The notes below the pieces were generated by a model. The model searched no databases, was not told where the DNA came from, and saw nothing but the letters and a program-made list of their open reading frames with translations. Position numbers and translations under genes: made by a program. Shown here one piece after another: positions 1 through 64,000 of a stretch of 64,000 nucleotides of DNA (position 1 is the first letter of the stretch; each line of letters begins with the position of its first letter). Source of the DNA: Curtobacterium sp. UNCCL20. Its GTDB lineage: Bacteria > Actinomycetota > Actinomycetes > Actinomycetales > Microbacteriaceae. The stretch spans positions 62,001 to 126,000 of the forward strand of contig NZ_FNKG01000004.1 of assembly GCF_900101675.1 (NCBI RefSeq), in the 5' to 3' direction.

Positions 1-2
1 GT

Positions 3-473
3 CGGCGACCGCGTCGTCGTCGCGTCGTGGCCATCGTGCTGTCCGGGGTCGGCGTGCTCGCCGTCCTGCTCGGCATCGGCGTCGTCTCGGGCGTCGTCCC
101 CGGTCTCCCGAGCGGCGGTTCCGAGACGGTCCTCGCCTCCACCGCCCTCGACGCGCTGCCCGCCTGGAAGGGGTCGAGCGGCACCGCTGAGCTCGAGCGC
201 GACCGCGACGGCCGGCTCACCCTCGTCGTCGACCTGCGGAGCGGCGACGACCAGCCCGGGGCCGGTGGCCTGCGCGAGGTCTGGATGATGCGCTCCGACC
301 TCAAGGGCCTGGTGAGCGTCGGGTTCCTCGACGGCGACCGCGGGCGCTTCACGGTCCCGTCCGGCATGGACACCGCGCGGTTCCCGGTCGTCGACGTGTC
401 GGCCGAGGCCGATGACGGCAACCCGGCACACTCGGGCGACTCGATCGTGCGCGGCCGCCTCTCGCCGAGCTGA
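3..473 (+). CDS. anti-sigma factor, RskA-like C-terminal part (5' end outside window)
   Basis: The frame is open from the first bases of the window, so only the C-terminal 156 residues are seen. It begins with an arginine-rich stretch followed directly by one hydrophobic helix (about 20 residues, encoded near 24-100). That fits a single-pass protein with its N-terminus in the cytoplasm. The rest is an extracytoplasmic domain resembling the RskA/anti-sigma-K C-terminal domain, with the family-like segment 'REVWMM' and a beta-rich tail containing 'TARFPVVDVSAE'. In this family the cytoplasmic part holds an ECF sigma factor of SigK type and releases it after proteolysis. The anti-sigma domain and the cognate sigma gene would lie upstream, outside the window, so the partner is inferred. 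Confidence 0.75.
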   Translation, partial: RRPRRRRVVAIVLSGVGVLAVLLGIGVVSGVVPGLPSGGSETVLASTALDALPAWKGSSGTAELERDRDGRLTLVVDLRSGDDQPGAGGLREVWMMRSDLKGLVSVGFLDGDRGRFTVPSGMDTARFPVVDVSAEADDGNPAHSGDSIVRGRLSPS

Positions 474-576
474 TCCGTCCCCCGAATTCTTAGATACGAC
501 GTATTCAGGCTGGAAAGAGGGTGAATCGGGGCCGAAGCGCCCTCGCTTTATCTCACGACCGTGTTAGCGTGACGCC
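474..576 (+). promoter_or_regulatory. promoter and candidate operator of the XRE-MurA gene
   Basis: A perfect 5-1-5 inverted repeat, ATACG-A-CGTAT, lies at 494-504. It is a plausible site for the XRE domain of the downstream protein (inference). TAGCGT at 565-570 stands exactly 6 nt before the ATG at 577 and there is no Shine-Dalgarno sequence, so transcription probably starts at or next to the A of the start codon (leaderless mRNA). Confidence 0.45.
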
Positions 577-2145
577 ATGTCCGACACCACCACCGTCGTC
601 TCGCCCGCCGTCACCGCCACGTCGGCACCCCTCCGCGAGGTCGGCGCCCTGATCCGGGGCGCACGCAAGGGCCGCAGCATGACCCAGGCCCAGCTCGCCG
701 AACGCGTCGGCACCAGCCAGAGCGCGATCAACCGCATCGAGCAGGGCGGCCAGAACCTCTCCCTCGAGATGCTCACGCGCATCAGCGACGCCCTCGACCA
801 GCAGATCGTCTCCATCGGCGGCGCCCCGCAGCGTGCCCACCTCCGCGTGCAGGGCGGCCGGAAGCTGAGCGGCTCCATCGCCGTGAACTCGAGCAAGAAC
901 GCCGCCGTCGCACTGCTCTGCGCGTCGCTCCTCAACCGCGGCGTCACCCGCCTGCACAAGGTCGCCCGGATCGTCGAGGTCGACCGCATCATCGACGTGC
1001 TCCGCAGCCTCGGCGCGCGGGTCACCTGGTCAGAGGACGGCGAGACCCTCGAGATCGTCGCCCCCGACGACCTGCGTCTCGACGCGATCGACGCCGACGC
1101 CGCCCGTCGCACCCGCAGCGTCCTGATGTTCCTCGGCCCGCTCAGCGGCCGGTACGAGTCCTTCCGCCTCCCCTACGCCGGCGGCTGCGACCTCGGTACC
1201 CGCACCGTCGAACCGCACCTCATCGCGCTGCGCCCGTTCGGCGTCGACGTCGAGGCGACCTCCGGCTGGTACGAGGTCGACGTGGCGAACACCGCCGTGC
1301 CGACGAAGTCGGTCGTGCTCACCGAGCGCGGCGACACCGTGACCGAGAACGCGATCCTCGCCGCCGCCGCCCGCGACGGCGAGACGGTCATCCGGAACGC
1401 CAGCCCCAACTACATGGTGCAGGACCTCTGCTTCTTCCTCGAGCTGCTCGGGGTCCGCATCGAGGGGATCGGCACCACCACGCTCCGCATCACCGGCAAG
1501 AGCCGCATCGACGAGGTCGTGGACTACTGGCCGAGCGAGGACCCGGTCGAGGCGATGAGCCTCCTCACCGCCGGCATCGTCACCGCGTCCACGCTGACCG
1601 TCACCCGCGCGCCGATCGAGTTCCTCGAGATCGAGCTCGCGACCCTCGCCGAGATGGGCCTGCGCTTCGACGTCTCCGAGGAGTACGCCGCCGCCAATGG
1701 TCGGACCCGCCTCGTCGACATCACCGTGCACCCGTCCGAGCTGCACGCTCCGATCGACAAGATCCACGCGATGCCGTTCCCCGGGCTCAACATCGACAAC
1801 CTGCCGTTCTTCGTCGTCATCGCCGCCATGGCCGAGGGCACCACGCTCGTCCACGACTGGGTGTACGAGGGCCGGGCGATCCACCTGCTCGACCTCACCC
1901 GGCTCGGCGCCAGCGTCACGCTCCGCGACCCGCACCGCCTCGACGTCACCGGGCCGACGCACTTCTCCGGCGCCGAGGTGAGCTGCCCGCCGGCGCTCCG
2001 TCCCGCGGTCGTCATCCTGCTGGCGATGCTCGCGGCGAAGGGCGAGAGCGTCCTCCGCAACGTCGGCATCATCGCCCGCGGGTACGAGCAGCTGCAGGAG
2101 CGCCTGAACTCGCTCGGCGCGTCCATCGAGACGTTCCACGACTGA
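577..2145 (+). CDS. UDP-N-acetylglucosamine 1-carboxyvinyltransferase with N-terminal XRE domain (MurA-like fusion)
   Basis: The product is 522 aa, about 100 more than classical MurA. Residues about 20-78 form an XRE helix-turn-helix ('MTQAQLAERVGTSQSAINR'). The rest is an EPSP-synthase-fold enzyme that transfers enolpyruvate from PEP to UDP-GlcNAc, the first committed step of peptidoglycan synthesis. Visible MurA features are the 'NSSKNAA' substrate loop (around residue 104) and the catalytic cysteine in 'GGCDLGTR', Cys204 here, so the enzyme looks active. ATG 577 is chosen because a TAGCGT hexamer lies 6 nt upstream and no ribosome-binding site is present. A DNA-binding domain on a cell-wall enzyme suggests the protein senses precursor supply and regulates transcription, perhaps of its own gene, but this is inference. 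It may be a second MurA paralogue rather than the only one. Confidence 0.9.
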   Translation: MSDTTTVVSPAVTATSAPLREVGALIRGARKGRSMTQAQLAERVGTSQSAINRIEQGGQNLSLEMLTRISDALDQQIVSIGGAPQRAHLRVQGGRKLSGSIAVNSSKNAAVALLCASLLNRGVTRLHKVARIVEVDRIIDVLRSLGARVTWSEDGETLEIVAPDDLRLDAIDADAARRTRSVLMFLGPLSGRYESFRLPYAGGCDLGTRTVEPHLIALRPFGVDVEATSGWYEVDVANTAVPTKSVVLTERGDTVTENAILAAAARDGETVIRNASPNYMVQDLCFFLELLGVRIEGIGTTTLRITGKSRIDEVVDYWPSEDPVEAMSLLTAGIVTASTLTVTRAPIEFLEIELATLAEMGLRFDVSEEYAAANGRTRLVDITVHPSELHAPIDKIHAMPFPGLNIDNLPFFVVIAAMAEGTTLVHDWVYEGRAIHLLDLTRLGASVTLRDPHRLDVTGPTHFSGAEVSCPPALRPAVVILLAMLAAKGESVLRNVGIIARGYEQLQERLNSLGASIETFHD

Positions 2146-2528
2146 GCGTCGCCCCGGCAGCCGCCACCGGTCCCGGGTGGGCGCCGAGCGGGCAGTGTTC
2201 GTCACGCTCGGCGCCCCCGGGCGGCGCGTCCCGCCCGCTCGATGGAACACATGCGGCGCGTCGTGCGCTCTGGACGCGCCCCCTGGCGGCCCTGAAGGCG
2301 CGGTGCGAGCCCGCGCCGCGCCTCCAGTCCGACATGATCTCGCTCCGACCCGCCGTCCCGAGCGAGCAAAATACGTCACGTTCGATGCCCACGGGCGGCG
2401 CGTTCCGCCCGTAGGGAGACACGCGCGCGGCGCGTCCCGCCCGTTCGTGAACCCCGCGGGATGCGACCCCGCACGCGCCCCCAGCCCCCAGCGGGTTGAC
2501 TGGGACGTCGGTCGAACGAGGAGTGCGT
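2146..2528. repeat. 383-bp gene-free spacer with a diverged direct repeat and a palindrome
   Basis: Two imperfect copies of an approximately 83-bp unit lie at about 2186-2268 and 2359-2441. Both contain a cgtcacg(c/t)tcg segment followed by a GGGCGGCGCGT(C/T)CCGCCC hairpin. Between them, at 2292-2327, is a copy of the palindrome family whose core is CTGGAGGCGCGG, here starting CTGAAGGCG. No coding sequence is convincing in any frame. Confidence 0.6.
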
Positions 2529-4109
2529 GTGCTGGGACCTGAACTGGTGGTCGTGCTCGGCCTCGCCATCGCCCTGACCGCGGGCATCGCCGACCGGATC
2601 CGCGTCGCACCACCCGTGCTGCTCCTCGTCTTCGGCGCCGCGCTGGCCTTCGTTCCCCAGTTCGCCCACGTGCAGCTCCCTGCCGACGCCGTGCTCCTGC
2701 TGTTCCTCCCGGCGCTCCTCTACTGGGAGAGCCTCACCACGTCGCTCCGCGAGATCCGGAAGAACCTCCGCGGCATCGTCCTGATGGGCACGCTGCTCGT
2801 CGTCGTCACGGCCGGAGCGGTCGCGGTCCTCCTGCACCTGCTCGGGATGCCCTGGGGTCCCGCCTGGGTGCTCGGGGCCGCGGTCGCGCCGACGGACGCC
2901 ACGGCCGTCGGGGTGCTCACGAAGATGCTCCCGCGGCGGAACGTCACGGTGCTCCGCGCCGAGAGCCTGGTCAACGACGGCACCACCCTCGTGGTCTACG
3001 GCATCGCGGTCGCCGTCACCGTCGGCACGCAGGAGCTCACGTTCTGGAACGTCTCCGGGATGCTCGTCCTGTCGTACCTCGGCGGTGTCGCCGCAGGGCT
3101 CGCCGCCGCCTGGATCGGCACCCTCGTGCTCCGCCGCGTGGACACGGTCGTCCTCGAGAACATGGTCACGCTCCTCGTCCCGTTCGCCGCGTTCCTCGCG
3201 GCCGAGGCGATCGGCGCGTCCGGGGTCCTCGCCGTCGTCGCCGCGGGCATCGTCGTGAGCCAGGTCGCCCCGAAGCTGGACCGTGCCGAGACCCGCCAGC
3301 AGGTGCGCTCGTTCTGGTCCTTCCTGACCTTCCTGCTCAACGGATCGCTCTTCGTCCTCGTCGGCATCGAGGCGATGGTCGCCGCCCGCGCCCTCGACGC
3401 GTCCGAGCTCCTCCGCGCAGCCGGGATCATCGCCGCCGTGGCCATCGCGCTCGTCATCGTGCGCTTCGCGTTCCTCAACGCTGCCGGCGGCACGGTCTGG
3501 CTCGTGACCCGGAGGACCGGTGGCGAGCCGCGCGAGGGTCACCGGGACCGCCTCGTCAGCGGCTTCGCCGGGTTCCGCGGCGCCGTCTCGCTCGCGATGG
3601 CCGTCGCCGTGCCGCGGACGCTGGAGTCCGGCGCAGCGTTCCCGGACCGCGACCTCATCGTCTTCGTCACCGCAGGCGTCGTCATCGTCACCATCGTCGG
3701 GCAGGCCCTCGTGCTGCCGGCCGTCCTCCGTCGGGCGGCGCTCCCCGAGGACGAGTCCGTCGGTGAGGAGCGCCGCTTCGCCGAGCGCACCGCGATCGAG
3801 GAGGCGCTCGACGCGCTCCCCCGGCTGGCCCGCCAGGCCGGCGCCGACAAGGCCACCGTCGCCCGCCTCCGCAAGGACTACGAGGCGCACCTCGACGTCA
3901 TCCAGGCGCGCGAGGAGGAGGACGAGGACCACCCGGCACTGCAGCGGCACGACACCGCCGTCGCGCTCGAGCTCGCACTCGTCCGCCACAAGGCGGCGAC
4001 GCTCCTGCGCCTCCGCGACGCCGACGAGATCGACGACCTCGTGCTGCGGCAGATCCGCAGCGGCTACGACGCCGAGGAAGCGCGCCTGAACGGGTCCGCA
4101 CCCGTCTGA
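2529..4109 (+). CDS. Na+/H+ antiporter, CPA1 family (NhaP-like)
   Basis: A 526-aa membrane protein with about 12 hydrophobic segments over residues 1-405 and a cytoplasmic, charged C-terminal tail of about 110 residues. It should exchange protons for Na+ or K+ across the cytoplasmic membrane. Family signatures are the ion-binding region 'APTDATAVGVL' followed by 'AESLVNDGTTLVVYG', typical of CPA1 exchangers. GTG 2529 is preferred because GAGGAG at 2518-2523 sits 5 nt upstream. A TTG at 2496 in the same frame would add 11 residues without homology. The tail is rich in Glu, Asp and Arg ('EEEDEDHPALQ') and probably regulates transport. The gene stands alone between two spacers, so it is likely monocistronic. 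Confidence 0.85.
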   Translation: MLGPELVVVLGLAIALTAGIADRIRVAPPVLLLVFGAALAFVPQFAHVQLPADAVLLLFLPALLYWESLTTSLREIRKNLRGIVLMGTLLVVVTAGAVAVLLHLLGMPWGPAWVLGAAVAPTDATAVGVLTKMLPRRNVTVLRAESLVNDGTTLVVYGIAVAVTVGTQELTFWNVSGMLVLSYLGGVAAGLAAAWIGTLVLRRVDTVVLENMVTLLVPFAAFLAAEAIGASGVLAVVAAGIVVSQVAPKLDRAETRQQVRSFWSFLTFLLNGSLFVLVGIEAMVAARALDASELLRAAGIIAAVAIALVIVRFAFLNAAGGTVWLVTRRTGGEPREGHRDRLVSGFAGFRGAVSLAMAVAVPRTLESGAAFPDRDLIVFVTAGVVIVTIVGQALVLPAVLRRAALPEDESVGEERRFAERTAIEEALDALPRLARQAGADKATVARLRKDYEAHLDVIQAREEEDEDHPALQRHDTAVALELALVRHKAATLLRLRDADEIDDLVLRQIRSGYDAEEARLNGSAPV

Positions 4110-4147
4110 CGGCGGCTCCCGTCCGACGGTGGTGACCGATCGACGGC

Positions 4148-4182
4148 CTGGAGGCGCGGGGCGGCGCCGCCACGCGCCTCCC
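4148..4182. repeat. CTGGAGGCGCGG-family palindrome
   Basis: The left arm CTGGAGGCGCGG is followed by a GC loop and the right arm GCGCCTCC. It lies in the spacer after the antiporter gene and could fold as a terminator-like hairpin. It has no T-tract. Confidence 0.6.
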
Positions 4183-4243
4183 GGCCGTCACGCCCACCCG
4201 CACCACGTGCACCCGACCTGCCCGCGCATGGCAGGCTCGACTC

Positions 4244-4993
4244 GTGATCGATGCGAGCACCGTCCTGTGGACCCTCGTCGGTGTGGTGGCGCTCGTCGCC
4301 CTCGCGACGGCGGCCCTCCTCGTCACCCGCGCACCGTCCCCATGGGCGCCCGCGCTGGCCGTCCTGCGCGGGACCGTGCAGCTCGCCGTCATCAGCCTCG
4401 TCCTGAGCGGCATCATCCGCGACCCGCTCTGGATCGCCGTCGCCCTCGTCGTCATGTTCACCGTCGCCACCGTCACCGCGGCACGCCGGCTCGGCACGCT
4501 CCGGTCACGGTTCCTGCCGGTCGCCCTCGCGATGGCCATCGGGGTCGTCGGCGCGCTCGGGGTCGTCTTCCTCACCGGTGCGATCGCGTTCACGCCCCGC
4601 TACGTCCTGGCGATCGGCGGCATCGTCGTCGGCAACGCGATGACGAGCGCCACCCTCGCCGGCCGCCGGTTCGTCGAACTCGTCGACGACCGGTGGGACG
4701 ACGTCGAGGGGTGGCTCGCGCTCGGGGCGACACCGCGGCAGTCGACGGCGGACATCGTCCGGCGGGCCGTGCACGCGGCCATGGTGCCGAGCACGGACCA
4801 GACGCGGACCACCGGGCTCGTCACGCTGCCGGGGGCGTTCGTCGGCGCGGTGTTCGGCGGGATCTCACCGCTCGAGGCCGGGCGGTTCCAGATCGTGGTC
4901 CTCGCGGCGATCATCGCGGCCGGGGCGCTCGTCGCGACGTCGCTGACGCGGATGCTCGCGCCGGTGCGGACGCGGCCGGTGCCGGCGGCGTGA
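4244..4993 (+). CDS. ABC-type iron export permease, FetB/UPF0014 family
   Basis: A 249-aa polytopic membrane protein with about six or seven hydrophobic helices. The family pattern is visible: 'GIVVGNAMTSATLAGRR', the 'LALGATPRQS' loop, and 'LPGAFVGAVFGGISP' followed by a helix-rich end. In FetAB this permease pairs with an ATPase (FetA) and exports iron. No ATPase gene is adjacent here, so the partner must be elsewhere or outside the window. CAGGCT at 4232-4237 lies 6 nt before GTG 4244 with no Shine-Dalgarno sequence, the spacing seen for leaderless starts elsewhere in this window. Confidence 0.8.
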   Translation: MIDASTVLWTLVGVVALVALATAALLVTRAPSPWAPALAVLRGTVQLAVISLVLSGIIRDPLWIAVALVVMFTVATVTAARRLGTLRSRFLPVALAMAIGVVGALGVVFLTGAIAFTPRYVLAIGGIVVGNAMTSATLAGRRFVELVDDRWDDVEGWLALGATPRQSTADIVRRAVHAAMVPSTDQTRTTGLVTLPGAFVGAVFGGISPLEAGRFQIVVLAAIIAAGALVATSLTRMLAPVRTRPVPAA

Positions 4994-5059
4994 GGGCGGC
5001 GGTGGCCGCGGGACGACCCTCGAGCTGTCGTCCCGTACGCCACCCCGCTCGGAAGGCGG

Positions 5060-5257
5060 TCAGATCGTGTCGGCGTCAGCCTCAGCGTCAGCGTCGTCGA
5101 GCGGCACCGGCCGGTCGTCGTCCGGCAGGAGCTCGTCGTCGGCGTCGTCCACCACGGGGAGGTCGTCCGGGTCGTGCACCACGGGCTCCGGTTCGTAGTC
5201 GGTGTCCTGCGCCTCGCGGAAGTCGTCCGGGGTCAGGTCGTCCTTCGGATCGCTCAT
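5060..5257 (-). CDS. small acidic protein of unknown function
   Basis: A 65-aa protein, MSDPKDDLTPDDFREAQD..., dominated by Asp, Glu and Pro with almost no basic residues. No domain, signal peptide or membrane segment is visible, and I do not recognise the family. The start codon overlaps the stop of the upstream hydrolase remnant in an ATGA arrangement, so it was probably once translated by coupling to that gene. The remnant has lost its 5' half, so expression of this gene may now be altered. Confidence 0.5.
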   Translation of the reverse strand: MSDPKDDLTPDDFREAQDTDYEPEPVVHDPDDLPVVDDADDELLPDDDRPVPLDDADAEADADTI

Positions 5258-5605
5258 GGCCGCGAGGGTACCCCTGACCCGGTGAGACGGAACCGGACGT
5301 CCCGGACAGCACGTGCGACCTCCGCGTGCGCATCCGTCGGCTGGTTGTGCCCGCTCGGGACGAGTCGGTGATCCAGGAGCCTCGTGCAGTGCTCCTCGTG
5401 CTGCCGCCGCGTCCGGGGGTACAGCGCCGGGTCCTCGGTCGGATCGAGCACGATCGTCGGCACGTCCACCGACGGGAGCTGTGCGAGGAACCGCTCGTCC
5501 GCCTCGTACTCGGGCGCGCCCGGCGCGAGTCCGAAGCGGTGCCGGTACGAGTGGAGCACGACCTCGACGAAGTCCGGGTTGTCGGAGGTGCCACGGGCCA
5601 GACGG
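5254..5605 (-). pseudogene. alpha/beta-hydrolase, C-terminal fragment only
   Basis: The frame encodes the last ~115 residues of an alpha/beta-fold hydrolase. It starts near 'DNPDFVEVVLHSYRHRFG' and continues through 'VPTIVLDPTEDPALYP' (acid-residue region) to 'LVPSGHNQPTDA', which contains the catalytic His. The nucleophile elbow and cap domain are missing. Upstream of about 5600 the frame becomes arginine-rich shadow sequence antisense to nothing recognisable. The break lies just downstream of flgE, so the gene seems to have been cut by a rearrangement at the edge of the flagellar cluster. Its stop overlaps the start of the small acidic gene, which shows the old operon order. Confidence 0.7.
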
Positions 5606-5667
5606 GGCCCGAGGCCCGCTGCCCGCGAGCCGCGGTCCGGAACGCACGACCGGCGACCGGGACGCGA

Positions 5668-5700
5668 CAGGGGCGCCCCCGCATCGCGGGAACGCCCCTG
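5668..5700 (-). terminator. terminator of the flgB-flgE operon
   Basis: CAGGGGCG (5668-5675) pairs with CGCCCCTG (5693-5700), with extra pairing inside the loop. It lies 20 bp after the flgE stop. Confidence 0.6.
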
Positions 5701-5720
5701 ATCAGGAACCGGAGACCGTC

Positions 5721-6896
5721 CTACCGCTTCAGGTTCGTCAGCTCCTGCAGGACCTCGTCCGAGGTGGTGATGATGCGGGCGTTCGCCTGGAAGCCGCGCT
5801 GCGCCACGATGAGGTTCGTGAACTCCTGCGACAGGTCGACGTTCGACATCTCGAGCGTGCCGGAGGCGAGCTGTCCGACGCCGGGCGAGCCGGGGGCGCC
5901 GACGGTGGCGTTGCCCGAGTTCGCGGTGGCGCGGTAGCCGGACGCGCCGGTCTTCTCGAGGCCGGCCGGGTTGGCGAACGTCGCGAGGGCGACGCGGCCG
6001 ATCGCGAGCGAGGCACCGTTCGAGAAGGTGCCGACGACGGTGCCGTCCTTCGAGATCGAGTACCCCTGCAGGGATCCGGCCTCGTGGCCGTTCTGCGACG
6101 CGATCGACGCGGAGTTCAGCGACGCGAACCCGGTGAGCTCGGACATGTCGACGGTGATCCCGCCGACGGCGACGGTTCCGCCGGCGGTGAGCTTGCCGTT
6201 CGCCCCGAAGGTGAGCGACGACGTCGCCGAGGTCCCCTGGCCGTCCGTCGCCGCGACGTCCCAACCCGCTGCGGTGCGGGTGTAGGCGAGCGACATCGTG
6301 TGCTTCGCGCCGGACGCGTCGTACACGGTGGCGTCGCGGGTGAGGGTGGTGCCGACGGCGGTCTCGGACGGCAGGTTCCCGGTGACGCCGGCGGTGGTGG
6401 TGCGGACCGCGGGGGCGGCGGCGTCGAGCGGCAGGACGATGTCCGACAGGGCACCGTTCTCGTTGACGACGCCGTTCGTGGCCGGGTAGCCCTGCACGAT
6501 CTTGCCGTCGGACGAGACGAGGCGACCGTCGGCGTCGAAGTCGAATGCGCCGGCGCGGGTGTACACGGTGTCGTTGCCGAGGCGGGTGACGAAGAACCCG
6601 TCGCCGGAGATCATCAGGTCGGTCGCCTTGCCGGTGGCCTGGGCGGAGCCCTGCGCGAAGTTGGTGGAGACGCCGGCGACCTGCACGCCGAGGCCGATCT
6701 GCGCCGGGTTGGTGCCGCCGATGCCGGTCTGCGGTCCGCCGGCACCCTGGGTCATCTGCGACAGGGTGTCCTGGAAGACCGTCGACGAGGCCTTGAAGCC
6801 GACCGTGTTGACGTTGGCGATGTTGTTGCCGGTGACGTCGAGCATCTGCTGGTGGGAGCGGAGGCCGGAGATGCCGGAGTAGAGCGAGCGGAGCAT
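5721..6896 (-). CDS. flgE: flagellar hook protein FlgE
   Basis: A 391-aa protein that polymerises into the hook joining rod and filament. The N-terminus 'MLRSLYSGISGLRSHQQ' with 'GNNIANVNTVGFK' is the flagellar rod/hook signature (residues 1-36), with the 'DGFFV' segment near 98. The C-terminus 'EFTNLIVAQRGFQANARII' is the matching D0 helix. It is shorter than enterobacterial FlgE in its outer domain. It is the last gene of the minus-strand operon, 73 bp after flgD, and a strong hairpin follows. Further flagellar genes (motAB, fliL, fliM, fliN, export genes) that often follow flgE in relatives are absent here. Confidence 0.93.
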   Translation of the reverse strand: MLRSLYSGISGLRSHQQMLDVTGNNIANVNTVGFKASSTVFQDTLSQMTQGAGGPQTGIGGTNPAQIGLGVQVAGVSTNFAQGSAQATGKATDLMISGDGFFVTRLGNDTVYTRAGAFDFDADGRLVSSDGKIVQGYPATNGVVNENGALSDIVLPLDAAAPAVRTTTAGVTGNLPSETAVGTTLTRDATVYDASGAKHTMSLAYTRTAAGWDVAATDGQGTSATSSLTFGANGKLTAGGTVAVGGITVDMSELTGFASLNSASIASQNGHEAGSLQGYSISKDGTVVGTFSNGASLAIGRVALATFANPAGLEKTGASGYRATANSGNATVGAPGSPGVGQLASGTLEMSNVDLSQEFTNLIVAQRGFQANARIITTSDEVLQELTNLKR

Positions 6897-6969
6897 GGTG
6901 CGTCCTTTCGGAGAGGCAGGAAGAGCGAGGAAGAAGGAGAGGGGAAGAGCGAGGAAGGAGCCGAGCGCG

Positions 6970-7404
6970 TCAGGGGACGGTCGTGATGCCGGAGATCACG
7001 TCGAGGTCGACCTCCTTGCCGTTCACCGTCACGGTCGGCACGCTGTGCGCGTACGACACGGCCGAGGCGGTGCCCGTGACGGCGGTGCCGGTCGCGGCGT
7101 CGGTGTAGCTGACCTGCTTCCCGACGAGGTTGGCGGCGGCGATCCGCATCTGCAGCGAGAAGTTCTCGTTCGCCGTCGTGGTCTGGTTGGTGATCTGCTC
7201 CATCATCGCGAGCTGCGTCTGCTGGCTGATCATCTGGTTGGTGTCCATCGGCGAGGACGGGTCCTGGTTCTGCAGCTGCGTGACGAGCAGCTTCATGAAG
7301 ACCTGCGAGTCCATCGTCTGCGACCCGGACTTCGGTGCGTTCGCGGCGATGGCCGCTGCCTGCGCAGCCTGGTCCACGCTGCCGGTGATGCCGTCGATCG
7401 GCAT
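6970..7404 (-). CDS. flgD: flagellar hook-capping protein FlgD
   Basis: A 144-aa scaffold that caps the growing hook and is discarded afterwards. The conserved region is residues ~34-75: 'FMKLLVTQLQNQDPSSPMD', then 'QTQLAMMEQI'. The Tudor/FnIII-like C-terminal half of larger FlgD proteins is reduced to about 55 residues. It lies 42 bp after fliK and 73 bp before flgE, in the usual hook-gene order. Confidence 0.9.
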   Translation of the reverse strand: MPIDGITGSVDQAAQAAAIAANAPKSGSQTMDSQVFMKLLVTQLQNQDPSSPMDTNQMISQQTQLAMMEQITNQTTTANENFSLQMRIAAANLVGKQVSYTDAATGTAVTGTASAVSYAHSVPTVTVNGKEVDLDVISGITTVP

Positions 7405-7446
7405 GGTCGTTCCCTTCGGTGATCGCCTGGGGCGAGCTGTCGTCGC

Positions 7447-9063
7447 TCAGGCGAGGACGTCGAGTCCGGCGGTGCGGACGGTGGGCGTGTGGGCGGTGCC
7501 GGGTGCACGCGGGGTGAGCCGCGCCTCCAGGCCGGGGTCGACGCGTGGAGCCGCCGGGGCGGGCCGGTCGTCGTGGCCGGAGCGGGTGTCCGGCTGGTTC
7601 TGGGAGGACAGGTCGAGCGTCGTCGACAGGCCGGTGCCGGCCGCGTCGCGGCGGAGGTCGGGCAGCACCTGCCGCACTGCGTCGCGCCCCGCGTCGGAGG
7701 CGGCGAACAGCTCGACGTGCATGCCGTGCGCGGTGACGTGGGCCCGGACCGTGACGGGTCCGAGCGCGTCCGGCGTGAGCTGGACGGTCACGACGTGCTC
7801 GCCGGGACCCGCCTGCGCGAGCGTGAACACGGGTCGGCTGAGCTGCTGGGTGAGCGGTGCCGGTGCGTTCGCGGTGGCCGCTCCGGAGGGGGTCGCCGGC
7901 GCGACCGTGGACGTCGTGGGGAGCACGAACGGCGTCTCGCCGCCGCGCGGTGCGGTGACGGCCTGGAGGCCCGGATCACCCTGGCCGGACTGCCCCGCCT
8001 CGTTCCCGTGGCCGGGCTGGGTGCTGCTCCCCCGGATCGCCTCCGGCGTCGGGACCGCGGTGGTGGCGGCCGTGGTGGGAGCGGTGGCGGGGGGCGCGGC
8101 GGAGGTGGGAGCGGCGGCGACGATCGTGGCGGACTCGGCGCGGGTGCCGGCGGTGGCTGTGGCGGTGGCGGTCCCCGCGGCGGCGGTCCCCGCGGTGGCT
8201 GTGGCGGTGGCGGTCCCCGCGGTCGTAGTGGCGCTCCCCGGGGTCGCGCCGACGACGACGGGGCTCGTCGTCACGGCGGCGGTGCCGGTAGCCGCGGTGG
8301 CGGTCGCCCGAGCGGTCGTCGCGGTGCCCGGGGTCGTCGGGTTTATCGGGGTCGCGGGCGCCGACGGTGCGACGGTCCCGTTCACTGCGGTCGTGCCCGG
8401 TGCGACGTGCGCGGTGGTCGGGCTGGTGGCGTTCGGGGTCGCCGCGGTGCCCGTTCCTGCGGGTGCCACGAGCGCCCCGGTGACCACCGCAACAGTCGAA
8501 GTCGACCCGGTCCCCGAGCCCGTGCTCGTGCTCGTGTTGGTGCTCGTCGGAGCGGCGTCGGCGACCGTCGGTGTACCCGTGGTCGAGCCTGCGACGGCAG
8601 CGGTCAGCGTGCTCGGGGCGGGAGCGGTTTCCGCTGCCGGAGCCGGCACCGTGGGCACGACCGGCAGCGCGACCGCTGCCGGGAGCGGCACCGGCGCATC
8701 CGAGGCGGCCGTCGGCGCTGCCGCGTCCGTGGCGACCGTCGGTGCTGCCGAGCCCGCCTCGGCGTCCCCGGTGCCTCCGGCGGCGCCCCCGGCGGCGCCC
8801 CCACTCTCCGCACCCCCACGCGCACCTCGGTGAGATCGCACTTCGGCGGCCCGACCGGCCCCGGTTCCCGCCCGAACTGCGATCTCAGCGTCGCGGCGGT
8901 CGCGGGTGCGGGGGTCAGCGTCGCGGCGGTCGGCGTCGGGCGTGGTGGCGGCGACGAAGGCAGCGCCGAACGAGTCGGCGCTCCCGGTGGCGCGTGCGGC
9001 GGGCTTCGGTCCCGAGGCTCCCGGGGCGGCCGCGGGGCCCGGTGTGGCGATCGTCATGCTCAT
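7447..9063 (-). CDS. fliK: flagellar hook-length control protein FliK
   Basis: A 538-aa secreted molecular ruler that switches export from hook to filament substrates. The only conserved part is the C-terminal Flg_hook domain (residues about 395-480, 'VTVQLTPDALGPVTVRAHV'). The first ~370 residues are low-complexity Ala, Thr, Pro and Gly, including an internal GTATATA-type tandem stretch (DNA 8152-8223), as expected for an unfolded ruler. ATG 9063 overlaps the stop of the NlpC/P60 gene (ATGA). The coding region has absorbed several palindromic repeats: GCGCCTCCAGG at 7521-7531, CCTGGAGGCCCGG at 7962-7974, and a 57-bp palindrome at 8831-8887. Assignment rests on the C-terminal domain and operon position. 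Confidence 0.85.
   Translation of the reverse strand: MSMTIATPGPAAAPGASGPKPAARATGSADSFGAAFVAATTPDADRRDADPRTRDRRDAEIAVRAGTGAGRAAEVRSHRGARGGAESGGAAGGAAGGTGDAEAGSAAPTVATDAAAPTAASDAPVPLPAAVALPVVPTVPAPAAETAPAPSTLTAAVAGSTTGTPTVADAAPTSTNTSTSTGSGTGSTSTVAVVTGALVAPAGTGTAATPNATSPTTAHVAPGTTAVNGTVAPSAPATPINPTTPGTATTARATATAATGTAAVTTSPVVVGATPGSATTTAGTATATATAGTAAAGTATATATAGTRAESATIVAAAPTSAAPPATAPTTAATTAVPTPEAIRGSSTQPGHGNEAGQSGQGDPGLQAVTAPRGGETPFVLPTTSTVAPATPSGAATANAPAPLTQQLSRPVFTLAQAGPGEHVVTVQLTPDALGPVTVRAHVTAHGMHVELFAASDAGRDAVRQVLPDLRRDAAGTGLSTTLDLSSQNQPDTRSGHDDRPAPAAPRVDPGLEARLTPRAPGTAHTPTVRTAGLDVLA
8831..8887. repeat. 57-bp palindrome inside fliK
   Basis: The arms TGAGATCGCA and TGCGATCTCA are perfect complements, with the arms continuing inward (cTTCGG / CCGAAc). 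It is in frame with fliK and encodes part of its low-complexity linker. Confidence 0.7.
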
Positions 9064-9794
9064 GCTGCGCTCCCGGAGTTCATCAGCGACAGGAGTGCCG
9101 CGGTCTGCAGATCGGTCCGACCCGCGCCCGACGCTGCGGCCGTCGCGGTGGTCGCCGACGCCTGGGCCGGGACGATGCGCCGGATGGTCGCGATGTCGGA
9201 GTCCTTGTACCAGTTGTCGACGATCCGGACGTCCTTGCCCGGGCGCGGCGCGTGCAGGACCTTGCCGTCGCCGACGTAGATGACGACGTGCCCCTCGCCC
9301 TTCGGGATGATGAGGTCACCCGGCTGCGCGTCCTTCAGGGAACCGACCGCGACGCCCATCTTCGCCTGGTCAGGCACGACCCGGGGCATGGTCACCCCGA
9401 GGTCCTTGAACACCGTCTGCACGAGTCCGGAGCAGTCCATCCCCGACGTGGTCGTGCCGCCGAAGACGTACGGCACGCCGAGGTACTTCTTCGCGTCCGC
9501 GACGACGTCCGAGCCGGTGGCACCACTGCCGGTCGCGAGGGTGCCCGACCCGGCGTCGACCGAGGTGGCCGTCGACACCGGTGTGCCCGCGGCAGTTCCG
9601 GTGCCGGTCGCGGTGGCGAGGGCGTCGGCGAACGCGCTCGAGGACGAGGCGTCGGTCGCGGCGGACGATCCCGCCGAGGACGACGAGGACGCCGCGGACG
9701 CCGCGGACGCCACCGTGGCGGTCGTCCCGGTACGCAGGGCGTCGATTTGGTTCCGGATCTCGGAGATCCGCGAGAGCACGGCGTCCACGCTCAT
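9060..9794 (-). CDS. NlpC/P60 peptidoglycan hydrolase of the flagellar operon
   Basis: A 244-aa protein. Residues 1-22 form a charged helix, 23-95 are a Ser/Ala/Thr linker, and about 97-200 are an NlpC/P60 domain. Its catalytic residues are Cys121 ('GMDCSGL'), His169 ('GEGHVVIY') and His181 ('VLHAPR'). The enzyme probably cuts peptide stems to let the rod through the wall, the role FlgJ has in proteobacteria (inference from position between fliJ and fliK). No Sec signal peptide is visible, so it is likely exported by the flagellar apparatus itself. Both ends overlap their neighbours by ATGA junctions. The last 25 residues are unrelated to the domain. Confidence 0.85.
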   Translation of the reverse strand: MSVDAVLSRISEIRNQIDALRTGTTATVASAASAASSSSSAGSSAATDASSSSAFADALATATGTGTAAGTPVSTATSVDAGSGTLATGSGATGSDVVADAKKYLGVPYVFGGTTTSGMDCSGLVQTVFKDLGVTMPRVVPDQAKMGVAVGSLKDAQPGDLIIPKGEGHVVIYVGDGKVLHAPRPGKDVRIVDNWYKDSDIATIRRIVPAQASATTATAAASGAGRTDLQTAALLSLMNSGSAA

Positions 9795-10222
9795 CGGGCA
9801 CCACCTTCCGTGCGGCGCCTGGCCGCGATCTCGTCGAGGGCGTTCTGCTCGGTGCGGAGCTCCTCGGCGGTCTGCTGTTCCACGTGCTGGGCCTCGAGCT
9901 TCTCGAGGCCCAGGGCCGAGCGGCGTGCGCCGTTGTAGGTGTCCTGCGCCTGGTCCGCGTCGGCCCGTCGGTTCCGGACGACGGCGTCGAGCTCCTCGAG
10001 CATCCCCCGGGTCGCGGCGCGCGCGGCGGCCACGGCGCTGAGGGTCGCGGCGTCCTGGATCGGCTGCGACCCCTCGGTGTCGGCCAGGTTCCGGCGCGCG
10101 GCGATCCGGGCGTCCGCGGCGTCCCGCACCCGCTCGTTCGCGGTGGCGAGGGCGGCGGCGGCACGGTCCTGTTCGGCGTGCCGGAGGCGGAGGAGTCCGG
10201 CGAGCGGGAAGCGGCGGGCCAT
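9791..10222 (-). CDS. fliJ: flagellar export chaperone FliJ
   Basis: A 143-aa, almost fully helical protein starting 'MARRFPLAGLLRLR', the usual FliJ opening. A long coiled coil rich in Ala, Arg and Glu follows. FliJ couples the FliI ATPase ring to the export gate. Position between fliI (TGATG overlap) and the hydrolase gene supports the call, since sequence conservation in this family is low. Confidence 0.8.
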   Translation of the reverse strand: MARRFPLAGLLRLRHAEQDRAAAALATANERVRDAADARIAARRNLADTEGSQPIQDAATLSAVAAARAATRGMLEELDAVVRNRRADADQAQDTYNGARRSALGLEKLEAQHVEQQTAEELRTEQNALDEIAARRRTEGGAR

Positions 10223-11553
10223 CAGGCAGCACCCCCGAGGACCTGCACGAGGGCGTCGAGCGCACGCCAGGAGGACGCGGCGGTGGCGCGCTCGTCCATG
10301 CCCTGTCGGAGGAACCGGTCGATGGCGTCCTGGTGGTCGACGGCGGCGTCCACGAGCGGGTTCGTGCCGCGCTGGTAGGCGCCGACGTCGAGCAGGTCCT
10401 GGGCGGCCTTGCGGGCGGCCATGACCTTCCGGAGCGTCGTCGCGGCACCGCGCTGCGACGACGTCGTGACCTTCGACGCGACGCGGGAGATCGAGCCGAG
10501 CGCGTCGACGGACGGGAAGTGCCCGGTGACGGCGAGCTTCCGGTCGAGCACGACGTGCCCGTCGAGGATGCTCCGGGCGGCGTCGGCGATCGGCTCGTTG
10601 TGGTCGTCGCCGTCGACGAGCACCGTGTAGATCCCGGTGATGCTGCCGACCCGGTCGGTCCCGGCACGTTCGAGCAGCCCGGCGAGCACCGAGAACGTCG
10701 ACGGCGGGTAGCCCCGGGTGGCCGGCGGTTCGCCGACGGAGAGGCCGATCTCACGCTGGGCCATCGCAACGCGGGTCAGCGAGTCCATCATCAGCACGAC
10801 GTCCTGGCCGGCGTCGCGGAACGACTCGGCGATCCGGGTCGCGACGAACGCGGCACGGAGGCGCATCAGCGCCGGCTCGTCGGACGTCGAGACGACGACG
10901 ATCGAGCGGGCGAGGCCCTCGGGCCCGAGGTCGTCCTCGAGGAACTCGCGCACCTCGCGGCCGCGCTCCCCCACCAGGGCGATCACGTTGACGGCGGCGT
11001 CGCTCCCCCGCGCCACCATCGACAGCAGTGAGGACTTCCCGACACCGGAGCCGGCGAACAGGCCCATGCGCTGCCCGCGGCCGACGGTGGTGAGGGTGTC
11101 GAGCACCCGGACCCCGAGCTGCAGGGGCATGTCGATGCGGGTGCGCGCCATCGCGTTCGGCGTCTCGTGGTCGAGCGGCACCCAGTCGTCGGCGTCGAGC
11201 GGGCCGCGGTCGTCGATCGGCCGCCCGAGCCCGTCGAGCACCCGTCCGAACAGGCCGGTGCCGGTCGGCACGAGCACGGGGCGACCGGTGGGCCGCGCGG
11301 GCGTGCCGGCGGTCACGCCCGTCAGGCGCCCGAGCGGCATGCAGCGGACGCCGGTCACGTCGGTGGCGACGACCTCGACCGCGGTCTGCGGACCGTCGTC
11401 GGCCCCGACCGTGACGACCTCGCCCACACGGGCGTCGAGGCCGGCGATCGTGAGGCCGAGTCCCACGGCGCTCGTGATGACGCCGACACGCTGCGGAGCA
11501 GCCTGCCGGAGGGCGTCGTCGAGCCCGCGGGGGCGCAGGAGCGTGGCGGTCAC
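10222..11553 (-). CDS. fliI: flagellum-specific ATP synthase FliI
   Basis: A 443-aa ATPase of the flagellar type III export system, related to the F1 beta subunit. The Walker A loop 'GSGVGKSS' lies at residues 168-175. A Walker B-like 'VVLMMDSLTR' and the family motif 'GEPPATRGYPPS' are also visible. Length matches the family. GTG 11553 overlaps the fliH stop (GTGA), and the gene ends on the fliJ start. It energises export of rod, hook and filament proteins with FliH and FliJ. Confidence 0.95.
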   Translation of the reverse strand: MTATLLRPRGLDDALRQAAPQRVGVITSAVGLGLTIAGLDARVGEVVTVGADDGPQTAVEVVATDVTGVRCMPLGRLTGVTAGTPARPTGRPVLVPTGTGLFGRVLDGLGRPIDDRGPLDADDWVPLDHETPNAMARTRIDMPLQLGVRVLDTLTTVGRGQRMGLFAGSGVGKSSLLSMVARGSDAAVNVIALVGERGREVREFLEDDLGPEGLARSIVVVSTSDEPALMRLRAAFVATRIAESFRDAGQDVVLMMDSLTRVAMAQREIGLSVGEPPATRGYPPSTFSVLAGLLERAGTDRVGSITGIYTVLVDGDDHNEPIADAARSILDGHVVLDRKLAVTGHFPSVDALGSISRVASKVTTSSQRGAATTLRKVMAARKAAQDLLDVGAYQRGTNPLVDAAVDHQDAIDRFLRQGMDERATAASSWRALDALVQVLGGAA

Positions 11554-12194
11554 GAGGCGACCCCCAGCGCGGTCCGCGCGCGGTCGAGCGCCGTGTCGAT
11601 GCGGGCGTCGAGCATGCCGTCCGGCAGGTCGACGACGGCGTCCCCGTCGCGGAGCGACGGGTCGGCGACGACCGGCACGGGCAGGTCGAGGCCCGCGACC
11701 CGGGCCGCGTCGGCGACGCTCAGGCGGATCGCGGTGGCGAGGGTCCGGTCGATGGTGGCGAGTGCGCGCTCGACGGTCGCCTCCGCGCCGGACGCACCCC
11801 GCGCCTCCAGGCCGTCGGTGGGTGCGGCAGTCTGCCTGGAGGCGCGGATCGCGTACCCGACGACGGCTTCGGCCAGGTCGATGGCGGCGGCCGCGACGGA
11901 CTGCTCCGCGGCGTCCAGGACCGGCGTCACCTGCGAGAGCATCGCGTTCGTCGCGGCGTCGAGCACCGCGATGCGGCGGGCGGTGTCGGCCCGCATCGAC
12001 GCGATCTGCGCGGTGTGCTCGGCCTCGAGCCGGGCGCGGAGCGCGTCGGTCTCGGCCTGCGCGGCGCGGAGACCGGCGGCGTACCCGGCGGCGTGCCCGC
12101 GGACGTCGGCGCTGGCGGCGCGGTCGCGGCCGGCCGCGTCCCCGATGACGGGGAACGCGACGCGCTGGACGGTCGGGGTCGCGGTGTCAGTCAA
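11550..12194 (-). CDS. fliH: flagellar assembly protein FliH
   Basis: A 214-aa negative regulator and membrane anchor of FliI. A helical, Ala/Arg/Glu-rich middle (residues ~35-115) precedes a C-terminal FliH/V-ATPase-E-like domain. TTG 12194 is the only start that fits, because the frame upstream runs inside fliG; it overlaps the fliG stop. A complete inverted copy of the CTGGAGGCGCGG repeat lies in frame at 11799-11847 and encodes a 'TDGLEARGAS' segment, apparently tolerated between two helices. Confidence 0.8.
   Translation of the reverse strand: MTDTATPTVQRVAFPVIGDAAGRDRAASADVRGHAAGYAAGLRAAQAETDALRARLEAEHTAQIASMRADTARRIAVLDAATNAMLSQVTPVLDAAEQSVAAAAIDLAEAVVGYAIRASRQTAAPTDGLEARGASGAEATVERALATIDRTLATAIRLSVADAARVAGLDLPVPVVADPSLRDGDAVVDLPDGMLDARIDTALDRARTALGVAS
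11799..11847. repeat. CTGGAGGCGCGG-family element inside fliH
   Basis: The arms CCGCGCCTCCAGGC and GCCTGGAGGCGCGG are separated by a 21-bp spacer. The order of arms is opposite to that of the intergenic copies. It is in frame with fliH. Confidence 0.65.
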
Positions 12195-13251
12195 CGAGCT
12201 CGTCCTCCTCGGCACGGTGGACGGTAATGACGCCCTGGGCCTCGAGCTCGCGGACGGAGCGGACCACCTCGGCGCGCGCCTCCTCGACCTGCGAGACCCG
12301 GACGGGGCCCATGGCCTGCAGCTCGTCGTCGAGGAGCTCGCGGTTGCGCTCCGAGACGTTCGCACGGATGGTCTCGACGACCGGTGCCGCGGCGCCCTTC
12401 ATGGCGGTCGCGAGGAGCTTCGAGTCGATGCCGCGGAGCACCTGCTGGATGTCGCGCGACTCGAGCTTGACGATGTCCTCGAACGTGAGCATCCGCGAGC
12501 GGATGTCCTCGGCGAGCTCGGGGTCGCGCGCCTCGAGGCCGTCGAGCACGGCCTTCTCGGTCGCGACGTCGGAGCGGTTGATGATCTCGACGAGGGGCTG
12601 GATGCCGCCGACGACCTCGATGCTCTCGCGCGGCGACACGACGGCACCGGCGCGCTGGCGGAGGACGCCGGCGACGATCCCGACGGCCTCGGGCGTGGCG
12701 GTGCCCATCGTCGCGAACGCCTGCGCGACGTCGGTGCGGACGCGCTCGTCGACGCCCGCGAGCACGGCACTGGCCTGGGCGGGCCCCAGGTGCGCGAGCA
12801 CGAGGGCGATGGTCTGCGGGAGTTCGCCCTCGAGGAGCGTGATGACCTGACCGGGTTCGGCGTCGTCGAGGAAGTCGAACGACTGCCCGGCGAGGTTCGA
12901 GGCGAGGCGGTCCATCACGCCGGCGGCGCGCTCGGCCCCGAACGAGGCCTCGAGCAGCCCGAGGGCGGTGTCCTTGCCGCCGCGCTTCTGCCGGCGACCG
13001 CTGAGGGTCATCCGGTGGAACTCGGTGAGGGTGCGGTCGACGACGGTGTCCTCGACGCGGCGCATCCGAACGATCTCGGCGGAGATCTCCTCGGCCTCGA
13101 TCTCGGTGAACTGCTTCATCACCTCGGCGGCGCGCTCGGTCTCCATCTGCATGAGGATGAGCGCGACCTTCTGCGCGCCGCTCAGCGGACGGTCGTTCGC
13201 ACCGCCGGTCGCTCCGGTCCCGCCGCCGGCGCCCGGCACCAGGACGCTCAC
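12187..13251 (-). CDS. fliG: flagellar motor switch protein FliG
   Basis: A 354-aa C-ring protein that contacts the MS ring and the stator. The N-domain starts near 'PLSGAQKVALILMQM' (residue ~23), the middle domain includes 'GELPQTIALVLAHL', and the C-domain carries the charged ridge ('IDSKLLATAMKGA', 'LLDDELQAMGPVRVSQVEEA'). GTG 13251 overlaps the fliF stop (GTGA). FliM and FliN, its partners in the switch, are not encoded in this window. Confidence 0.93.
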   Translation of the reverse strand: MSVLVPGAGGGTGATGGANDRPLSGAQKVALILMQMETERAAEVMKQFTEIEAEEISAEIVRMRRVEDTVVDRTLTEFHRMTLSGRRQKRGGKDTALGLLEASFGAERAAGVMDRLASNLAGQSFDFLDDAEPGQVITLLEGELPQTIALVLAHLGPAQASAVLAGVDERVRTDVAQAFATMGTATPEAVGIVAGVLRQRAGAVVSPRESIEVVGGIQPLVEIINRSDVATEKAVLDGLEARDPELAEDIRSRMLTFEDIVKLESRDIQQVLRGIDSKLLATAMKGAAAPVVETIRANVSERNRELLDDELQAMGPVRVSQVEEARAEVVRSVRELEAQGVITVHRAEEDELVD

Positions 13252-14930
13252 ACCGGTGCCCGGTCGTCGAGGAGCCCGCGGAGGAGCTCGGCCGTGCGCT
13301 TCGGGTCCCGCTCGGCGAGGGCGGAGATCTCCTGGCGCCGGCGCTCGGCGCTGATCTCCTCGGTGGTGAGGATCTCGGTCGGCGCGTCGTCGTGCGGGAT
13401 GCTCGGGAGCGCCACGGTCGGGGCGTCCCCGGCCGACAGGGTGCCCCGGTCGTCCGCACCGTCGACGGCGAGCGGCAGCTGGAAGGTCTCTCCCGCGAAG
13501 GCGTCGAGCTCGCCGAGGTCGACAGCCTCGCGCTCCTGCTTCCGACCGCGGCGGACCAGGAAGACCATGACCGCGATGAGGGCGAGCAGGGCGCCGAGGA
13601 CGATGCCGGCGGTGCGGATCGCCGACCACAGGGCCGCCTGCTGGTCGGCCTTCTCCTGCGCCGCGAGGGCCTTGTCCGCCCGGTCGGCGGCAGTCGTGTC
13701 GAAGTCCATCATCGCGACGCGGACCTGGTCGCCCCGGGCCGTGTCGACACCGGCCGCCGCGGACACCAGGTCGTTGATGCTCTGCAGGTTGGCGTTCTGC
13801 ACGGCGCTGGCCTTCGAGTTGAGCGCGACCGAGATCGTCTGGCGGTCGAGGCCGCCCGCCGGGAGCTGCGTCGTCTCGGTGGTGTGGTCGACGGCGTTGT
13901 TCTTCGTCGCCGATTCGTTCTTGTAGCCGTCGTCGGCGGAGCCCGAGGTGCTGCCGCTCGCCGTGCCGTTCGGCACCGCGATGTTGTCCGGGCCGAGCAC
14001 GCCGGTGGCGCCCTTGCCGCCCGCGCCGGAACCGGCGCCGTACTGCTCGGTGGTCGACGACTCGTTGAGTGCGACCGGGCCCGTCGTCGGCGTCGTGTAC
14101 GACTCGGACGTGCGGGTGCCGGAGTTCTGGTTCATCGTGCCGGCCACCACGACGGTGGCGTTGCCGGCGCCGAGCGTGGTGTCGAGGAGGTCCTGGATCT
14201 TCTTGCTCGTCGCGGCGTCGTAGTCGGCGGCCTGGTCGGTGCCGCTGCCGGTCGCGCCGGTGCCGACGGCCGAGAGGGTCTGGCCCTTCGAGTCGACGAC
14301 CGAGACGTCGGTCGGCTGCATGCCCTCGACAGCTGCGCTCGTCAGGTGCACGATCGCCTGGACCTGGTCGGTGGAGAGTTCGGCGCCGTTCTTCGTGGCG
14401 ACGAACACCGACGCCGTCGGGTCCTTCTCCTTCGAGACGAACACGGTCTTCTCCGGGATCGCCAGCTGCACCGTCGCGGTCTGCACGCCGTCCATCGCGC
14501 TGATGGTCTTGGCGAGCTCGCCCTCCATCGCGCGCTTGTACGTCACGTCCTGCTGGAACTCGGAGCTCGTCACGCCCATCTTGTCGAGCAGCGAGTAGCC
14601 GCCCTCGTTCGACGACGGAAGGCCGTTCGACGCCGCCTTGAGCCGCTCCGAGTACACCTGCGCCTGCGGCACGAGGATCGTCGCGCCGCCGTCGGTCAGC
14701 TGGTAGGGCACACCGTCGGTCTGCAGCTGGTCCGTGATCGAGCTCGCGTCCGTGGCGGCGAGGCCGGTGAACAGCGGCGCGTACGACGCCTTGCCGAGCC
14801 AGCTCGCGAGGGCGATGCCGCCGAGCACGAGCGCAGCGATGACGAGGATCGCGATGGTCCGCTGGGCGGCGCTGAACCCCTTGACGTAGGCGGCGAGACG
14901 TCCGAAGAGGTCCTTGACGGCGACGGGCAT
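13248..14930 (-). CDS. fliF: flagellar MS-ring protein FliF
   Basis: A 560-aa protein with one N-terminal membrane helix (residues ~27-46), a YscJ/FliF ring-building region ('APLFTGLAATDASSITDQL', 'MEGELAKTISAMDGV'), a Ser/Gly-rich middle loop ('NGTASGSTSGSADDG'), and a second helix near 455-475 before the cytoplasmic tail that binds FliG. It forms the membrane ring on which the basal body is built. ATG 14930 overlaps the fliE stop (TGATG). Confidence 0.93.
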   Translation of the reverse strand: MPVAVKDLFGRLAAYVKGFSAAQRTIAILVIAALVLGGIALASWLGKASYAPLFTGLAATDASSITDQLQTDGVPYQLTDGGATILVPQAQVYSERLKAASNGLPSSNEGGYSLLDKMGVTSSEFQQDVTYKRAMEGELAKTISAMDGVQTATVQLAIPEKTVFVSKEKDPTASVFVATKNGAELSTDQVQAIVHLTSAAVEGMQPTDVSVVDSKGQTLSAVGTGATGSGTDQAADYDAATSKKIQDLLDTTLGAGNATVVVAGTMNQNSGTRTSESYTTPTTGPVALNESSTTEQYGAGSGAGGKGATGVLGPDNIAVPNGTASGSTSGSADDGYKNESATKNNAVDHTTETTQLPAGGLDRQTISVALNSKASAVQNANLQSINDLVSAAAGVDTARGDQVRVAMMDFDTTAADRADKALAAQEKADQQAALWSAIRTAGIVLGALLALIAVMVFLVRRGRKQEREAVDLGELDAFAGETFQLPLAVDGADDRGTLSAGDAPTVALPSIPHDDAPTEILTTEEISAERRRQEISALAERDPKRTAELLRGLLDDRAPV

Positions 14931-15268
14931 CAGGCCTGCATCCTCATGATCTCGTTGAAGGCGTCGACGCCCTTGTTGCGGACGGCGGAGACGAGTTCGA
15001 GCGTGACCTGCGCGCGGGTGGCGGCGATCGTGGCGTCGTGGATGTCGTCGAGGTTGCCGGTGACGGCCTTGAGCGCGAGGGTCTTCGAATCGCCCTGCAG
15101 CTGCTGCAGCCCGTCCACGGCGTTGCCGAGGGACGCGGCGAAGCCGGTGCCGTCCGTGCCGGTCGCACTCGTCGCACTCGTCCCGACGTCGCTCGACGTC
15201 CCGGACACCGAGGTGATCGCGTTCGTCATCGCGTTGGTGGTCACACCGTTGACGGCGTCGATGGGCAT
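14930..15268 (-). CDS. fliE: flagellar hook-basal body protein FliE
   Basis: A 112-aa adapter between the MS ring and the rod. The diagnostic C-terminal half contains 'DDIHDATIAATRAQVTLELV' and 'NKGVDAFNEIMRMQ'. The N-terminal half is Thr/Ser-rich and variable. It overlaps flgC and fliF at both ends. Confidence 0.9.
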   Translation of the reverse strand: MPIDAVNGVTTNAMTNAITSVSGTSSDVGTSATSATGTDGTGFAASLGNAVDGLQQLQGDSKTLALKAVTGNLDDIHDATIAATRAQVTLELVSAVRNKGVDAFNEIMRMQA

Positions 15269-15663
15269 CAGTTCTTCCCGATCTGCAGTGCCGCCTCGTA
15301 GGCGGTCTTGGCACGGTCGACCACGGCGGCGTTCGCCTGGTAGCCGCGCTGGGCCATGATGAGGTCCGCCATCTGCGTCCCGAGGTCGATGTCCGGCATC
15401 CGGACGTAGCCTTCGGCGTTCGCGAGCGGGTTGTCCGGGTCGTAGGTGACCCGGCCGGCGGCGCTGCCGAACGCGGCGCCCTTGACGTACGCACCGGAGA
15501 CGCCGTTGCCCTCCTGGACCTCGACGTAGCGGGCCTGGAAGGCGGTGTCGTCCATCGACTTCACCGTGTTCGCGTTGGCGATGTTGTCGGAGACCGCGTC
15601 GAGCCACTTGCGGTGCACGGTCATGCCGGTGCTCGCGATGCCGATCGCGTCGAAGGTCGTCAC
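15268..15663 (-). CDS. flgC: flagellar rod protein FlgC
   Basis: A 131-aa proximal rod protein. The start 'TTFDAIGIASTGMTVHRK' and 'DNIANANTV' mark the N-terminal rod domain, and 'QMADLIMAQRGYQANAAVVD' is the C-terminal helix. GTG 15663 overlaps the flgB stop (GTGA) and gives the normal family N-terminus. An internal ATG (MTVHRK) would remove conserved residues. Confidence 0.92.
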   Translation of the reverse strand: MTTFDAIGIASTGMTVHRKWLDAVSDNIANANTVKSMDDTAFQARYVEVQEGNGVSGAYVKGAAFGSAAGRVTYDPDNPLANAEGYVRMPDIDLGTQMADLIMAQRGYQANAAVVDRAKTAYEAALQIGKN

Positions 15664-16004
15664 GAGCTGGTCCGCATCGCCGCACGGACGCTGGTGAGCT
15701 CGGAGTTCATCGCCTGCGTGGCGAACTGGTACCGGAGCACGGTGTCGACGTTGGAGAGCGTCTCCTCGTCGAGGTTGACGTTGTTGCCGTTGGTGTTCGT
15801 CGGCTCGAGGCTCCGCGCGATCGTCGGCGCGGTGCTGCCGTTCCCGTCGACGATCGACTTCGCGAGGGCGTCCTCGAACTGGACCTTCTCGGCGTGGTAG
15901 TTCGGCGTGTTGATGTTCGCGACGTTGTTCGCGATCACGCGCTGGCGCATGGAGAGACCGTCGAGCGCGCTCTGCAGCGCTGCTGACGTCACGGAATCGA
16001 ACAC
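15660..16004 (-). CDS. flgB: flagellar rod protein FlgB, first gene of the flgB-flgE operon
   Basis: A 114-aa proximal rod protein with the signature 'RQRVIANNVANINTPNYHA' (residues ~20-38). GTG 16004 is chosen because it gives the usual N-terminus 'FDSVTSAALQSALDGLS' and has an AGGGGA box about 8 nt upstream. The gene leads a run of twelve genes, most overlapping by 1-11 bases. A sigma-28-type promoter lies about 100 bp upstream. Confidence 0.9.
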   Translation of the reverse strand: MFDSVTSAALQSALDGLSMRQRVIANNVANINTPNYHAEKVQFEDALAKSIVDGNGSTAPTIARSLEPTNTNGNNVNLDEETLSNVDTVLRYQFATQAMNSELTSVRAAMRTSS

Positions 16005-16105
16005 GGCGGATCGTCCCCTCGTGGCGCGACATCGTGCGTCGATGTCGCCGATTGGCGGTGGCCGATCCGTGGCCGAACTGGTGAGCGATCCGTGCTCAGG
16101 TGGTG

Positions 16106-16133
16106 CTGTCGGCCGGGGCGTGGGGCACGTTAG
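16106..16133 (-). promoter_or_regulatory. sigma-28-type promoter of the flgB operon
   Basis: Read on the minus strand: CTAAC, 15 bases, GCCGACAG. The FliA/sigma-28 consensus is TAAA, 15 bases, GCCGATAA. The same pattern with the same spacing precedes fliC and flgN. Confidence 0.6.
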
Positions 16134-16255
16134 GCGTCGCCCCGAACGGGGGGCGGGTGCGGGGTGGAGCGGGCGCGGTGGAGGCGGGGAGCGGGTGGGG
16201 CGGCGGCGGTGCGCGGTCGCCGGGGGTGCCGCTCGGTCGTTCCTGGGTGCCGCCG

Positions 16256-16401
16256 TCGAAACATGTACACGCATCCGGTGCGTCCGCATTGTTCGACAAA
16301 CCACGAGTCGATCGACGGGTGCTTCGTCGAAACATGTACACGCATCCGGTGCATGCGCATTGTTCGACAAACCACGAGTCGATCGCCGGGTGTTTTGTCG
16401 A
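16256..16401. repeat. array of alternating hairpins, two 71-bp units
   Basis: Two tandem units (16256-16326 and 16327-16397) each contain hairpin P1 (TCGAAACATG...TTCGA, loop ccgg) and hairpin P2 (TCGACAAACC...TTCGTCGA, centred on TCGATCGA). P1 and P2 overlap by a shared TCGA. P2 arms pair at about 14 of 18 positions. A related array lies at 24202-24350. Confidence 0.75.
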
Positions 16402-16456
16402 AAGATGCGCGGGCAAGAACCGACCGGAAGGGCCCGGCGCAACGCCCCGTCGCGCG

Positions 16457-16777
16457 TCAGGCGGACGCGTCGAGGTACACGGACCCCCGGGGCTCCCGCG
16501 TCGCGTCGACCGCACGGAGCGCCCCCATCTGCGACGCCACCGAGCGACGGCTCGCCTCGAGCGCCGCCAGAGCGTCCCGCTGCGCGGCCAGCAGCCTGGA
16601 GGCGCGCCCCACCAGCTCGCGCGGGATCGGACCCAGCCCCGCCGGCTCCGACCACCCGGCCACGGCACCGGGATCGGCCGTCTGCCCGGCCGCGTCCTGC
16701 TCCAGGGAGGTGAGCACGGCCTCCCAGGCGGCGCTCCCGTCAGCCTGCGACGGCGACCCGGCCTGCTCAGGCGACAC
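16457..16777 (-). CDS. small flagellar-cluster protein, possibly FliT-like
   Basis: A 106-aa, mostly helical protein ('LEQDAAGQTADPGAVAGW', then 'LVGRASRLLAAQRDALAALE'). I recognise no motif. Its start overlaps the fliS stop by about 10 bases, so it is co-translated with the FliS chaperone. In many bacteria this slot holds FliT, the chaperone of the cap protein FliD, which fits size and helicity but remains a guess. GTG 16777 or GTG 16786 could be the start. The CCTGGAGGCGCG repeat core occurs in frame at 16595-16606. Confidence 0.55.
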   Translation of the reverse strand: MSPEQAGSPSQADGSAAWEAVLTSLEQDAAGQTADPGAVAGWSEPAGLGPIPRELVGRASRLLAAQRDALAALEASRRSVASQMGALRAVDATREPRGSVYLDASA

Positions 16778-17243
16778 CGAGCGCACCGCCCGTCGGCTGC
16801 TGCCCCACGGTGGTCGCCGGCAGCGCCGCAGCGGCCTCGTGCCAGGACTGTCGGAGCGGCTCGAGGATGCGGATGCAGTCCCGGGTCGCCTGCACGTCAC
16901 GGTGCACGTTCGCGGTGATGAGCGACGTCGAGGCGTAGTTGTAGATCGCGAGGAGGCCCTCGCCACCGTCCCACACGTCGATGCGCAGCGTGGAGGACAG
17001 CTCGCCGACGATGGCCTGGGCGTGCAGGAGTTGCTCGCGGGCCGCCTCCCAGTCCGACGAGGTCTGGGCGGCCTCGGCACGGTGCAGGTCGAGCAGCAGC
17101 CGGTCGTACAGCATCGTGACGAGCTGGGCCGGGGTCGCAGAGAGCACGGCCTCGTTCGTGTACTGCGCGCGACGCTGGTCGGTGACCGTGCGGGGCTGCG
17201 CGGCCTGCCGGAAGGCGGCGGCCTGGAAGTCGAAGGCGTTCAC
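16767..17243 (-). CDS. fliS: flagellin export chaperone FliS
   Basis: A 158-aa four-helix chaperone that binds the flagellin C-terminus before export. Family features include 'PAQLVTMLYDRLLLDLHRAE' in helix 2 and 'LLAIYNYASTSLITAN' near residue 110. GTG 17243 lies 11 bp after the fliD stop. The order fliC-fliD-fliS matches filament operons of Gram-positive bacteria. Confidence 0.92.
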   Translation of the reverse strand: MNAFDFQAAAFRQAAQPRTVTDQRRAQYTNEAVLSATPAQLVTMLYDRLLLDLHRAEAAQTSSDWEAAREQLLHAQAIVGELSSTLRIDVWDGGEGLLAIYNYASTSLITANVHRDVQATRDCIRILEPLRQSWHEAAAALPATTVGQQPTGGALGVA

Positions 17244-17254
17244 GGTGGTTCCCG

Positions 17255-18652
17255 TCAGCTCGAGGTCGAGGCGAGCTGGCTCGCGAGCCAGCTCGACTGG
17301 GACTGGAGTTTGCTGAGGCTGGTCTCGAGCGAGGCGTAGAGCGTCTGCAGTGACGCGCGACGAGCGGCGAGTCGGTCGGTCCAGCTGTCGATCTGGGTGT
17401 TGAGGTCCTTCGCGACGGACTGCTGCCCGGTGATCGACGTGGTGATCGAGCCGTCGTACTTGTCCGACGCGGCGGTTGCGGCGGCGCCGACGTTGCCCGC
17501 GATGCCGGAGAGCATCGCCTGCGTGCCCTCGGGGTCGGTGGCGAGGGCCTTCTGGAAGGCGTCGGCGTCGAAGGTGAAGTCGCCGTCCTTCGTGATGACG
17601 ATGCCGATGGAGGACGGCGACTTGCCGTTCACCGGCGCCGACATCGTGCTCGACAGCCGCTGGGTGACGTCCCGCGTCGTCGAGTCGCCCATCAGGACGC
17701 CGGCCGTGGTGCTCGTGGTCCCCGTGGTCGGGCTCGTGGTGCTGGTGACCGCGGTGTTGCTCGAGTAGTAGGCGGTGACCGCGTTCATCGCGTCCACCAA
17801 CCCCGACGCCACGGCCTGCGCCTTGGTCGTGTCCTGCGTGACGCCGACCGTGACCGGGTCCGTCGAGGCCTTCGACACGGTGACGCTCAGGCCGGGGACG
17901 AGGTCGGTGAAGGTGTTCGTGGTGCTCGTCACGGTCTGCTCGGCGGCGGTCCCGGCCCAGAGCGTGACGCTGGCGTCCTTCGCCTCGGACACCGTGGCGG
18001 CGCCGACCTCGGTGAGGACGTTCGTGGCGGTGCCGGCGGTGACCTCGTCGGCGGTCCCCCGGTACACCTGGAACGCGCCGGCTGCTCCGGTCTTCGCCGA
18101 GGTGAGCTGCAGCCGGTAGAGCTTCGTGCCGTCCGCATCGGTGCCCGCGGCGACCTTCGTGGCGGTGACGCCGGCGGCGGACTTGTTGATCGTGGACACG
18201 GTGTCGTCGAGCGAGCCCGAGGCCGGCGTGACGGTCGTCGTCGTGCCGTCGGCCCCGACGAGGGTGATCGGCTGGGCGTCCGCCGACCAGGTCGACATCG
18301 CCGCGGTCACGCCGACCTGCGCGGAGGCGGTCGACCCGACCGTGAAGGTGATCGACCCCGCGGCCGCGTTCGCCCCGGTGACGGCGGTGACGCCGGACGA
18401 CGAGCTCGTCGCGGTGAAGACGTCGAGCGAGGTGGCCTTCGCGGCGTCCTTCGCCTTGGCGGCGAGGGTCTGCACCAGCCCGTTGATCGTCTGCAGTGAC
18501 GAGATGAACGAGTTGGTGCTGGTGAGCTTGTTCTTGAGGAGCGTCTGCGGGACGCCCTCGACACTCATCAGCGAGTTGATGAGGTCGGTCGTCTTGAGGC
18601 CGCTGACGAGCCCGTCGATCGCGAGGCTGCTGGCCGATGACACGGACGACAT
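17255..18652 (-). CDS. fliD: flagellar filament cap protein FliD
   Basis: A 465-aa protein that caps the filament and inserts flagellin subunits. The N-terminus 'LAIDGLVSGLKTTDLINSLM' and the C-terminal helices ('QSVAKDLNTQIDSWTDRLAA', 'LYASLETSLSKLQSQSSWL') form the leg domain, while the Thr/Ala-rich middle forms the head. Length is normal for the family. It follows fliC after a hairpin that may reduce readthrough, giving much more flagellin than cap. Confidence 0.92.
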   Translation of the reverse strand: MSSVSSASSLAIDGLVSGLKTTDLINSLMSVEGVPQTLLKNKLTSTNSFISSLQTINGLVQTLAAKAKDAAKATSLDVFTATSSSSGVTAVTGANAAAGSITFTVGSTASAQVGVTAAMSTWSADAQPITLVGADGTTTTVTPASGSLDDTVSTINKSAAGVTATKVAAGTDADGTKLYRLQLTSAKTGAAGAFQVYRGTADEVTAGTATNVLTEVGAATVSEAKDASVTLWAGTAAEQTVTSTTNTFTDLVPGLSVTVSKASTDPVTVGVTQDTTKAQAVASGLVDAMNAVTAYYSSNTAVTSTTSPTTGTTSTTAGVLMGDSTTRDVTQRLSSTMSAPVNGKSPSSIGIVITKDGDFTFDADAFQKALATDPEGTQAMLSGIAGNVGAAATAASDKYDGSITTSITGQQSVAKDLNTQIDSWTDRLAARRASLQTLYASLETSLSKLQSQSSWLASQLASTSS

Positions 18653-18696
18653 CGAGGGCTCCCTGCCGTCGGAGGTGGTTGTGGTCGGATGCGGGC

Positions 18697-18741
18697 GACG
18701 CCGCCGCCCGGGAGACCTGAACGATCCCGGACGGCGGCGTC
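18697..18741 (-). terminator. hairpin between fliC and fliD
   Basis: GACGCCGCCG pairs with CGGCGGCGTC, with further CCCGGGA/TCCCGG pairing inside. It starts 10 bp after the fliC stop. Probably a partial terminator, because fliD has no clear promoter of its own. Confidence 0.65.
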
Positions 18742-18750
18742 AGGTGGTGC

Positions 18751-19596
18751 TTAGCGCAGGAGCGAGAGCACACCCTGCGTGCTCTGGTTCGCCTGCGCGA
18801 GCATCGACGTGCCGGCCTGGCTGAGGATGTTGTCGCGCGTGTACTTGACCATCTCCTCCGCCATGTCGACGTCGGTGATGCGCGAACCGGCAGCGGTGAG
18901 GTTCTCCTTGGCCACGTTCGTCACGTTGATGGCGTGGTCGAAGCGGTTCTGGATCGCACCGATGTTGGAGCGAGCGGTCGACACGTTCTTGATCTGCGTG
19001 TCGATCGCGGTGATCGCGGCCTGCGCGTCGGTGGCGTTGTCGAAGGTCAGCGCGCTGACCGCCGTCGCGACGGTGGCGACGTTCGCACCCGACAGGTCGA
19101 CGTTGATCTGGCTGGACGCGCCCGCGTTCGCGCCGACCTGGAACACCAGCTTGCCGTCGCCCGCTGCGCCGGCAGTGCCGTCGAGCAGGTTGATGCCGTT
19201 GAAGTTCGTGGACTGCGAGATGCGGGTGAGCTCCTTGGACAGCTCGCCGACCTCGGTGGAGATCGCCGTGCGGGAGTCCGCGTTGTTGGAGTCGTTGCCA
19301 GCCTGGACGGCCAGGTCACGCATGCGCTGGAGGATCGAGTGGGTCTCGGTGAGGCCACCTTCAGCGGTCTGCACGACGGAGATGCCGTCCTGTGCGTTGC
19401 GGGCGGCGACCGTGAGGCCACCGACCTGGGACTTCAGCCCCTCGGAGATCGACAGACCGGCCGCGTCGTCGGCAGCACGGTTGATGCGGAGACCCGACGA
19501 GAGCTTCTCGAGGGACTTCGACAGGTCGTTCTGCGTCGAGTTGAGGTTCCGGTACGTGTTGAGTGCCGAGAGGTTGGTGTTGATGGACATACCCAT
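18751..19596 (-). CDS. fliC: flagellin
   Basis: A 281-aa flagellin, short because it has only the conserved D0/D1 helices and a small outer loop (~160-200). N-terminus 'MGMSINTNLSALNTYRNL' with 'LEKLSSGLRINRAADDAAGL'; C-terminus 'VDMAEEMVKYTRDNILSQAG' ending 'QGVLSLLR'. ATG 19596 is chosen because GGAGGAAA lies 7 nt upstream; the longer open frame to 19650 has no ribosome-binding site. A sigma-28 promoter lies 60-90 bp upstream. Confidence 0.95.
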   Translation of the reverse strand: MGMSINTNLSALNTYRNLNSTQNDLSKSLEKLSSGLRINRAADDAAGLSISEGLKSQVGGLTVAARNAQDGISVVQTAEGGLTETHSILQRMRDLAVQAGNDSNNADSRTAISTEVGELSKELTRISQSTNFNGINLLDGTAGAAGDGKLVFQVGANAGASSQINVDLSGANVATVATAVSALTFDNATDAQAAITAIDTQIKNVSTARSNIGAIQNRFDHAINVTNVAKENLTAAGSRITDVDMAEEMVKYTRDNILSQAGTSMLAQANQSTQGVLSLLR

Positions 19597-19656
19597 GGTG
19601 GTTTCCTCCGTGAATGTGGGTCGTGCGTCTGCCCGTCCGTGGGCTGACATGGATGA

Positions 19657-19684
19657 CTCTCGGCCGGTCGACCGGAGTCGTTAG
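19657..19684 (-). promoter_or_regulatory. sigma-28-type promoter of fliC
   Basis: Minus strand: CTAAC, 15 bases, GCCGAGAG. Spacing is identical to the flgB and flgN promoters. Expected start about 55 bp upstream of the fliC ATG. Confidence 0.65.
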
Positions 19685-19688
19685 GGGA

Positions 19689-19710
19689 TCGACGGAAAAA
19701 CCTCCGTCGA
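19689..19710 (-). terminator. short hairpin after fliA
   Basis: TCGACGGA (19689-19696) pairs perfectly with TCCGTCGA (19703-19710). It lies directly after the fliA stop and before the fliC promoter. Confidence 0.5.
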
Positions 19711-19714
19711 CGGC

Positions 19715-20530
19715 TCAGCTCGCCGCCACCGCCGGGGTGGTGGCGTCGTGCACGGCCCGCGCGACGCCGGCTGCGGCGTTCGCGGCGACCCGCGCCAGGT
19801 AGGCGCTCCGGCGCGCGGCGGTGGTGCGCGAAGCCGGCTCGACGACCGTCTCCTCGTCCCCGTAGTGCGCGGCGAGGCCGTCGCGGAGCAGGCGCATCGC
19901 CTCGGAGCGCTGCTGCGACACGGCGGAGTGGGTGATCCCCAGCTCGGCGGCGACCTCGGTCACGGACCGGTCCCCGAAGTAGACGTTCTCGACGATGTGG
20001 CGCATCCGCTCCGGGAGGGCCTCGACGGCGGCGCGGAGGTAGCGGCGCTTCTCCGCCTCGAGCAGGTCCTCGCCCGGGAGCGGCACGTCGGCGGCGAGCG
20101 TGTCGTGCACCGTCTCGTCGAGCGCGGTCACGGTGCGGGCGGCGTCGGTCATCGCGTCGGTGGCGGTCTGACGGTCGACGCCCATCGCGTCGGCGATCTC
20201 CTGCACGCCGACCCGGCGGCCGAGCTTGGCGGACAGTGCTTCCTGGGTGGCGAGCGTCTCGCGGATGCGCTTCCGGGTCCCGCGGGACGCCCAGTCGGCG
20301 GAGCGCATGTCGTCGGCGATCGCGCCGTTGATCCGGGTGCGGGCGTAGGCGCCGAACGGGACGCCGAGGTCGGGGTCGAACGCCTCGGCAGCGGCGACGA
20401 GTGCGAGCGACCCGACGGCGGCGAGGTCGTCGCGGTCGAGGTGCGTCGCCCGTGCACGGACGTCGGCGACGATGTACCCCACGAGCGGGAGGTGCTCGAC
20501 GATCATCGCGTTGCGTTCGTTGCGGTCCAT
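19715..20530 (-). CDS. fliA: flagellar RNA polymerase sigma factor, FliA/WhiG type
   Basis: A 271-aa sigma-70-family factor. Region 2 includes 'FDPDLGVPFGAYARTRINGA' and 'DDMRSADWASRGTRKRIRE', the hallmark of the FliA/WhiG group. Region 3 follows ('GRRVGVQEIADAMGVD') and region 4 ends with 'SVTEVAAELGITHSAVSQQR'. It should direct RNA polymerase to the CTAAC-N15-GCCGANAG promoters of the neighbouring operons. ATG 20530 (MDRNERN) has AGGGGATC 7 nt upstream; ATG 20554 (MSDDQG) would add 8 residues. The last ~40 residues after region 4 are unusual for FliA and Ala/Arg-rich. A GCCGATAC box without a matching -35 lies upstream near 20706-20713. Confidence 0.88.
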   Translation of the reverse strand: MDRNERNAMIVEHLPLVGYIVADVRARATHLDRDDLAAVGSLALVAAAEAFDPDLGVPFGAYARTRINGAIADDMRSADWASRGTRKRIRETLATQEALSAKLGRRVGVQEIADAMGVDRQTATDAMTDAARTVTALDETVHDTLAADVPLPGEDLLEAEKRRYLRAAVEALPERMRHIVENVYFGDRSVTEVAAELGITHSAVSQQRSEAMRLLRDGLAAHYGDEETVVEPASRTTAARRSAYLARVAANAAAGVARAVHDATTPAVAAS

Positions 20531-20885
20531 GCTGATCCCCTGGTCGTCCGACATGCTGACCCGTCCGTGGGCGCGGCGAACGCCGGCCTCGGATGGCCGG
20601 TGTCTACGCCGAAGAACCACCCGGGTCCCTCCGGATGGTGCGTTCCGCGCCCCTGTGACGCGGTTGCGGGTCCGGGTCGAGCCGGTCTCGCGCTGCGGTT
20701 CGAATGTATCGGCTGGCAAAGCGCTGAACAGCTGCTCATCCGTCCCCAGTGCGGGGGTCCAAGCCGCGTTTTCCGGTCGGCATTTGGGGGGACACGGGGT
20801 CGGGAACGGTCGTTCTTGTCCCCCGTCTTGGGTCATTGCCTGGAGGCGCGGCTCCTGGCCGGTGGGCGCAGCCGCTGGTCCCGCA
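20531..20885. other. spacer between fliA and flgN
   Basis: No gene seen. It holds the fliA leader on the minus strand and a half copy of the repeat core, CCTGGAGGCGCGG at 20839-20851. A GGGGACAAGAAC-like region at about 20810-20822 (minus strand) has no clear function. Confidence 0.45.
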
Positions 20886-20913
20886 CTTACGTCCGGCAAC
20901 GACGGGCCGATAG
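20886..20913 (+). promoter_or_regulatory. sigma-28-type promoter of flgN-flgK-flgL-fliW
   Basis: CTTAC (20886-20890), 15 bases, GCCGATAG (20906-20913). The -10 box matches the FliA consensus at 7 of 8 positions. Expected transcript start about 40 bp before the flgN ATG. Confidence 0.65.
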
Positions 20914-20961
20914 GACCCGGTGTCCGCAGGATGACCGACACACCCACCACGGGAGGAGCTG

Positions 20962-21447
20962 ATGAGCGTGAACGACCTGTCCGCAGTGCTCTGGCGCGAA
21001 CGCGAACTGCTCGAGCTGCTCACCTTCAAGCTCGAGGAGGAACAGCTGCTGCTCGCCGCCGGACGCTCCCGCTGGGTGTCGCACGCCAGCCGCGAGGTCG
21101 AGCAGGTGCTCGAACGCCTCCGCAGCACCGGCCTCGAACGCGCCGCGTCGAGCGCCGAGGTCGCCGAGGAGTGGGGCGTGCCCGCCGACGCTCCCCTGCG
21201 CGAGGTCGTCGCTGCCGCACCGAACGGCCCCTGGGGCGAGATCCTCACCGCGCACCTCACCGCGATGGTCGAGCTGACCACGCAGATCGGCGCGCTCCGC
21301 GACCAGAACGACCGGTTCCTCCGCACCGCCGCCCAGGCGACCGAGGAGACGCTCGCCGGGTCCGTCACCGGCGCGGCCACCTACGACGCCAGCGGCTCCT
21401 CGGGCACAGGCCAGGACGGCGCCCGACTCTTCGAGGGGACCCTGTAG
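20962..21447 (+). CDS. flgN: flagellar chaperone FlgN
   Basis: A 161-aa helical chaperone for the hook-filament junction proteins FlgK and FlgL. The opening 'LWRERELLELLTFKLEEEQL' is typical of the family, followed by long amphipathic helices and a Ser/Gly-rich tail that likely binds cargo. GGAGGAGC is placed 5-6 nt before ATG 20962. It is the first gene of the plus-strand operon, with flgK starting 4 bp after its stop. Confidence 0.85.
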   Translation: MSVNDLSAVLWRERELLELLTFKLEEEQLLLAAGRSRWVSHASREVEQVLERLRSTGLERAASSAEVAEEWGVPADAPLREVVAAAPNGPWGEILTAHLTAMVELTTQIGALRDQNDRFLRTAAQATEETLAGSVTGAATYDASGSSGTGQDGARLFEGTL

Positions 21448-21451
21448 CACC

Positions 21452-22873
21452 GTGGTCAGCACCTTCGGATCCCTCGCCACCGCGTACTCCGGCCTGAGCG
21501 CCGCCCGCGCCGGCATCGACATCACCGGGCAGAACATCGCGAACGCCGGCACCGCCGGGTACACGAGGCAGCGTGTGACGCAGTCCTCGATCCCCGCCGC
21601 CCAGACCGGGTTCATGCGCGGCACCGCGGCCCTCGCCGGTCAGGGCGTGTCGGTGGACGGCATCGCCCGTCTCGCCTCCCTCACGCTCGACGCCGGCGTC
21701 CGTGTCGCCGCCGGTTCCTCGGCGTACGCCGACGCCCGCGCCACCGCACTCTCCGCCCTCGAGACCGGGCTGAACGAGCCCGGCGACGACGGCCTCGCCG
21801 CGAAGCTCGACGCGTTCTGGTCCTCGTGGAGCGAACTCTCGTCGCACCCGGACGACCCGGGCGCTGCGAGTGCCGTGATCGGCGCCGCGAAGACCCTCGC
21901 GAGCACGTTGGCGTCCGGCTCGAAAGCCGTCGACGCCCAGTGGTCGAGCACCCGGAGCACCGTCGCCGGGCAGGTCGGCCAGCTCAACGACGCGGCGTCC
22001 CAGGTCGCCGCGCTGAACGGCCGGATCCGCACCGCGCTCGCCTCCGGCGGGAACGCGAACGAGCTGATGGACCAGCGCGACCAGCTGACGCAGCAGATCG
22101 CCTCGCTCGCCGGCGGGACGGTCCGCTCGAACTCCGACGGCACCGTCGACGTGCTCATCGGCGGCAACGCCCTCGTGCAGGGCACCGACGCCCGCACCGT
22201 CGCGCTCGGCGGCGGCGAACGCCTCGCCGACGGCGCCCCGGTCACCCTGACCTGGACCTCCGGCACGGCCGGCGCGGTCGCGCTCTCCGGCGGGTCGATC
22301 GGCGGCGCGATCTCGCTCCTCGCCCCGGCCACCGCGAACGGCACCGGCGGCGCGTTCGCCGAGGCCTCGGCGTCCTACGACCAGGTCGCGACGAAGCTCG
22401 CCACCGCGGTGAACGCCGTGCACGCCACCGGCACCACGCCCTCCGGCACCACCGGGAACGCCTTCTTCGCCCTCGCGGCCGGCGTCCCCGCCGCCCAGGG
22501 CCTCAGCGTCGTCCCGACCGACGGCAGCGGCCTCGCGACGCGGAACGCGTCGGGGCAGCTCGACGACTCGTTCACGGACGCGCTCTCGCGGCTCGGCGCG
22601 GCGCCCGACGGTGCCGACCGCGCCTGGTCGGCCTTCGTGGCGGGGGTGGGCACCGCCTCCAGGTCCGCTGCGTCGGAATCGACGCTCACCGGACTCGCAC
22701 TGACCAACGCGACCGCGCAGCAGCAGTCGAGCGCCGGTGTCGACCTCGACGAGGAGAACGTGAACCTGCTGAGCTACCAGCACGCGTACCAGGGCGCGGC
22801 GCGCGTCCTGACCGCCGTCGACGAGATGCTCGACACACTCATCAACCGCGTCGGACTCGTGGGGAGGGGCTGA
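21452..22873 (+). CDS. flgK: hook-filament junction protein FlgK (HAP1)
   Basis: A 473-aa junction protein. The N-terminal signature 'AYSGLSAARAGIDITGQNIA' is followed by 'NAGTAGYTRQRV', and the C-terminus 'VNLLSYQHAYQGAARVLTAV' is the matching D0 helix. It joins hook and filament with FlgL. GTG 21452 lies 4 bp after flgN, and a GTG is also used by the following flgL. Confidence 0.93.
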   Translation: MVSTFGSLATAYSGLSAARAGIDITGQNIANAGTAGYTRQRVTQSSIPAAQTGFMRGTAALAGQGVSVDGIARLASLTLDAGVRVAAGSSAYADARATALSALETGLNEPGDDGLAAKLDAFWSSWSELSSHPDDPGAASAVIGAAKTLASTLASGSKAVDAQWSSTRSTVAGQVGQLNDAASQVAALNGRIRTALASGGNANELMDQRDQLTQQIASLAGGTVRSNSDGTVDVLIGGNALVQGTDARTVALGGGERLADGAPVTLTWTSGTAGAVALSGGSIGGAISLLAPATANGTGGAFAEASASYDQVATKLATAVNAVHATGTTPSGTTGNAFFALAAGVPAAQGLSVVPTDGSGLATRNASGQLDDSFTDALSRLGAAPDGADRAWSAFVAGVGTASRSAASESTLTGLALTNATAQQQSSAGVDLDEENVNLLSYQHAYQGAARVLTAVDEMLDTLINRVGLVGRG

Positions 22874-22875
22874 TC

Positions 22876-23757
22876 GTGATCACCCGTGTGACCACCCAGA
22901 TGTCGATGGCGGCAGCGTCCGCACGACTGCAGGCCGGCGCGGCGAAGGTCGCGCAGCTCACCGAGCAGGCCACCACACTGCAGAACATCCAGCGGCCCTC
23001 CGACGACCCGGTCGGCACCGCGTCCTCGATGCAGGTGCGCAAGGAGCAGGCCGCAGCGGCCCAGTACACGCGGAACGCGAACGACGCCGTCGGCTGGCTC
23101 GCCACGACCGACAGCGCCCTGTCCAGCGTCTACTCGGTGCTCAACAGCGTGCGCGACCTCACCGTGCAGGCAGCGAACAGCGGCACGATGAGCGACACCG
23201 ACCGGGACGCCTTCATCACCCAGTTCCAGTCGCTGAAGTCCGACCTCGAAGCACGAGCGAACACCACCTACGGCTCCCGCTCGGTGTTCGCCGGCTCCGC
23301 CACCTCCGGCGCCCCGTACGACCCCGCGACCGGCTGGTCCGCGTCCGGCACCGACGTCAACCGCCGCATCGGCGACGGCACCACCGTCCGGGTCGACACC
23401 TCCGGCGAGGCAGTGTTCGGCTCGGGCAGCACCTCCGTGTTCGGCATGATCGACTCCATCGTCAGCGACCTGCAGAACGGAGTGGACGTGAACGCGAAGA
23501 TCGGCGACGTCGACGCGGCGCTCACCACCGTCCGCGGAGCACAGTCCGACGTCGGTGTCCGCCACGCCACCGCACTCGCCGCGCAGGACTCGCTGAAGAC
23601 CGCCAGCGTCTCGCTCGAGAACCGCCGTGCCGGCATCGAGGACAAGGACCTCGCGAAGGCCGTCCTCGACCTGCAGGTGCAGCAGACCAACTACCAGGCA
23701 GCCCTCGCCGTCACCGCGAAGGTCCTGCAGCCGACCCTGATGGACTACCTCCGATGA
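22876..23757 (+). CDS. flgL: hook-filament junction protein FlgL (HAP3)
   Basis: A 293-aa flagellin-related junction protein. N-terminus 'ITRVTTQMSMAAASARLQ' with 'LQNIQRPSDDPVGTASSM'; C-terminus 'KAVLDLQVQQTNYQAALAVT'. GTG 22876 has GAGGGG upstream and lies 2 bp after flgK. Its stop overlaps the fliW start (ATGA). Confidence 0.92.
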   Translation: MITRVTTQMSMAAASARLQAGAAKVAQLTEQATTLQNIQRPSDDPVGTASSMQVRKEQAAAAQYTRNANDAVGWLATTDSALSSVYSVLNSVRDLTVQAANSGTMSDTDRDAFITQFQSLKSDLEARANTTYGSRSVFAGSATSGAPYDPATGWSASGTDVNRRIGDGTTVRVDTSGEAVFGSGSTSVFGMIDSIVSDLQNGVDVNAKIGDVDAALTTVRGAQSDVGVRHATALAAQDSLKTASVSLENRRAGIEDKDLAKAVLDLQVQQTNYQAALAVTAKVLQPTLMDYLR

Positions 23758-24122
23758 GCATCGACCTGACCTTCGCCGTCCCGCCGTTCGGCCTGTCCCC
23801 CGCCGATTCGTTCCGCCTGACGCCGGTCGCCGGCGCAGAGGGCCTGTTCACGCTGGTGGGCGCGGACGAGCGGTTGTTCGTGCTCGACGCAGCCGTGCAC
23901 CTGCCGTCGTACGCCCCGGAGCTGACGGACGAGCAGGCCGCAGGGCTGTCGCTGACCTCGCCGGACGAGGCGATGCTGCTCGTCGTCGCGAACCCCGGGG
24001 CGTCGGGCACGACGGTGAACCTGCTCGCGCCGATCGTCGTGAACGCGCGGACCTCGGTGGGCGCCCAGCTCATCCTGGAGGACCAGGACCTGCCGCTGCG
24101 GGCGGAGCTCGCCCGGCGCTGA
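23754..24122 (+). CDS. fliW: flagellar assembly factor FliW
   Basis: A 122-aa FliW-family protein ('PPFGLSPADSFRLTPV', 'ADERLFVLDAA', 'VVANPGASGTTVNLLAPIVV'). In Bacillus FliW binds flagellin and frees or sequesters the RNA-binding repressor CsrA, tying flagellin synthesis to export. A csrA gene normally follows fliW; none is found here, so CsrA must lie elsewhere or FliW acts without it. Confidence 0.9.
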   Translation: MSIDLTFAVPPFGLSPADSFRLTPVAGAEGLFTLVGADERLFVLDAAVHLPSYAPELTDEQAAGLSLTSPDEAMLLVVANPGASGTTVNLLAPIVVNARTSVGAQLILEDQDLPLRAELARR

Positions 24123-24447
24123 GGCGGCCCGTCCGTCCGGGCCGCGGCGTGGCTGCCCCCCTACCCCTACCGACTCGTCCGTCCGGGCGGGCGCGGCGAC
24201 GTCGAAACTTGCACACGCATACTTCGACATCCCACCAGTCGATCGACTGGTGCTTCGTCGATCGATGCACACGCAGTCGTTTCCCGTGCATCAATCGACA
24301 TCCCACGAGTCGATCGGCGAGTGCTTTGTCGAATGATGCCTGCGCATCGAGCGACAGCATCCCTCCACAGCCGCAACGGACAACGCGCTTCTCCACGGAA
24401 TCGTCCGGAGGCCCCCGCCGGAGGCTGCTCCCCGCGACGCTGGAGAA
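24123..24447. other. 325-bp spacer with hairpin array
   Basis: The spacer holds the array 24202-24350 and no supported gene. Apparent peptides in several frames are translations of the repeat. Confidence 0.6.
24202..24350. repeat. second array of alternating hairpins
   Basis: Five overlapping hairpins in the order P1-P2-P1-P2-P1 (24202-24227, 24224-24261, 24258-24298, 24295-24332, 24329-24350) share TCGA joints. P2 copies keep a TCGATCG centre while their arms change in step, for example CCAGTCGA/TCGACTGG here against CGAGTCGA/TCGACGGG in the 16.3-kb array. That suggests the fold, not the sequence, is kept. Confidence 0.75.
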
Positions 24448-25371
24448 GTGAGCAGAGCAGACGACGTCCAACTGATCCGCACCTCGGGACTCCCCGGTGC
24501 CGAACGGCGAGTGCTGGAACGCGCCGTGCACCGAGGTGAACTCGAACGGATCCGACCCGGAGTCCTCGTCGTCCCTGGCGCGCTGGCCGCTCTCCATCCC
24601 GGCGAACGGCACCGAGTCCTCATCCGTGCTGCCGCAACCAGGCTGCGGCCCCACGACGTCCTGTCCCACGAGTCCGCGTGCGCGTCGCTCGGCCTTCCCT
24701 ACGTCGGTTCCTGGCCGACCAAGGTGCATGTGTCGGACCCGACCACCACACACACGCGCGTGACCGCGTGGTTCGTGCGTCACGGTGTCGCTGACCGTCC
24801 TCCCGAAACGATCCGGAGCGCGCTCGGGCCGCTCGTCACCACAGCGGTTCGTGCTGCGGTCGACATCGCTGCGAGTCGCACGCTCGTCGCCGTCCTCCCC
24901 GTGATCGACCACGTCCTGCGAGCCGGCTCCGCGACGCCCGAGTACCTGGCCGACGAGTCGAAGCGCCTCCGGAAGGGAGAGTTGAAGGCGACTGCGGCGC
25001 TCGCCATGGGGTCGGCACTCTCGGGGTCTCCGGCGGAATCGATCTGCCGCGTGCGCTTCCGACAGCTGCGCACGCCCGAGCCCGTCCAGCAGCACGCGTT
25101 CGCTCGGCACGGTGAACGCACCGCGACGGTGGACTTCTGGTTCCCCGACCAGGGCGTCGTCGTCGAGGTTGACGGCCGCGCCAAGTACGAGGACGCCGCG
25201 ATGCTCGACAGACGCACCACAGCCGATGCGCATTGGCAGGAGAAGCGCCGCGAGGACTTCATCCGTTCGTTCCCCGAGGTCCGAGCCGTCGTCCGGCTGA
25301 GCTGGTCCGACCTGATGGACCCCGATCGGATCCGCGCGGCACTGGTCCGGGCAGGCATCCCGTGTCGTTGA
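24448..25371 (+). CDS. AbiEi-like N-terminal domain plus DUF559 (restriction-fold) protein
   Basis: A 307-aa protein. Residues 1-60 resemble the winged-helix N-terminus of AbiEi-type antitoxins ('SGLPGAERRVLERAVHRGEL', 'RIRPGVLVVPG'). Residues ~205-300 resemble DUF559, a Vsr/PD-(D/E)xK-like nuclease fold ('TVDFWFPDQGVVVEVDGRAK', then 'AHWQEKRREDFIRSF'). The family is common and multicopy in Actinobacteria, often annotated only by domain. Function is unknown; no AbiEii toxin partner is next to it. The GTG start has GGAGA immediately before it, too close for normal spacing, while GACGCT 6 nt upstream would allow a leaderless start. Confidence 0.6.
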   Translation: MSRADDVQLIRTSGLPGAERRVLERAVHRGELERIRPGVLVVPGALAALHPGERHRVLIRAAATRLRPHDVLSHESACASLGLPYVGSWPTKVHVSDPTTTHTRVTAWFVRHGVADRPPETIRSALGPLVTTAVRAAVDIAASRTLVAVLPVIDHVLRAGSATPEYLADESKRLRKGELKATAALAMGSALSGSPAESICRVRFRQLRTPEPVQQHAFARHGERTATVDFWFPDQGVVVEVDGRAKYEDAAMLDRRTTADAHWQEKRREDFIRSFPEVRAVVRLSWSDLMDPDRIRAALVRAGIPCR

Positions 25372-25440
25372 CCGCCGCCGTGCCGCCGCGGGGGACGTGG
25401 ACCAACCAGCCTCCCATCCGAGCGGCGTACCTTCGTCCCC

Positions 25441-26382
25441 ATGGCCCGAGAGCAGAAGGACCAGGCGATCGTGCCGATGCCGGTCGGTCCTGTCACGTCC
25501 CGATCCGAAGAAACCCGCACGCCCGCGCAGCAGCAGCCGACGGGCTGGGTGAAGATGCTCGACCGCGTGCTCAGCGTGCAGCGCCCCGTGGTGGTCGCGC
25601 ACGTCCGCAGTCTCCGACGTCGACACCCGGACGCGTCGCCGGCCGAGATCATCCAGATCCTCGAGCGGCAGTACCTCACGGCCGTGACGACCGGTGGCGC
25701 TGCGGTGGGTGCGAGCGCTGTGATCCCGGGCGTCGGGATGGCTGCGGCGCTCGGCCTGAGCGGTGCGGAGACGGTCGGGTTCCTCGAGACGACCGCCCTG
25801 TTCGCGCAGTCGGTGACCGAGGTGCACGGCATCGCCCTCGACGACCCCGAGCGCGCCCGCACGCTGGTGATGGCGATGATCCTCGGCAGCCCGGGCACGC
25901 AGCTCATCAACCAGCTCGCGGGTCAGGTCGCCGGTGGGCAGGTCCGGACGGCGTTCTGGGGCGAGATGGTGACGTCCTCACTCCCGAAGCAGGTGGTGAA
26001 CGGCATCGGCGGGCAGGTGCGCGACCAGTTCGTCCGGCGGTTCGCAGCTCGGCAGGGGACGACGATCGTCGGCCGTGCGCTCCCCTTCGGGATCGGAGCA
26101 GCGGTGGGGGGCCTCGGCAACCACGCGCTCGGCCGGAAGGTGATCCAGTCGTCGCGCACGGGGTTCGGGCTGCCGCCGGCGCACTTCCCGATCGTGCTGG
26201 AACCGAAGCAGCGCGAACCGAAGCAGCGCGAACCGAAGCAGCGCGAACCGAAGACCCGCGAACCGAAGACCCGCGAACCGAAGGAACGTCGGTCGCTCCC
26301 CTGGCGGCGCACCGGACGAGAAGACCTCTGGGCGGAGACCGATCAGCCCGGGCAGACCGGCGAGGCCGACCCGCGTCCGTAG
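25441..26382 (+). CDS. protein of unknown function with C-terminal EPK(Q/T)RE tandem repeats
   Basis: A 313-aa protein. The central part (residues ~85-235) is rich in Gly and Ala with hydrophobic stretches ('GGAAVGASAVIPGVGMAAAL', 'ALFAQSVTEVHG', 'MILGSPGTQLINQLAG'), suggesting membrane association. This resembles EcsC-like proteins, but weakly. Residues about 257-281 are five tandem pentapeptides (EPKQR/EPKTR) and the start of a sixth, from 15-bp DNA repeats at 26209-26285. TACCTT at 25428-25433 precedes ATG 25441 by 7 nt. A repeat palindrome follows the gene. I do not recognise the function. Confidence 0.65.
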   Translation: MAREQKDQAIVPMPVGPVTSRSEETRTPAQQQPTGWVKMLDRVLSVQRPVVVAHVRSLRRRHPDASPAEIIQILERQYLTAVTTGGAAVGASAVIPGVGMAAALGLSGAETVGFLETTALFAQSVTEVHGIALDDPERARTLVMAMILGSPGTQLINQLAGQVAGGQVRTAFWGEMVTSSLPKQVVNGIGGQVRDQFVRRFAARQGTTIVGRALPFGIGAAVGGLGNHALGRKVIQSSRTGFGLPPAHFPIVLEPKQREPKQREPKQREPKTREPKTREPKERRSLPWRRTGREDLWAETDQPGQTGEADPRP

Positions 26383-26401
26383 CGCGACCACAACGCGGAC
26401 A

Positions 26402-26433
26402 GGAGGCGCGGTGCCAGCTGGCACCGCGCCTCC
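26402..26433. terminator. 32-bp perfect palindrome of the CTGGAGGCGCGG family
   Basis: GGAGGCGCGGTGCCAG is followed by its exact complement. It lies between two convergent genes and can fold identically in both transcripts, so it may serve as a bidirectional terminator, though without a T-tract. Confidence 0.65.
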
Positions 26434-26452
26434 GGTCCGTCGGCAACGCGCG

Positions 26453-27421
26453 TCAGCGAGCCCGCACCGGGGTCGTGATCACCTGCCCGGCATGGGCGAA
26501 CCCGCCGCCGAAACCGAAGAGCAGCGCCGGGACGCCCTCGGGGAGCTCGCCCCGCTGCCAGGCCTTCGACAGACCGAGCGGCACGCTCGCGGCCGAGGTG
26601 TTCCCCGACTCGACGACGTCCCGGACGACGTACTTCGACGACCCTCCGAGGGCCGTGACCAGGGGCTCGATGATCCGCAGGTTGGCCTGGTGGAACGCGA
26701 ACACCTCGATGTCGTCGAGGGTGAGACCCGCTGCGGCGACAGCGGCGCGAGCGTGGTCGGCCGCCTCGGTGATGGCCCAGCGGTAGATCGAGCGGCCCTC
26801 CTGGGTGAAGCGCTCGGGGTCGCCGGAGACGAGGACGGCCTCTTCGAGGTGCGGGACGCTCCCCCACGACACCGGGCCGATCTCCGCGGTGTCCGAGACA
26901 CCGAGGACTGCTGCGCCGGCGCCGTCACCGACGAGCACGCACGTGGAGCGGTCGGACCAGTCGACGATGCCGGACAGGATCTCCGAGCCGATCACCACGG
27001 CGATGTCGGTCGAACCGACGCGGATCGCCTGGTCCGCGAGGGCGACGCCGTACTCGAAGCCACTGCATGCGGTGTTGATGTCGATGGGGGCGACCTGGCT
27101 GCCGAGTCCGAGGGCCGCGGCGACTCGGCCCGCGGTGTACGGAGCGCGGTCTCGGTGCGTGGTGGATGCCACGATCACGAGGCCGACCTCCCCGGGCGAG
27201 ACGCCGGCGTCCGCGATGGCGTTCCGGGCTGCCTCGATCGCCATCGACGTGACGGTGTCGTCCGGTCCGGCGATCCGGCGTGTCTCGATGCCGGTGCGGG
27301 TGCGGATCCACTCGTCGTTCGTGTCGACCATGGTCGAGAGCTCGTCGTTGGTGAGGACGCGGGACGGCTGGTGGTGCCCGAACCCGAGGATCCGGCTGCC
27401 ACGAAGTGCTGGGGTGTTCAT
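26453..27421 (-). CDS. 3-oxoacyl-ACP synthase III (FabH-like)
   Basis: A 322-aa thiolase-fold condensing enzyme with the full KAS III triad: Cys119 ('NTACSGFEYG'), His244 ('FAFHQANLRI') and Asn274 ('ESGNTSAASV'). It joins an acyl-CoA starter to malonyl-ACP. It stands alone, away from any fab operon, so it may be a second KAS III that sets branched starter units or serves a special lipid. ATG 27421 has TAACGT 7 nt upstream (27429-27434) and gives the family N-terminus 'RGSRILGFGHHQPSRVL'. The longer open frame to 27487 is not supported. Confidence 0.88.
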   Translation of the reverse strand: MNTPALRGSRILGFGHHQPSRVLTNDELSTMVDTNDEWIRTRTGIETRRIAGPDDTVTSMAIEAARNAIADAGVSPGEVGLVIVASTTHRDRAPYTAGRVAAALGLGSQVAPIDINTACSGFEYGVALADQAIRVGSTDIAVVIGSEILSGIVDWSDRSTCVLVGDGAGAAVLGVSDTAEIGPVSWGSVPHLEEAVLVSGDPERFTQEGRSIYRWAITEAADHARAAVAAAGLTLDDIEVFAFHQANLRIIEPLVTALGGSSKYVVRDVVESGNTSAASVPLGLSKAWQRGELPEGVPALLFGFGGGFAHAGQVITTPVRAR

Positions 27422-27487
27422 CTCCGGCACGTTACCCCTCCGGGGAACCGGCGCATGCCCGGCACGGCATGCAGCGCAGGACGACAA

Positions 27488-27535
27488 CCGGCACCAGCAC
27501 CGGCACCTGCACCAGCACCAGCAGCACCACCGCCC
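27488..27535. repeat. simple ACC-rich tandem repeat
   Basis: ACCAGC/ACCGGC hexamers repeat about seven times in the spacer between chaB and fabH. No gene is here. Confidence 0.5.
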
Positions 27536-27556
27536 CCGGCGAAGCCCCGCACGCCG

Positions 27557-27949
27557 CTACGACCGCGCCTTCGCCGTCGACCGGTCGTTCGCCTTCTTGA
27601 TGGCCTGCACGAGCTCGTCCTTGTCCATCTTCGAGCGACCGCTGATGTCGAGGCGCTTCGCGATGTCCATGAGGTGCGCCTTCGAGGCGTTCGCGTCCAC
27701 GCCGCCCTCGGTCGGCCCAGAGCCACGGGACCCCGCGGCGCCGGAGTCGGACGGACCGGAGGCCTCCTTCTCCTCCCAGTGGTCGCCGACCTTCTCGTAC
27801 TCGTGCTTGACCGCAGCGAACGCCGTCCGGTGCGCGCGCTCTCCGGGTCCGTACGACTCGTTCGCCGAGTCGAGGGCCTTCTCGAAGATCTCCTGCGCGT
27901 GTTTCGGGGATCGCTGCAGGGTGCCGGGGATCTCGTCCTTCGCGGGCAT
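27557..27949 (-). CDS. ChaB-family protein with Rho-N/SAP-like C-terminus
   Basis: A 130-aa soluble protein. Residues 1-65 match the ChaB family ('LQRSPKHAQEIFEKALDSAN', 'AFAAVKHEYEKVGDHW'). After a Gly/Ser linker the last 45 residues resemble a Rho-N/SAP helical module ('LMDIAKRLDISGRSKMDKDE'), which in other proteins binds nucleic acid. ATG 27949 has AAGGAG upstream. ChaB is named from the cation-transport locus of E. coli, but its function is unknown. Confidence 0.75.
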   Translation of the reverse strand: MPAKDEIPGTLQRSPKHAQEIFEKALDSANESYGPGERAHRTAFAAVKHEYEKVGDHWEEKEASGPSDSGAAGSRGSGPTEGGVDANASKAHLMDIAKRLDISGRSKMDKDELVQAIKKANDRSTAKARS

Positions 27950-28094
27950 GGTCGCTCCTTCCGATTCGCTTCCCTTCCTGCGTACGCCGACCCGGCTGGA
28001 CCGTCTCTCCTCAGAGCCCTGTGGAGAACCCGGCGCTGTCCACGGGTACTCGCAGGGCCTGCCACACCCGAGCCCGATCGCGTAGACCAGACCC

Positions 28095-29066
28095 ATGGAC
28101 TACACACACCTCGGACGGACAGGGTTGTCGGTGTCACGAGCAGTGCTCGGCACGATGAACTTCGGACCGGAGACCAGCGAGGACGACTCGCACGCGATCA
28201 TGGACCGGGCGCACGAGCTCGGCGTGAACTTCTTCGACACCGCCAACGGCTACGGCGGCTCGGTGGGCAAGGGTGCCACCGAGGAGATCATCGGCCGCTG
28301 GTTCGCCAAGGGCGGCGGACGTCGCGAGAAGACCGTCCTCGCGACGAAGGTCTACGGCGACATGATCGACTGGCCGAACGGCGGCAAGCTCAGCGCCTAC
28401 AACATCCGCCAGGCGCTCGACGCCAGTCTGCAGCGCCTCCAGACCGATCACATCGACCTCTACCAGATGCACCACGTCGACCGGGCGACCCCGTGGGACG
28501 AGATCTGGCAGGCCATGGAGATCGCGGTGGCGCAGGGGAAGGTCCTCTACGTCGGCTCGTCGAACTTCGCCGGGTGGCACATCGCCCAGGCGCAGGAAGC
28601 GGCGAAGCACCGCAACTTCCTCGGCCTCGTCAGCGAGCAGTCGATCTACAACCTCGTCGTCCGTGACGTCGAGCGCGAGGTCCTCCCCGCAGCACGCCAC
28701 TACGGCCTCGGCGTGATCCCGTGGTCGCCGCTCCAGGGCGGCCTGCTCGGCGGCATCATCGAGAAGTCCGAGCAGGGTTCCCGTCGTCTCAGTGGCCGCA
28801 GCGCCGAGTACGTCGACGCGCACCGCGACCAGCTCCAGTCGTACGAGTCCTTCGCCAAGGAGCTCGGGCACACCCCGGGCGAGCTCGCCCTCGCGTGGCT
28901 GCTGCACCAGCCCGGCGTCACCGCGCCGATCACCGGCCCGCGCACCATGGAGCAGTGGGAGTCCGCGGTCCGCGCCGTCGACATCCGCCTCGACCAGCGT
29001 GCGCTCGACCGGCTCGACGAGATCTTCCCAGGGCACAAGACCTCGCCGGAGGACTACGCCTGGTGA
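28095..29066 (+). CDS. aldo/keto reductase
   Basis: A 323-aa TIM-barrel NADPH-dependent oxidoreductase. The catalytic tetrad is present: Asp48 and Tyr53 ('FFDTANGYG'), Lys in 'ATKVYGD' and His in 'LYQMHHVD'. The cofactor region 'TGPRTMEQWESAVRA' is near the end. It resembles the YhdN/PdxI-like subgroup; substrate unknown. TAGACC at 28083-28088, 6 nt before the ATG, suggests a leaderless transcript. Confidence 0.88.
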   Translation: MDYTHLGRTGLSVSRAVLGTMNFGPETSEDDSHAIMDRAHELGVNFFDTANGYGGSVGKGATEEIIGRWFAKGGGRREKTVLATKVYGDMIDWPNGGKLSAYNIRQALDASLQRLQTDHIDLYQMHHVDRATPWDEIWQAMEIAVAQGKVLYVGSSNFAGWHIAQAQEAAKHRNFLGLVSEQSIYNLVVRDVEREVLPAARHYGLGVIPWSPLQGGLLGGIIEKSEQGSRRLSGRSAEYVDAHRDQLQSYESFAKELGHTPGELALAWLLHQPGVTAPITGPRTMEQWESAVRAVDIRLDQRALDRLDEIFPGHKTSPEDYAW

Positions 29067-29110
29067 CGTCGCCAACGGGACCAGCGGGTCGCTGAGGCGA
29101 CCTTCTGCCG

Positions 29111-29147
29111 GGAGGCGCGGTGCGGGTCGGACCCGCACCGCGCCTCC
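29111..29147. terminator. CTGGAGGCGCGG-family palindrome
   Basis: GGAGGCGCGGTGCGGGT pairs with ACCCGCACCGCGCCTCC. It lies between convergent genes. Confidence 0.6.
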
Positions 29148-29186
29148 AGTCCATCGGTCACGTCGAGAACGTGACCCGCGTCGCGA

Positions 29187-29843
29187 TCAGAGCGCCGCGA
29201 TCTCAGCATCCTGCAGGCCGATGGCCCGCAGGTAGCCGTCGACGCTCCCCCAGCGGCGTTCGACGTGCTCGATGACCGTCGTCATGATCTCCGGCACGCA
29301 CCGCTGCGCGGTCGCGGTGGCCTCTGGGTCGGTGCTCGCGGCGCGCTCCCGTGCGAACCGGTCCGCGAGCCCGGCGGCACTCGCGGCGTAGTCCTCACCG
29401 ACCGCGTCGATGCCGTCGCCCCAGTGCCGCGCGAGGAGAGCACTGACGATCCCGGTGCGGTCCTTGCCGGCGGAGCAGCACACGAGCACGTCGCCGTCGG
29501 TGGCCGCGACCGCGCGCAGGGCCTCGGCGATCCCCGTGCGGTGCCGCGCGAGCCAGTCGATGTACTGGTCCTCGAGTTCGACGGCGTCCGCTGCCGACTC
29601 GATCTCGGCCGCTGGGTCGAACAGCGGGACCGAGCGGTACGCCGTGGTCGTTGCGAGAGGATGCGGCACGGCATCGGTCTCGTCGACGCGGCGGAGGTCG
29701 ATCACCACGGAGAGCCCGGCCGGGTAGGCGTCGGGCCCGACCGGCTCGGTGTTCGCGCGGTACACGGTCCGGTGGTGGTCGGCCTGGAGGGCGGTACCTC
29801 CGACGGGGCGGAGGTTGCTGAGGATGCTCGTCGTCGAGTTCAC
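29187..29843 (-). CDS. tyrosine-protein phosphatase (dual-specificity-like)
   Basis: A 218-aa phosphatase of the Y_phosphatase3 group, related to Mycobacterium PtpB. The CX5R catalytic loop is 'CCSAGKDRTGI' (Cys123-Arg129). The N-terminal 'NLRPVGG' and 'VIDLRR' strand are also typical. It may act on phosphotyrosine, phosphoserine or phosphoinositides. GTG 29843 has GGAGG upstream and starts at the family N-terminus. Confidence 0.85.
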   Translation of the reverse strand: MNSTTSILSNLRPVGGTALQADHHRTVYRANTEPVGPDAYPAGLSVVIDLRRVDETDAVPHPLATTTAYRSVPLFDPAAEIESAADAVELEDQYIDWLARHRTGIAEALRAVAATDGDVLVCCSAGKDRTGIVSALLARHWGDGIDAVGEDYAASAAGLADRFARERAASTDPEATATAQRCVPEIMTTVIEHVERRWGSVDGYLRAIGLQDAEIAAL

Positions 29844-29878
29844 GCCTCCATCCTGCCGCGCGCGCACGCAGGCAGCCG

Positions 29879-30366
29879 CTACGGGTGGTAGCTCACCCCC
29901 GTCCAGCGCCCGCCGAAGTCCGTCCGGAGCGCGCCCAGGAGTTCCGGGACGGGGTCCCACCCTCCGGCAGCTCCTGTTTCATCGCACTTCCTGTCAGCCG
30001 GTCGATCTCCACCATCATCGCGCTCCGGCAAATGTCGGATACGCGGTCTTCACAGCGCCGTAGAGCTCGATTGCAGGCGTGGGACGCTGCACGGGCCGAC
30101 CGTCGAAAGTTGAAAGCGTGCCGTTGAGCTGCTGAGTATTGGCGACCTCGACGAAAGACGTCATGACAGGTCGCCCAACCCTCACCAAGCGTTCGCGTCG
30201 TCAGCGCAACTCCTTCATTCTGCGCATCGAAGTCAGCTTCGATCACCCCCATGAATCGGCCTCCGTGTCAAGACTGGAGATTCGGCGGCGCTGGAACGCC
30301 GAACCGCTGTTCGATCACTTGCTCGAAAGTGGCGGTGATCCTGAAGACCCGCTGTTTGGGTGATGA
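29879..30366 (-). pseudogene. gene debris beyond the toxin-immunity locus
   Basis: No intact gene, but protein-like pieces lie in different minus-strand frames. They are 'RVFRITATFEQVIEQRFG' (near 30350-30270), a 49-aa open frame 30015-30164 ('MTSFVEVANTQQLNGTLS'), and a tail 'WDPVPELLGALRTDFGGRW' ending at stop 29879-29881. A 119-aa frame at 29893-30252 is open but does not look conserved. The stretch is less GC-rich than its surroundings. It looks like frameshifted remains of former toxin tips or immunity genes. Confidence 0.4.
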
Positions 30367-31209
30367 TCAGGACGTTGACTGCGCGTTGAGGAGTTCTTGG
30401 CTGGCCAGAGCTACGAGCGGACGTGTCAAGGCTTCGACGTTTCCCCGGAGTACCTCGTCGTGGTCGAGCGCGGCGCTCGTTGGCTCCGCCGTTTCCGCAG
30501 TCGAGCCCGCCCGGAACTCGATGAGTCCACCCTCGGACGCCTCACGACAGAGACGCAAGACCTGCCCGACTCGCGTTGAGCCGATGAGTTCGCTGGAGAC
30601 CACCTCAGCAACCTGATCGGCTTCCACCGCGACGCCCTCGTCATCACTGCTGGCTTGGATGGCATCGCGGATCATGTCCCGAACGATCGTCCAGTTCTCG
30701 CTACTCGCCAACGGCGCGAGAGCTGGTTGCCAGGCATCCACGAAACGAAGCGGGTTGGCTGCGAGTCGCTGGACGAGCCACTCCGGCGTGGTCATGGCAT
30801 CCCGCGGATACTTCTTCAGATCTTCGCGAAGCTGCGTGGTCTCCACGCGCTCAGATTGGACGATGTTGCCATCCAGGTCGACCTGGACCGGCCAATGCGG
30901 CTCAGCGTCCCAGTCGAAGTCGAACCGGTAGGCTCCCGAGCTCTCGAGCTGGAGGCGCCCCGTGAACCAAGCGCCGTGGCCTGCGTCCGACATGAAGGCT
31001 CGAAGATCCTTCCAGGCCTGCCACTCTGCCAGGTCAGCGGGAGGACCGAACGTCGTTCCGCTCTCGGTGAGTACCGCCCGCTGAAGGCGCGACGAGACAC
31101 CAACGTTCACAAAGACTGAAGTCGCGCGCCTCCACCCACTCGGCATCCGATCGTAGGTCAAGATCGCAAGGCGATTCTGCAAGTCCTGCAGGTCTCCCAC
31201 TGAGTTCAA
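30367..31209 (-). CDS. putative immunity protein (YezG/DUF600-like)
   Basis: A 280-aa protein. Its first ~115 residues resemble the YezG/DUF600 immunity family ('AILTYDRMPSGWRRATSVFV', 'SGAYRFDFDWDAEPHW'); the rest is unrecognised and helical. The TTG start overlaps the toxin stop (TTGA), the usual toxin-immunity order, so it should bind and neutralise the nuclease tip of that toxin. Base composition is clearly lower in GC than the housekeeping genes, as is common for exchanged immunity cassettes. Confidence 0.55.
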   Translation of the reverse strand: MNSVGDLQDLQNRLAILTYDRMPSGWRRATSVFVNVGVSSRLQRAVLTESGTTFGPPADLAEWQAWKDLRAFMSDAGHGAWFTGRLQLESSGAYRFDFDWDAEPHWPVQVDLDGNIVQSERVETTQLREDLKKYPRDAMTTPEWLVQRLAANPLRFVDAWQPALAPLASSENWTIVRDMIRDAIQASSDDEGVAVEADQVAEVVSSELIGSTRVGQVLRLCREASEGGLIEFRAGSTAETAEPTSAALDHDEVLRGNVEALTRPLVALASQELLNAQSTS

Positions 31210-33341
31210 CTTTTCAGTCTCCCGGCCCGGGTCGACGTCTCGAAGGAGACGGGATTTTCGATGATCACTTGCTGCAGACTGTCTGCGCCCTCGCGTCCCC
31301 AGCTGATCAAGAATACCGAACCCCGTTCCGATGTGCCATCAAACTGGATTTCGCGTTTGAGATACACCGGGGTGGAGGGATCTTCGCGGAGCAGTCGACT
31401 GATGTCGTTCTCGACCCTCCGAACGTCGCCGAGATTGACAGCCCGTCCGTGCTCTGGCGTCAGATTGACTCCGAACGGAGATCCCCCGTGCTTCGCAGAC
31501 ACGATGTGACCTCCGTGGTCTTCCGGAAGTCGATCGGCACCGCCCGCGTACCGTTGCTCGCCCCCGTCACGAACGCGCTCTGACAGCGGGTACGAGCGAT
31601 CGATCAGGGCCTCCGACGTCGCAGGGCGGCCACGGTCGTCCGTGTAGTAAACCGCTCGGCGGTCCGTCAGCTCGTAACGGGTGTTCGGCTGCAGATTCTC
31701 ACGCTTGAGCGACGGATCGTCGTGCGCAACCCGCAAGACCGACTGGTCGTGGTCCGCCGGGACTCGCTGCCAATAGGCTTCACCGCTGCTCCGGGGCTCC
31801 TCCCCTACCGATGGCGAGCCATCGCCAGGACCGGAGGAGTGACTCCGGTCGATCGTTCCGGTGTTCGACTCAGCGCCCGACGACGACTCGGCGCGGTGCG
31901 CCCCATCCACGTGATCCGCCACCGAGTGCAACCAGTGCGACCCCGGCTCGGGATGCCCGACCTCGATGTGCGGCCGCCCGACCCCGAACCCGAACCCGTC
32001 CGGCGTGGCCACCGCGTGCTCGACGCTGACCTTCACGGTCGGGATCTTGTCCCCGAGCCACCGCAGCGCGTTCGCGAACCCACCCCGGCTCCCCGCGAGC
32101 AGGTCCGACGCCCCGGACAGCGCCTTGCCCGACAGGCTTCCGAGTGCGTCCCCGACCCGCACCATCGCGGTCCCGGCGGTGGCGAGCTTCGACCCGAACG
32201 CTGCGAGCTTGGACCCGTCCGCACCGAGCACGGCGAGCCGCGAGCCGAGCGCAGCGACCTTCGCCCCGGCGCCGACCTCGCCGGCACCGGGGATGAAGAG
32301 CGTCCCGATGTTGAACGCGGCGCCGCCGGCAGCGTGCGCCGGGTCGTCGCGCCAGTCCTCCGGGGATCCGACGAAGCCCTCGACGAGGGTCTTCTGCTGG
32401 TCCAGGATGCTCCGCGCGGTGTCGCTGACGACGTCCGGCAGGATGCCCTTCGGGAGCGCACCGGCGATCAGCAGCGGCGGGCTGCCCATCAGTGCGATGA
32501 GCCCGAGCGACTCCGCGAAGCCCTTCCAGGACTGCGCTGCCCAGTCACCGTCGCCCCACCCGCCGGTCTGCGAGTTGTAGCCGACCAGGCCACCGAGACC
32601 GTCGAGCGTCCCGTGCAGCGCGTCGTCCATCCCGGAGCTGAAGGACTCCGAGCAGGACTGGTCGCCGCGTCCGGTGCTCCCCCACGGCATCGGTTGATTC
32701 GCCTTGACCGCTGCGGTGTAGTCGACGGCCTGCACCTCGGCCAGGCACATGTCGGTACGGAGCCCGTTGATGGCATTGACGCACTCGGCGGAGGCGGCGG
32801 AGAGCTTCGTCTCCTGCTCGGCGACCTTGGTGAGCAGGTCGTTGTTCTCGTCGACGTACGGCGTGTACTCGTCCCAGCGCAGGTGGGCGTCGTCGAACTG
32901 CTGCCCGAAGTTCTGGACCAGGCCGACGATGCCCTGGTTCGCCGGGTGCTCGGGATCCCACGGTCCGACGGTCTTGCCCTTGAGTGCCTTCGCGACGAAG
33001 GTCTCCGCCTCGGCCTTGAGCTCGACGAGCCGCTTCGCGATCGGTGCCACCGCCGTGGCGTAGTGGCTGAGGTGCGTGGACACCTTCTGCAGGGTCGCCG
33101 CGAGCGACGCGGTGTCCGTCTCGACCCCGTCCATCACGGTCAGCAGCTCGGCGGAGTCGGGGGTGGTGTAGCTGCCGCCGAGCTTCGCCCAGGCCGTCTT
33201 CACCGCGGACCCACGCGTCTGCACGTCGGTCGCCGAGGTCGAGAACGCCGTGCCGGCGCTATCGACCTGCTCCGCCTTGATGTTCGCGCCGGGGATCGCG
33301 GCCGGGTCGATCAGGCCGTCGGCCCGACACTGGCCCGTCAC
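31206..33341 (-). CDS. polymorphic toxin with C-terminal nuclease domain (type VII secretion-type)
   Basis: A 711-aa protein. Residues 1-230 are a helical WXG/LXG-like N-terminus ('GTAFSTSATDVQTRGSAVKT'). Residues 240-430 hold hydrophobic Gly/Ala segments ('SLGLIALMGSPPLLIAGALP', 'GGAAFNIGTLFIPGAGEVGA'). A Ser/Gly linker around 490-540 precedes the tip. The tip (~545-711) resembles a DNA/RNA non-specific endonuclease of the Endonuclease_NS_2 type, with the 'DHGGHIVSAKHGG' core (608-620) and 'NLTPEHGRAVNLG'. It is likely exported by a type VII system to attack competing cells. GTG 33341 overlaps the preceding gene (GTGA). GC content drops within the tip, suggesting tip exchange. Confidence 0.75.
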   Translation of the reverse strand: MTGQCRADGLIDPAAIPGANIKAEQVDSAGTAFSTSATDVQTRGSAVKTAWAKLGGSYTTPDSAELLTVMDGVETDTASLAATLQKVSTHLSHYATAVAPIAKRLVELKAEAETFVAKALKGKTVGPWDPEHPANQGIVGLVQNFGQQFDDAHLRWDEYTPYVDENNDLLTKVAEQETKLSAASAECVNAINGLRTDMCLAEVQAVDYTAAVKANQPMPWGSTGRGDQSCSESFSSGMDDALHGTLDGLGGLVGYNSQTGGWGDGDWAAQSWKGFAESLGLIALMGSPPLLIAGALPKGILPDVVSDTARSILDQQKTLVEGFVGSPEDWRDDPAHAAGGAAFNIGTLFIPGAGEVGAGAKVAALGSRLAVLGADGSKLAAFGSKLATAGTAMVRVGDALGSLSGKALSGASDLLAGSRGGFANALRWLGDKIPTVKVSVEHAVATPDGFGFGVGRPHIEVGHPEPGSHWLHSVADHVDGAHRAESSSGAESNTGTIDRSHSSGPGDGSPSVGEEPRSSGEAYWQRVPADHDQSVLRVAHDDPSLKRENLQPNTRYELTDRRAVYYTDDRGRPATSEALIDRSYPLSERVRDGGEQRYAGGADRLPEDHGGHIVSAKHGGSPFGVNLTPEHGRAVNLGDVRRVENDISRLLREDPSTPVYLKREIQFDGTSERGSVFLISWGREGADSLQQVIIENPVSFETSTRAGRLKS

Positions 33342-33697
33342 TGGTCACCACCCAGGTCGACACCGGAGAAGTCGCCGGTCCTGGAGGCACGGATCGCGTT
33401 GGCCTGTGCCGTCGCGGCCATCTCCTCGTCACCGTGGTAGTAGGCGAGGGTCGCGTTGGCAGCGCCGGCGAGGCCGGCGGTGATGTGGTTGCTGACACGG
33501 GTCAGGAGCGCCGAGTGGCTCTCGATGAGCGCAGCGACCGCTCCGGCGACCGCCTGGTCGTCGCCGACCGCGGAGGTGAGCGCGGCGTGCGCGTCGGCGA
33601 GGCCGTCGAACGCGGTGGACAGGCTCGTCGCGGCGCTCTCGGTGTCGGTGAGCGCGGTCTGCACACCCGCGGGCTCGATCTGCCACCCGTTCCCCAT
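33338..33697 (-). CDS. small WXG-superfamily-like protein (DUF6507-like) of the toxin locus
   Basis: A 119-aa helical protein starting 'MGNGWQIEPAGVQTALTDTE'. It resembles the small partner encoded just before type VII toxins in Actinobacteria and probably helps toxin export, by analogy with ESX partner proteins. ATG 33697 has AGGGGGA upstream. CCTGGAGGCACGG at 33380-33392, a variant of the repeat core, is in its coding region. Confidence 0.6.
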   Translation of the reverse strand: MGNGWQIEPAGVQTALTDTESAATSLSTAFDGLADAHAALTSAVGDDQAVAGAVAALIESHSALLTRVSNHITAGLAGAANATLAYYHGDEEMAATAQANAIRASRTGDFSGVDLGGDQ

Positions 33698-33727
33698 CGT
33701 TCCCCCTGGTCGTCCCGTTCGACTCGG

Positions 33728-34102
33728 TCAGTGTCCTGCTGCGGCGCGGGACACTGCCGTTCCCCCGGCGGCGTCCGCAGTGTTCCGCACGATCTGCTCG
33801 GCCGTCCCCCGGAACGGGGGTTGCGCGGCCGCGTGGATCTCGGTCCACCATAGCCGTTCGTCGCCCTCGGGCAGCGGGCGGGGCAATGGTCGCCCGAGCA
33901 GCCGTTCGGCGTCGACGGTGCTCTCGAGCCGTCGGGACTGGAAGAGCGTGAGGAGCACGACGCCGCCCGCGTCGACGAGCTGCAGCGCATCGCCGTCCCA
34001 GAGCTGCCGGACGCCGATGTCCGGGTCCACCTCGGCGGCACCGCTCAGGACGGCCACGGCATCGACGTGCTGACCGGACAGGATCACCCACTCGGCGCTC
34101 AT
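33728..34102 (-). CDS. toxin-locus protein of unknown function
   Basis: A 124-aa protein with no recognised domain; 'DPDIGVRQLWDGDALQLVDA' and 'LFQSRRLESTVDAERLLG' look like an alpha/beta fold. It is translationally coupled to the DUF6177-like gene (ATGA) and lies 30 bp before the WXG-like gene. Conserved order suggests an accessory of toxin export or expression. Confidence 0.55.
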   Translation of the reverse strand: MSAEWVILSGQHVDAVAVLSGAAEVDPDIGVRQLWDGDALQLVDAGGVVLLTLFQSRRLESTVDAERLLGRPLPRPLPEGDERLWWTEIHAAAQPPFRGTAEQIVRNTADAAGGTAVSRAAAGH

Positions 34103-35133
34103 GCGCGCGCCCCGGCCCCGAGCAACTCGACGACCCGCGGCCCGAGCGCGTTGCCGAGCTCGGCGAGCCGACGCCAGCGCGCCTCCACCTCGGCACCGCC
34201 GGTCAGCCCGGGCTGCGGCGGGGTGAAGTCGAGGACGAGGGACGGCACGCGCGGCGGCCCGACGACCATCGCTCCCGGCGGCAGGGCGGCCGGATCGATG
34301 CTGAGGTCGCGCAACGCGGCGGCGCCGACGATCGCGCCCAGGGGCACGGGCATGCCGATCTGACGCGCGGAGAGGGTCGTGTCCGGGTGGCCGGCCGACC
34401 GCCAGGCGGTCCCCAGCAGCACTCGCTGGCGACGCGCGAGTTCCGCGAGCACGCGCTCGGGTGAGGCAGCGTCAGGGACTTGCACCGCGCCTCCAGGCAG
34501 AGCCAACCGTGTCTCCTCCGTGACGCCCGTGGCGGACCGCTCGACCCGGATCTGGACCGCGGCCACGCCGCTCTCGACCGGAGCGGTCGCGACCAGTCGG
34601 GTCGGGCGCGGAGCACGCCGACGGGCGAAGTCGGTGACGGCGGCGACGCTCCAGGCGATCGTCACGGGCTCGACCGTGCCCCAGCCGGACGGCGTCGTGC
34701 CCGCGAGGCCCTCAAGCAGCAGCTCGGCGGTCCGACCGATGCCGGTCTGCTCGGTGGCCGGGTGGTGGACGGAGACGACGACCTCGGTCCAAGGCACCTC
34801 GTCGGCGCCGAGCCGTGTCGACCGGGGCGACGCCTGCGGCGAGAGCATGGCGGTCGCGACGTCGTCCGCCGTGGTGGGCGATCCGGCGGCGCGGTAGCGG
34901 TCGCCCTCGCGTACGATCCAGGCGCTGCCGGTGCGGCGGAGCATGGCGAGCATCGCGGTGGTGATGCGGCTCGTCGGCGGGGTGAGCAGCACGAACGCGA
35001 GACCGGCGGCGCGGGTGTCGAGCACGAGACCCGTGCGCGCGGAGGAGAGTTCGACCACGGCGGCATCGGTCTCGCTGACCACGAAGCCTGGTCCGATGGC
35101 GTCGACGAGCGGGTGCGCGAGGGTGTCGTCCAC
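34099..35133 (-). CDS. DUF6177-like protein, first gene of the toxin operon
   Basis: A 344-aa soluble protein ('HPLVDAIGPGFVVSETDAAV', 'SRITTAMLAMLRRTGSAWIV', 'PGAMVVGPPRVPSLVLDFTP'). I associate it with the DUF6177 family, which occurs next to type VII-linked toxins in Actinobacteria; biochemical function is unknown. The reverse repeat core CACCGCGCCTCCAGGCAG lies in frame at 34483-34500. A 54-bp palindrome lies just upstream. Confidence 0.6.
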   Translation of the reverse strand: MDDTLAHPLVDAIGPGFVVSETDAAVVELSSARTGLVLDTRAAGLAFVLLTPPTSRITTAMLAMLRRTGSAWIVREGDRYRAAGSPTTADDVATAMLSPQASPRSTRLGADEVPWTEVVVSVHHPATEQTGIGRTAELLLEGLAGTTPSGWGTVEPVTIAWSVAAVTDFARRRAPRPTRLVATAPVESGVAAVQIRVERSATGVTEETRLALPGGAVQVPDAASPERVLAELARRQRVLLGTAWRSAGHPDTTLSARQIGMPVPLGAIVGAAALRDLSIDPAALPPGAMVVGPPRVPSLVLDFTPPQPGLTGGAEVEARWRRLAELGNALGPRVVELLGAGARA

Positions 35134-35163
35134 GCGGGAACCCTACCGGGCGGGGACCTGTCT

Positions 35164-35217
35164 GACTCGGAACGACAACTCCGATGTCGTACGACGTCGG
35201 AGTCGTCGTTCCGAGTC
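35164..35217. repeat. 54-bp near-perfect palindrome upstream of the toxin operon
   Basis: The arms GACTCGGAACGAC and GTCGTTCCGAGTC match exactly, and pairing continues inward to a GTCGTACGAC centre. It begins 30 bp before the DUF6177-like start codon. It could be a terminator, a recombination site or an operator. Confidence 0.65.
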
Positions 35218-35240
35218 CGCCCGGCCCCACAGCGCCCACA

Positions 35241-35288
35241 CACGACGACGGGCCCCGCGCTGCTGTGTGCGCGGGGCCCGTCGTCGTG
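35241..35288 (-). terminator. terminator of amtB
   Basis: A perfect 20-bp stem (CACGACGACGGGCCCCGCGC and its complement) with an 8-nt loop, 15 bp after the amtB stop. Confidence 0.75.
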
Positions 35289-35303
35289 CGGAAGGTGCAG
35301 GTG

Positions 35304-36581
35304 CTACCGGACGTCGACCGGGGTGCGGTCGGCCTCCTCGTAGAGGACGTAGCCCTCTTCGCCGTGGACGGCCGTGTCGATGCCCGCGACCTCGTCCTCG
35401 GTCTTGACGCGGAAGCCCATCGTCTTCTCGATGACGAACCCGATGATGAAGGCGAGGACGAACGAGTACGCACCGACGGCGCCGGCGGCCGCGGCCTGCT
35501 TGCCGAGCTGCGCGAACGAGCTGGAGTAGATCAGACCGGTCTCGTTGGCGAAGAATCCGAGGTACAGCGTGCCGAAGATGCCGCCGACCAGGTGGACACC
35601 CACGACGTCGAGCGAGTCGTCGAAGCCGAGCTTGTACTTGAGGTCGATCGCGAAGCAGCAGACGATGCCTGCGAGGAAGCCGAGCAGGATGCCCCAGCCC
35701 GGGGTCAGGTTCGCGCAGGCCGGGGTGATCGCGACGAGACCGGCGACGGCCCCCGAGGCGGCACCGACCGACGTGGCTTTGCCGTCCTTGAGCTTCTCGA
35801 CGAGCAGCCAACCGAGGACAGCCGCGGCGGGAGCGGCGAGCGTGTTGATCCAGGCGAGGGCGGCGACGCCGTTCGCCGCGCCGGACGACCCGGCGTTGAA
35901 CCCGAACCAGCCGAACCAGAGGATCGCGGCACCGAGGAGCACGAACGGCGGGTTGTGCGGCTTGTGCGCTCCCTTGGCGAACCCGACGCGCTTGCCGAGC
36001 ACCAGGGCGAGGGCGAGACCTGCGGCACCGGCGTTGATGTGCACTGCGGTGCCACCGGCGAAGTCGATCACGCCCCAGGTCGCGGCCCAGCCGGAGGTGA
36101 GGTTGAAGACCCACGAGGCGACCGGGAAGTAGACGACCGTGACCCAGATGCCCGCGAAGACCATCCAGGCGCCGAACTTGGCGCGGTCGGCGATCGCGCC
36201 GGAGATCAGCGCCACGGTGATGATCGCGAAGGTCGCCTGGAAGCCGACGAAGGCGAGGTCCGGGTAGGTCGCGGCGAGCTTCGTCGCCTGCGACTGCTCG
36301 AACGCCTGGCCGAGGCCGATCTGGTTCCAGTCGATGCTGAAGAACCCGACGATGCCGCTCACCGCCGTGTGCGGGCCGGTGTTGGCGAATGCGATCGCGT
36401 AACCGAACAGCACCCAGAGGACGCCGACGATCGCGATCGCCCCGAAGGACATCATCATCATGCTGATGACGGACTTCGCCTTGACGAGTCCGCCGTAGAA
36501 GAACGCCAGGCCCGGTGTCATGAACAGCACGAGTGCCGCCATGATCAACAGGAAGCCGGTTTGGCCCTGATCAAGCATCAT
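35304..36581 (-). CDS. amtB: ammonium transporter AmtB
   Basis: A 425-aa channel with 11 predicted membrane helices. The pore histidines are recognisable in 'GGTAVHINAGAAG' and 'VVGVHLVGGIFGTL', and the N-terminal 'MTPGLAFFYGGLVKAK' is typical. It takes up ammonium when nitrogen is scarce. The usual glnB/glnK neighbour is absent. Two GlnR-type boxes upstream indicate nitrogen control. GAGAGGTGA precedes ATG 36581. Confidence 0.95.
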   Translation of the reverse strand: MMLDQGQTGFLLIMAALVLFMTPGLAFFYGGLVKAKSVISMMMMSFGAIAIVGVLWVLFGYAIAFANTGPHTAVSGIVGFFSIDWNQIGLGQAFEQSQATKLAATYPDLAFVGFQATFAIITVALISGAIADRAKFGAWMVFAGIWVTVVYFPVASWVFNLTSGWAATWGVIDFAGGTAVHINAGAAGLALALVLGKRVGFAKGAHKPHNPPFVLLGAAILWFGWFGFNAGSSGAANGVAALAWINTLAAPAAAVLGWLLVEKLKDGKATSVGAASGAVAGLVAITPACANLTPGWGILLGFLAGIVCCFAIDLKYKLGFDDSLDVVGVHLVGGIFGTLYLGFFANETGLIYSSSFAQLGKQAAAAGAVGAYSFVLAFIIGFVIEKTMGFRVKTEDEVAGIDTAVHGEEGYVLYEEADRTPVDVR

Positions 36582-36924
36582 TCACCTCTCGATTGCACCT
36601 GCGGCTCTTGGACCGCTTCGGGTGTGACGAGTCTGGCGAGGTGAGGTTTCACGAGGGAGCACGAAGTGTTTCGCGGGTGTAACGCGAGGGCCCGCTGTGT
36701 AAACGTCGTGTTTCGTCCGGCGGACAGTCCCCTGGACGGGGGCCACGAGTCGCGGCAGTCCGTCCGGACGGTTCCCGACAGGCGTCGCGCATCGCGCTCT
36801 GGTGGCGACCGGCGACGGGCCTGGAGGCGCGGCGCAGGCCAGCCACGGGCCTCCAGTCCGGCTGCGGAGCCGGGTGCACGCAACGCGCCGACGACCGGAA
36901 TGCGCCCCGCGGGCGCGCCGCGCG
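36582..36924. other. regulatory spacer between zapE and amtB
   Basis: No gene. It contains the GlnR-type boxes (36668-36714) and, at 36821-36856, a palindrome with CTGGAGGCGCGG and GGGCCTCCAG arms that probably ends the zapE side. Confidence 0.6.
36668..36714 (-). promoter_or_regulatory. two GlnR-type operator boxes upstream of amtB
   Basis: Minus strand: GAAAC-n6-TTTAC (36714-36699) and GTTAC-n6-GAAAC (36683-36668). The actinobacterial GlnR consensus is gTnAC-n6-GaAAC. They lie 85-135 bp before the amtB start. Confidence 0.6.
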
Positions 36925-37929
36925 TCAGGCGCGGGACAGTGCGACCACGCGACTCGCCGCGCGGAGGTACTTCTTCCGGTACCCGCCGCCGAGCATCGAC
37001 TCGGGGTACACCTGGTCGAGCGGCGTGCCGGAGGCGACGATCCGCACCTGCCCGTCGTACAGCCGGTCGACGAGGGCGACCCAGCGGAGCGCGTCGGTCT
37101 GGTCGGTGAACGGCTGCACGTCCGTGAGCCCGACGGCGTCGAGGTCCTCGACCAGCGCGACGTACTTCGACGGGTGCACCGATCCGAGGTGGTCGACGAC
37201 GGAGCGGAAGTCGTCGAGCGTGACGGCGCCCTCCGGCAGCGACCCGGGGACGTCGGTCACGACACGGGCGGACTCGTCGACCGCACGGCGACGGTAGTCG
37301 AGGCCGTCGATGCGGAGCGTGTCGAACCGGTCGGACATCGCCTGGATCTCGCGGAGGAAGTCCTGCGCCGCGAAGCGTCCCTCGCCGAGCGCCCCGGGCG
37401 GCGTGTTCGACGTCGCCGCGAACCGGGTGCCGCTCTCGGACAGCTCCTTGATGAGGCGCGTCATCACCATGGTGTCGCCCGGGTCGTCGAGCTCGAACTC
37501 GTCGATGCAGACGAGCGCGGTCCCGCGCAGCAGGTCGATGGTGCCCTGGAACCCGAGCGCGCCGACGAGCGCGGTGTACTCGATGAAGGTGCCGAACGTC
37601 TTGCGCCCGGAGGCCGCGTGGTATGCCGCGGCGAGCAGGTGGGTCTTGCCGACGCCGAACCCGCCGTCGAGGTAGACGCCCGACTTCGCGGTCGTGTCCG
37701 CAGCGGGCTTGCGGCGCCCGAAGAGGCCGCGGCGCGGGGCCTCGGCCGGCGACGAGGCCACGAAGGCCTCGACCGTGTCGCGCACCTCGGCCTGCGACGG
37801 GTAGTCGGGGTCCGGCCGGTACGAGGCGAACGACGCGTCCGCGAACTGGGGCGGCGGGACCAGCGCCGCAGCCATCTGCTGCGGGGTCACCTGCGGGTCA
37901 CGGTCGACGAGACGGGCTGGTTGTGGCAA
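36925..37929 (-). CDS. zapE: cell division ATPase ZapE (AFG1-like)
   Basis: A 334-aa AAA+ ATPase of the AFG1/ZapE family. Walker A is 'GGFGVGKTHLLAA' and Walker B-like 'ALVCIDEFELDD', followed by 'NTPPGALGEGRFAAQDF', a family-specific region. In E. coli ZapE helps constrict the Z ring under stress. TTG 37929 is chosen because GGAGGG lies about 8 nt upstream and the resulting N-terminus 'PQPARLVDRDPQVTPQQM' fits homologues. The frame extends to 38013 without support. Confidence 0.85.
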   Translation of the reverse strand: MPQPARLVDRDPQVTPQQMAAALVPPPQFADASFASYRPDPDYPSQAEVRDTVEAFVASSPAEAPRRGLFGRRKPAADTTAKSGVYLDGGFGVGKTHLLAAAYHAASGRKTFGTFIEYTALVGALGFQGTIDLLRGTALVCIDEFELDDPGDTMVMTRLIKELSESGTRFAATSNTPPGALGEGRFAAQDFLREIQAMSDRFDTLRIDGLDYRRRAVDESARVVTDVPGSLPEGAVTLDDFRSVVDHLGSVHPSKYVALVEDLDAVGLTDVQPFTDQTDALRWVALVDRLYDGQVRIVASGTPLDQVYPESMLGGGYRKKYLRAASRVVALSRA

Positions 37930-38077
37930 CTGCGGGACCCTCCGGGAAGCATGTCGTGCGGTGTCACGTTGCAGGAGGCGACGGCACGTCCGCGTACCGT
38001 TGCCCAGAGGCACCGACCACCGATCCTAGTCCGGTGCCGTCACGACGATCCGTCGCCAGTACACAGGAGGTACCCCG

Positions 38078-38983
38078 ATGACCGCACCGGTCGACCAGTC
38101 CGAGAAGTTCACCGCCTACGCGCACCCCGAGCGCCTCGTCTCGACGGAGTGGCTGCAGGAACAGCTGGACGCCGGCACGCCCGACCTGGTGGTCGTCGAG
38201 TCCGACGAGGACGTCCTGCTGTACGAGACCGGGCACATCCCCGGCGCGGTGAAGATCGACTGGCACACCGACCTCAACGACCCGGTCCTGCGCGACTACA
38301 TCGACGGTGAGGCGTTCGCGGAGCTCCTCGGCAGCGAGGGCATCGGCCGCGAGACCACCGTGGTCATCTACGGCGACAAGAACAACTGGTGGGCCGCCTA
38401 CACGCTCTGGGTCTTCTCGCTCTTCGGCCACGAGGACGTCCGCCTGCTCGACGGCGGCCGCGCGAAGTGGATCGCCGAGGACCGTGCGCTCACCACCGAC
38501 GCCACCGAGGTCACGCCGGTCGAGTACCCGATCGTGGACCGGATCGACACCGAGATCCGCGCGTACAAGGACGACGTCCTGGCGCACCTCGGCAAGCCCC
38601 TCATCGACGTGCGGAGCCCCGCCGAGTACGACGGCTCGCGCACCACGGCCCCGGACTACCCGGAGGAGGGTGCCCTCCGTGGTGGCCACGTCCCCACGGC
38701 CGTGAACATCCCCTGGGCCACCGCCGCGGCCCCCGACGGCACCTTCAAGTCCCGCGAGGAACTCGACGCGATCTACCGCGACGGCGCGGGCATCGGTGAC
38801 GCCGACGAGGTCATCGCGTACTGCCGCATCGGCGAGCGGTCGAGCCACACCTGGTTCGTCCTGCAGCACCTGCTCGGCTACGAGAACGTCAGGAACTACG
38901 ACGGCTCCTGGACCGAGTGGGGCAGCGCCGTCCGCGTCCCGATCGCGCAGGGAGCCGAGCCGGGTACGCTGCCGAACCGATGA
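38078..38983 (+). CDS. thiosulfate sulfurtransferase (two-domain rhodanese)
   Basis: A 301-aa protein with two rhodanese domains. The first (~20-140) is inactive; the second (~165-295) has the catalytic Cys249 in the loop 'CRIGERS'. It moves sulfane sulfur between donors. Actinobacterial relatives are often named SseA and stand before sufE, as here. AGGAGGTA lies 6 nt before ATG 38078. The stop overlaps the sufE start (ATGA). Confidence 0.9.
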
Positions 38984-39450
38984 GCGACACCACCGACCAG
39001 CACGACACGACCGCACTCCCCGAGGCGCTCGCGGAGATCCGCGACGACTTCCTCGAGCTCTCCCAGCAGGACCGGCTGCAGCTCCTCCTCGAGTTCTCGA
39101 ACGAGCTGCCGGCGCTGCCTGAGCGGCTGCAGGGCCACGAGGACGAGCTCGAACGCGTCGAGGAGTGCCAGTCTCCCGTGTTCATCACCGTCACGGTGGG
39201 CGAGGACGGCGACGCCCCCGACGTCGTCCGGATGCACGCCACGGCCCCGCGCGAGGCGCCGACCACGCGCGGCTTCGCCTCGATCCTCGCGCAGGGGCTC
39301 TCCGGCCTCACCGCCGCACAGGTGCTCGCCGTCCCGGCGGACTACCCGCTGACGCTCGGGCTGTCCGAGGCGGTCAGCCCGCTGCGGATCCGCGGCATGG
39401 TCGGGATGCTCGGCCGGGTGCAGCGGCAGGTCGCGGCCGCGGTCGCGTAG
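38980..39450 (+). CDS. sufE: SufE-family sulfur acceptor protein
   Basis: A 156-aa protein with the SufE active-site cysteine Cys63 in 'EECQSPVFI'. It accepts sulfur from a cysteine desulfurase for Fe-S cluster assembly. Translation is coupled to the rhodanese gene, suggesting the two pass sulfur to each other. The start is ATG 38980, not the earlier in-frame codon at 38917, which lies inside the rhodanese gene. Confidence 0.9.
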
Positions 39451-39467
39451 ACGCGACCACAGGACGG

Positions 39468-39505
39468 CCTGGAGGCGCGGTGCCAGCTGGCACCGCGCCT
39501 CCAGG
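39468..39505. terminator. 38-bp perfect palindrome of the CTGGAGGCGCGG family
   Basis: CCTGGAGGCGCGGTGCCAG is followed by its exact complement. It is the most complete copy in the window and lies between the convergent sufE and hydrolase genes. Confidence 0.7.
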
Positions 39506-39521
39506 CAGTCCTGTCCTGCGT

Positions 39522-40745
39522 CTACCGCGCGCTGGTCGCGTCGTCCCGCTGGACCACCTCGGTGAGCCACGCGAGGATGCGCGCGTCGAACCAGTCGGCG
39601 TCGTAGTTCCAGAGCTTGGTGTGCCGGGCGGTCGTCTGCACCTCGAGCCGGACGAGGTCCGGCCGCGCCTCGGCGAGCCGGTGCGACGCGGAGGACGGGA
39701 CGAACCCGTCGTCGTCGCTGTGCAGCAGCAGGATCGGGACGGCGAGCTCGTCGGCGCGCGCGACCATGTCGAGTTCGCGGAGGTCGACCGGGTGGTGCAG
39801 CCCGGTCGCGCGGTGCAGGACCGGGGTGCGGAGCAGCCGCTGCGCCACCTTGCGGACCGGCCGCGGCAGCCGGAGGAGCTGGCTCTGCGACTTGAGGACC
39901 GCGTGCCAGTCGACCACGGGCGACTCGAGCACCACACCGTGCACCAGGTGGGCGAACCGCGAGCGGACCAGGGTCTGCAGCACGACCGCCCCGCCCATCG
40001 ACCAGCCCATCAGGACGACGCTCGTCGCGCCCTGCCCGGAGACCCAGCGCAGCACGGCGTCGATGTCCTCCCACTCGGTGCTGCCGAGGCCGTAGCGGCC
40101 GTCGACACTGCGCGGGGCGACACCGTCGTTCCGCCACGAGGCGAGGACGACCGAGTAGCCGGCGGCGCGGAAGACCGGGACGGCGCGGATGGTCTCGGCG
40201 CGGGTGACGCCACGGCCGTGCACGAGGACGGCCCACGGCGCGGCGGGATCGTCCGCTCGGACCACCCACGCCGGGGCCGGACCGTTCGGGGTGGAGACGT
40301 CGACATCCTCCACCGGGACGTCGAGCTCGCCGGGGGTGAGGTAGAACCAGCCGCCCCACCGACCGCGGCGGGCGGCGGTGGGGTCACCGGCGTCGATCGC
40401 GATGATGCGGCGCGTGACGGTGGTGTCGGTCGTGCCGAGGACCTCACCGATGCGCATGTGGCCGGTGCCCGCGCCGAACCAGAGGCTGTAGCGACCCTGC
40501 AGCTCGGTGTCCGCGGTGCGCTCGAGCGTGACCGTCATCCGGGTCGGGTCGACGGCGTGGATCGGCACCCGTTCGGTGCGCTTCCGGTCCGGGGTGACGA
40601 CCGCACGTGCGACTGCGGCGACGAAGCCGCCGATCACGGCGGTGGTGACCGCAGCCGCTGCGATCCCCGCCCCGAGGGCGACCAACCCGGCCGATCGTGC
40701 GGTGCCCTGGACGACGTCCTCGGCGGGTCGCGCGGATCGGGACAT
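39522..40745 (-). CDS. membrane-anchored alpha/beta hydrolase
   Basis: A 407-aa protein. One N-terminal membrane helix (~22-47, 'VALGAGIAAAAVTTAVIGGF') is followed by a variable region and a serine hydrolase domain from about 160. The oxyanion segment is 'VHGRGVTRAET', the nucleophile elbow 'GWSMGGAV', the acid lies in 'LHSDDDGF' and the His in 'ARHTKLWN'. Substrate unknown. ATG 40745 has TAGGCT 7 nt upstream (leaderless). Confidence 0.82.
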   Translation of the reverse strand: MSRSARPAEDVVQGTARSAGLVALGAGIAAAAVTTAVIGGFVAAVARAVVTPDRKRTERVPIHAVDPTRMTVTLERTADTELQGRYSLWFGAGTGHMRIGEVLGTTDTTVTRRIIAIDAGDPTAARRGRWGGWFYLTPGELDVPVEDVDVSTPNGPAPAWVVRADDPAAPWAVLVHGRGVTRAETIRAVPVFRAAGYSVVLASWRNDGVAPRSVDGRYGLGSTEWEDIDAVLRWVSGQGATSVVLMGWSMGGAVVLQTLVRSRFAHLVHGVVLESPVVDWHAVLKSQSQLLRLPRPVRKVAQRLLRTPVLHRATGLHHPVDLRELDMVARADELAVPILLLHSDDDGFVPSSASHRLAEARPDLVRLEVQTTARHTKLWNYDADWFDARILAWLTEVVQRDDATSAR

Positions 40746-40752
40746 GGTCCGG

Positions 40753-40762
40753 AGCCTAGTCT
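40753..40762. promoter_or_regulatory. overlapping divergent -10 boxes
   Basis: TAGTCT (40757-40762, plus) stands 6 nt before GTG 40769. TAGGCT (40758-40753, minus) stands 7 nt before ATG 40745. They share two base pairs, so polymerases for the two genes must exclude each other. Confidence 0.55.
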
Positions 40763-40768
40763 GCATTC

Positions 40769-41353
40769 GTGTCCGAAACCCGAGAGCCCGACGCCTTCGC
40801 GCGGCTCCGTGCGTTCGTGGCGTCGGGCGGCACCCGCGCCGAGACGACGATCACCGAGATCCCCTCCCCGTCGCGCATCGCCCCCTTCTCGATCGCCCTC
40901 GCGGCGGACGTCTCCGGGGCCGTGCACGGCATGGACTCCGACCTGGGGACCGGGCGCTTCATCGCGCTGTACGACCCCGAAGAACCCGAGGGCTGGGGCG
41001 GCGCGTTCCGCATCGTCACCTTCGCCCAGGCGCCGCTCGAACCCGAGATCGGCGTCGACGAGTTCGTCGCGGACGTGACGTGGAGCTGGCTCGTCGACGC
41101 CCTCGCGGCGCACGGGGCGACCCACGACCACGCCTCGGGCACGGCGACGAAGATCATCTCCCGCGGCTACGGCGACCTCTCGGCGCAGGGCGACGGCGCG
41201 CAGCTCGAGCTTCGGGCATCGTGGACCCCGCGCGGCGAGGACCTCACCGCACACGTCGAGGCCTGGGAGGAGATCGTGGCGATGCTCGCCGGACTCCCGC
41301 CCGCGTCGGACGGCGTGACCCTGTTGGCCCCGAGGAGGCTTGCACGTGACTGA
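40769..41353 (+). CDS. DUF3000 family protein
   Basis: A 194-aa soluble protein ('TRAETTITEIPSPSRIAPFS', 'LYDPEEPEGWGGAFRIVTFA', 'DEFVADVTWSWLVDALAAHG') of an actinobacterial family of unknown function that regularly precedes an RNase D gene, as here (8-bp overlap). GTG 40769 is supported by the -10 box 6 nt upstream. Confidence 0.85.
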   Translation: MSETREPDAFARLRAFVASGGTRAETTITEIPSPSRIAPFSIALAADVSGAVHGMDSDLGTGRFIALYDPEEPEGWGGAFRIVTFAQAPLEPEIGVDEFVADVTWSWLVDALAAHGATHDHASGTATKIISRGYGDLSAQGDGAQLELRASWTPRGEDLTAHVEAWEEIVAMLAGLPPASDGVTLLAPRRLARD

Positions 41354-42626
41354 CCCCGCCGCTTCGGCTGCGTCCCCGGCTGCTTCGGCTGCTGCAGCGG
41401 CTGCGTCTCCGGCCTTCGAGGCGTCGCACGAGGCCGTGAAGGTGATCGAGACGCGCGACGACTACCTCGCTGCCGTCGCCGCGATCGCCGCCGGGCACGG
41501 ACCGGTCGCCGTCGACGCCGAGCGCGCCAGCGGCTACCGGTACTCCCAGCGCGCCTACCTCATCCAGGTGTTCCGCCGTGGCGCGGGCGCCTTCCTGTTC
41601 GACCCGATCCCGATCGGCGACTTCAGCGAGCTGCAGGACGCGATCGTCGACGAGGAGTGGCTCTTCCACGCCGCGTCGCAGGACCTGCCGTGCCTGCAGG
41701 AGGTCGGCCTCGTCCCGACCCGCATCTTCGACACCGAGCTCGGCGCCCGCATCGCCGGGTTCCCCCGGGTCGGCCTCGGCGCCGTCGTCGAGCAGCTGCT
41801 CGGCATCACCCTCGCGAAGGCGCACTCCGCAGCCGACTGGTCGACCCGTCCGCTCCCGCAGTCCTGGCTGGTCTACGCCTCGCTCGACGTCGAGCTGCTC
41901 CCCGACCTCCGGGACGCCCTCGCGGCGAAGCTCGACGAGGCCGGCAAGACCCGGATCGCCGAAGAGGAGTTCGACGCGGTGCTGCACCGAGCGCCGAAGC
42001 CGCCGCGCGCCGAGCCGTGGCGCCGCCTGTCCGGCATGCACGCGCTCCGCGGCACCCGGGCACTGGCGATCGCCCGGTCGCTGTGGACCGCGCGGGACGA
42101 GTACGCCCGGACGACCGACATCGCACCGGGTCGGACGATCCCGGACTCCGCGATCGTGGCCGCTGCCGCTGCCGCACCGGCCTCGAAGGGCGAGCTGAGC
42201 GGGGTGAAGGCCTTCACCGGCCGTGCCAGCCGCTCCGAGCTCGACCGCTGGTGGGCCGCGGTGGAAGCGGGCCGGACCACCGAGGACCTCCCGAAGCTCC
42301 GCGGGACCGGCGAGCCGACGCTCCCGCCGCCCCGCGCCTGGGCAGACCGCAACCCCGCCGCCGACCGTCGGTACAAGGCCGCGCGCGCGGCCGTCGTGGC
42401 GCGTGCCGAGGAGCTCGACCTGCCCGTGGAGAACCTCCTCACGCCGGACACGCTGCGGGTCGTCTCGTGGGAGCCGCCGACCCCGATCGCGACCGAGACG
42501 GTGGGCGCTGCGCTCGCGTCGCACGACGCCCGCCCGTGGCAGGTCGAGGAGACGGCGTCGATCATCGCGCACGCCTTTGTCGAGGCTGCACAGCCGCCTG
42601 CTGCTGAGAGCAACACGGAGTCGTAG
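41346..42626 (+). CDS. rnd: ribonuclease D-like 3'-5' exonuclease with HRDC domain
   Basis: A 426-aa protein. The DEDDy exonuclease domain (~30-215) shows ExoI 'AVDAERASGYRYSQ', ExoII 'HAASQDLPCL' and ExoIII 'YASLDVELLPDL'. An HRDC domain follows (~230-305), then a C-terminal helical part. It trims RNA 3' ends, for example of tRNA precursors. GTG 41346 is chosen over TTG 41340 because AGGAGG lies 7 nt upstream. It overlaps the DUF3000 gene. Confidence 0.87.
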   Translation: MTDPAASAASPAASAAAAAASPAFEASHEAVKVIETRDDYLAAVAAIAAGHGPVAVDAERASGYRYSQRAYLIQVFRRGAGAFLFDPIPIGDFSELQDAIVDEEWLFHAASQDLPCLQEVGLVPTRIFDTELGARIAGFPRVGLGAVVEQLLGITLAKAHSAADWSTRPLPQSWLVYASLDVELLPDLRDALAAKLDEAGKTRIAEEEFDAVLHRAPKPPRAEPWRRLSGMHALRGTRALAIARSLWTARDEYARTTDIAPGRTIPDSAIVAAAAAAPASKGELSGVKAFTGRASRSELDRWWAAVEAGRTTEDLPKLRGTGEPTLPPPRAWADRNPAADRRYKAARAAVVARAEELDLPVENLLTPDTLRVVSWEPPTPIATETVGAALASHDARPWQVEETASIIAHAFVEAAQPPAAESNTES

Positions 42627-42753
42627 GAACGGCCCAACGGGCATGCGTCCGCACAGGCTCGGGGCATAGCGTCGACCCTGGATGCCGGGCACGCCCCGGC
42701 CGGTCGGGGCGGAACGTGCCCCGGCGTGATCGATGAGGATCTGGAGGCCCAGA

Positions 42754-43965
42754 TTGCCAAAGGCAGCAGACGTCGTCTTCGTTGACGGCGTTCGGACACC
42801 GTTCGGACGAGCCGGGGAGAAGGGGGTGTTCTGGAAGACCCGCGCCGATGACCTCGCGGTGCACGCGATGCGCGGACTCCTCGACCGGAACGCCTCGCTG
42901 GACGGGGCCGCGGTCGACGACGTCGCCGTGGCCGCGACCACGCAGCAGGGCGACCAGGGGCTGACGCTAGGACGGACCGTGGGCATGCTCGCGGGCCTCC
43001 CGAAGACCGTTCCCGGGTACGCGATCGACCGGATGTGCGCCGGTGCCATGACGAGTGTCACCACGCTCGCCGGCGCCATCGCCTTCGGCGCGGCCGACGT
43101 CGCCATCGCCGGTGGTGTCGAGCACATGGGCCGGCACCCGATGGGCTTCAACGCGGACCCGAACCCCCGCTTCGTCGCGGAGCGCCTCGTCAACGGGGAC
43201 GCACTCGTGATGGGCAAGACCGCGGAGCGCCTGCACGACCGCTTCCCCGCGATCACGAAGGACCGCACCGACGCGTACGCCGTCCAGTCGCAGCAGCGGT
43301 ACGCCGCCGCGTGGGCAGCCGGCAAGCTGCAGCCCGACCTGGTGCCGGTCGAGGTCAACAAGGGCGAGGGCTGGGACATCGTGTCCAGCGACGAGCCGCC
43401 CCGGCCCGAGACCACCCTCGAGGGACTGGCCGCCCTGAAGACGCCGTTCCGGCCGCACGGCCGGATCACCGCCGGCAACGCGGCGGGCCTCAACGACGGC
43501 GCCACGATGAGCCTGCTGGCGTCGGCCGACGCAGCCAAGGAGCACGGCCTGCCGACGAAGATGCGCATGGTGTCGTTCGCGTTCGCGGGCGTCGACCCCG
43601 AGGTGATGGGCATCGGCCCCGTCCCCGCCACCGACAAGGCGCTCGCCAAGGCCGGGCTGTCGATCGACGACATCGGGCTGTTCGAGATCAACGAGGCGTT
43701 CGCCGTCCAGGTCCTCGCCTTCCTCGACAACTACGGCATCGCGCAGGACTCCACGAACGTGAACGCCTGGGGCGGCGCGATCGCGGTCGGGCACCCGCTC
43801 GCCTCGAGCGGCGTCCGACTCATGACGCAGCTCGCGGCGCAGTTCGCCGAGCGCCCGGACGTCCGCTACGGCATCACCACGATGTGCATCGGCCTCGGCC
43901 AGGGCGGCACCGTGATCTGGGAGAACCCCTCGTTCAGCAAGTCCGCGGCACGGAAGGCGGCCTGA
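42754..43965 (+). CDS. fadA: acetyl-CoA acyltransferase (3-ketoacyl-CoA thiolase)
   Basis: A 403-aa thiolase. The acyl-binding Cys95 is in 'DRMCAGAM', the His in 'GHPLASSG', and the second Cys in 'MCIGLGQGG'. It cleaves 3-ketoacyl-CoA in fatty-acid beta-oxidation. TTG 42754 has GGAGG 7 nt upstream and gives the family start 'PKAADVVFVDGVRTPFG'. It forms an operon with fadB, which starts 2 bp after its stop. Confidence 0.9.
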   Translation: MPKAADVVFVDGVRTPFGRAGEKGVFWKTRADDLAVHAMRGLLDRNASLDGAAVDDVAVAATTQQGDQGLTLGRTVGMLAGLPKTVPGYAIDRMCAGAMTSVTTLAGAIAFGAADVAIAGGVEHMGRHPMGFNADPNPRFVAERLVNGDALVMGKTAERLHDRFPAITKDRTDAYAVQSQQRYAAAWAAGKLQPDLVPVEVNKGEGWDIVSSDEPPRPETTLEGLAALKTPFRPHGRITAGNAAGLNDGATMSLLASADAAKEHGLPTKMRMVSFAFAGVDPEVMGIGPVPATDKALAKAGLSIDDIGLFEINEAFAVQVLAFLDNYGIAQDSTNVNAWGGAIAVGHPLASSGVRLMTQLAAQFAERPDVRYGITTMCIGLGQGGTVIWENPSFSKSAARKAA

Positions 43966-43967
43966 GC

Positions 43968-46106
43968 ATGACCATCGTCGACAACGACCGGCTCCTCGCG
44001 ATGAGCGAGGACGAGGTCGTCACCCACTCGTACGTCAAGCACGTGGCACTGCCCTCGGGTGGCACCCTCGCGCTCATCACGCTCGACAACGGCAAGGACT
44101 ACAAGCGGCCGAGCACCCTCGGTCCGCGCACCCTGCACGAGCTGTCCGGCGTCCTGGACACCCTGAAGACCGAGGCGTCCGCCGGCACCGTCCAGGCCGT
44201 CGCGATCACCGGCAAGGAGTACTGCTTCGCCGCCGGGGCCGACCTGTCCCAGGCTGCGTCGGTGCCCTCCCGCGACGTCGCGCACGACCTCGCCGCACTC
44301 GGCCACGCCACGCTCCGGAAGCTCTCCGACCTCGGTGTCCCGTCGTTCGCGTTCATCAACGGGATCGCGCTCGGCGGCGGGCTCGAGATCGGGCTGCACT
44401 GCACGTACCGCGTGTTCTCGTCCGCCGCACAGGGCATCGGGCTCCCCGAGGTCTTCCTCGGCATCATCCCCGGCTGGGGCGGGGCGACGCTGCTCCCCCG
44501 CCTGATCGGCCCCGAGAAGGCGCTCCGCGTCATCGTCGAGAACCCGCTGAAGAACAACCGCCTGATGGACGGCCCGTCCGCGGTCGAGCTCGGCATCGGC
44601 GACGCCCTCATCCCGTCCGTGACCTTCCTGCCCTCCGCCGTGGCGTGGGCGGACGGCGTGGTCAGCGGCCGGACGAAGGTGGTCCGGAAGAACGAGCCGG
44701 GCATGATCGAGAAGGCCGCCTGGGGCACCGTCGTGAAGGTCGCCCGCGGGCAGGTCGCCGCGAAGATCGGCACGGTACCGAAGTCGCCGTTCCGCGCGCT
44801 CGACCTCGTCGCATCGGCGAAGTCCGGGTCGCTCGACGACCGCTTCGCCGACGAGGACGAGGCCCTCGCCGACCTGCTCTCCGGCGACCAGTTCGCCGCG
44901 TCGATGTACGCGTTCGACCTGGTGCAGAAGCGCGCCAAGCGTCCCGTCGGCGCCCCCGAGGGCGTCGAGCCGAAGAAGATCACGAAGGTCGGGGTCCTCG
45001 GCGCCGGGCTGATGGCGTCGCAGTTCGCGCTGCTCTTCGCCCGCCGCCTCGGGGTCCCCGTCGTCATCACCGACGTCGACCAGTCCCGCGTCGACGCCGG
45101 CGTGGAACGGATCCGTGGCGAGGTCGCGAAGCTGCTCGACAAGGGCCGCGTCTCCCCCGACGACGCGAACCGCATCACCGCTCTGGTGAGCGGATCGGTC
45201 TCCTACGACGCGTTCGCGGACGCCGACTGGGTGATCGAGGCCGTCTTCGAGGAGATGTCCGTCAAGCAGGAGGTCTTCCGGAAGATCGAGCAGGTCATCT
45301 CGCCGGACGCCATCCTCGCGACGAACACCTCGTCGCTGTCCGTCTCCGAGATGGGTTCGGTGCTGTCCGACCCGTCGCGCCTCGTCGGGTTCCACTTCTT
45401 CAACCCCGTCGCGGTGATGCCGCTGCTCGAGGTCGTGCGCACCGCCGATACCTCCGACGAGACGGTCGCGACGGCACTGTCGGTCGCGAAGACCCTCAAG
45501 AAGACGGCGATCGTCACCGCGGACCAGCCGGGTTTCGTCGTGAACCGCGTGCTCGCCCGGGTGCTCGGCGAGGCGATGCGCGGCGTCGAAGAGGGCACCT
45601 CGTTCGACGTCGTCGCGCAGGGAGCCGCACCGCTCGGGCTCCCGATGTCGCCGTTCGAGCTGCTCGAACTCGTCGGGCTGCCGGTCGGCGCGCACGTGCT
45701 CGACTCGCACCACGCTGCGTGGCCGGAGCGCTTCTACCCCGGTGACGGGCTGAAGAAGATCGCCGAGTACGGGCACATCCTGACCCGCGACAAGAAGGGC
45801 AACGCGACCGGGTACGACCCCGCCGCCGTGAAGCTCGTCGCGCCCGCCAAGAAGGACGCCGCACCGGTCGACGCTGCCGAGATGCAGCGCCGCTTCGAGG
45901 ACGCCCTCGCCGACGAGCTGCACCGCATGCTCGCCGACGGTGTCGTCCAGCACGTCGAGGAGATCGACCTCGGACTCATCCTCGGCGCGGGCTACCCGTT
46001 CCAGGCCGGTGGGATCAGCCCGTACCTCGACCGGTCGGGGGCCTCGGAGCGTGTCTTCGGTGGCGCCTTCCACGATCCCGCGATCGTCGGCCCCGCTTCC
46101 CGCTGA
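43968..46106 (+). CDS. fadB: fatty-acid oxidation multifunctional protein (enoyl-CoA hydratase / 3-hydroxyacyl-CoA dehydrogenase)
   Basis: A 712-aa fusion. The crotonase domain (~20-215) has oxyanion-hole segments 'CFAAGADLSQ' and 'NGIALGGGLEIG' and catalytic Glu in 'LPEVFLGIIPGWGG'. The dehydrogenase part (~335-630) has the NAD-binding 'VGVLGAGLMASQFA' and catalytic His/Glu in 'GFHFFNPVAVMPLLE'. It carries out the two middle steps of beta-oxidation and hands the product to FadA. ATG 43968 follows fadA by 2 bp. The long frame upstream to 43035 is a shadow of fadA. Confidence 0.9.
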   Translation: MTIVDNDRLLAMSEDEVVTHSYVKHVALPSGGTLALITLDNGKDYKRPSTLGPRTLHELSGVLDTLKTEASAGTVQAVAITGKEYCFAAGADLSQAASVPSRDVAHDLAALGHATLRKLSDLGVPSFAFINGIALGGGLEIGLHCTYRVFSSAAQGIGLPEVFLGIIPGWGGATLLPRLIGPEKALRVIVENPLKNNRLMDGPSAVELGIGDALIPSVTFLPSAVAWADGVVSGRTKVVRKNEPGMIEKAAWGTVVKVARGQVAAKIGTVPKSPFRALDLVASAKSGSLDDRFADEDEALADLLSGDQFAASMYAFDLVQKRAKRPVGAPEGVEPKKITKVGVLGAGLMASQFALLFARRLGVPVVITDVDQSRVDAGVERIRGEVAKLLDKGRVSPDDANRITALVSGSVSYDAFADADWVIEAVFEEMSVKQEVFRKIEQVISPDAILATNTSSLSVSEMGSVLSDPSRLVGFHFFNPVAVMPLLEVVRTADTSDETVATALSVAKTLKKTAIVTADQPGFVVNRVLARVLGEAMRGVEEGTSFDVVAQGAAPLGLPMSPFELLELVGLPVGAHVLDSHHAAWPERFYPGDGLKKIAEYGHILTRDKKGNATGYDPAAVKLVAPAKKDAAPVDAAEMQRRFEDALADELHRMLADGVVQHVEEIDLGLILGAGYPFQAGGISPYLDRSGASERVFGGAFHDPAIVGPASR

Positions 46107-46153
46107 GCCCCGCCCGCCCGGTCCCTCCCGGTCGGTCCCCGCCCGCCCGGTCC

Positions 46154-46215
46154 CGCACAACCAAAGTCACCCCGAACCACGGCTTCCCGTGGTTCGGGGT
46201 GACTTTCGTTGTGCG
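46154..46215. terminator. 62-bp palindrome, bidirectional terminator
   Basis: CGCACAAC at one end and GTTGTGCG at the other enclose AAAGTCACCCCGAACCACGG and its complement, with a cttc loop. A or T runs in the stem give both transcripts a U-rich 3' arm. It serves the convergent fadB and dxs genes. Confidence 0.75.
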
Positions 46216-46294
46216 AAGTACGGTCGAACCACACCACACCACACCGCACCGCACACCACACCGGCCGGCGGCCCACACCGGCGGCACCCCGCGC

Positions 46295-48238
46295 TCAGCG
46301 CTCGGCGGACTCCGTCTGGCGCGTGTTCGACCGCGCCGGCTTCGCCTGGGGCAGCTTCGTCCCGACCACCTGGTCGATGACGTCGCGCGCGATCGCCTGC
46401 GCGGTGAGCCCGACGTCGGCGAGGATCTGGGAGCGCGACGCGTGGTCGATGAACTCGTCCGGCAGTCCGAGTTCGTTCACCCCGGTGTCGACCCCGGCCG
46501 CTCGCAGGTCCTGCCGCAGCCGCGTGCCGACGCCACCGACCCGGACGCCGTCCTCGATCGTGATGACGAGCCGGTGGTCCCGCGAGAGGTCGATGAGCGA
46601 CGACGGGATCGGCACCACCCAGCGCGGGTCCACGACGGTGACGCCGATGCCCTGCGCCTCGAGCAGCGCCGCGGCCTCGAGGGCCAACGGCACCATCGAC
46701 CCGACGGCGACGAAGAGCACGTCCTCGACGTCGTCCGCGGCGGCGTGCAGCACGTCCACACCGTCGGCGAGACGACGGACCGCGGGGATGTCCGGTCCGA
46801 CCTGGCCCTTCGACCAGCGCAGCACGGTCGGGGCGTCGTCGACGGCCACGGCCTCCCGGAACTCCTCGCGCAGCGTCACGGCGTCACGGGGTGCCGCGAT
46901 GCGGATGCCCGGCACGACCTGCAGGAGCGCGAGGTCCCACATGCCGTGGTGCGACGGCCCGTCGGGTCCGGTGATGCCCGCACGGTCGAGGACGAAGGTG
47001 ACGCCGGCCCGGTGCAGTGCGACGTCCATGAGGACCTGGTCGAACGCGCGGTTCAGGAACGTCGCGTAGAGCGCCACGACGGGGTGCAGTCCCCCGTAGG
47101 CGAGTCCGGCGGCGGTCGTGACGGCGTGCTGTTCGGCGATGCCGACGTCGTACACGCGCTCCGGGTGCTGCTCCTGGAACAGGTGCAGGCCGGTGGGCCG
47201 GAGCATCGCTGCCGTGATGGCCACGACCCTCGGATCGGCAGCGCCCACCTCCGCCAGCGTGGACGCGAACACCGAGGTCCACGACGGACCGGACGAGACG
47301 TCGAGCGACTCGCCGGTCTCGGGGTCGATGTGCCCGACGGCGTGGAACTGGTCGGCCTGGTCGCGGAGGGCCGGCTCGAAGCCGTGGCCCTTCTCGGTGA
47401 TGGCGTGCACGATCGTCGGCGCGCCGTACTCCTTCGCCTGACGGAGCGCGGCTTCCATCGCCTTCTCGTCGTGGCCGTTGACCGGCCCGATGTACTTGAT
47501 GTCGAGGTTCGAGTACAGCGCCTCGTTGTTCGTGAACCGCGACAGGAAGCCGTGCAGGCCGCCGCGCATCCCCCGGTAGATGGCACGCCCCGGAGCGCCG
47601 AAGCGTCCGGCCACGGCACGGGTCGTCTCGTACAGCGCGCGGTACTCGCGACGCGTCCGGACGGAGCTGAGGAAGCGGGCCATGCCGCCGATCGTCGGCG
47701 CGTAGGAGCGTCCGTTGTCGTTGACGACGATGACGAGACGCCGGTCGTTGCCGTCCGAGATGTTGTTGAGCGCCTCCCACGTCATGCCGCCCGTGAGCGC
47801 ACCGTCACCGACGACGGCGACCACCGTGCGGTCGACCTGACCGGTCTGGACGAACGCGCGCGAGATGCCGTCCGCCCAGGACAGCGACGAGGACGCGTGC
47901 GAGGACTCGACGATGTCGTGCTCCGACTCGCGCCGCTGCGGGTAGCCGGCGAGGCCCCCGCGCTCACGGAGCCGCGAGAAGTCCTGCCGTCCGGTGACGA
48001 GCTTGTGCACGTACGACTGGTGTCCGGTGTCGAACACGAACGCGTCGTGCGGCGAGTCGAACACGCGGTGCATGGCGAGCGTGAGCTCGACCACTCCGAG
48101 GTTCGGGCCGAGGTGGCCGCCGGTCTTCGCGACCTCGGCGACGAGGAAGCGCCGGATCTCGGCGGCGAGTCCGGTCATCTGCGCGTCGGAGAGACGCTTC
48201 AGGTCGCGCGGCGACGAGATGCTGCTGAGCAGGCTCAC
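46295..48238 (-). CDS. dxs: 1-deoxy-D-xylulose-5-phosphate synthase
   Basis: A 647-aa thiamine-diphosphate enzyme that condenses pyruvate and glyceraldehyde 3-phosphate, the first step of the MEP isoprenoid pathway. TPP/Mg binding: 'GDGALTGGMTWEALNNI' and 'VNDNGRSYAP'. The transketolase pyrimidine domain contains 'VYDVGIAEQHAVTTAAGLA' and 'GPDGPSHHGMWDLA'. GTG 48238 has AAAGGAG 6-7 nt upstream. No other MEP gene is adjacent. Confidence 0.95.
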   Translation of the reverse strand: MSLLSSISSPRDLKRLSDAQMTGLAAEIRRFLVAEVAKTGGHLGPNLGVVELTLAMHRVFDSPHDAFVFDTGHQSYVHKLVTGRQDFSRLRERGGLAGYPQRRESEHDIVESSHASSSLSWADGISRAFVQTGQVDRTVVAVVGDGALTGGMTWEALNNISDGNDRRLVIVVNDNGRSYAPTIGGMARFLSSVRTRREYRALYETTRAVAGRFGAPGRAIYRGMRGGLHGFLSRFTNNEALYSNLDIKYIGPVNGHDEKAMEAALRQAKEYGAPTIVHAITEKGHGFEPALRDQADQFHAVGHIDPETGESLDVSSGPSWTSVFASTLAEVGAADPRVVAITAAMLRPTGLHLFQEQHPERVYDVGIAEQHAVTTAAGLAYGGLHPVVALYATFLNRAFDQVLMDVALHRAGVTFVLDRAGITGPDGPSHHGMWDLALLQVVPGIRIAAPRDAVTLREEFREAVAVDDAPTVLRWSKGQVGPDIPAVRRLADGVDVLHAAADDVEDVLFVAVGSMVPLALEAAALLEAQGIGVTVVDPRWVVPIPSSLIDLSRDHRLVITIEDGVRVGGVGTRLRQDLRAAGVDTGVNELGLPDEFIDHASRSQILADVGLTAQAIARDVIDQVVGTKLPQAKPARSNTRQTESAER

Positions 48239-48296
48239 GGGCGCTCCTTTCGTGGGGCTGTCGGCCCACCATATCCGCGCTGGGACACAACGGACT

Positions 48297-48328
48297 GGAG
48301 GCGCGGTGCCAGCTGGCACCGCGCCTCC
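48297..48328. terminator. 32-bp perfect palindrome of the CTGGAGGCGCGG family
   Basis: Same 32 bases as the copies at 26402 and 62387. It lies between acnA and dxs (both minus strand) and may end the acnA transcript. Confidence 0.6.
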
Positions 48329-48370
48329 CGTCCGTCACGTGGTCGCGTCAGCGACCGCCGCGCGCGTCGT

Positions 48371-51187
<2,817 letters not shown>

Positions 51188-51246
51188 TGTGCCGCCTCCC
51201 TACTGATCGGTGTGCCCCCATCCTGCTGGGACGCCGAACGTCCCAC

Positions 51247-51313
51247 CAGCAAGGCAAACCTAATCCCGTGCACGGCGGAGCGTCCGCGGGAAATTGTCTC
51301 GATGTCGAGACAA
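51247..51313 (-). promoter_or_regulatory. candidate operators upstream of acnA
   Basis: A perfect 20-bp palindrome TTGTCTCGAT/GTCGAGACAA lies at 51294-51313. A TTAGGTTTGCCTT segment (minus strand, about 51252-51264) partly resembles a DtxR/IdeR iron box. Iron or stress control of aconitase would be sensible but is inferred. Confidence 0.35.
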
Positions 51314-51315
51314 CT

Positions 51316-52071
51316 CTACACCGCGGCGGCGTCGCCCTCGCGCTTGAACACGGTCCGGACGAGCAGCCAGGTCACCCAGAGCAGCGCCGCGTAGAGCGGC
51401 ACGCCGGTGATCAGCTTGATGCCGGCGAGCAGTTCGACCTGTGCCGTCAGGTAGAGCGGGACCTCGATCAGCAGGCGGATCGCGAACAGCCCCACCCAGA
51501 GCCAGGTCGCGACGGTCAGGACGCGCCGCTTCGCCGGGTCGGCCCGCCAGTCCTGGTGCGAGCCGTCCTCGTTCGGCGGCAGCAGGAACCCGACGATGAG
51601 CCCGATGAGGGGCTGCCGGATCGCCAGGGTGACGAGGAGTCCGACGAGCCAGACGGCGTTGATCACGATCCCGGGGATGAAGTTGCTCTCCGCGCGGCCC
51701 GTGATGAGGGCGAGCCCGGCCGAGATCGCCACGCCGAGGATCCCGGCGAGGGACATCACCAGCGACTGCCGCTGCAGCAGCCGGAGCACCACGAACACGA
51801 CGCCGATCGCCACCGGGATCAGGACGCTCGGGACGAGTTCCTTCGTGATCGCGTAGACGACGAGGAACGCGAGGCCGGGCAGCACCGACTCGGCGAGCCC
51901 GCGCACCCCGCCGATCGCGGCGACGAGCGCGTGCCCGGAGGGCGCCTCACCGGGCGCGACCTTGCCGAGCCCGGTGTTCTGGACCGCGGCCCGGAACTGG
52001 TCGGAGAACGACGGCATCGCGTCGTCGGACGCGGCCGTCTCGGGACGGGAGGTGTCGTCGTGGTCCGGCAC
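51316..52071 (-). CDS. DUF3159 membrane protein
   Basis: A 251-aa protein with about six hydrophobic helices between residues 50 and 235 and a cytoplasmic N-terminus. It resembles actinobacterial DUF3159 ('GHALVAAIGGVRGLAESVLP', 'GIVINAVWLVGLLVTLAIRQ'). Function unknown. GTG 52071 has GGAGG upstream; this Shine-Dalgarno sits in CCTGGAGGCACGG, a variant of the repeat core. It follows DUF3710 by 13 bp. Confidence 0.85.
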   Translation of the reverse strand: MPDHDDTSRPETAASDDAMPSFSDQFRAAVQNTGLGKVAPGEAPSGHALVAAIGGVRGLAESVLPGLAFLVVYAITKELVPSVLIPVAIGVVFVVLRLLQRQSLVMSLAGILGVAISAGLALITGRAESNFIPGIVINAVWLVGLLVTLAIRQPLIGLIVGFLLPPNEDGSHQDWRADPAKRRVLTVATWLWVGLFAIRLLIEVPLYLTAQVELLAGIKLITGVPLYAALLWVTWLLVRTVFKREGDAAAV

Positions 52072-52084
52072 CGTGCCTCCAGGC

Positions 52085-52807
52085 TCAGATGGCCGACTGC
52101 GTCGACTTCGGCATGTGCAGCGGGATGAGGTCGCGGGGCGGCATCGGCGTGGTCCCGCGGACCACCACGACACTGCGGAACAGGTCCTCGATCTCGGCCG
52201 CGTCCTCGGGCCGCTCGGCCGCCTTGCCGGCGATCACGCCGCGGAGGAACCAGCGCGGACCGTCGACGCCGATGAAACGCGCGGGGCGTGCACCGTCGGT
52301 GACGCCCGAGCCGTCGGTGACGACCGGCACCTGAGCGTGCAGCTCCGGACCGAACGGACCGTCGACCTCGGTGACGACGCCGCCCTGGCGCTCGATCTGC
52401 TCGGCGATCTGGGCGCGGATCTCGTGCCACAGCCCGGTCGAGCGCGGCGCCGCGAACGGCTGGACCTGCAGCGTCGACTCGTCGTAGTCGAGCCCGACCG
52501 CGACGACGCGCTGCGAGCCCTCCTCGACCTCGAGCCGGAGGTGCAGACCCTCACGCGGGAGGACCTTCACGCCGCCGAGGTCGACGTACGGGCGGACCAG
52601 GTTCGCCTCGGTCTCGTCGTGCGGGCCGTTCTCGGCACGGTCAACGGGGCCGGACTTGTCGGTCGGTGCGACCGCGTCCACCTCGTCGAGGTCCGCGTCG
52701 GCGTCCGTCGCGATGTCCACCTCGGGGGTCGTCTCGGCGACCTCGGCACCGTCGGCGACGGCGTCAGCCACCTCGACCTCGTCACGCTTGCGTCGGCCGA
52801 ACTTCAT
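52085..52807 (-). CDS. DUF3710 family protein
   Basis: A 240-aa soluble protein. After an acidic N-terminal ~65 residues comes the conserved part ('VDLGGVKVLPREGLHLRLEV', 'SRSTGLWHEI'-like region, 'GVDGPRWFLRGVIAGKAAE', 'PPRDLIPLHMP'). The family accompanies dut in Actinobacteria; function unknown. Its ATG overlaps the dut stop (ATGA). Confidence 0.87.
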   Translation of the reverse strand: MKFGRRKRDEVEVADAVADGAEVAETTPEVDIATDADADLDEVDAVAPTDKSGPVDRAENGPHDETEANLVRPYVDLGGVKVLPREGLHLRLEVEEGSQRVVAVGLDYDESTLQVQPFAAPRSTGLWHEIRAQIAEQIERQGGVVTEVDGPFGPELHAQVPVVTDGSGVTDGARPARFIGVDGPRWFLRGVIAGKAAERPEDAAEIEDLFRSVVVVRGTTPMPPRDLIPLHMPKSTQSAI

Positions 52808-53295
52808 GCGCGCGTTCCTTCCTGAGCATTGTCGGCGGTGCCGCTGACGGCACCGCTCCGGTCACCGTAGCCCGACGAGCCGAACCCGCCCTGGCCGCGG
52901 ACGCTGTCGGGCAGTTCGTCGACGCGGGTGAACGTGACGCGCGGGACCGGCATGACGATCACCTGGGCGATCCGGTCGCCCACGTGGACCTCGTGCGGTG
53001 CGGACTGGTCGGTGTTGAGCAGCGCGACCTTGATCTCGCCGCGGTAGCCGGAGTCGACGGTGCCGGGCGAGTTCACGATCGTGATGCCGTGCTTGGCCGC
53101 AAGACCGCTGCGCGGGACGACGAACGCGGCGTACCCCTCGGGCAGCGCGATGCGGAGGCCCGTGCCCACCAGGCGGCGTTCGCCGGGCTGCAGGACGAAC
53201 GCCTCGGTCGAGACGAGGTCGGCTCCGGCATCACCGGGGTGGGCGTAGCCGGGAGCGTTCTCCCCGGTCCAGAGCACGTCGACTGGTTCGGTCAC
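52804..53295 (-). CDS. dut: dUTP diphosphatase
   Basis: A 163-aa trimeric dUTPase that keeps uracil out of DNA and makes dUMP. All five motifs are present: 'AGADLVS', 'PRSGLA', 'GTVDSGYRGEIKV', 'RIAQVIVMP' and 'RGQGGFGSSG'. GTG 53295 has TACCCT (53307-53302) exactly 6 nt upstream, so the dut-DUF3710-DUF3159 operon is probably leaderless. Confidence 0.95.
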   Translation of the reverse strand: MTEPVDVLWTGENAPGYAHPGDAGADLVSTEAFVLQPGERRLVGTGLRIALPEGYAAFVVPRSGLAAKHGITIVNSPGTVDSGYRGEIKVALLNTDQSAPHEVHVGDRIAQVIVMPVPRVTFTRVDELPDSVRGQGGFGSSGYGDRSGAVSGTADNAQEGTRA

Positions 53296-53360
53296 GTGAC
53301 GAGGGTAGTGCAGACCGTGACCGTTCCGTGACCTGGCCCGAGTCGTGGTCGAATGGACCC

Positions 53361-53792
53361 GTGACCCTGTACCGCGAACGACTGTGGGCTCCGCCCGCCC
53401 TGTACCTGGCGACCGCGCTCGTCATCCCCGCCAGCCTCCTCGTGTTCCTGCCGATCAGCGTCCTGGCCGGGGTGCTCGTCGCCGCCGGGATGTACCTCGG
53501 TGTGCTCGTCCTGCTCTGGGCGCTCGCCCCGACCATCGAGGTCACCGAGACCGAGTTCCGCGCCGGGCGAGCGCACCTGCCGCGCACGCTCGTCGGCGAG
53601 GTGTCCGGCTACGAGGGGGCCGAGGCCACCACGCAGCGCGGCCCGCAGCTCGACGCGCGCGCCTGGACGCTCTTCCGTGGCTACGTGCGCGGGGTGGTCA
53701 AGGTCGAGGTGGACGACCCGGCGGACCCCACGCCCTACTGGCTCGTGAGCGTCCGGAACCCCTCGGCCGTGGTCGCCGCGTTGCGGTCCTGA
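53361..53792 (+). CDS. DUF3093 membrane protein
   Basis: A 143-aa protein with two adjacent membrane helices (~12-50, 'PPALYLATALVIPASLLVFL' onward) and a soluble C-terminal domain ('VTETEFRAGRAHLPRTLVGE', 'YWLVSVRNPSAVVAAL'). It is typical of actinobacterial DUF3093, divergent from dut. GTG 53361 ('TLYRERLW') gives the family start; the frame to 53328 is not supported. Confidence 0.85.
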   Translation: MTLYRERLWAPPALYLATALVIPASLLVFLPISVLAGVLVAAGMYLGVLVLLWALAPTIEVTETEFRAGRAHLPRTLVGEVSGYEGAEATTQRGPQLDARAWTLFRGYVRGVVKVEVDDPADPTPYWLVSVRNPSAVVAALRS

Positions 53793-53809
53793 GTCGCTCC
53801 GTCGACGGC

Positions 53810-53834
53810 CTGGAGGCGCGGGGCGGCTCCGTCC
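53810..53834. repeat. short CTGGAGGCGCGG-family copy
   Basis: CTGGAGGCGCGGGGCGG followed by CCGCCCCTCC-like arm, imperfect. It lies after the DUF3093 gene. Confidence 0.5.
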
Positions 53835-53869
53835 CGCCCCTCCGGCCCCGGCACGCGATCGTCCGGAAC

Positions 53870-53909
53870 ACGAACGGCCCGCCACCTCTGCAGGTGGCGG
53901 GCCGTTCGT
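53870..53909. terminator. bidirectional terminator between DUF3093 and DUF4193
   Basis: ACGAACGGCCCGCCACCT pairs with AGGTGGCGGGCCGTTCGT across a 4-nt loop (an 18-bp stem). Confidence 0.75.
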
Positions 53910-53962
53910 CGTTCGTGCGTTCCCGAGAACGCGTTCGTCCCGTACCGGAACGCGCTGGCCCC

Positions 53963-54262
53963 TTACAGGGCTGCGCACTCCGCGCAGACCGGGCCGAGCT
54001 TCGACTCGTGGTCGAGCTGCGACCGGTGCTTCACGAGGAAGCACTCGACGCAGGTGAACTCGTCGACCTGGGGCGGGAGCACGACGACGTCGAGGTCGAC
54101 GTCGCTGAGGTCCTGTCCGGCGAGCTCGAAGCTGCCGGGGTTGTCGGAATCATCGTCGACGACCCCCGACATCTTGTCGGGAACGCGCTCCTTGAGGGCC
54201 TCGATCGACTCAGAATCAGAGTTGTCGTCGGTCTTCCGGGGGGCGTCGTAATCGGTGGCCAT
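53963..54262 (-). CDS. DUF4193 zinc-ribbon-like protein
   Basis: A 99-aa acidic protein with two CXXC pairs near the C-terminus ('TCVECFLVKHRS', 'PVCAECAAL') that could bind one zinc ion. It is an actinobacterial family of unknown function. ATG 54262 ('MATDYDAPRKTDDNS') is the family start; ATG 54268 would add two residues. Confidence 0.87.
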   Translation of the reverse strand: MATDYDAPRKTDDNSDSESIEALKERVPDKMSGVVDDDSDNPGSFELAGQDLSDVDLDVVVLPPQVDEFTCVECFLVKHRSQLDHESKLGPVCAECAAL

Positions 54263-54526
54263 GCCCATCCATTTCTCGTATCGAGAGGTCGTCGCCGGTG
54301 ATCGGCGGCGACAGTTTGCACCACGGCTCGCCAGAGCGCAAACCGAAGTCTCCGGCGGGTCGTTCTGGCGCTGCAACCCGTCACCCGTCGCGGCTATTCC
54401 CCGCGACCGGAAACGTTCTCCGGGGAGTCCACGGCACGCCCGTGCGCCTCCGTCGGATCACCCCGCGGCGGTTGCATACTCCTCGGGGACGACGCACACC
54501 GTACGCGACGCTCGGAAGGCGGAACC

Positions 54527-55555
54527 ATGCAAGACGTGAGAGTCATCGGAGTGGAGTCCGGGGCACTCCTCCTCGCAACCGACGGCGGCACCGAGTTCCG
54601 GCTGCCCGTGACCTCGTCGCTGCCGGGGCAGGTCCGGCAGGCGAACCCCGAGTCCGGTCCGCACAAGCGGGTCTCCCCCAAGGACGTGCAGGCCCGGATC
54701 CGCGGCGGAGCAGACGCCGCCGAGGTCGCCGCCGCGCTCGACGTCGACGTCGAGTACGTCCGCCGCTTCGAGGGCCCCGTCCTGGCCGAGCGTGCGTTCA
54801 TCCTCGACGCCGCCCACCGCGTCCCGGTCACGCCGGTCGACGACGAGTCCCCCGACACCTTCGGCGAGGCGATCACCGCGAAGCTCGAGGCCGGCGAGGC
54901 CACGGCAGTCTCGTGGGCCTCGTGGAAGCACGTCGAGAGCGGCTGGCAGGTGCGCGTGCACTACACGGCCGCCGAGGTCGAGCACGACGCCCAGTGGCGC
55001 TTCGACCCGAAGACCTCCACGCTGACGCCGGACAACGGCGACGCGCACCGTCTGTCGCACACCGAGGACGAGGGCATCGCACCCCGCCTCCGTGCCGTCG
55101 AGTTCGACCAGCAGGACACCGACGGCACCCGCTTCGACTCCGGTGCCTTCCGGGTCGACGAGCCGGACGAGGACGTCACGAACCCCGAGGTCCAGGAACG
55201 CCCGCTCCGTGCACCGCTCCCCCGCATCGGCGTCGCCTCGGTCGAGGAACGCGCGCCGGGCAACGAGACCGCCGACCTCCTCGAGGCACTGCGCCGCCGT
55301 CGTGGCGAGCGTGAGGCCGCGTCGTTCGGCGAGCAGCAGGAGCAGCCGCGCGGCACCTCGATCAGCGTCGTGGACATCCCCCTGCAGGGCTTCGACGACG
55401 ACTCCGCCCAGGCCGAGCAGCAGCAGGACGCACGCCCCACCTCCGCACCCGAGGCCGAGTCCGGTCGCCAGGAGCGGAAGAAGCGGAACCGCCGCTCGAT
55501 GCCGAGCTGGGACGAGATCGTCTTCGGCACCCGTCCGGACGACGACCCGGCCTGA
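54527..55555 (+). CDS. sepH: septation protein SepH
   Basis: A 342-aa actinobacterial protein that stimulates FtsZ assembly in Streptomyces and Mycobacterium. The N-terminal DUF3071 domain (~1-170) contains a helix-turn-helix-like core ('RIRGGADAAEVAAALDVDVE', then 'FEGPVLAERAFILDAAHRVP'). The rest is disordered and acidic, ending in a short conserved basic motif ('KKRNRRSMPSWDEIVFG'). GGAAGGCGG lies before ATG 54527. Confidence 0.9.
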   Translation: MQDVRVIGVESGALLLATDGGTEFRLPVTSSLPGQVRQANPESGPHKRVSPKDVQARIRGGADAAEVAAALDVDVEYVRRFEGPVLAERAFILDAAHRVPVTPVDDESPDTFGEAITAKLEAGEATAVSWASWKHVESGWQVRVHYTAAEVEHDAQWRFDPKTSTLTPDNGDAHRLSHTEDEGIAPRLRAVEFDQQDTDGTRFDSGAFRVDEPDEDVTNPEVQERPLRAPLPRIGVASVEERAPGNETADLLEALRRRRGEREAASFGEQQEQPRGTSISVVDIPLQGFDDDSAQAEQQQDARPTSAPEAESGRQERKKRNRRSMPSWDEIVFGTRPDDDPA

Positions 55556-55616
55556 TCGGATCCGGCGGGCCCGACGGGGCCCGGCGGCCTGACCGAACCG
55601 CGCGACTGACCGGGCG

Positions 55617-56783
55617 CTACTGCGCGAACGCCCCGGCCAGTCGGAGCGGGACCATCGTCTCCTCGTCCGTCATCGCGCCGTGCTGTCCGATCATCCGCTT
55701 CGGCTGCTCGCCGTCGCGGAGGGACCGGTCGTCGTTGAACGCCCACGACCCGCGCGCCACCAGCACGACGTCGCCGATGCGCGGGACGACCTCGTCCGAC
55801 ACCCGACCGAACCAGCCGGCCGCGATCGCCTCGTCACGGCTGGCGACGTACGCCTTCTTGCCGTAGCGCGCACGGAAGGCCCCGACGAGGCCCCGGACGT
55901 CGGTCCCGGGGGCGACGGTCAGCTGACGGCAGCGCGGGTCCCCGGCGACCCCGACGACGTCCGCCAGCAGGAGCGGGTCGATGGCGATGTTCGCGTGGTC
56001 CGGCACGTCCAGGACGCCGTGGTCCGCCGTGACGAGGACCCCCACGTCGGCCGCGGAGGCGCCGTCGAGCCGGGTGAGCTCGCCGTCGAGCAGTTCGAGC
56101 GCGGCCGTCCAGCGGTCCGACTGCCAGCCGGACTTGTGCCCGATCGAGTCGAGCTCCGGCACGTACAGGTACACGAGGGACCGTCCCGAGGCCGTCTCCG
56201 CCAGCGCGGCGTCGACCCGCTGCGGGATCGAGTCCGCCGAGACGTACCGGGCGCCGCCCAGGACGTTCGCCGTCATGCCCGACGACCGGTACCGCGCCGG
56301 GCCGACCACGACCGGGTCCACCCCGAGCGCCGCGGCCTGCGTGAAGAGCGTCGTCGCGAGGAACCAGTCCGCCGGGACCTCGGTGTCCCAGCCGCCGAGC
56401 AGGTTCATGACCTGCTCCGTGTCCGGGTTCCAGCCGCTGTACCCGACGACGCCGTGCGTGCCGGGCGACCGGCCGGTCGTCAGGGTGCTCAGCGCGGCCG
56501 CCGTCGTCGTGGGGAAGCCGCTGCGGAGGCGCTTGGCGGTGCCGCTGCCCTTCGCACCCGTCAGCCAGCGCGCGTGGCCCGCACGGGCCGCCAGTGCGCC
56601 GGCCCCCAGGCCGTCGACCAGCACGACGATCGCGGAACGGGCGGGACGGAGGGTGATCCGCGCCTCCAGTCCGGTGGTGCGCAACCACGCGTCGTCCGCA
56701 GCCCCGAGCGCGACGAGGCAACTCGGGAAGACGTCGGCGAGGTTCGCGGTGGCGTCGGGGGCCGTCGGTACGCTTGTTCCCAT
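55617..56783 (-). CDS. alkaline phosphatase-superfamily phosphodiesterase (nucleotide pyrophosphatase type)
   Basis: A 388-aa cytoplasmic enzyme with no signal peptide. Metal and nucleophile sites: '[12 protein letters not shown]', '[16 protein letters not shown]', '[11 protein letters not shown]' and '[16 protein letters not shown]'. It should hydrolyse a phosphodiester or nucleotide pyrophosphate; substrate unknown. ATG 56783 is 26 bp from the divergent parC start. The reverse repeat core CCGCGCCTCCAG is in frame at 56658-56669, giving '[11 protein letters not shown]'. Confidence 0.85.
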
Positions 56784-56809
56784 CTCCCCCAGTGTCCCAG
56801 AAAGGTGCC

Positions 56810-59296
56810 ATGGCACGCACGGAAGCAGTCGGCCTGCCCGACGGTGAACGCATCGAGGACGTCGACGTCTCGGAGGAGATGCAGGGCTCCTTCCTCGAGT
56901 ACGCGTACTCCGTCATCTACTCACGGGCACTCCCGGACGCACGCGACGGTCTGAAGCCGGTCCAGCGGCGCATCCTCTACCAGATGTCGGAGATGGGGCT
57001 GCGGCCCGATCGGGGCCACGTCAAGAGCGCCCGCGTCACCGGCGAGGTGATGGGCAAGCTGCACCCGCACGGCGACGGCGCGATCTACGACGCACTCGTG
57101 CGCATGGCGCAGCCGTTCACGATGCGGGTGCCGCTCGTCGACGGGCACGGCAACTTCGGCTCCCTCGACGACGGCCCCGCCGCCGCGCGGTACACCGAGG
57201 CGCGCCTGGCCGAGCCGTCGATGGCCATGACCGAAGGCCTCGGCGAGGACGTCGTCGACTTCGTCCCGAACTACGACAACCAGATCATGCAGCCCGGCGT
57301 GCTGCCCGCGGCGTTCCCGAACCTGCTCGTCAACGGCGCGTCGGGCATCGCGGTCGGCATGGCGACGAACATGGCGCCGCACAACCTCGGCGAGGTGGTC
57401 GAGGCCGCGAAGCACCTGCTCATGAACCCCGATGCCTCGCTCGAGGAGCTCATGGAGTTCGTGCCCGGACCGGACCTGCCCTCCGGCGGCACGATCGTCG
57501 GGCTCTCCGGGGTGCGCGACGCCTACGCCAGCGGTCGCGGCTCGTTCCGCACCCGGGCGAAGGTCGCCGTCGAGAACCTCACCCCGCGCAAGATGGGACT
57601 CGTCGTCACCGAGCTGCCGTACCTGGTCGGCCCCGAGCGCGTGATCGAGAAGATCAAGGACGGTGTCCAGGCGAAGAAGCTCGTCGGCATCTCCGACGTC
57701 AACGACCTGACCGACCGCAACCACGGGCTCCGGCTCGTGATCGGCATCAAGTCCGGGTTCAACCCGACCGCCGTACTCGAGCAGCTCTACAAGCACACCC
57801 CGCTCGAGGACGGCTTCGGCATCAACAACGTCGCCCTGGTCGGCGGGTCGCCCCGCACCCTCGGGCTGCGCGAGCTGCTCGACGTCTACGTGCAGCACCG
57901 GCTGTCGGTCGTCACCCGGCGGTCTGAGTACCGGCTGGCGCGGCGCCGCGAGCGGCTGCACCTCGTCGAGGGACTCCTCATCGCGATCCTCGACATCGAC
58001 GAGGTCATCCAGGTCATCCGCACGTCGGACGACTCCGAGGCCGCCCGCAACCGGCTGCGGGACGTGTTCGACCTGTCCGAGGTGCAGGCCGAGTACATCC
58101 TCGAACTGCGCCTCCGCCGCCTGACGAAGTTCTCGCGGATGGAGCTCGAGGCCGAACGCGACCAGCTGCTCGCCGACATCGCCGCGCTCGAGGAACTGCT
58201 CGGGTCCGACGAACGGCTCCGTGCCCAGGTCGCGCTCGAGCTCACCGAGGTGTCCGACAGGTTCGCCACCCCGCGCCGCACCCTCCTCACCGAGGCCGAC
58301 GCACCGGTCCGCGGCGGTCGGAAGGCCGCCGTCGACCCGGAGTCGCTGCAGATCGCGGACGCCCCGTGCCGCGTGCTGCTCTCGACCACCGGGCGCCTGG
58401 TGCGGGTGGACATCCCCACGTCGGACCTCGGCATCGTCCGGGTACCGAAGCGGTCCAAGCACGACGCCGTCCGCTCCACCGTGGTGTCCACGGTGCGCGG
58501 ACAGGTCGGCGCGCTCACCTCGACCGGACGCGTGCTGCGGTTCTCGCCGGTCGACGTGCCCGCAGTCCCACCGGCCTCGGTCCGGCTCGACGCCGGCGTC
58601 CGGGTCACCGAGTACCTCGGCATCCCGCGCGGCGAGGTCGTCGTCGCGCTCGTGGACCTGTCCCCCGCGGCACCGGACTCCCTCGCGATCGGCACCGCGC
58701 AGGGGATCGTGAAGCGCGTGACCACGGGAGCCTGGCCGGACAAGGACGAGATGGTCGCCATCGGGTTGAAGCCCGGTGACTCGATCGTCGGTGCGACCCA
58801 GGCGCCGGAGTCCGACGACCTCGTGTTCATCACCTCGAACGCGCAGTTGCTCCGGTTCGGGGCGTCCGCCGTCCGGCCCCAGGGGCTCCCCGCGGGCGGT
58901 GTCGCCGGCGTGGCCCTGGCCGCCGGGGCGTCGGTGATCTGGTTCGGCTCCGTCGCGCCGTCCGACGACGCCGTGGTGGCCACCGTGTCGACGTCGTCCT
59001 CAGCGCTGCCGGGCACCGACACCGGACGCGCCAAGGTCTCCGCGCTGTCCGAGTTCCCGGCGAAGGGCCGTGCGACCCAGGGGGTCCGGGCGCACGCGTT
59101 CCTCAAGGGCGAGGACGGGCTCACCGTGGCGTGGGCCGGCATCGCGCCGCCGCACGCGGTCGGGACGGACGGGTCGGCGCGGACGCTGCCGGACTGGCTC
59201 TCGAAGCGCGACGGCTCGGGAGCGCCCCTCGACGCGGTGATCGGCACGATCGGCGGGAGTGCTGCGGCGCTCGACGGGACGGCCGGCGAGGCGTAG
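56810..59296 (+). CDS. parC: DNA topoisomerase IV subunit A
   Basis: An 828-aa type IIA topoisomerase A subunit that decatenates chromosomes with ParE. The catalytic Tyr128 is in 'AARYTEARL'; the breakage-reunion domain spans ~20-500 and the C-terminal beta-pinwheel follows. A GyrA box is absent, which together with the ParE partner supports topo IV rather than gyrase. The quinolone-determining region reads '[12 protein letters not shown]', with Gly90 where GyrA/ParC usually has Ser or Ala. ATG 56810 has AAAGGTG upstream. Confidence 0.88.
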
Positions 59297-59846
59297 GCGC
59301 GCGGCGCCGGCGCGGCGCGCTCCGGCGTCGTGCTCCGGCGTCGTGCTCCGGCGCCCGCTCCGGCCACGTGCTCCGGCGTCCTTTCGCGAAAGCGACAGTG
59401 TCCCGCGAACAGTTCGTGGGGCACTGTCGCGTTGGCGGTACAGACCCCACACGGTGGCGTCACGGTGTCGCTTCGGCGGCACCGAGACTCGGCCTGAGCG
59501 ACATCGTTCGCGGTCCGGCACCCGAGATCGGTCGCCCAACGCGAGACTCGCTGGCCGGGAGGCGCGGGCCAGCCACATCCGGAGCGCTCGGTCCGCCAGC
59601 GCGGAAGCGACAGAAGTCCGCCAACAGTTCGCGCCACGGTGTCGCTTCGGCGGCACGGATCGCGCACGGTCGCGCCACGGTGGCGCTTCGGCGGGACGGA
59701 CCACGCACGGTGGCGGCGCGGTGTCGCTTCGGCGGCAGCGAGACTCGGGCTGAGCGACCGAACTCGGAGCACGCAGCCCGAGACAAGTCGCTGACCGCGA
59801 GACTCGGGCCACCCGCTCGCCGCGAGACGCGGGCCGGCCGCGCGCG
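59297..59846. repeat. 550-bp repeat field between parC and parE
   Basis: No gene. TGCTCCGGCGTCG-type 13-mers repeat at 59320-59380. A hairpin with arms AGCGACAGTG/CACTGTCGC spans 59391-59429. CACGGTGTCGCTTCGGCGGCA or close variants recur at 59461, 59636, 59676 and 59719. A longer unit ending CGAGACTCGG(C/G)CTGAGCGAC occurs at about 59483 and 59738. A half palindrome GGAGGCGCGG lies at 59558. Confidence 0.7.
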
Positions 59847-61973
59847 CTACGCGTCGATGCGGTCGCGGTCGAGCCCCTCACCCGCGAGGATGAACTCCTT
59901 GCGCGGCGCCACGTCGTTGCCCATCAGCAGCTCGAAGACCTTCGCGGCGCTCTCGGCATCGGGCACCTTCACCCGCCGCAGCGTCCGGTGCGCCCGGTCC
60001 ATCGTGGTCTCCGCGAGCTGGTCGGCGTCCATCTCGCCGAGGCCCTTGTACCGCTGGATCGGCTCCTGGTACTTCTTGCCCGACTTCTCGAGCTTCTTCA
60101 GGACCGCCTGGAGCTCTTGCTCCGAGTAGGTGTACAGCGTGTCGTTCGGCTTGCCACGGTTGATGACGACGACCCGGTGCAGCGGCGGGACCGCGGCGAA
60201 CACCCGGCCCTCCTCGATCATCGGCCGCATGTACCGGAAGAACAGGGTCAGCAGCAGCGTACGGATGTGGGCACCGTCGACGTCGGCGTCCGACATGATG
60301 ATGATCTTGCCGTAGCGGGCTTGCTCGATGTCGAACGTGCGGCCGGACCCGGCGCCGACGACCTGGATGATCGAGGCGCACTCGGCGTTCGAGAGCATGT
60401 CCGACACGGACGCCTTCTGCACGTTGAGGATCTTGCCGCGGATCGGCAGCAGCGCCTGGTACTCGCTGTTGCGCGCGAGCTTCGCGGTGCCGAGCGCGGA
60501 GTCGCCCTCGACGATGAAGAGCTCCGTGCCGTCGGTGTCCTGTGAGCGGCAGTCCGCGAGCTTGGTCGGCAGCGAGGAGTTCTCGAGCGCGTTCTTGCGG
60601 CGCTGGGTCTCCTTGTGCGCGCGGGCCGAGATGCGGGTCTTCATCTCGGCGACGACCTTCTCGAGCAGGGTCGCTGCCTGGGCCTTCTCGGTGCGCTGCG
60701 TCGAGGTGAGGATCTCGGTGAGGCGCTTCGACACCACCTGGTCGACGATCTTCCGGACCGCCGGGGTCCCGAGGATCTCCTTCGTCTGTCCCTCGAACTG
60801 CGGCTCGGGCAGTCGGACGGTGAGCACGGCGGTCATGCCGGCGAGCACGTCGTCCTTCTCGAGCTTGTCCTGTCCGACCTTGAGCTTGCGGGCGTTCGCC
60901 TCGACCTGGGCGCGGACGGCCTTGATCACGCCGGACTCGAACCCTGCCTGGTGTGTGCCGCCCTTGGGCGTCGCGATGATGTTGACGAAGCTGCGGAACA
61001 CGGTCTCGTAGCCGCTGCCCCAGCGGAGCGCGAGGTCGACCTCGCATTCGCGGTCGACGGACGTGGACACCATGTGGCCCTTGTCGTCGAGCATCGGGAC
61101 GGTCTCGGTGAACGTGCCGGTGCCCTGGATGCGCCAGACGTCGGTGACGGCGGAGTCGACGGCGAGGTGTTCGACGAACTCGCCGATGCCGCCCTCGTAC
61201 CGGAAGCGCTCGACCACGGGACCGGCGGCGACCGGAGTGCCGGTGGCCTCGGCGCGGTCGGCCGCGGCCTGGATCGACGCGGGGCGGGCATCGGTGATGG
61301 TGAGGCCGAGCCCGGGGACGAGGAACGCGGTCTGGCGTGCACGGCTCACGAGGTCGCTCGTGCTGAACTTCGCGTCGGCGGTGAAGATCTGCCGGTCCGC
61401 CCAGTACCGGATCCGCGAGCCGGTGACGCCCTTCTTGACCTTGCCCACGACGCGGAGCTCGCTGCCCGAGGTGAACGGCGAGAACGGCGCGTCCGGACCG
61501 ATGCCCTTCGCGTCGTCGAACACGCCCGGCTCGCCGCGGTGGAACGACATCGCGTAGGTCTTGCCGCCGCGGTCGACCTCGACGTCGAGACGCTCGGACA
61601 GGGCGTTCACGACGGAGGCACCGACGCCGTGCAGGCCACCCGAGGCAGCGTACGAACCGGACCCGAACTTGCCGCCGGCGTGGAGCTTCGTGAAGACGAC
61701 CTCGACCCCGGTCAGTCCGGTCTTCGGTTCCACGTCGACGGGGATGCCGCGCGCGGTGTCCCGGACTTCGACCGAGCCGTCCGCGTGGAGCACGACGCCG
61801 ATCTCGTCACCGTGTCCGGCAAGCGCTTCGTCGACCGAGTTGTCGATGATCTCCCACAGACAGTGCATGAGGCCCCGGGAGTCCGTCGACCCGATGTACA
61901 TGCCCGGGCGCTTCCGGACCGCCTCGAGCCCTTCGAGGACGGAGAGATGGCGTGCGGAGTAGTCGGAGCTCAC
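59847..61973 (-). CDS. parE: DNA topoisomerase IV subunit B
   Basis: A 708-aa GHKL ATPase subunit. ATP site 'LWEIIDNSVDEALAG' and 'GGLHGVGASVVNALS'; transducer with 'GTHQAGFESG'; TOPRIM 'EGDSALGTAKL' and 'DADVDGAHI'. It ends with 'YKGLGEMDADQLAETTMD' and the tail domain. It is convergent with parC across the repeat field. GTG 61973 has TAGCAT (61985-61980) 6 nt upstream, though GGAAGG also overlaps the spacer. Confidence 0.93.
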   Translation of the reverse strand: MSSDYSARHLSVLEGLEAVRKRPGMYIGSTDSRGLMHCLWEIIDNSVDEALAGHGDEIGVVLHADGSVEVRDTARGIPVDVEPKTGLTGVEVVFTKLHAGGKFGSGSYAASGGLHGVGASVVNALSERLDVEVDRGGKTYAMSFHRGEPGVFDDAKGIGPDAPFSPFTSGSELRVVGKVKKGVTGSRIRYWADRQIFTADAKFSTSDLVSRARQTAFLVPGLGLTITDARPASIQAAADRAEATGTPVAAGPVVERFRYEGGIGEFVEHLAVDSAVTDVWRIQGTGTFTETVPMLDDKGHMVSTSVDRECEVDLALRWGSGYETVFRSFVNIIATPKGGTHQAGFESGVIKAVRAQVEANARKLKVGQDKLEKDDVLAGMTAVLTVRLPEPQFEGQTKEILGTPAVRKIVDQVVSKRLTEILTSTQRTEKAQAATLLEKVVAEMKTRISARAHKETQRRKNALENSSLPTKLADCRSQDTDGTELFIVEGDSALGTAKLARNSEYQALLPIRGKILNVQKASVSDMLSNAECASIIQVVGAGSGRTFDIEQARYGKIIIMSDADVDGAHIRTLLLTLFFRYMRPMIEEGRVFAAVPPLHRVVVINRGKPNDTLYTYSEQELQAVLKKLEKSGKKYQEPIQRYKGLGEMDADQLAETTMDRAHRTLRRVKVPDAESAAKVFELLMGNDVAPRKEFILAGEGLDRDRIDA

Positions 61974-62142
61974 CTTCCGATGCTAGCGAGCACCGCCGAC
62001 ACCACCCGCCGGACACTCGGACTGGGGGCAGCCGATCCGCGCTGAGCGAAATGGACCACTGACAATGCATGACTCTCAGGCATCACGTGTTGAAATAGGT
62101 GGACCAACCCGGCACCACCTGCGATCCGTGAGGAGCACAGCA

Positions 62143-62367
62143 ATGACCCAGACCGTGCAGGACCTCTCCATCGACGAAATCGGCAGCAACCAGCTCACCG
62201 CTGCTGACCGCTGCGACAGCTGCGGGGCGCAGGCCTACATCCGAGCCACCATGGCTTCCGGCGAGCTGTTCTTCTGCGCCCACCACGGAGCAGAGTTCAA
62301 GGACAAGCTCGCGGCGACCGCCATCGAGTGGCACGACGAGAGCAGCCGACTCTACGAGTCGAAGTAG
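62143..62367 (+). CDS. DUF7455-like zinc-ribbon protein
   Basis: A 74-aa protein with a CXXC ('DRCDSCGAQAYIR') and a later CXXH ('LFFCAHHGAEF') that could bind zinc. Small proteins of this type are widespread in Actinobacteria, often near sigma factor or topoisomerase genes; function unknown. AGGAGC precedes ATG 62143 by 6 nt. Confidence 0.8.
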   Translation: MTQTVQDLSIDEIGSNQLTAADRCDSCGAQAYIRATMASGELFFCAHHGAEFKDKLAATAIEWHDESSRLYESK

Positions 62368-62386
62368 ACCGACCAACAGCGAGACG

Positions 62387-62418
62387 GGAGGCGCGGTGCC
62401 AGCTGGCACCGCGCCTCC
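62387..62418. terminator. 32-bp perfect palindrome of the CTGGAGGCGCGG family
   Basis: Identical to the copies at 26402 and 48297 and lies between convergent genes. Confidence 0.65.
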
Positions 62419-62467
62419 CGTCTTGCTGTCGGTCGCGACCGACATCCGCGGCGCGACCCGACGAGCG

Positions 62468-63241
62468 TCAGGCGATCCGCTTGAACGCCTTGTCGACGTA
62501 GCGGTCGACGGTGGCCCGCGCTTCGCGCGCGTACCGGTCGATGCTCGCGGTGCGCTCCGGGTCCGGCGCGTACTCGCGGCCGAGCCGCGCGGTGGCCGCG
62601 GCGAGGACGCCGTCGGTGAGCTGCGGGTTGAGCGGCAGGATCGGACCCTGCGTGTGCGTGCCGAACGAGTTCCCGACGATCGCACCCTCGACCGGAGCAC
62701 CGGCCTGGTTGCCACCGCCGGACACGACGTCGGCGAACGGCTGGACGCCGGCGCCGAGTTCGATCGTCGTGGCGTGGTCCTCGAAGCCCGCGAGACGCGT
62801 GGGCGCCCCGGGCAGGAGCGGGTAGCGGGTGTCGAGGACGAAGTAGTTCACGCGACGCTCTGCGCCTCGGACGGCACGGGCGTCGAACACCCCGAAGCCG
62901 GACACGGCCGAACCCTCGGTGGGGACGACCTCGTTCGTGGCCAGGTCGAACCCGCCGCCGACCGCGACGACCGGCACACCGGCGGCCGCGAACTCGCGGA
63001 GGGGTGCCCCGATCCGGGCCACGTCGGCACCGAGTGACCGCATCGCGCTGAGCGGTCCGTTGCCGATGACCACGACGTCGGCCGCGGTGGGCAGGGTGTC
63101 GCCGGGCGCGTACTCGAGCACCTCGGTGTCGATGTCCGCAGCGGCAGCGCGGCGGACGAGTGCCGCGACGTTGCCGCGGTCGCCCGACACACCCATCTGC
63201 CGGGGGTAGACGTGCAGGATGGTCAGCCGTTCGGCCGTCAT
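62468..63241 (-). CDS. GatD-like type 1 glutamine amidotransferase-fold protein lacking the catalytic pair
   Basis: A 257-aa protein of the CobB/CobQ-like GatD family, partner of MurT in lipid II D-glutamate amidation. The fold motifs are recognisable: 'LTILHVYPRQMGVSGDRGN', 'SGFGVFDARAV' and 'GAIVGNSFGTHTQGPILPLN'. The nucleophile elbow, normally C-G-G-Y/F, reads 'VGGGFDL' with Gly95 in place of Cys. The catalytic His of the G-T-Y-x-H-G-P motif is Gln198 ('GTHTQGP'). The usual GGGQD/E loop reads 'GNGPLSAM'. Glutamine hydrolysis is therefore unlikely. ATG 63241 overlaps the MurT stop (ATGA), so the two are made together. It may act as a structural subunit that feeds or accepts a nucleophile other than glutamine-derived ammonia. 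Confidence 0.8.
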   Translation of the reverse strand: MTAERLTILHVYPRQMGVSGDRGNVAALVRRAAAADIDTEVLEYAPGDTLPTAADVVVIGNGPLSAMRSLGADVARIGAPLREFAAAGVPVVAVGGGFDLATNEVVPTEGSAVSGFGVFDARAVRGAERRVNYFVLDTRYPLLPGAPTRLAGFEDHATTIELGAGVQPFADVVSGGGNQAGAPVEGAIVGNSFGTHTQGPILPLNPQLTDGVLAAATARLGREYAPDPERTASIDRYAREARATVDRYVDKAFKRIA

Positions 63242-64000
63242 GCGGTCTTCTCCATGTCCGGGTGGCCGAGGGCCTTGCGGGCGATCATCATGATCTCGTA
63301 GTTGACGATGAAGTTCTTCGTGCCGCGGGTCGTGGCGCCGAGCTGCTCCATGTGCTTGATCGCCGCTTCGACGTCGGGCTCGACGCGTCCGATGCGGACA
63401 CCGGCGTGCTCGAGCGCGATCGCGATCTGCCACGCCTTGTCACCGGAGACGACGTCCACGTGGTCGAGCTTCGAGAAGTCGATGTCGTAGATCCACGAGA
63501 TGTCCGGCGTGCCCTCGTCGATCGCCATGAGGACCTGCTCGGGGTGGTCCGGCAGCGCGTCGAGGTTGAGCTGGAGGCTGGCGGCGTTCTTGAACATCGT
63601 GAACTCGGCGGACTCGCCCGCGATGGGCAGCCGCTCACCGCGGCCGTACGCCGGCTTCATCGTGCCGAAGGCCTTCGTGACGGCGTCGGCGCGGAACTGC
63701 GCACCGAGCGCGGCACTGGCCGTCGCCGTGGCGGCAGCCGCGTCGACCGCGTAGTGCAGGCCGCGCGCGGGCAGGCGCACCGGGATCTCGGCACCGGCGA
63801 ACCGGATCGTCGCACCGTCGCCGGTGTGGGCGACGACCTCGGCGTCGGCCGCGGTCTGCGTGCGCGCTCCCCCGCCGAACGAGTCCGCGTTCTGCAGGCC
63901 GTTCGGGGCCGCGGCGATGACCTCGTCGCTCGCGCCGAAGCGGAGGACGTGCTGCCCGTCGACCGCGGTGTACGCGTCGAGGAACTGGTCGTCGTGGTTC
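63238..64000 (-). CDS. MurT-like lipid II ligase subunit (5' end outside window)
   Basis: The visible 254 residues are the C-terminal half of a Mur-ligase-fold MurT protein: middle-domain end ('VRLPARGLHYAVDAAAATAT') and the DUF1727 C-terminal domain ('VLMAIDEGTPDISWIYDIDF', 'SGDKAWQIAIALEHAGVRIG'). In Gram-positive bacteria MurT activates the alpha-carboxyl of D-Glu in lipid II and GatD supplies ammonia. Typical MurT proteins carry a four-cysteine zinc ribbon after an 'ADS' segment; here 'NADSFGGGARTQTAAD' follows and no cysteine occurs anywhere in the visible part. The ATP-binding N-terminus is outside the window. Confidence 0.82.
   Translation of the reverse strand, partial: NHDDQFLDAYTAVDGQHVLRFGASDEVIAAAPNGLQNADSFGGGARTQTAADAEVVAHTGDGATIRFAGAEIPVRLPARGLHYAVDAAAATATASAALGAQFRADAVTKAFGTMKPAYGRGERLPIAGESAEFTMFKNAASLQLNLDALPDHPEQVLMAIDEGTPDISWIYDIDFSKLDHVDVVSGDKAWQIAIALEHAGVRIGRVEPDVEAAIKHMEQLGATTRGTKNFIVNYEIMMIARKALGHPDMEKTA

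Follow-up and report, generated by a model that had tools for sequence, protein, structure and literature searches.

The murT-gatD pair at the end of the analyzed window (the whole stretch of 64,000 nucleotides from Curtobacterium sp. UNCCL20) has lost the glutaminase residues of its GatD subunit, and we lean, with modest confidence, towards a role in which D-Glu receives a D-amino acid at its α-carboxyl from the altered pair, here called MurT*-GatD*, which would act as a bridge ligase for D-diamino acids with GatD* as its non-hydrolysing partner. Taken together with published work, the retention of the ligase residues, the loss of the DNAAD motif and of the gate arginine, purifying selection on GatD* and the linked racemases lead us to infer such a D-amino-acid ligase. 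Our confidence is held to this level by the exception of Leucobacter, by the presence of one ligase family across different diamino acids and by slots that are free of racemases. The original prediction of a pair repurposed as a diamino-acid ligase is strengthened by the finding that glutaminase loss is the rule, by its coupling to MurT, by the fixed locus with racemases, by the absence of such loss from all relatives read outside the family, by the lack of a second MurT in the genome and by purifying selection; however, the link to group-B walls is not one-to-one, and ornithine in particular gained no support. The comparison of loci, the racemases and the alternative ligases go beyond what that prediction had in view.

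The gatD* gene (62468..63241, minus strand) encodes a protein of 257 amino acids that was recognized by residue alignment and fold. Gly95 is aligned with the nucleophile Cys94 of S. aureus GatD and Gln198 with His189, and the GGGxD loop is altered. Thus, the replacements and the loop loss that had been read from the sequence are borne out by the alignment, as is the retention of the rest of the fold: the folds of the MurT-GatD isoglutaminyl synthase were found in both subunits, while neither the Cys nucleophile nor the catalytic His of GatD is present. Arg129 is retained and aligns with the arginine in KTNRLTG of S. aureus, which we take from its numbering to be the glutamine-capturing residue. 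The proposal that His196 might substitute as the catalytic histidine has to be dropped, because GatD* contains no cysteine at all. Glutaminase function is almost certainly lost in the altered pair. In S. aureus GatD, the C94G and C94S substitutions abolish amidation in vitro (PMC6113224); therefore, a natural glycine at this position should not support amidation, and the known mechanism of glutamine-dependent amidation should not be open to the altered pair. A GATase_3 search of the Curtobacterium genome gave four places, gatD* and three weaker ones.

The visible C-terminal part of murT* occupies positions 63238..64000 (minus strand), and the rest of the gene lies beyond the window, extending to G000:C2:126497. 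The complete protein has 419 amino acids and no cysteines, so that the N-terminal half agrees with the visible part in this respect. Among the retained residues are the P-loop GSNGKST, the Mg-binding Glu112, Asn85 and the aspartate before xSW (Asp349, the third residue of the triad), whereas DEGTPD stands in place of the DNAADGRD motif and the gate arginine is replaced by Val137. Published work ascribes to the DNAAD motif a presumed contact with the stem peptide (PMC6113224) and describes the gate arginine as an ammonia gate (PMC6085368). The absence of the Cys4 zinc ribbon, originally used as a functional clue, cannot serve as one, since the 28 canonical relatives from other families of the order also have too few cysteines. 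Lys59 of the P-loop, Glu112 and Asn85 are invariant in all 21 aligned MurT* from the slot between rpoD and parE. Residue 252, which aligns with the adenine-pocket asparagine of canonical MurT, is Asp in 55 of 70 slot MurT* and Asn in the other 15, a substitution that might reflect a change of nucleotide. The MurT of Curtobacterium pusillum is 92% identical to that of the window. A second complete murT-gatD responsible for amidation would have weakened the prediction; murT* encodes the only MurT_C protein of the Curtobacterium genome, and second, canonical pairs exist beside the altered one in some relatives, namely Leifsonia aquatica and genomes G054, G066 and G124.

A draw of 160 Microbacteriaceae genomes contained GatD-like matches in 137 and MurT matches in 142; 12 of the latter were judged to be noise at the level of MurF, which gives 130 MurT-bearing and 30 MurT-less genomes. 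The set used for residue reading comprised 133 MurT loci with 132 GatD proteins (L007-L096 and 43 more), a few fragmentary cases such as that of G099 being left out. The Cys-His pair is absent in 113 of the 132 GatD proteins, and the remaining 19 keep Cys, His and GGGxD. The MurT motif NDxxADGxDxSW is present in all 19 canonical pairs and in none of the 113 altered ones, and the gate arginine in 19/19 canonical versus 9/113 altered pairs, those nine being the class III loci. At the nucleophile position, the 106 slot GatD proteins carry Gly (72), Ala (15), His (9), Asn (4), Ser (4) or Thr (2), and never Cys; the catalytic His is retained in 62 and Arg129 in 99 of them. In most loci read, gatD* directly follows murT*, with the exception of Naasia (L161), where they lie ∼7 kb apart. 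The dN/dS ratio of GatD* is 0.06-0.20 in 11 of 12 pairs, similar to canonical GatD, and 0.48 in the twelfth; GatD* is under purifying selection, and pseudogene decay is rejected on these values.

In the MurT tree, classes I, II and V group together in a clade beside canonical MurT (support 89/96, below the star of the tool), and classes III and IV make up another, with long-branch warnings; a common origin for all altered pairs is not supported, as these classes fall into separate clades. The class III pairs (L044-L050, L053, L068), which occupy the same slot, have His at the GatD nucleophile position (FTHNALEV-like), and their MurT proteins keep CxxC pairs, two in most, and possess a longer substrate loop. 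In six other relatives (L055-L060), GatD is shortened to 180-201 amino acids.

Outside the family, the canonical form was found throughout. Canonical residues are present in all 28 GatD proteins read from other families of the order, and likewise in all 24 readable GatD proteins beside the best MurT matches of a 396-genome phylum search, which gave 26 outside loci, two of them with no readable GatD, and shares at least three genomes with the order set; these outside proteins are best matches rather than a census, and were grouped by taxonomy. An order-wide draw gave a GatD match at E ≤ 1e-10 in 80 of 198 genomes. The GatD proteins of Arthrobacter humicola and Rothia amarae, genera to which we presumptively assign group A walls, are canonical.

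The altered pairs are tied to one chromosomal location. In the window, a small conserved ORF of 100 amino acids (62065..62367, plus strand) lies between gatD* and parE, on the strand opposite to both, and occupies the same place in many slots; parE (59847..61973, minus strand), the type II topoisomerase subunit B gene, which was named by eye from its sequence, closes the rpoD-parE slot on its far side. RpoD adjoins 107 of the 133 MurT loci but not one of the 19 that are canonical, and the gene order is rpoD-murT*-gatD*-small ORF-parE wherever the stretch reaches. The 26 loci with no RpoD in the fetched stretch comprise the 19 canonical and 7 altered pairs. The surroundings of rpoD were also checked in 22 chosen Microbacteriaceae genomes, four of which have MurT* in the slot. 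Sixteen have canonical MurT only (all 16 pairs were read), and in 15 of these parE is reached within 1.5 kb downstream of rpoD, the interval being free of the ligase genes that were searched for; in the sixteenth (L254), a MurE-like gene, recognized by eye, follows rpoD. The two other genomes carry altered pairs elsewhere and have, after rpoD, parE (L257) or an alanine-racemase-like gene (L240, by eye). Further down in the window, positions 59131-59880, downstream of a ParC-like gene, show overlapping ORFs with recurring Arg- and Ser-rich stretches on both strands, which suggests short DNA repeats.

A scan with an rpoD-core consensus gave, among the matches listed, 36 family loci (L156-L190 and L197, with some doubt about L189 at 87% identity): 18 with MurT, 14 with CofE, one with a MurE-like gene and three with none of these. 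Among the matches listed, the MurT slots belong to Curtobacterium pusillum, Leifsonia aquatica, Leifsonia sp., Herbiconiux gentiana, Rathayibacter (two), Agromyces, Amnibacterium, Naasia, Ruicaihuangia, Cryobacterium, Glaciihabitans (two), Microcella putealis, Pontimonas, Rhodoluna and two unplaced loci, and the CofE slots to all 11 Microbacterium loci, one contig labelled Stenotrophomonas, Salinibacterium and Microcella alkaliphila. The contig labelled Stenotrophomonas maltophilia P13 (L177) has an RpoD and slot content that look like those of Microbacterium. Among the 44 listed rpoD loci outside the family, the fetched stretches contain no match to racemase, MurT, GatD, CofE, ATP-grasp, EctB, MurE or MurJ, and parE is visible in 40.

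The MurT-less genomes often carry a different ligase at the same place. Of these 30 genomes, 29 yielded rpoD, followed within 1.5 kb by a CofE-like protein (PF01996) in 18, 13 of which also have an ATP-grasp match (PF14397) there, and directly by parE in six. Slot-type CofE, defined in a genome-wide search by E < 1e-100, is present in 22 of the 30 MurT-less and in none of the 130 MurT-bearing genomes (Fisher p = 1e-20, kinship ignored), and eight of the 30 have neither. Nineteen of these 22 CofE genes lie in the slot (one, L312, behind an EctB gene), two (G094 and G156) elsewhere with the slot empty, and one (G044) at a contig end. A whole-genome search of 23 genomes from the RpoD-core scan found no MurT in the nine that carry CofE. 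Seven genera (g7, g9, g13, g57, g58, g76 and g84) hold both the MurT and the CofE states, the CofE of g13 lying outside the slot; therefore, switching has been repeated. A distant CofE homolog (E 1e-38 to 1e-44) occurs in three MurT-bearing genomes, directly beside a class IV MurT in two of them. An apparent operon in G053 (L311:5607-8556) and in G123 combines a distant CofE-like protein, a divergent class IV MurT and a GatD devoid of Cys and His.

Racemases accompany both kinds of ligase. Among the matches listed, an alanine-racemase-fold match occurs in 4 of the 18 MurT loci, 14 having none, and in 10 of the 14 CofE loci. In a non-random set of 18 hand-picked family stretches (L296-L313), mostly from two-state genera and including one (L311) that represents the class IV operon rather than the slot, racemase matches are present in 7 of 10 MurT-bearing and 6 of 7 CofE-bearing slots. 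In most loci they are two neighboring genes. In six loci (L157:12791-14856, L166:12761-14544, L302, L303, L304 and L310), one member has a KADAYGHG-like motif, which we take to contain the PLP lysine, and no VSYG, while the other has VSYGY, a type of motif in which we assume the catalytic tyrosine, and a replaced lysine; the motifs were read by regular expression, and one or both were missed in other loci. Such split pairs are probable heterodimeric racemases with one active site, as judged from the distribution of the two motifs. The slots of the Curtobacterium UNCCL20 genome and of Curtobacterium pusillum contain no racemase; elsewhere in the UNCCL20 genome (L294:5880-8140, that is G000:C6:223880-226140), a racemase with both motifs lies beside another that gave no VSYG match. 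Other slot genes include ectB, encoding diaminobutyrate aminotransferase, in three slots (L172, L302 and L312, the first over the NCBIfam cut-off), a MurJ-like gene in two (L159 and L306) and a MurE-like gene over the TIGR01085 cut-off in L197. An altered MurT-GatD pair together with racemase matches in the slot was also seen in G015 (L067, L313), a 0.93 Mb genome on a contig of 927303 bp.

We propose that MurT*-GatD* descended from the lipid II amidotransferase and would no longer use glutamine. By analogy with MurT and the Mur ligases, MurT* would phosphorylate the α-carboxyl of D-Glu in the stem peptide, and an amino acid, instead of ammonia, would attack the acyl-phosphate through its amino group. 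The incoming amino acid would most likely be D-ornithine, D-lysine or D-diaminobutyrate, the interpeptide bridge of B2-type walls. GatD*, itself non-hydrolysing, would keep MurT* together, and its old glutamine pocket may also accommodate the incoming amino acid, given that nearly all slot copies retain Arg129. The rpoD-parE slot would then be an exchangeable wall module, containing either MurT*-GatD* or the CofE-like protein with ATP-grasp, often a split racemase and sometimes a DAB aminotransferase or MurE. More tentatively, at slightly less than even chances, we suggest a cross-bridge cassette in which non-homologous ligases swap within genera while sharing a two-subunit racemase, with the PLP lysine on one subunit and the catalytic tyrosine on the other; ligase and racemase would jointly produce and attach the D-diamino acid of B2 walls, and an amidotransferase would have turned into an amino-acid ligase whose former glutaminase serves as an amino-acid holder.

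Comparison with wall types gave a mixed picture. The diamino acid of Curtobacterium walls is presumably ornithine. Herbiconiux walls are B2γ with D- and L-DAB (PMC10011130), so MurT* class I spans both ornithine and DAB walls, and the idea that the MurT* class simply encodes the diamino acid is rejected. The walls of Microbacterium contain D-Orn, L-Lys or DAB (PMC10757982), yet all 11 listed loci have CofE; therefore, the module type does not map onto the diamino acid. An exception-free correlation between group B and the slot is excluded by Leucobacter, reported as cross-link type B with DAB (PMC4804768), since both Leucobacter genomes lack a slot ligase and each has a single MurT, which, like its GatD, is canonical. 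An altered MurT is thus not found in every group-B genome, considering these genomes and the nine CofE genomes that lack MurT. The co-variation with group B that had been suggested for checking holds in that glutaminase loss is the rule in Microbacteriaceae and is coupled to MurT, but not as a one-to-one relation. In Clavibacter, D-DAB is reported to bridge D-Glu and D-Ala (PMC9603630), and amidated D-Glu is also reported in muropeptides, so amidation is possible in the family.

The latter report, together with the retained P-loop and Asn85, agrees with a MurT* that still amidates D-Glu using free ammonia, GatD* being structural only. Many amidotransferase synthetase subunits can use ammonia. 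However, this explanation, which we consider rather improbable, accounts neither for the loss of the NDxxADG motif and the gate arginine nor for the linkage with racemase, EctB and MurE-like genes and the exclusion of CofE, and an additional ammonia-dependent amidase would be redundant in the four genomes, Leifsonia aquatica among them, that also possess a canonical pair. Somewhat more probable, but still clearly behind the D-diamino-acid ligase, is a wall-precursor ligase for a non-diamino residue, such as Gly or another first residue of the bridge, or for another carboxyl of the stem. The same locus evidence agrees with it, B1 walls carry Gly first, and the MurT* classes vary in their substrate loop, but the linkage with racemases and DAB aminotransferase points to a D-diamino acid, even though the racemase could serve another step.

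It is quite unlikely that the slot pair modifies a non-peptidoglycan polymer or a small molecule, as could be imagined from the cofactor ligase family to which CofE belongs and from the sugar-transfer association in the name of PF14397; the ancestry of MurT argues against it, as do the genes for racemases and for MurE-like and MurJ-like proteins that some of these slots contain. Finally, GatD* could be a decaying relic beside a MurT* active alone, given the shortened GatD in six loci (180-201 amino acids), the variable active-site residues and the archaeal MurT-like genes that exist without GatD (PMC11915815). We regard this as very improbable, because murT* is followed by gatD* in most loci read, Arg129 is conserved in 99 of 106 copies, and dN/dS resembles that of canonical GatD (0.06-0.20 in 11 of 12 pairs).

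Titles and listings of the open-access literature outside bioRxiv contained no description of an altered MurT-GatD in Microbacteriaceae, and no enzyme that builds the group-B cross-bridge was named in the open-access literature searched. The rpoD-parE locus gives candidates for such enzymes and would represent a natural change from ammonia transfer to probable amino-acid ligation; the slot may also serve as a genetic marker of wall type in a large family.

Among the closest known systems are the Mur ligases MurC-F and the archaeal pMurE and pMurC. CofE (F420-0:γ-glutamyl ligase, PF01996) and ATPgrasp_ST (PF14397) are also ligase families and share the slot, often with the same racemase company, but CofE is unrelated to the MurT-GatD family, and the slot CofE, with 30.7 bits, lies far below the CofE equivalog cut-off of 180.65 bits. 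The archaeal MurT-like proteins of pseudomurein producers are likewise MurT-type proteins not tied to a working GatD; in their case GatD is wholly absent, and they form a separate clan in that source (PMC11915815). The lipid II isoglutaminyl synthase MurT-GatD of S. aureus and S. pneumoniae shares with the altered pair the folds, operon order, P-loop, Glu, Asn85, the Asp before xSW and the aligned glutamine-capturing Arg, whereas the altered pair has neither the Cys nor the His, has lost the GGGxD loop and the gate Arg, has a shortened DNAADGRD motif and resides at another locus.
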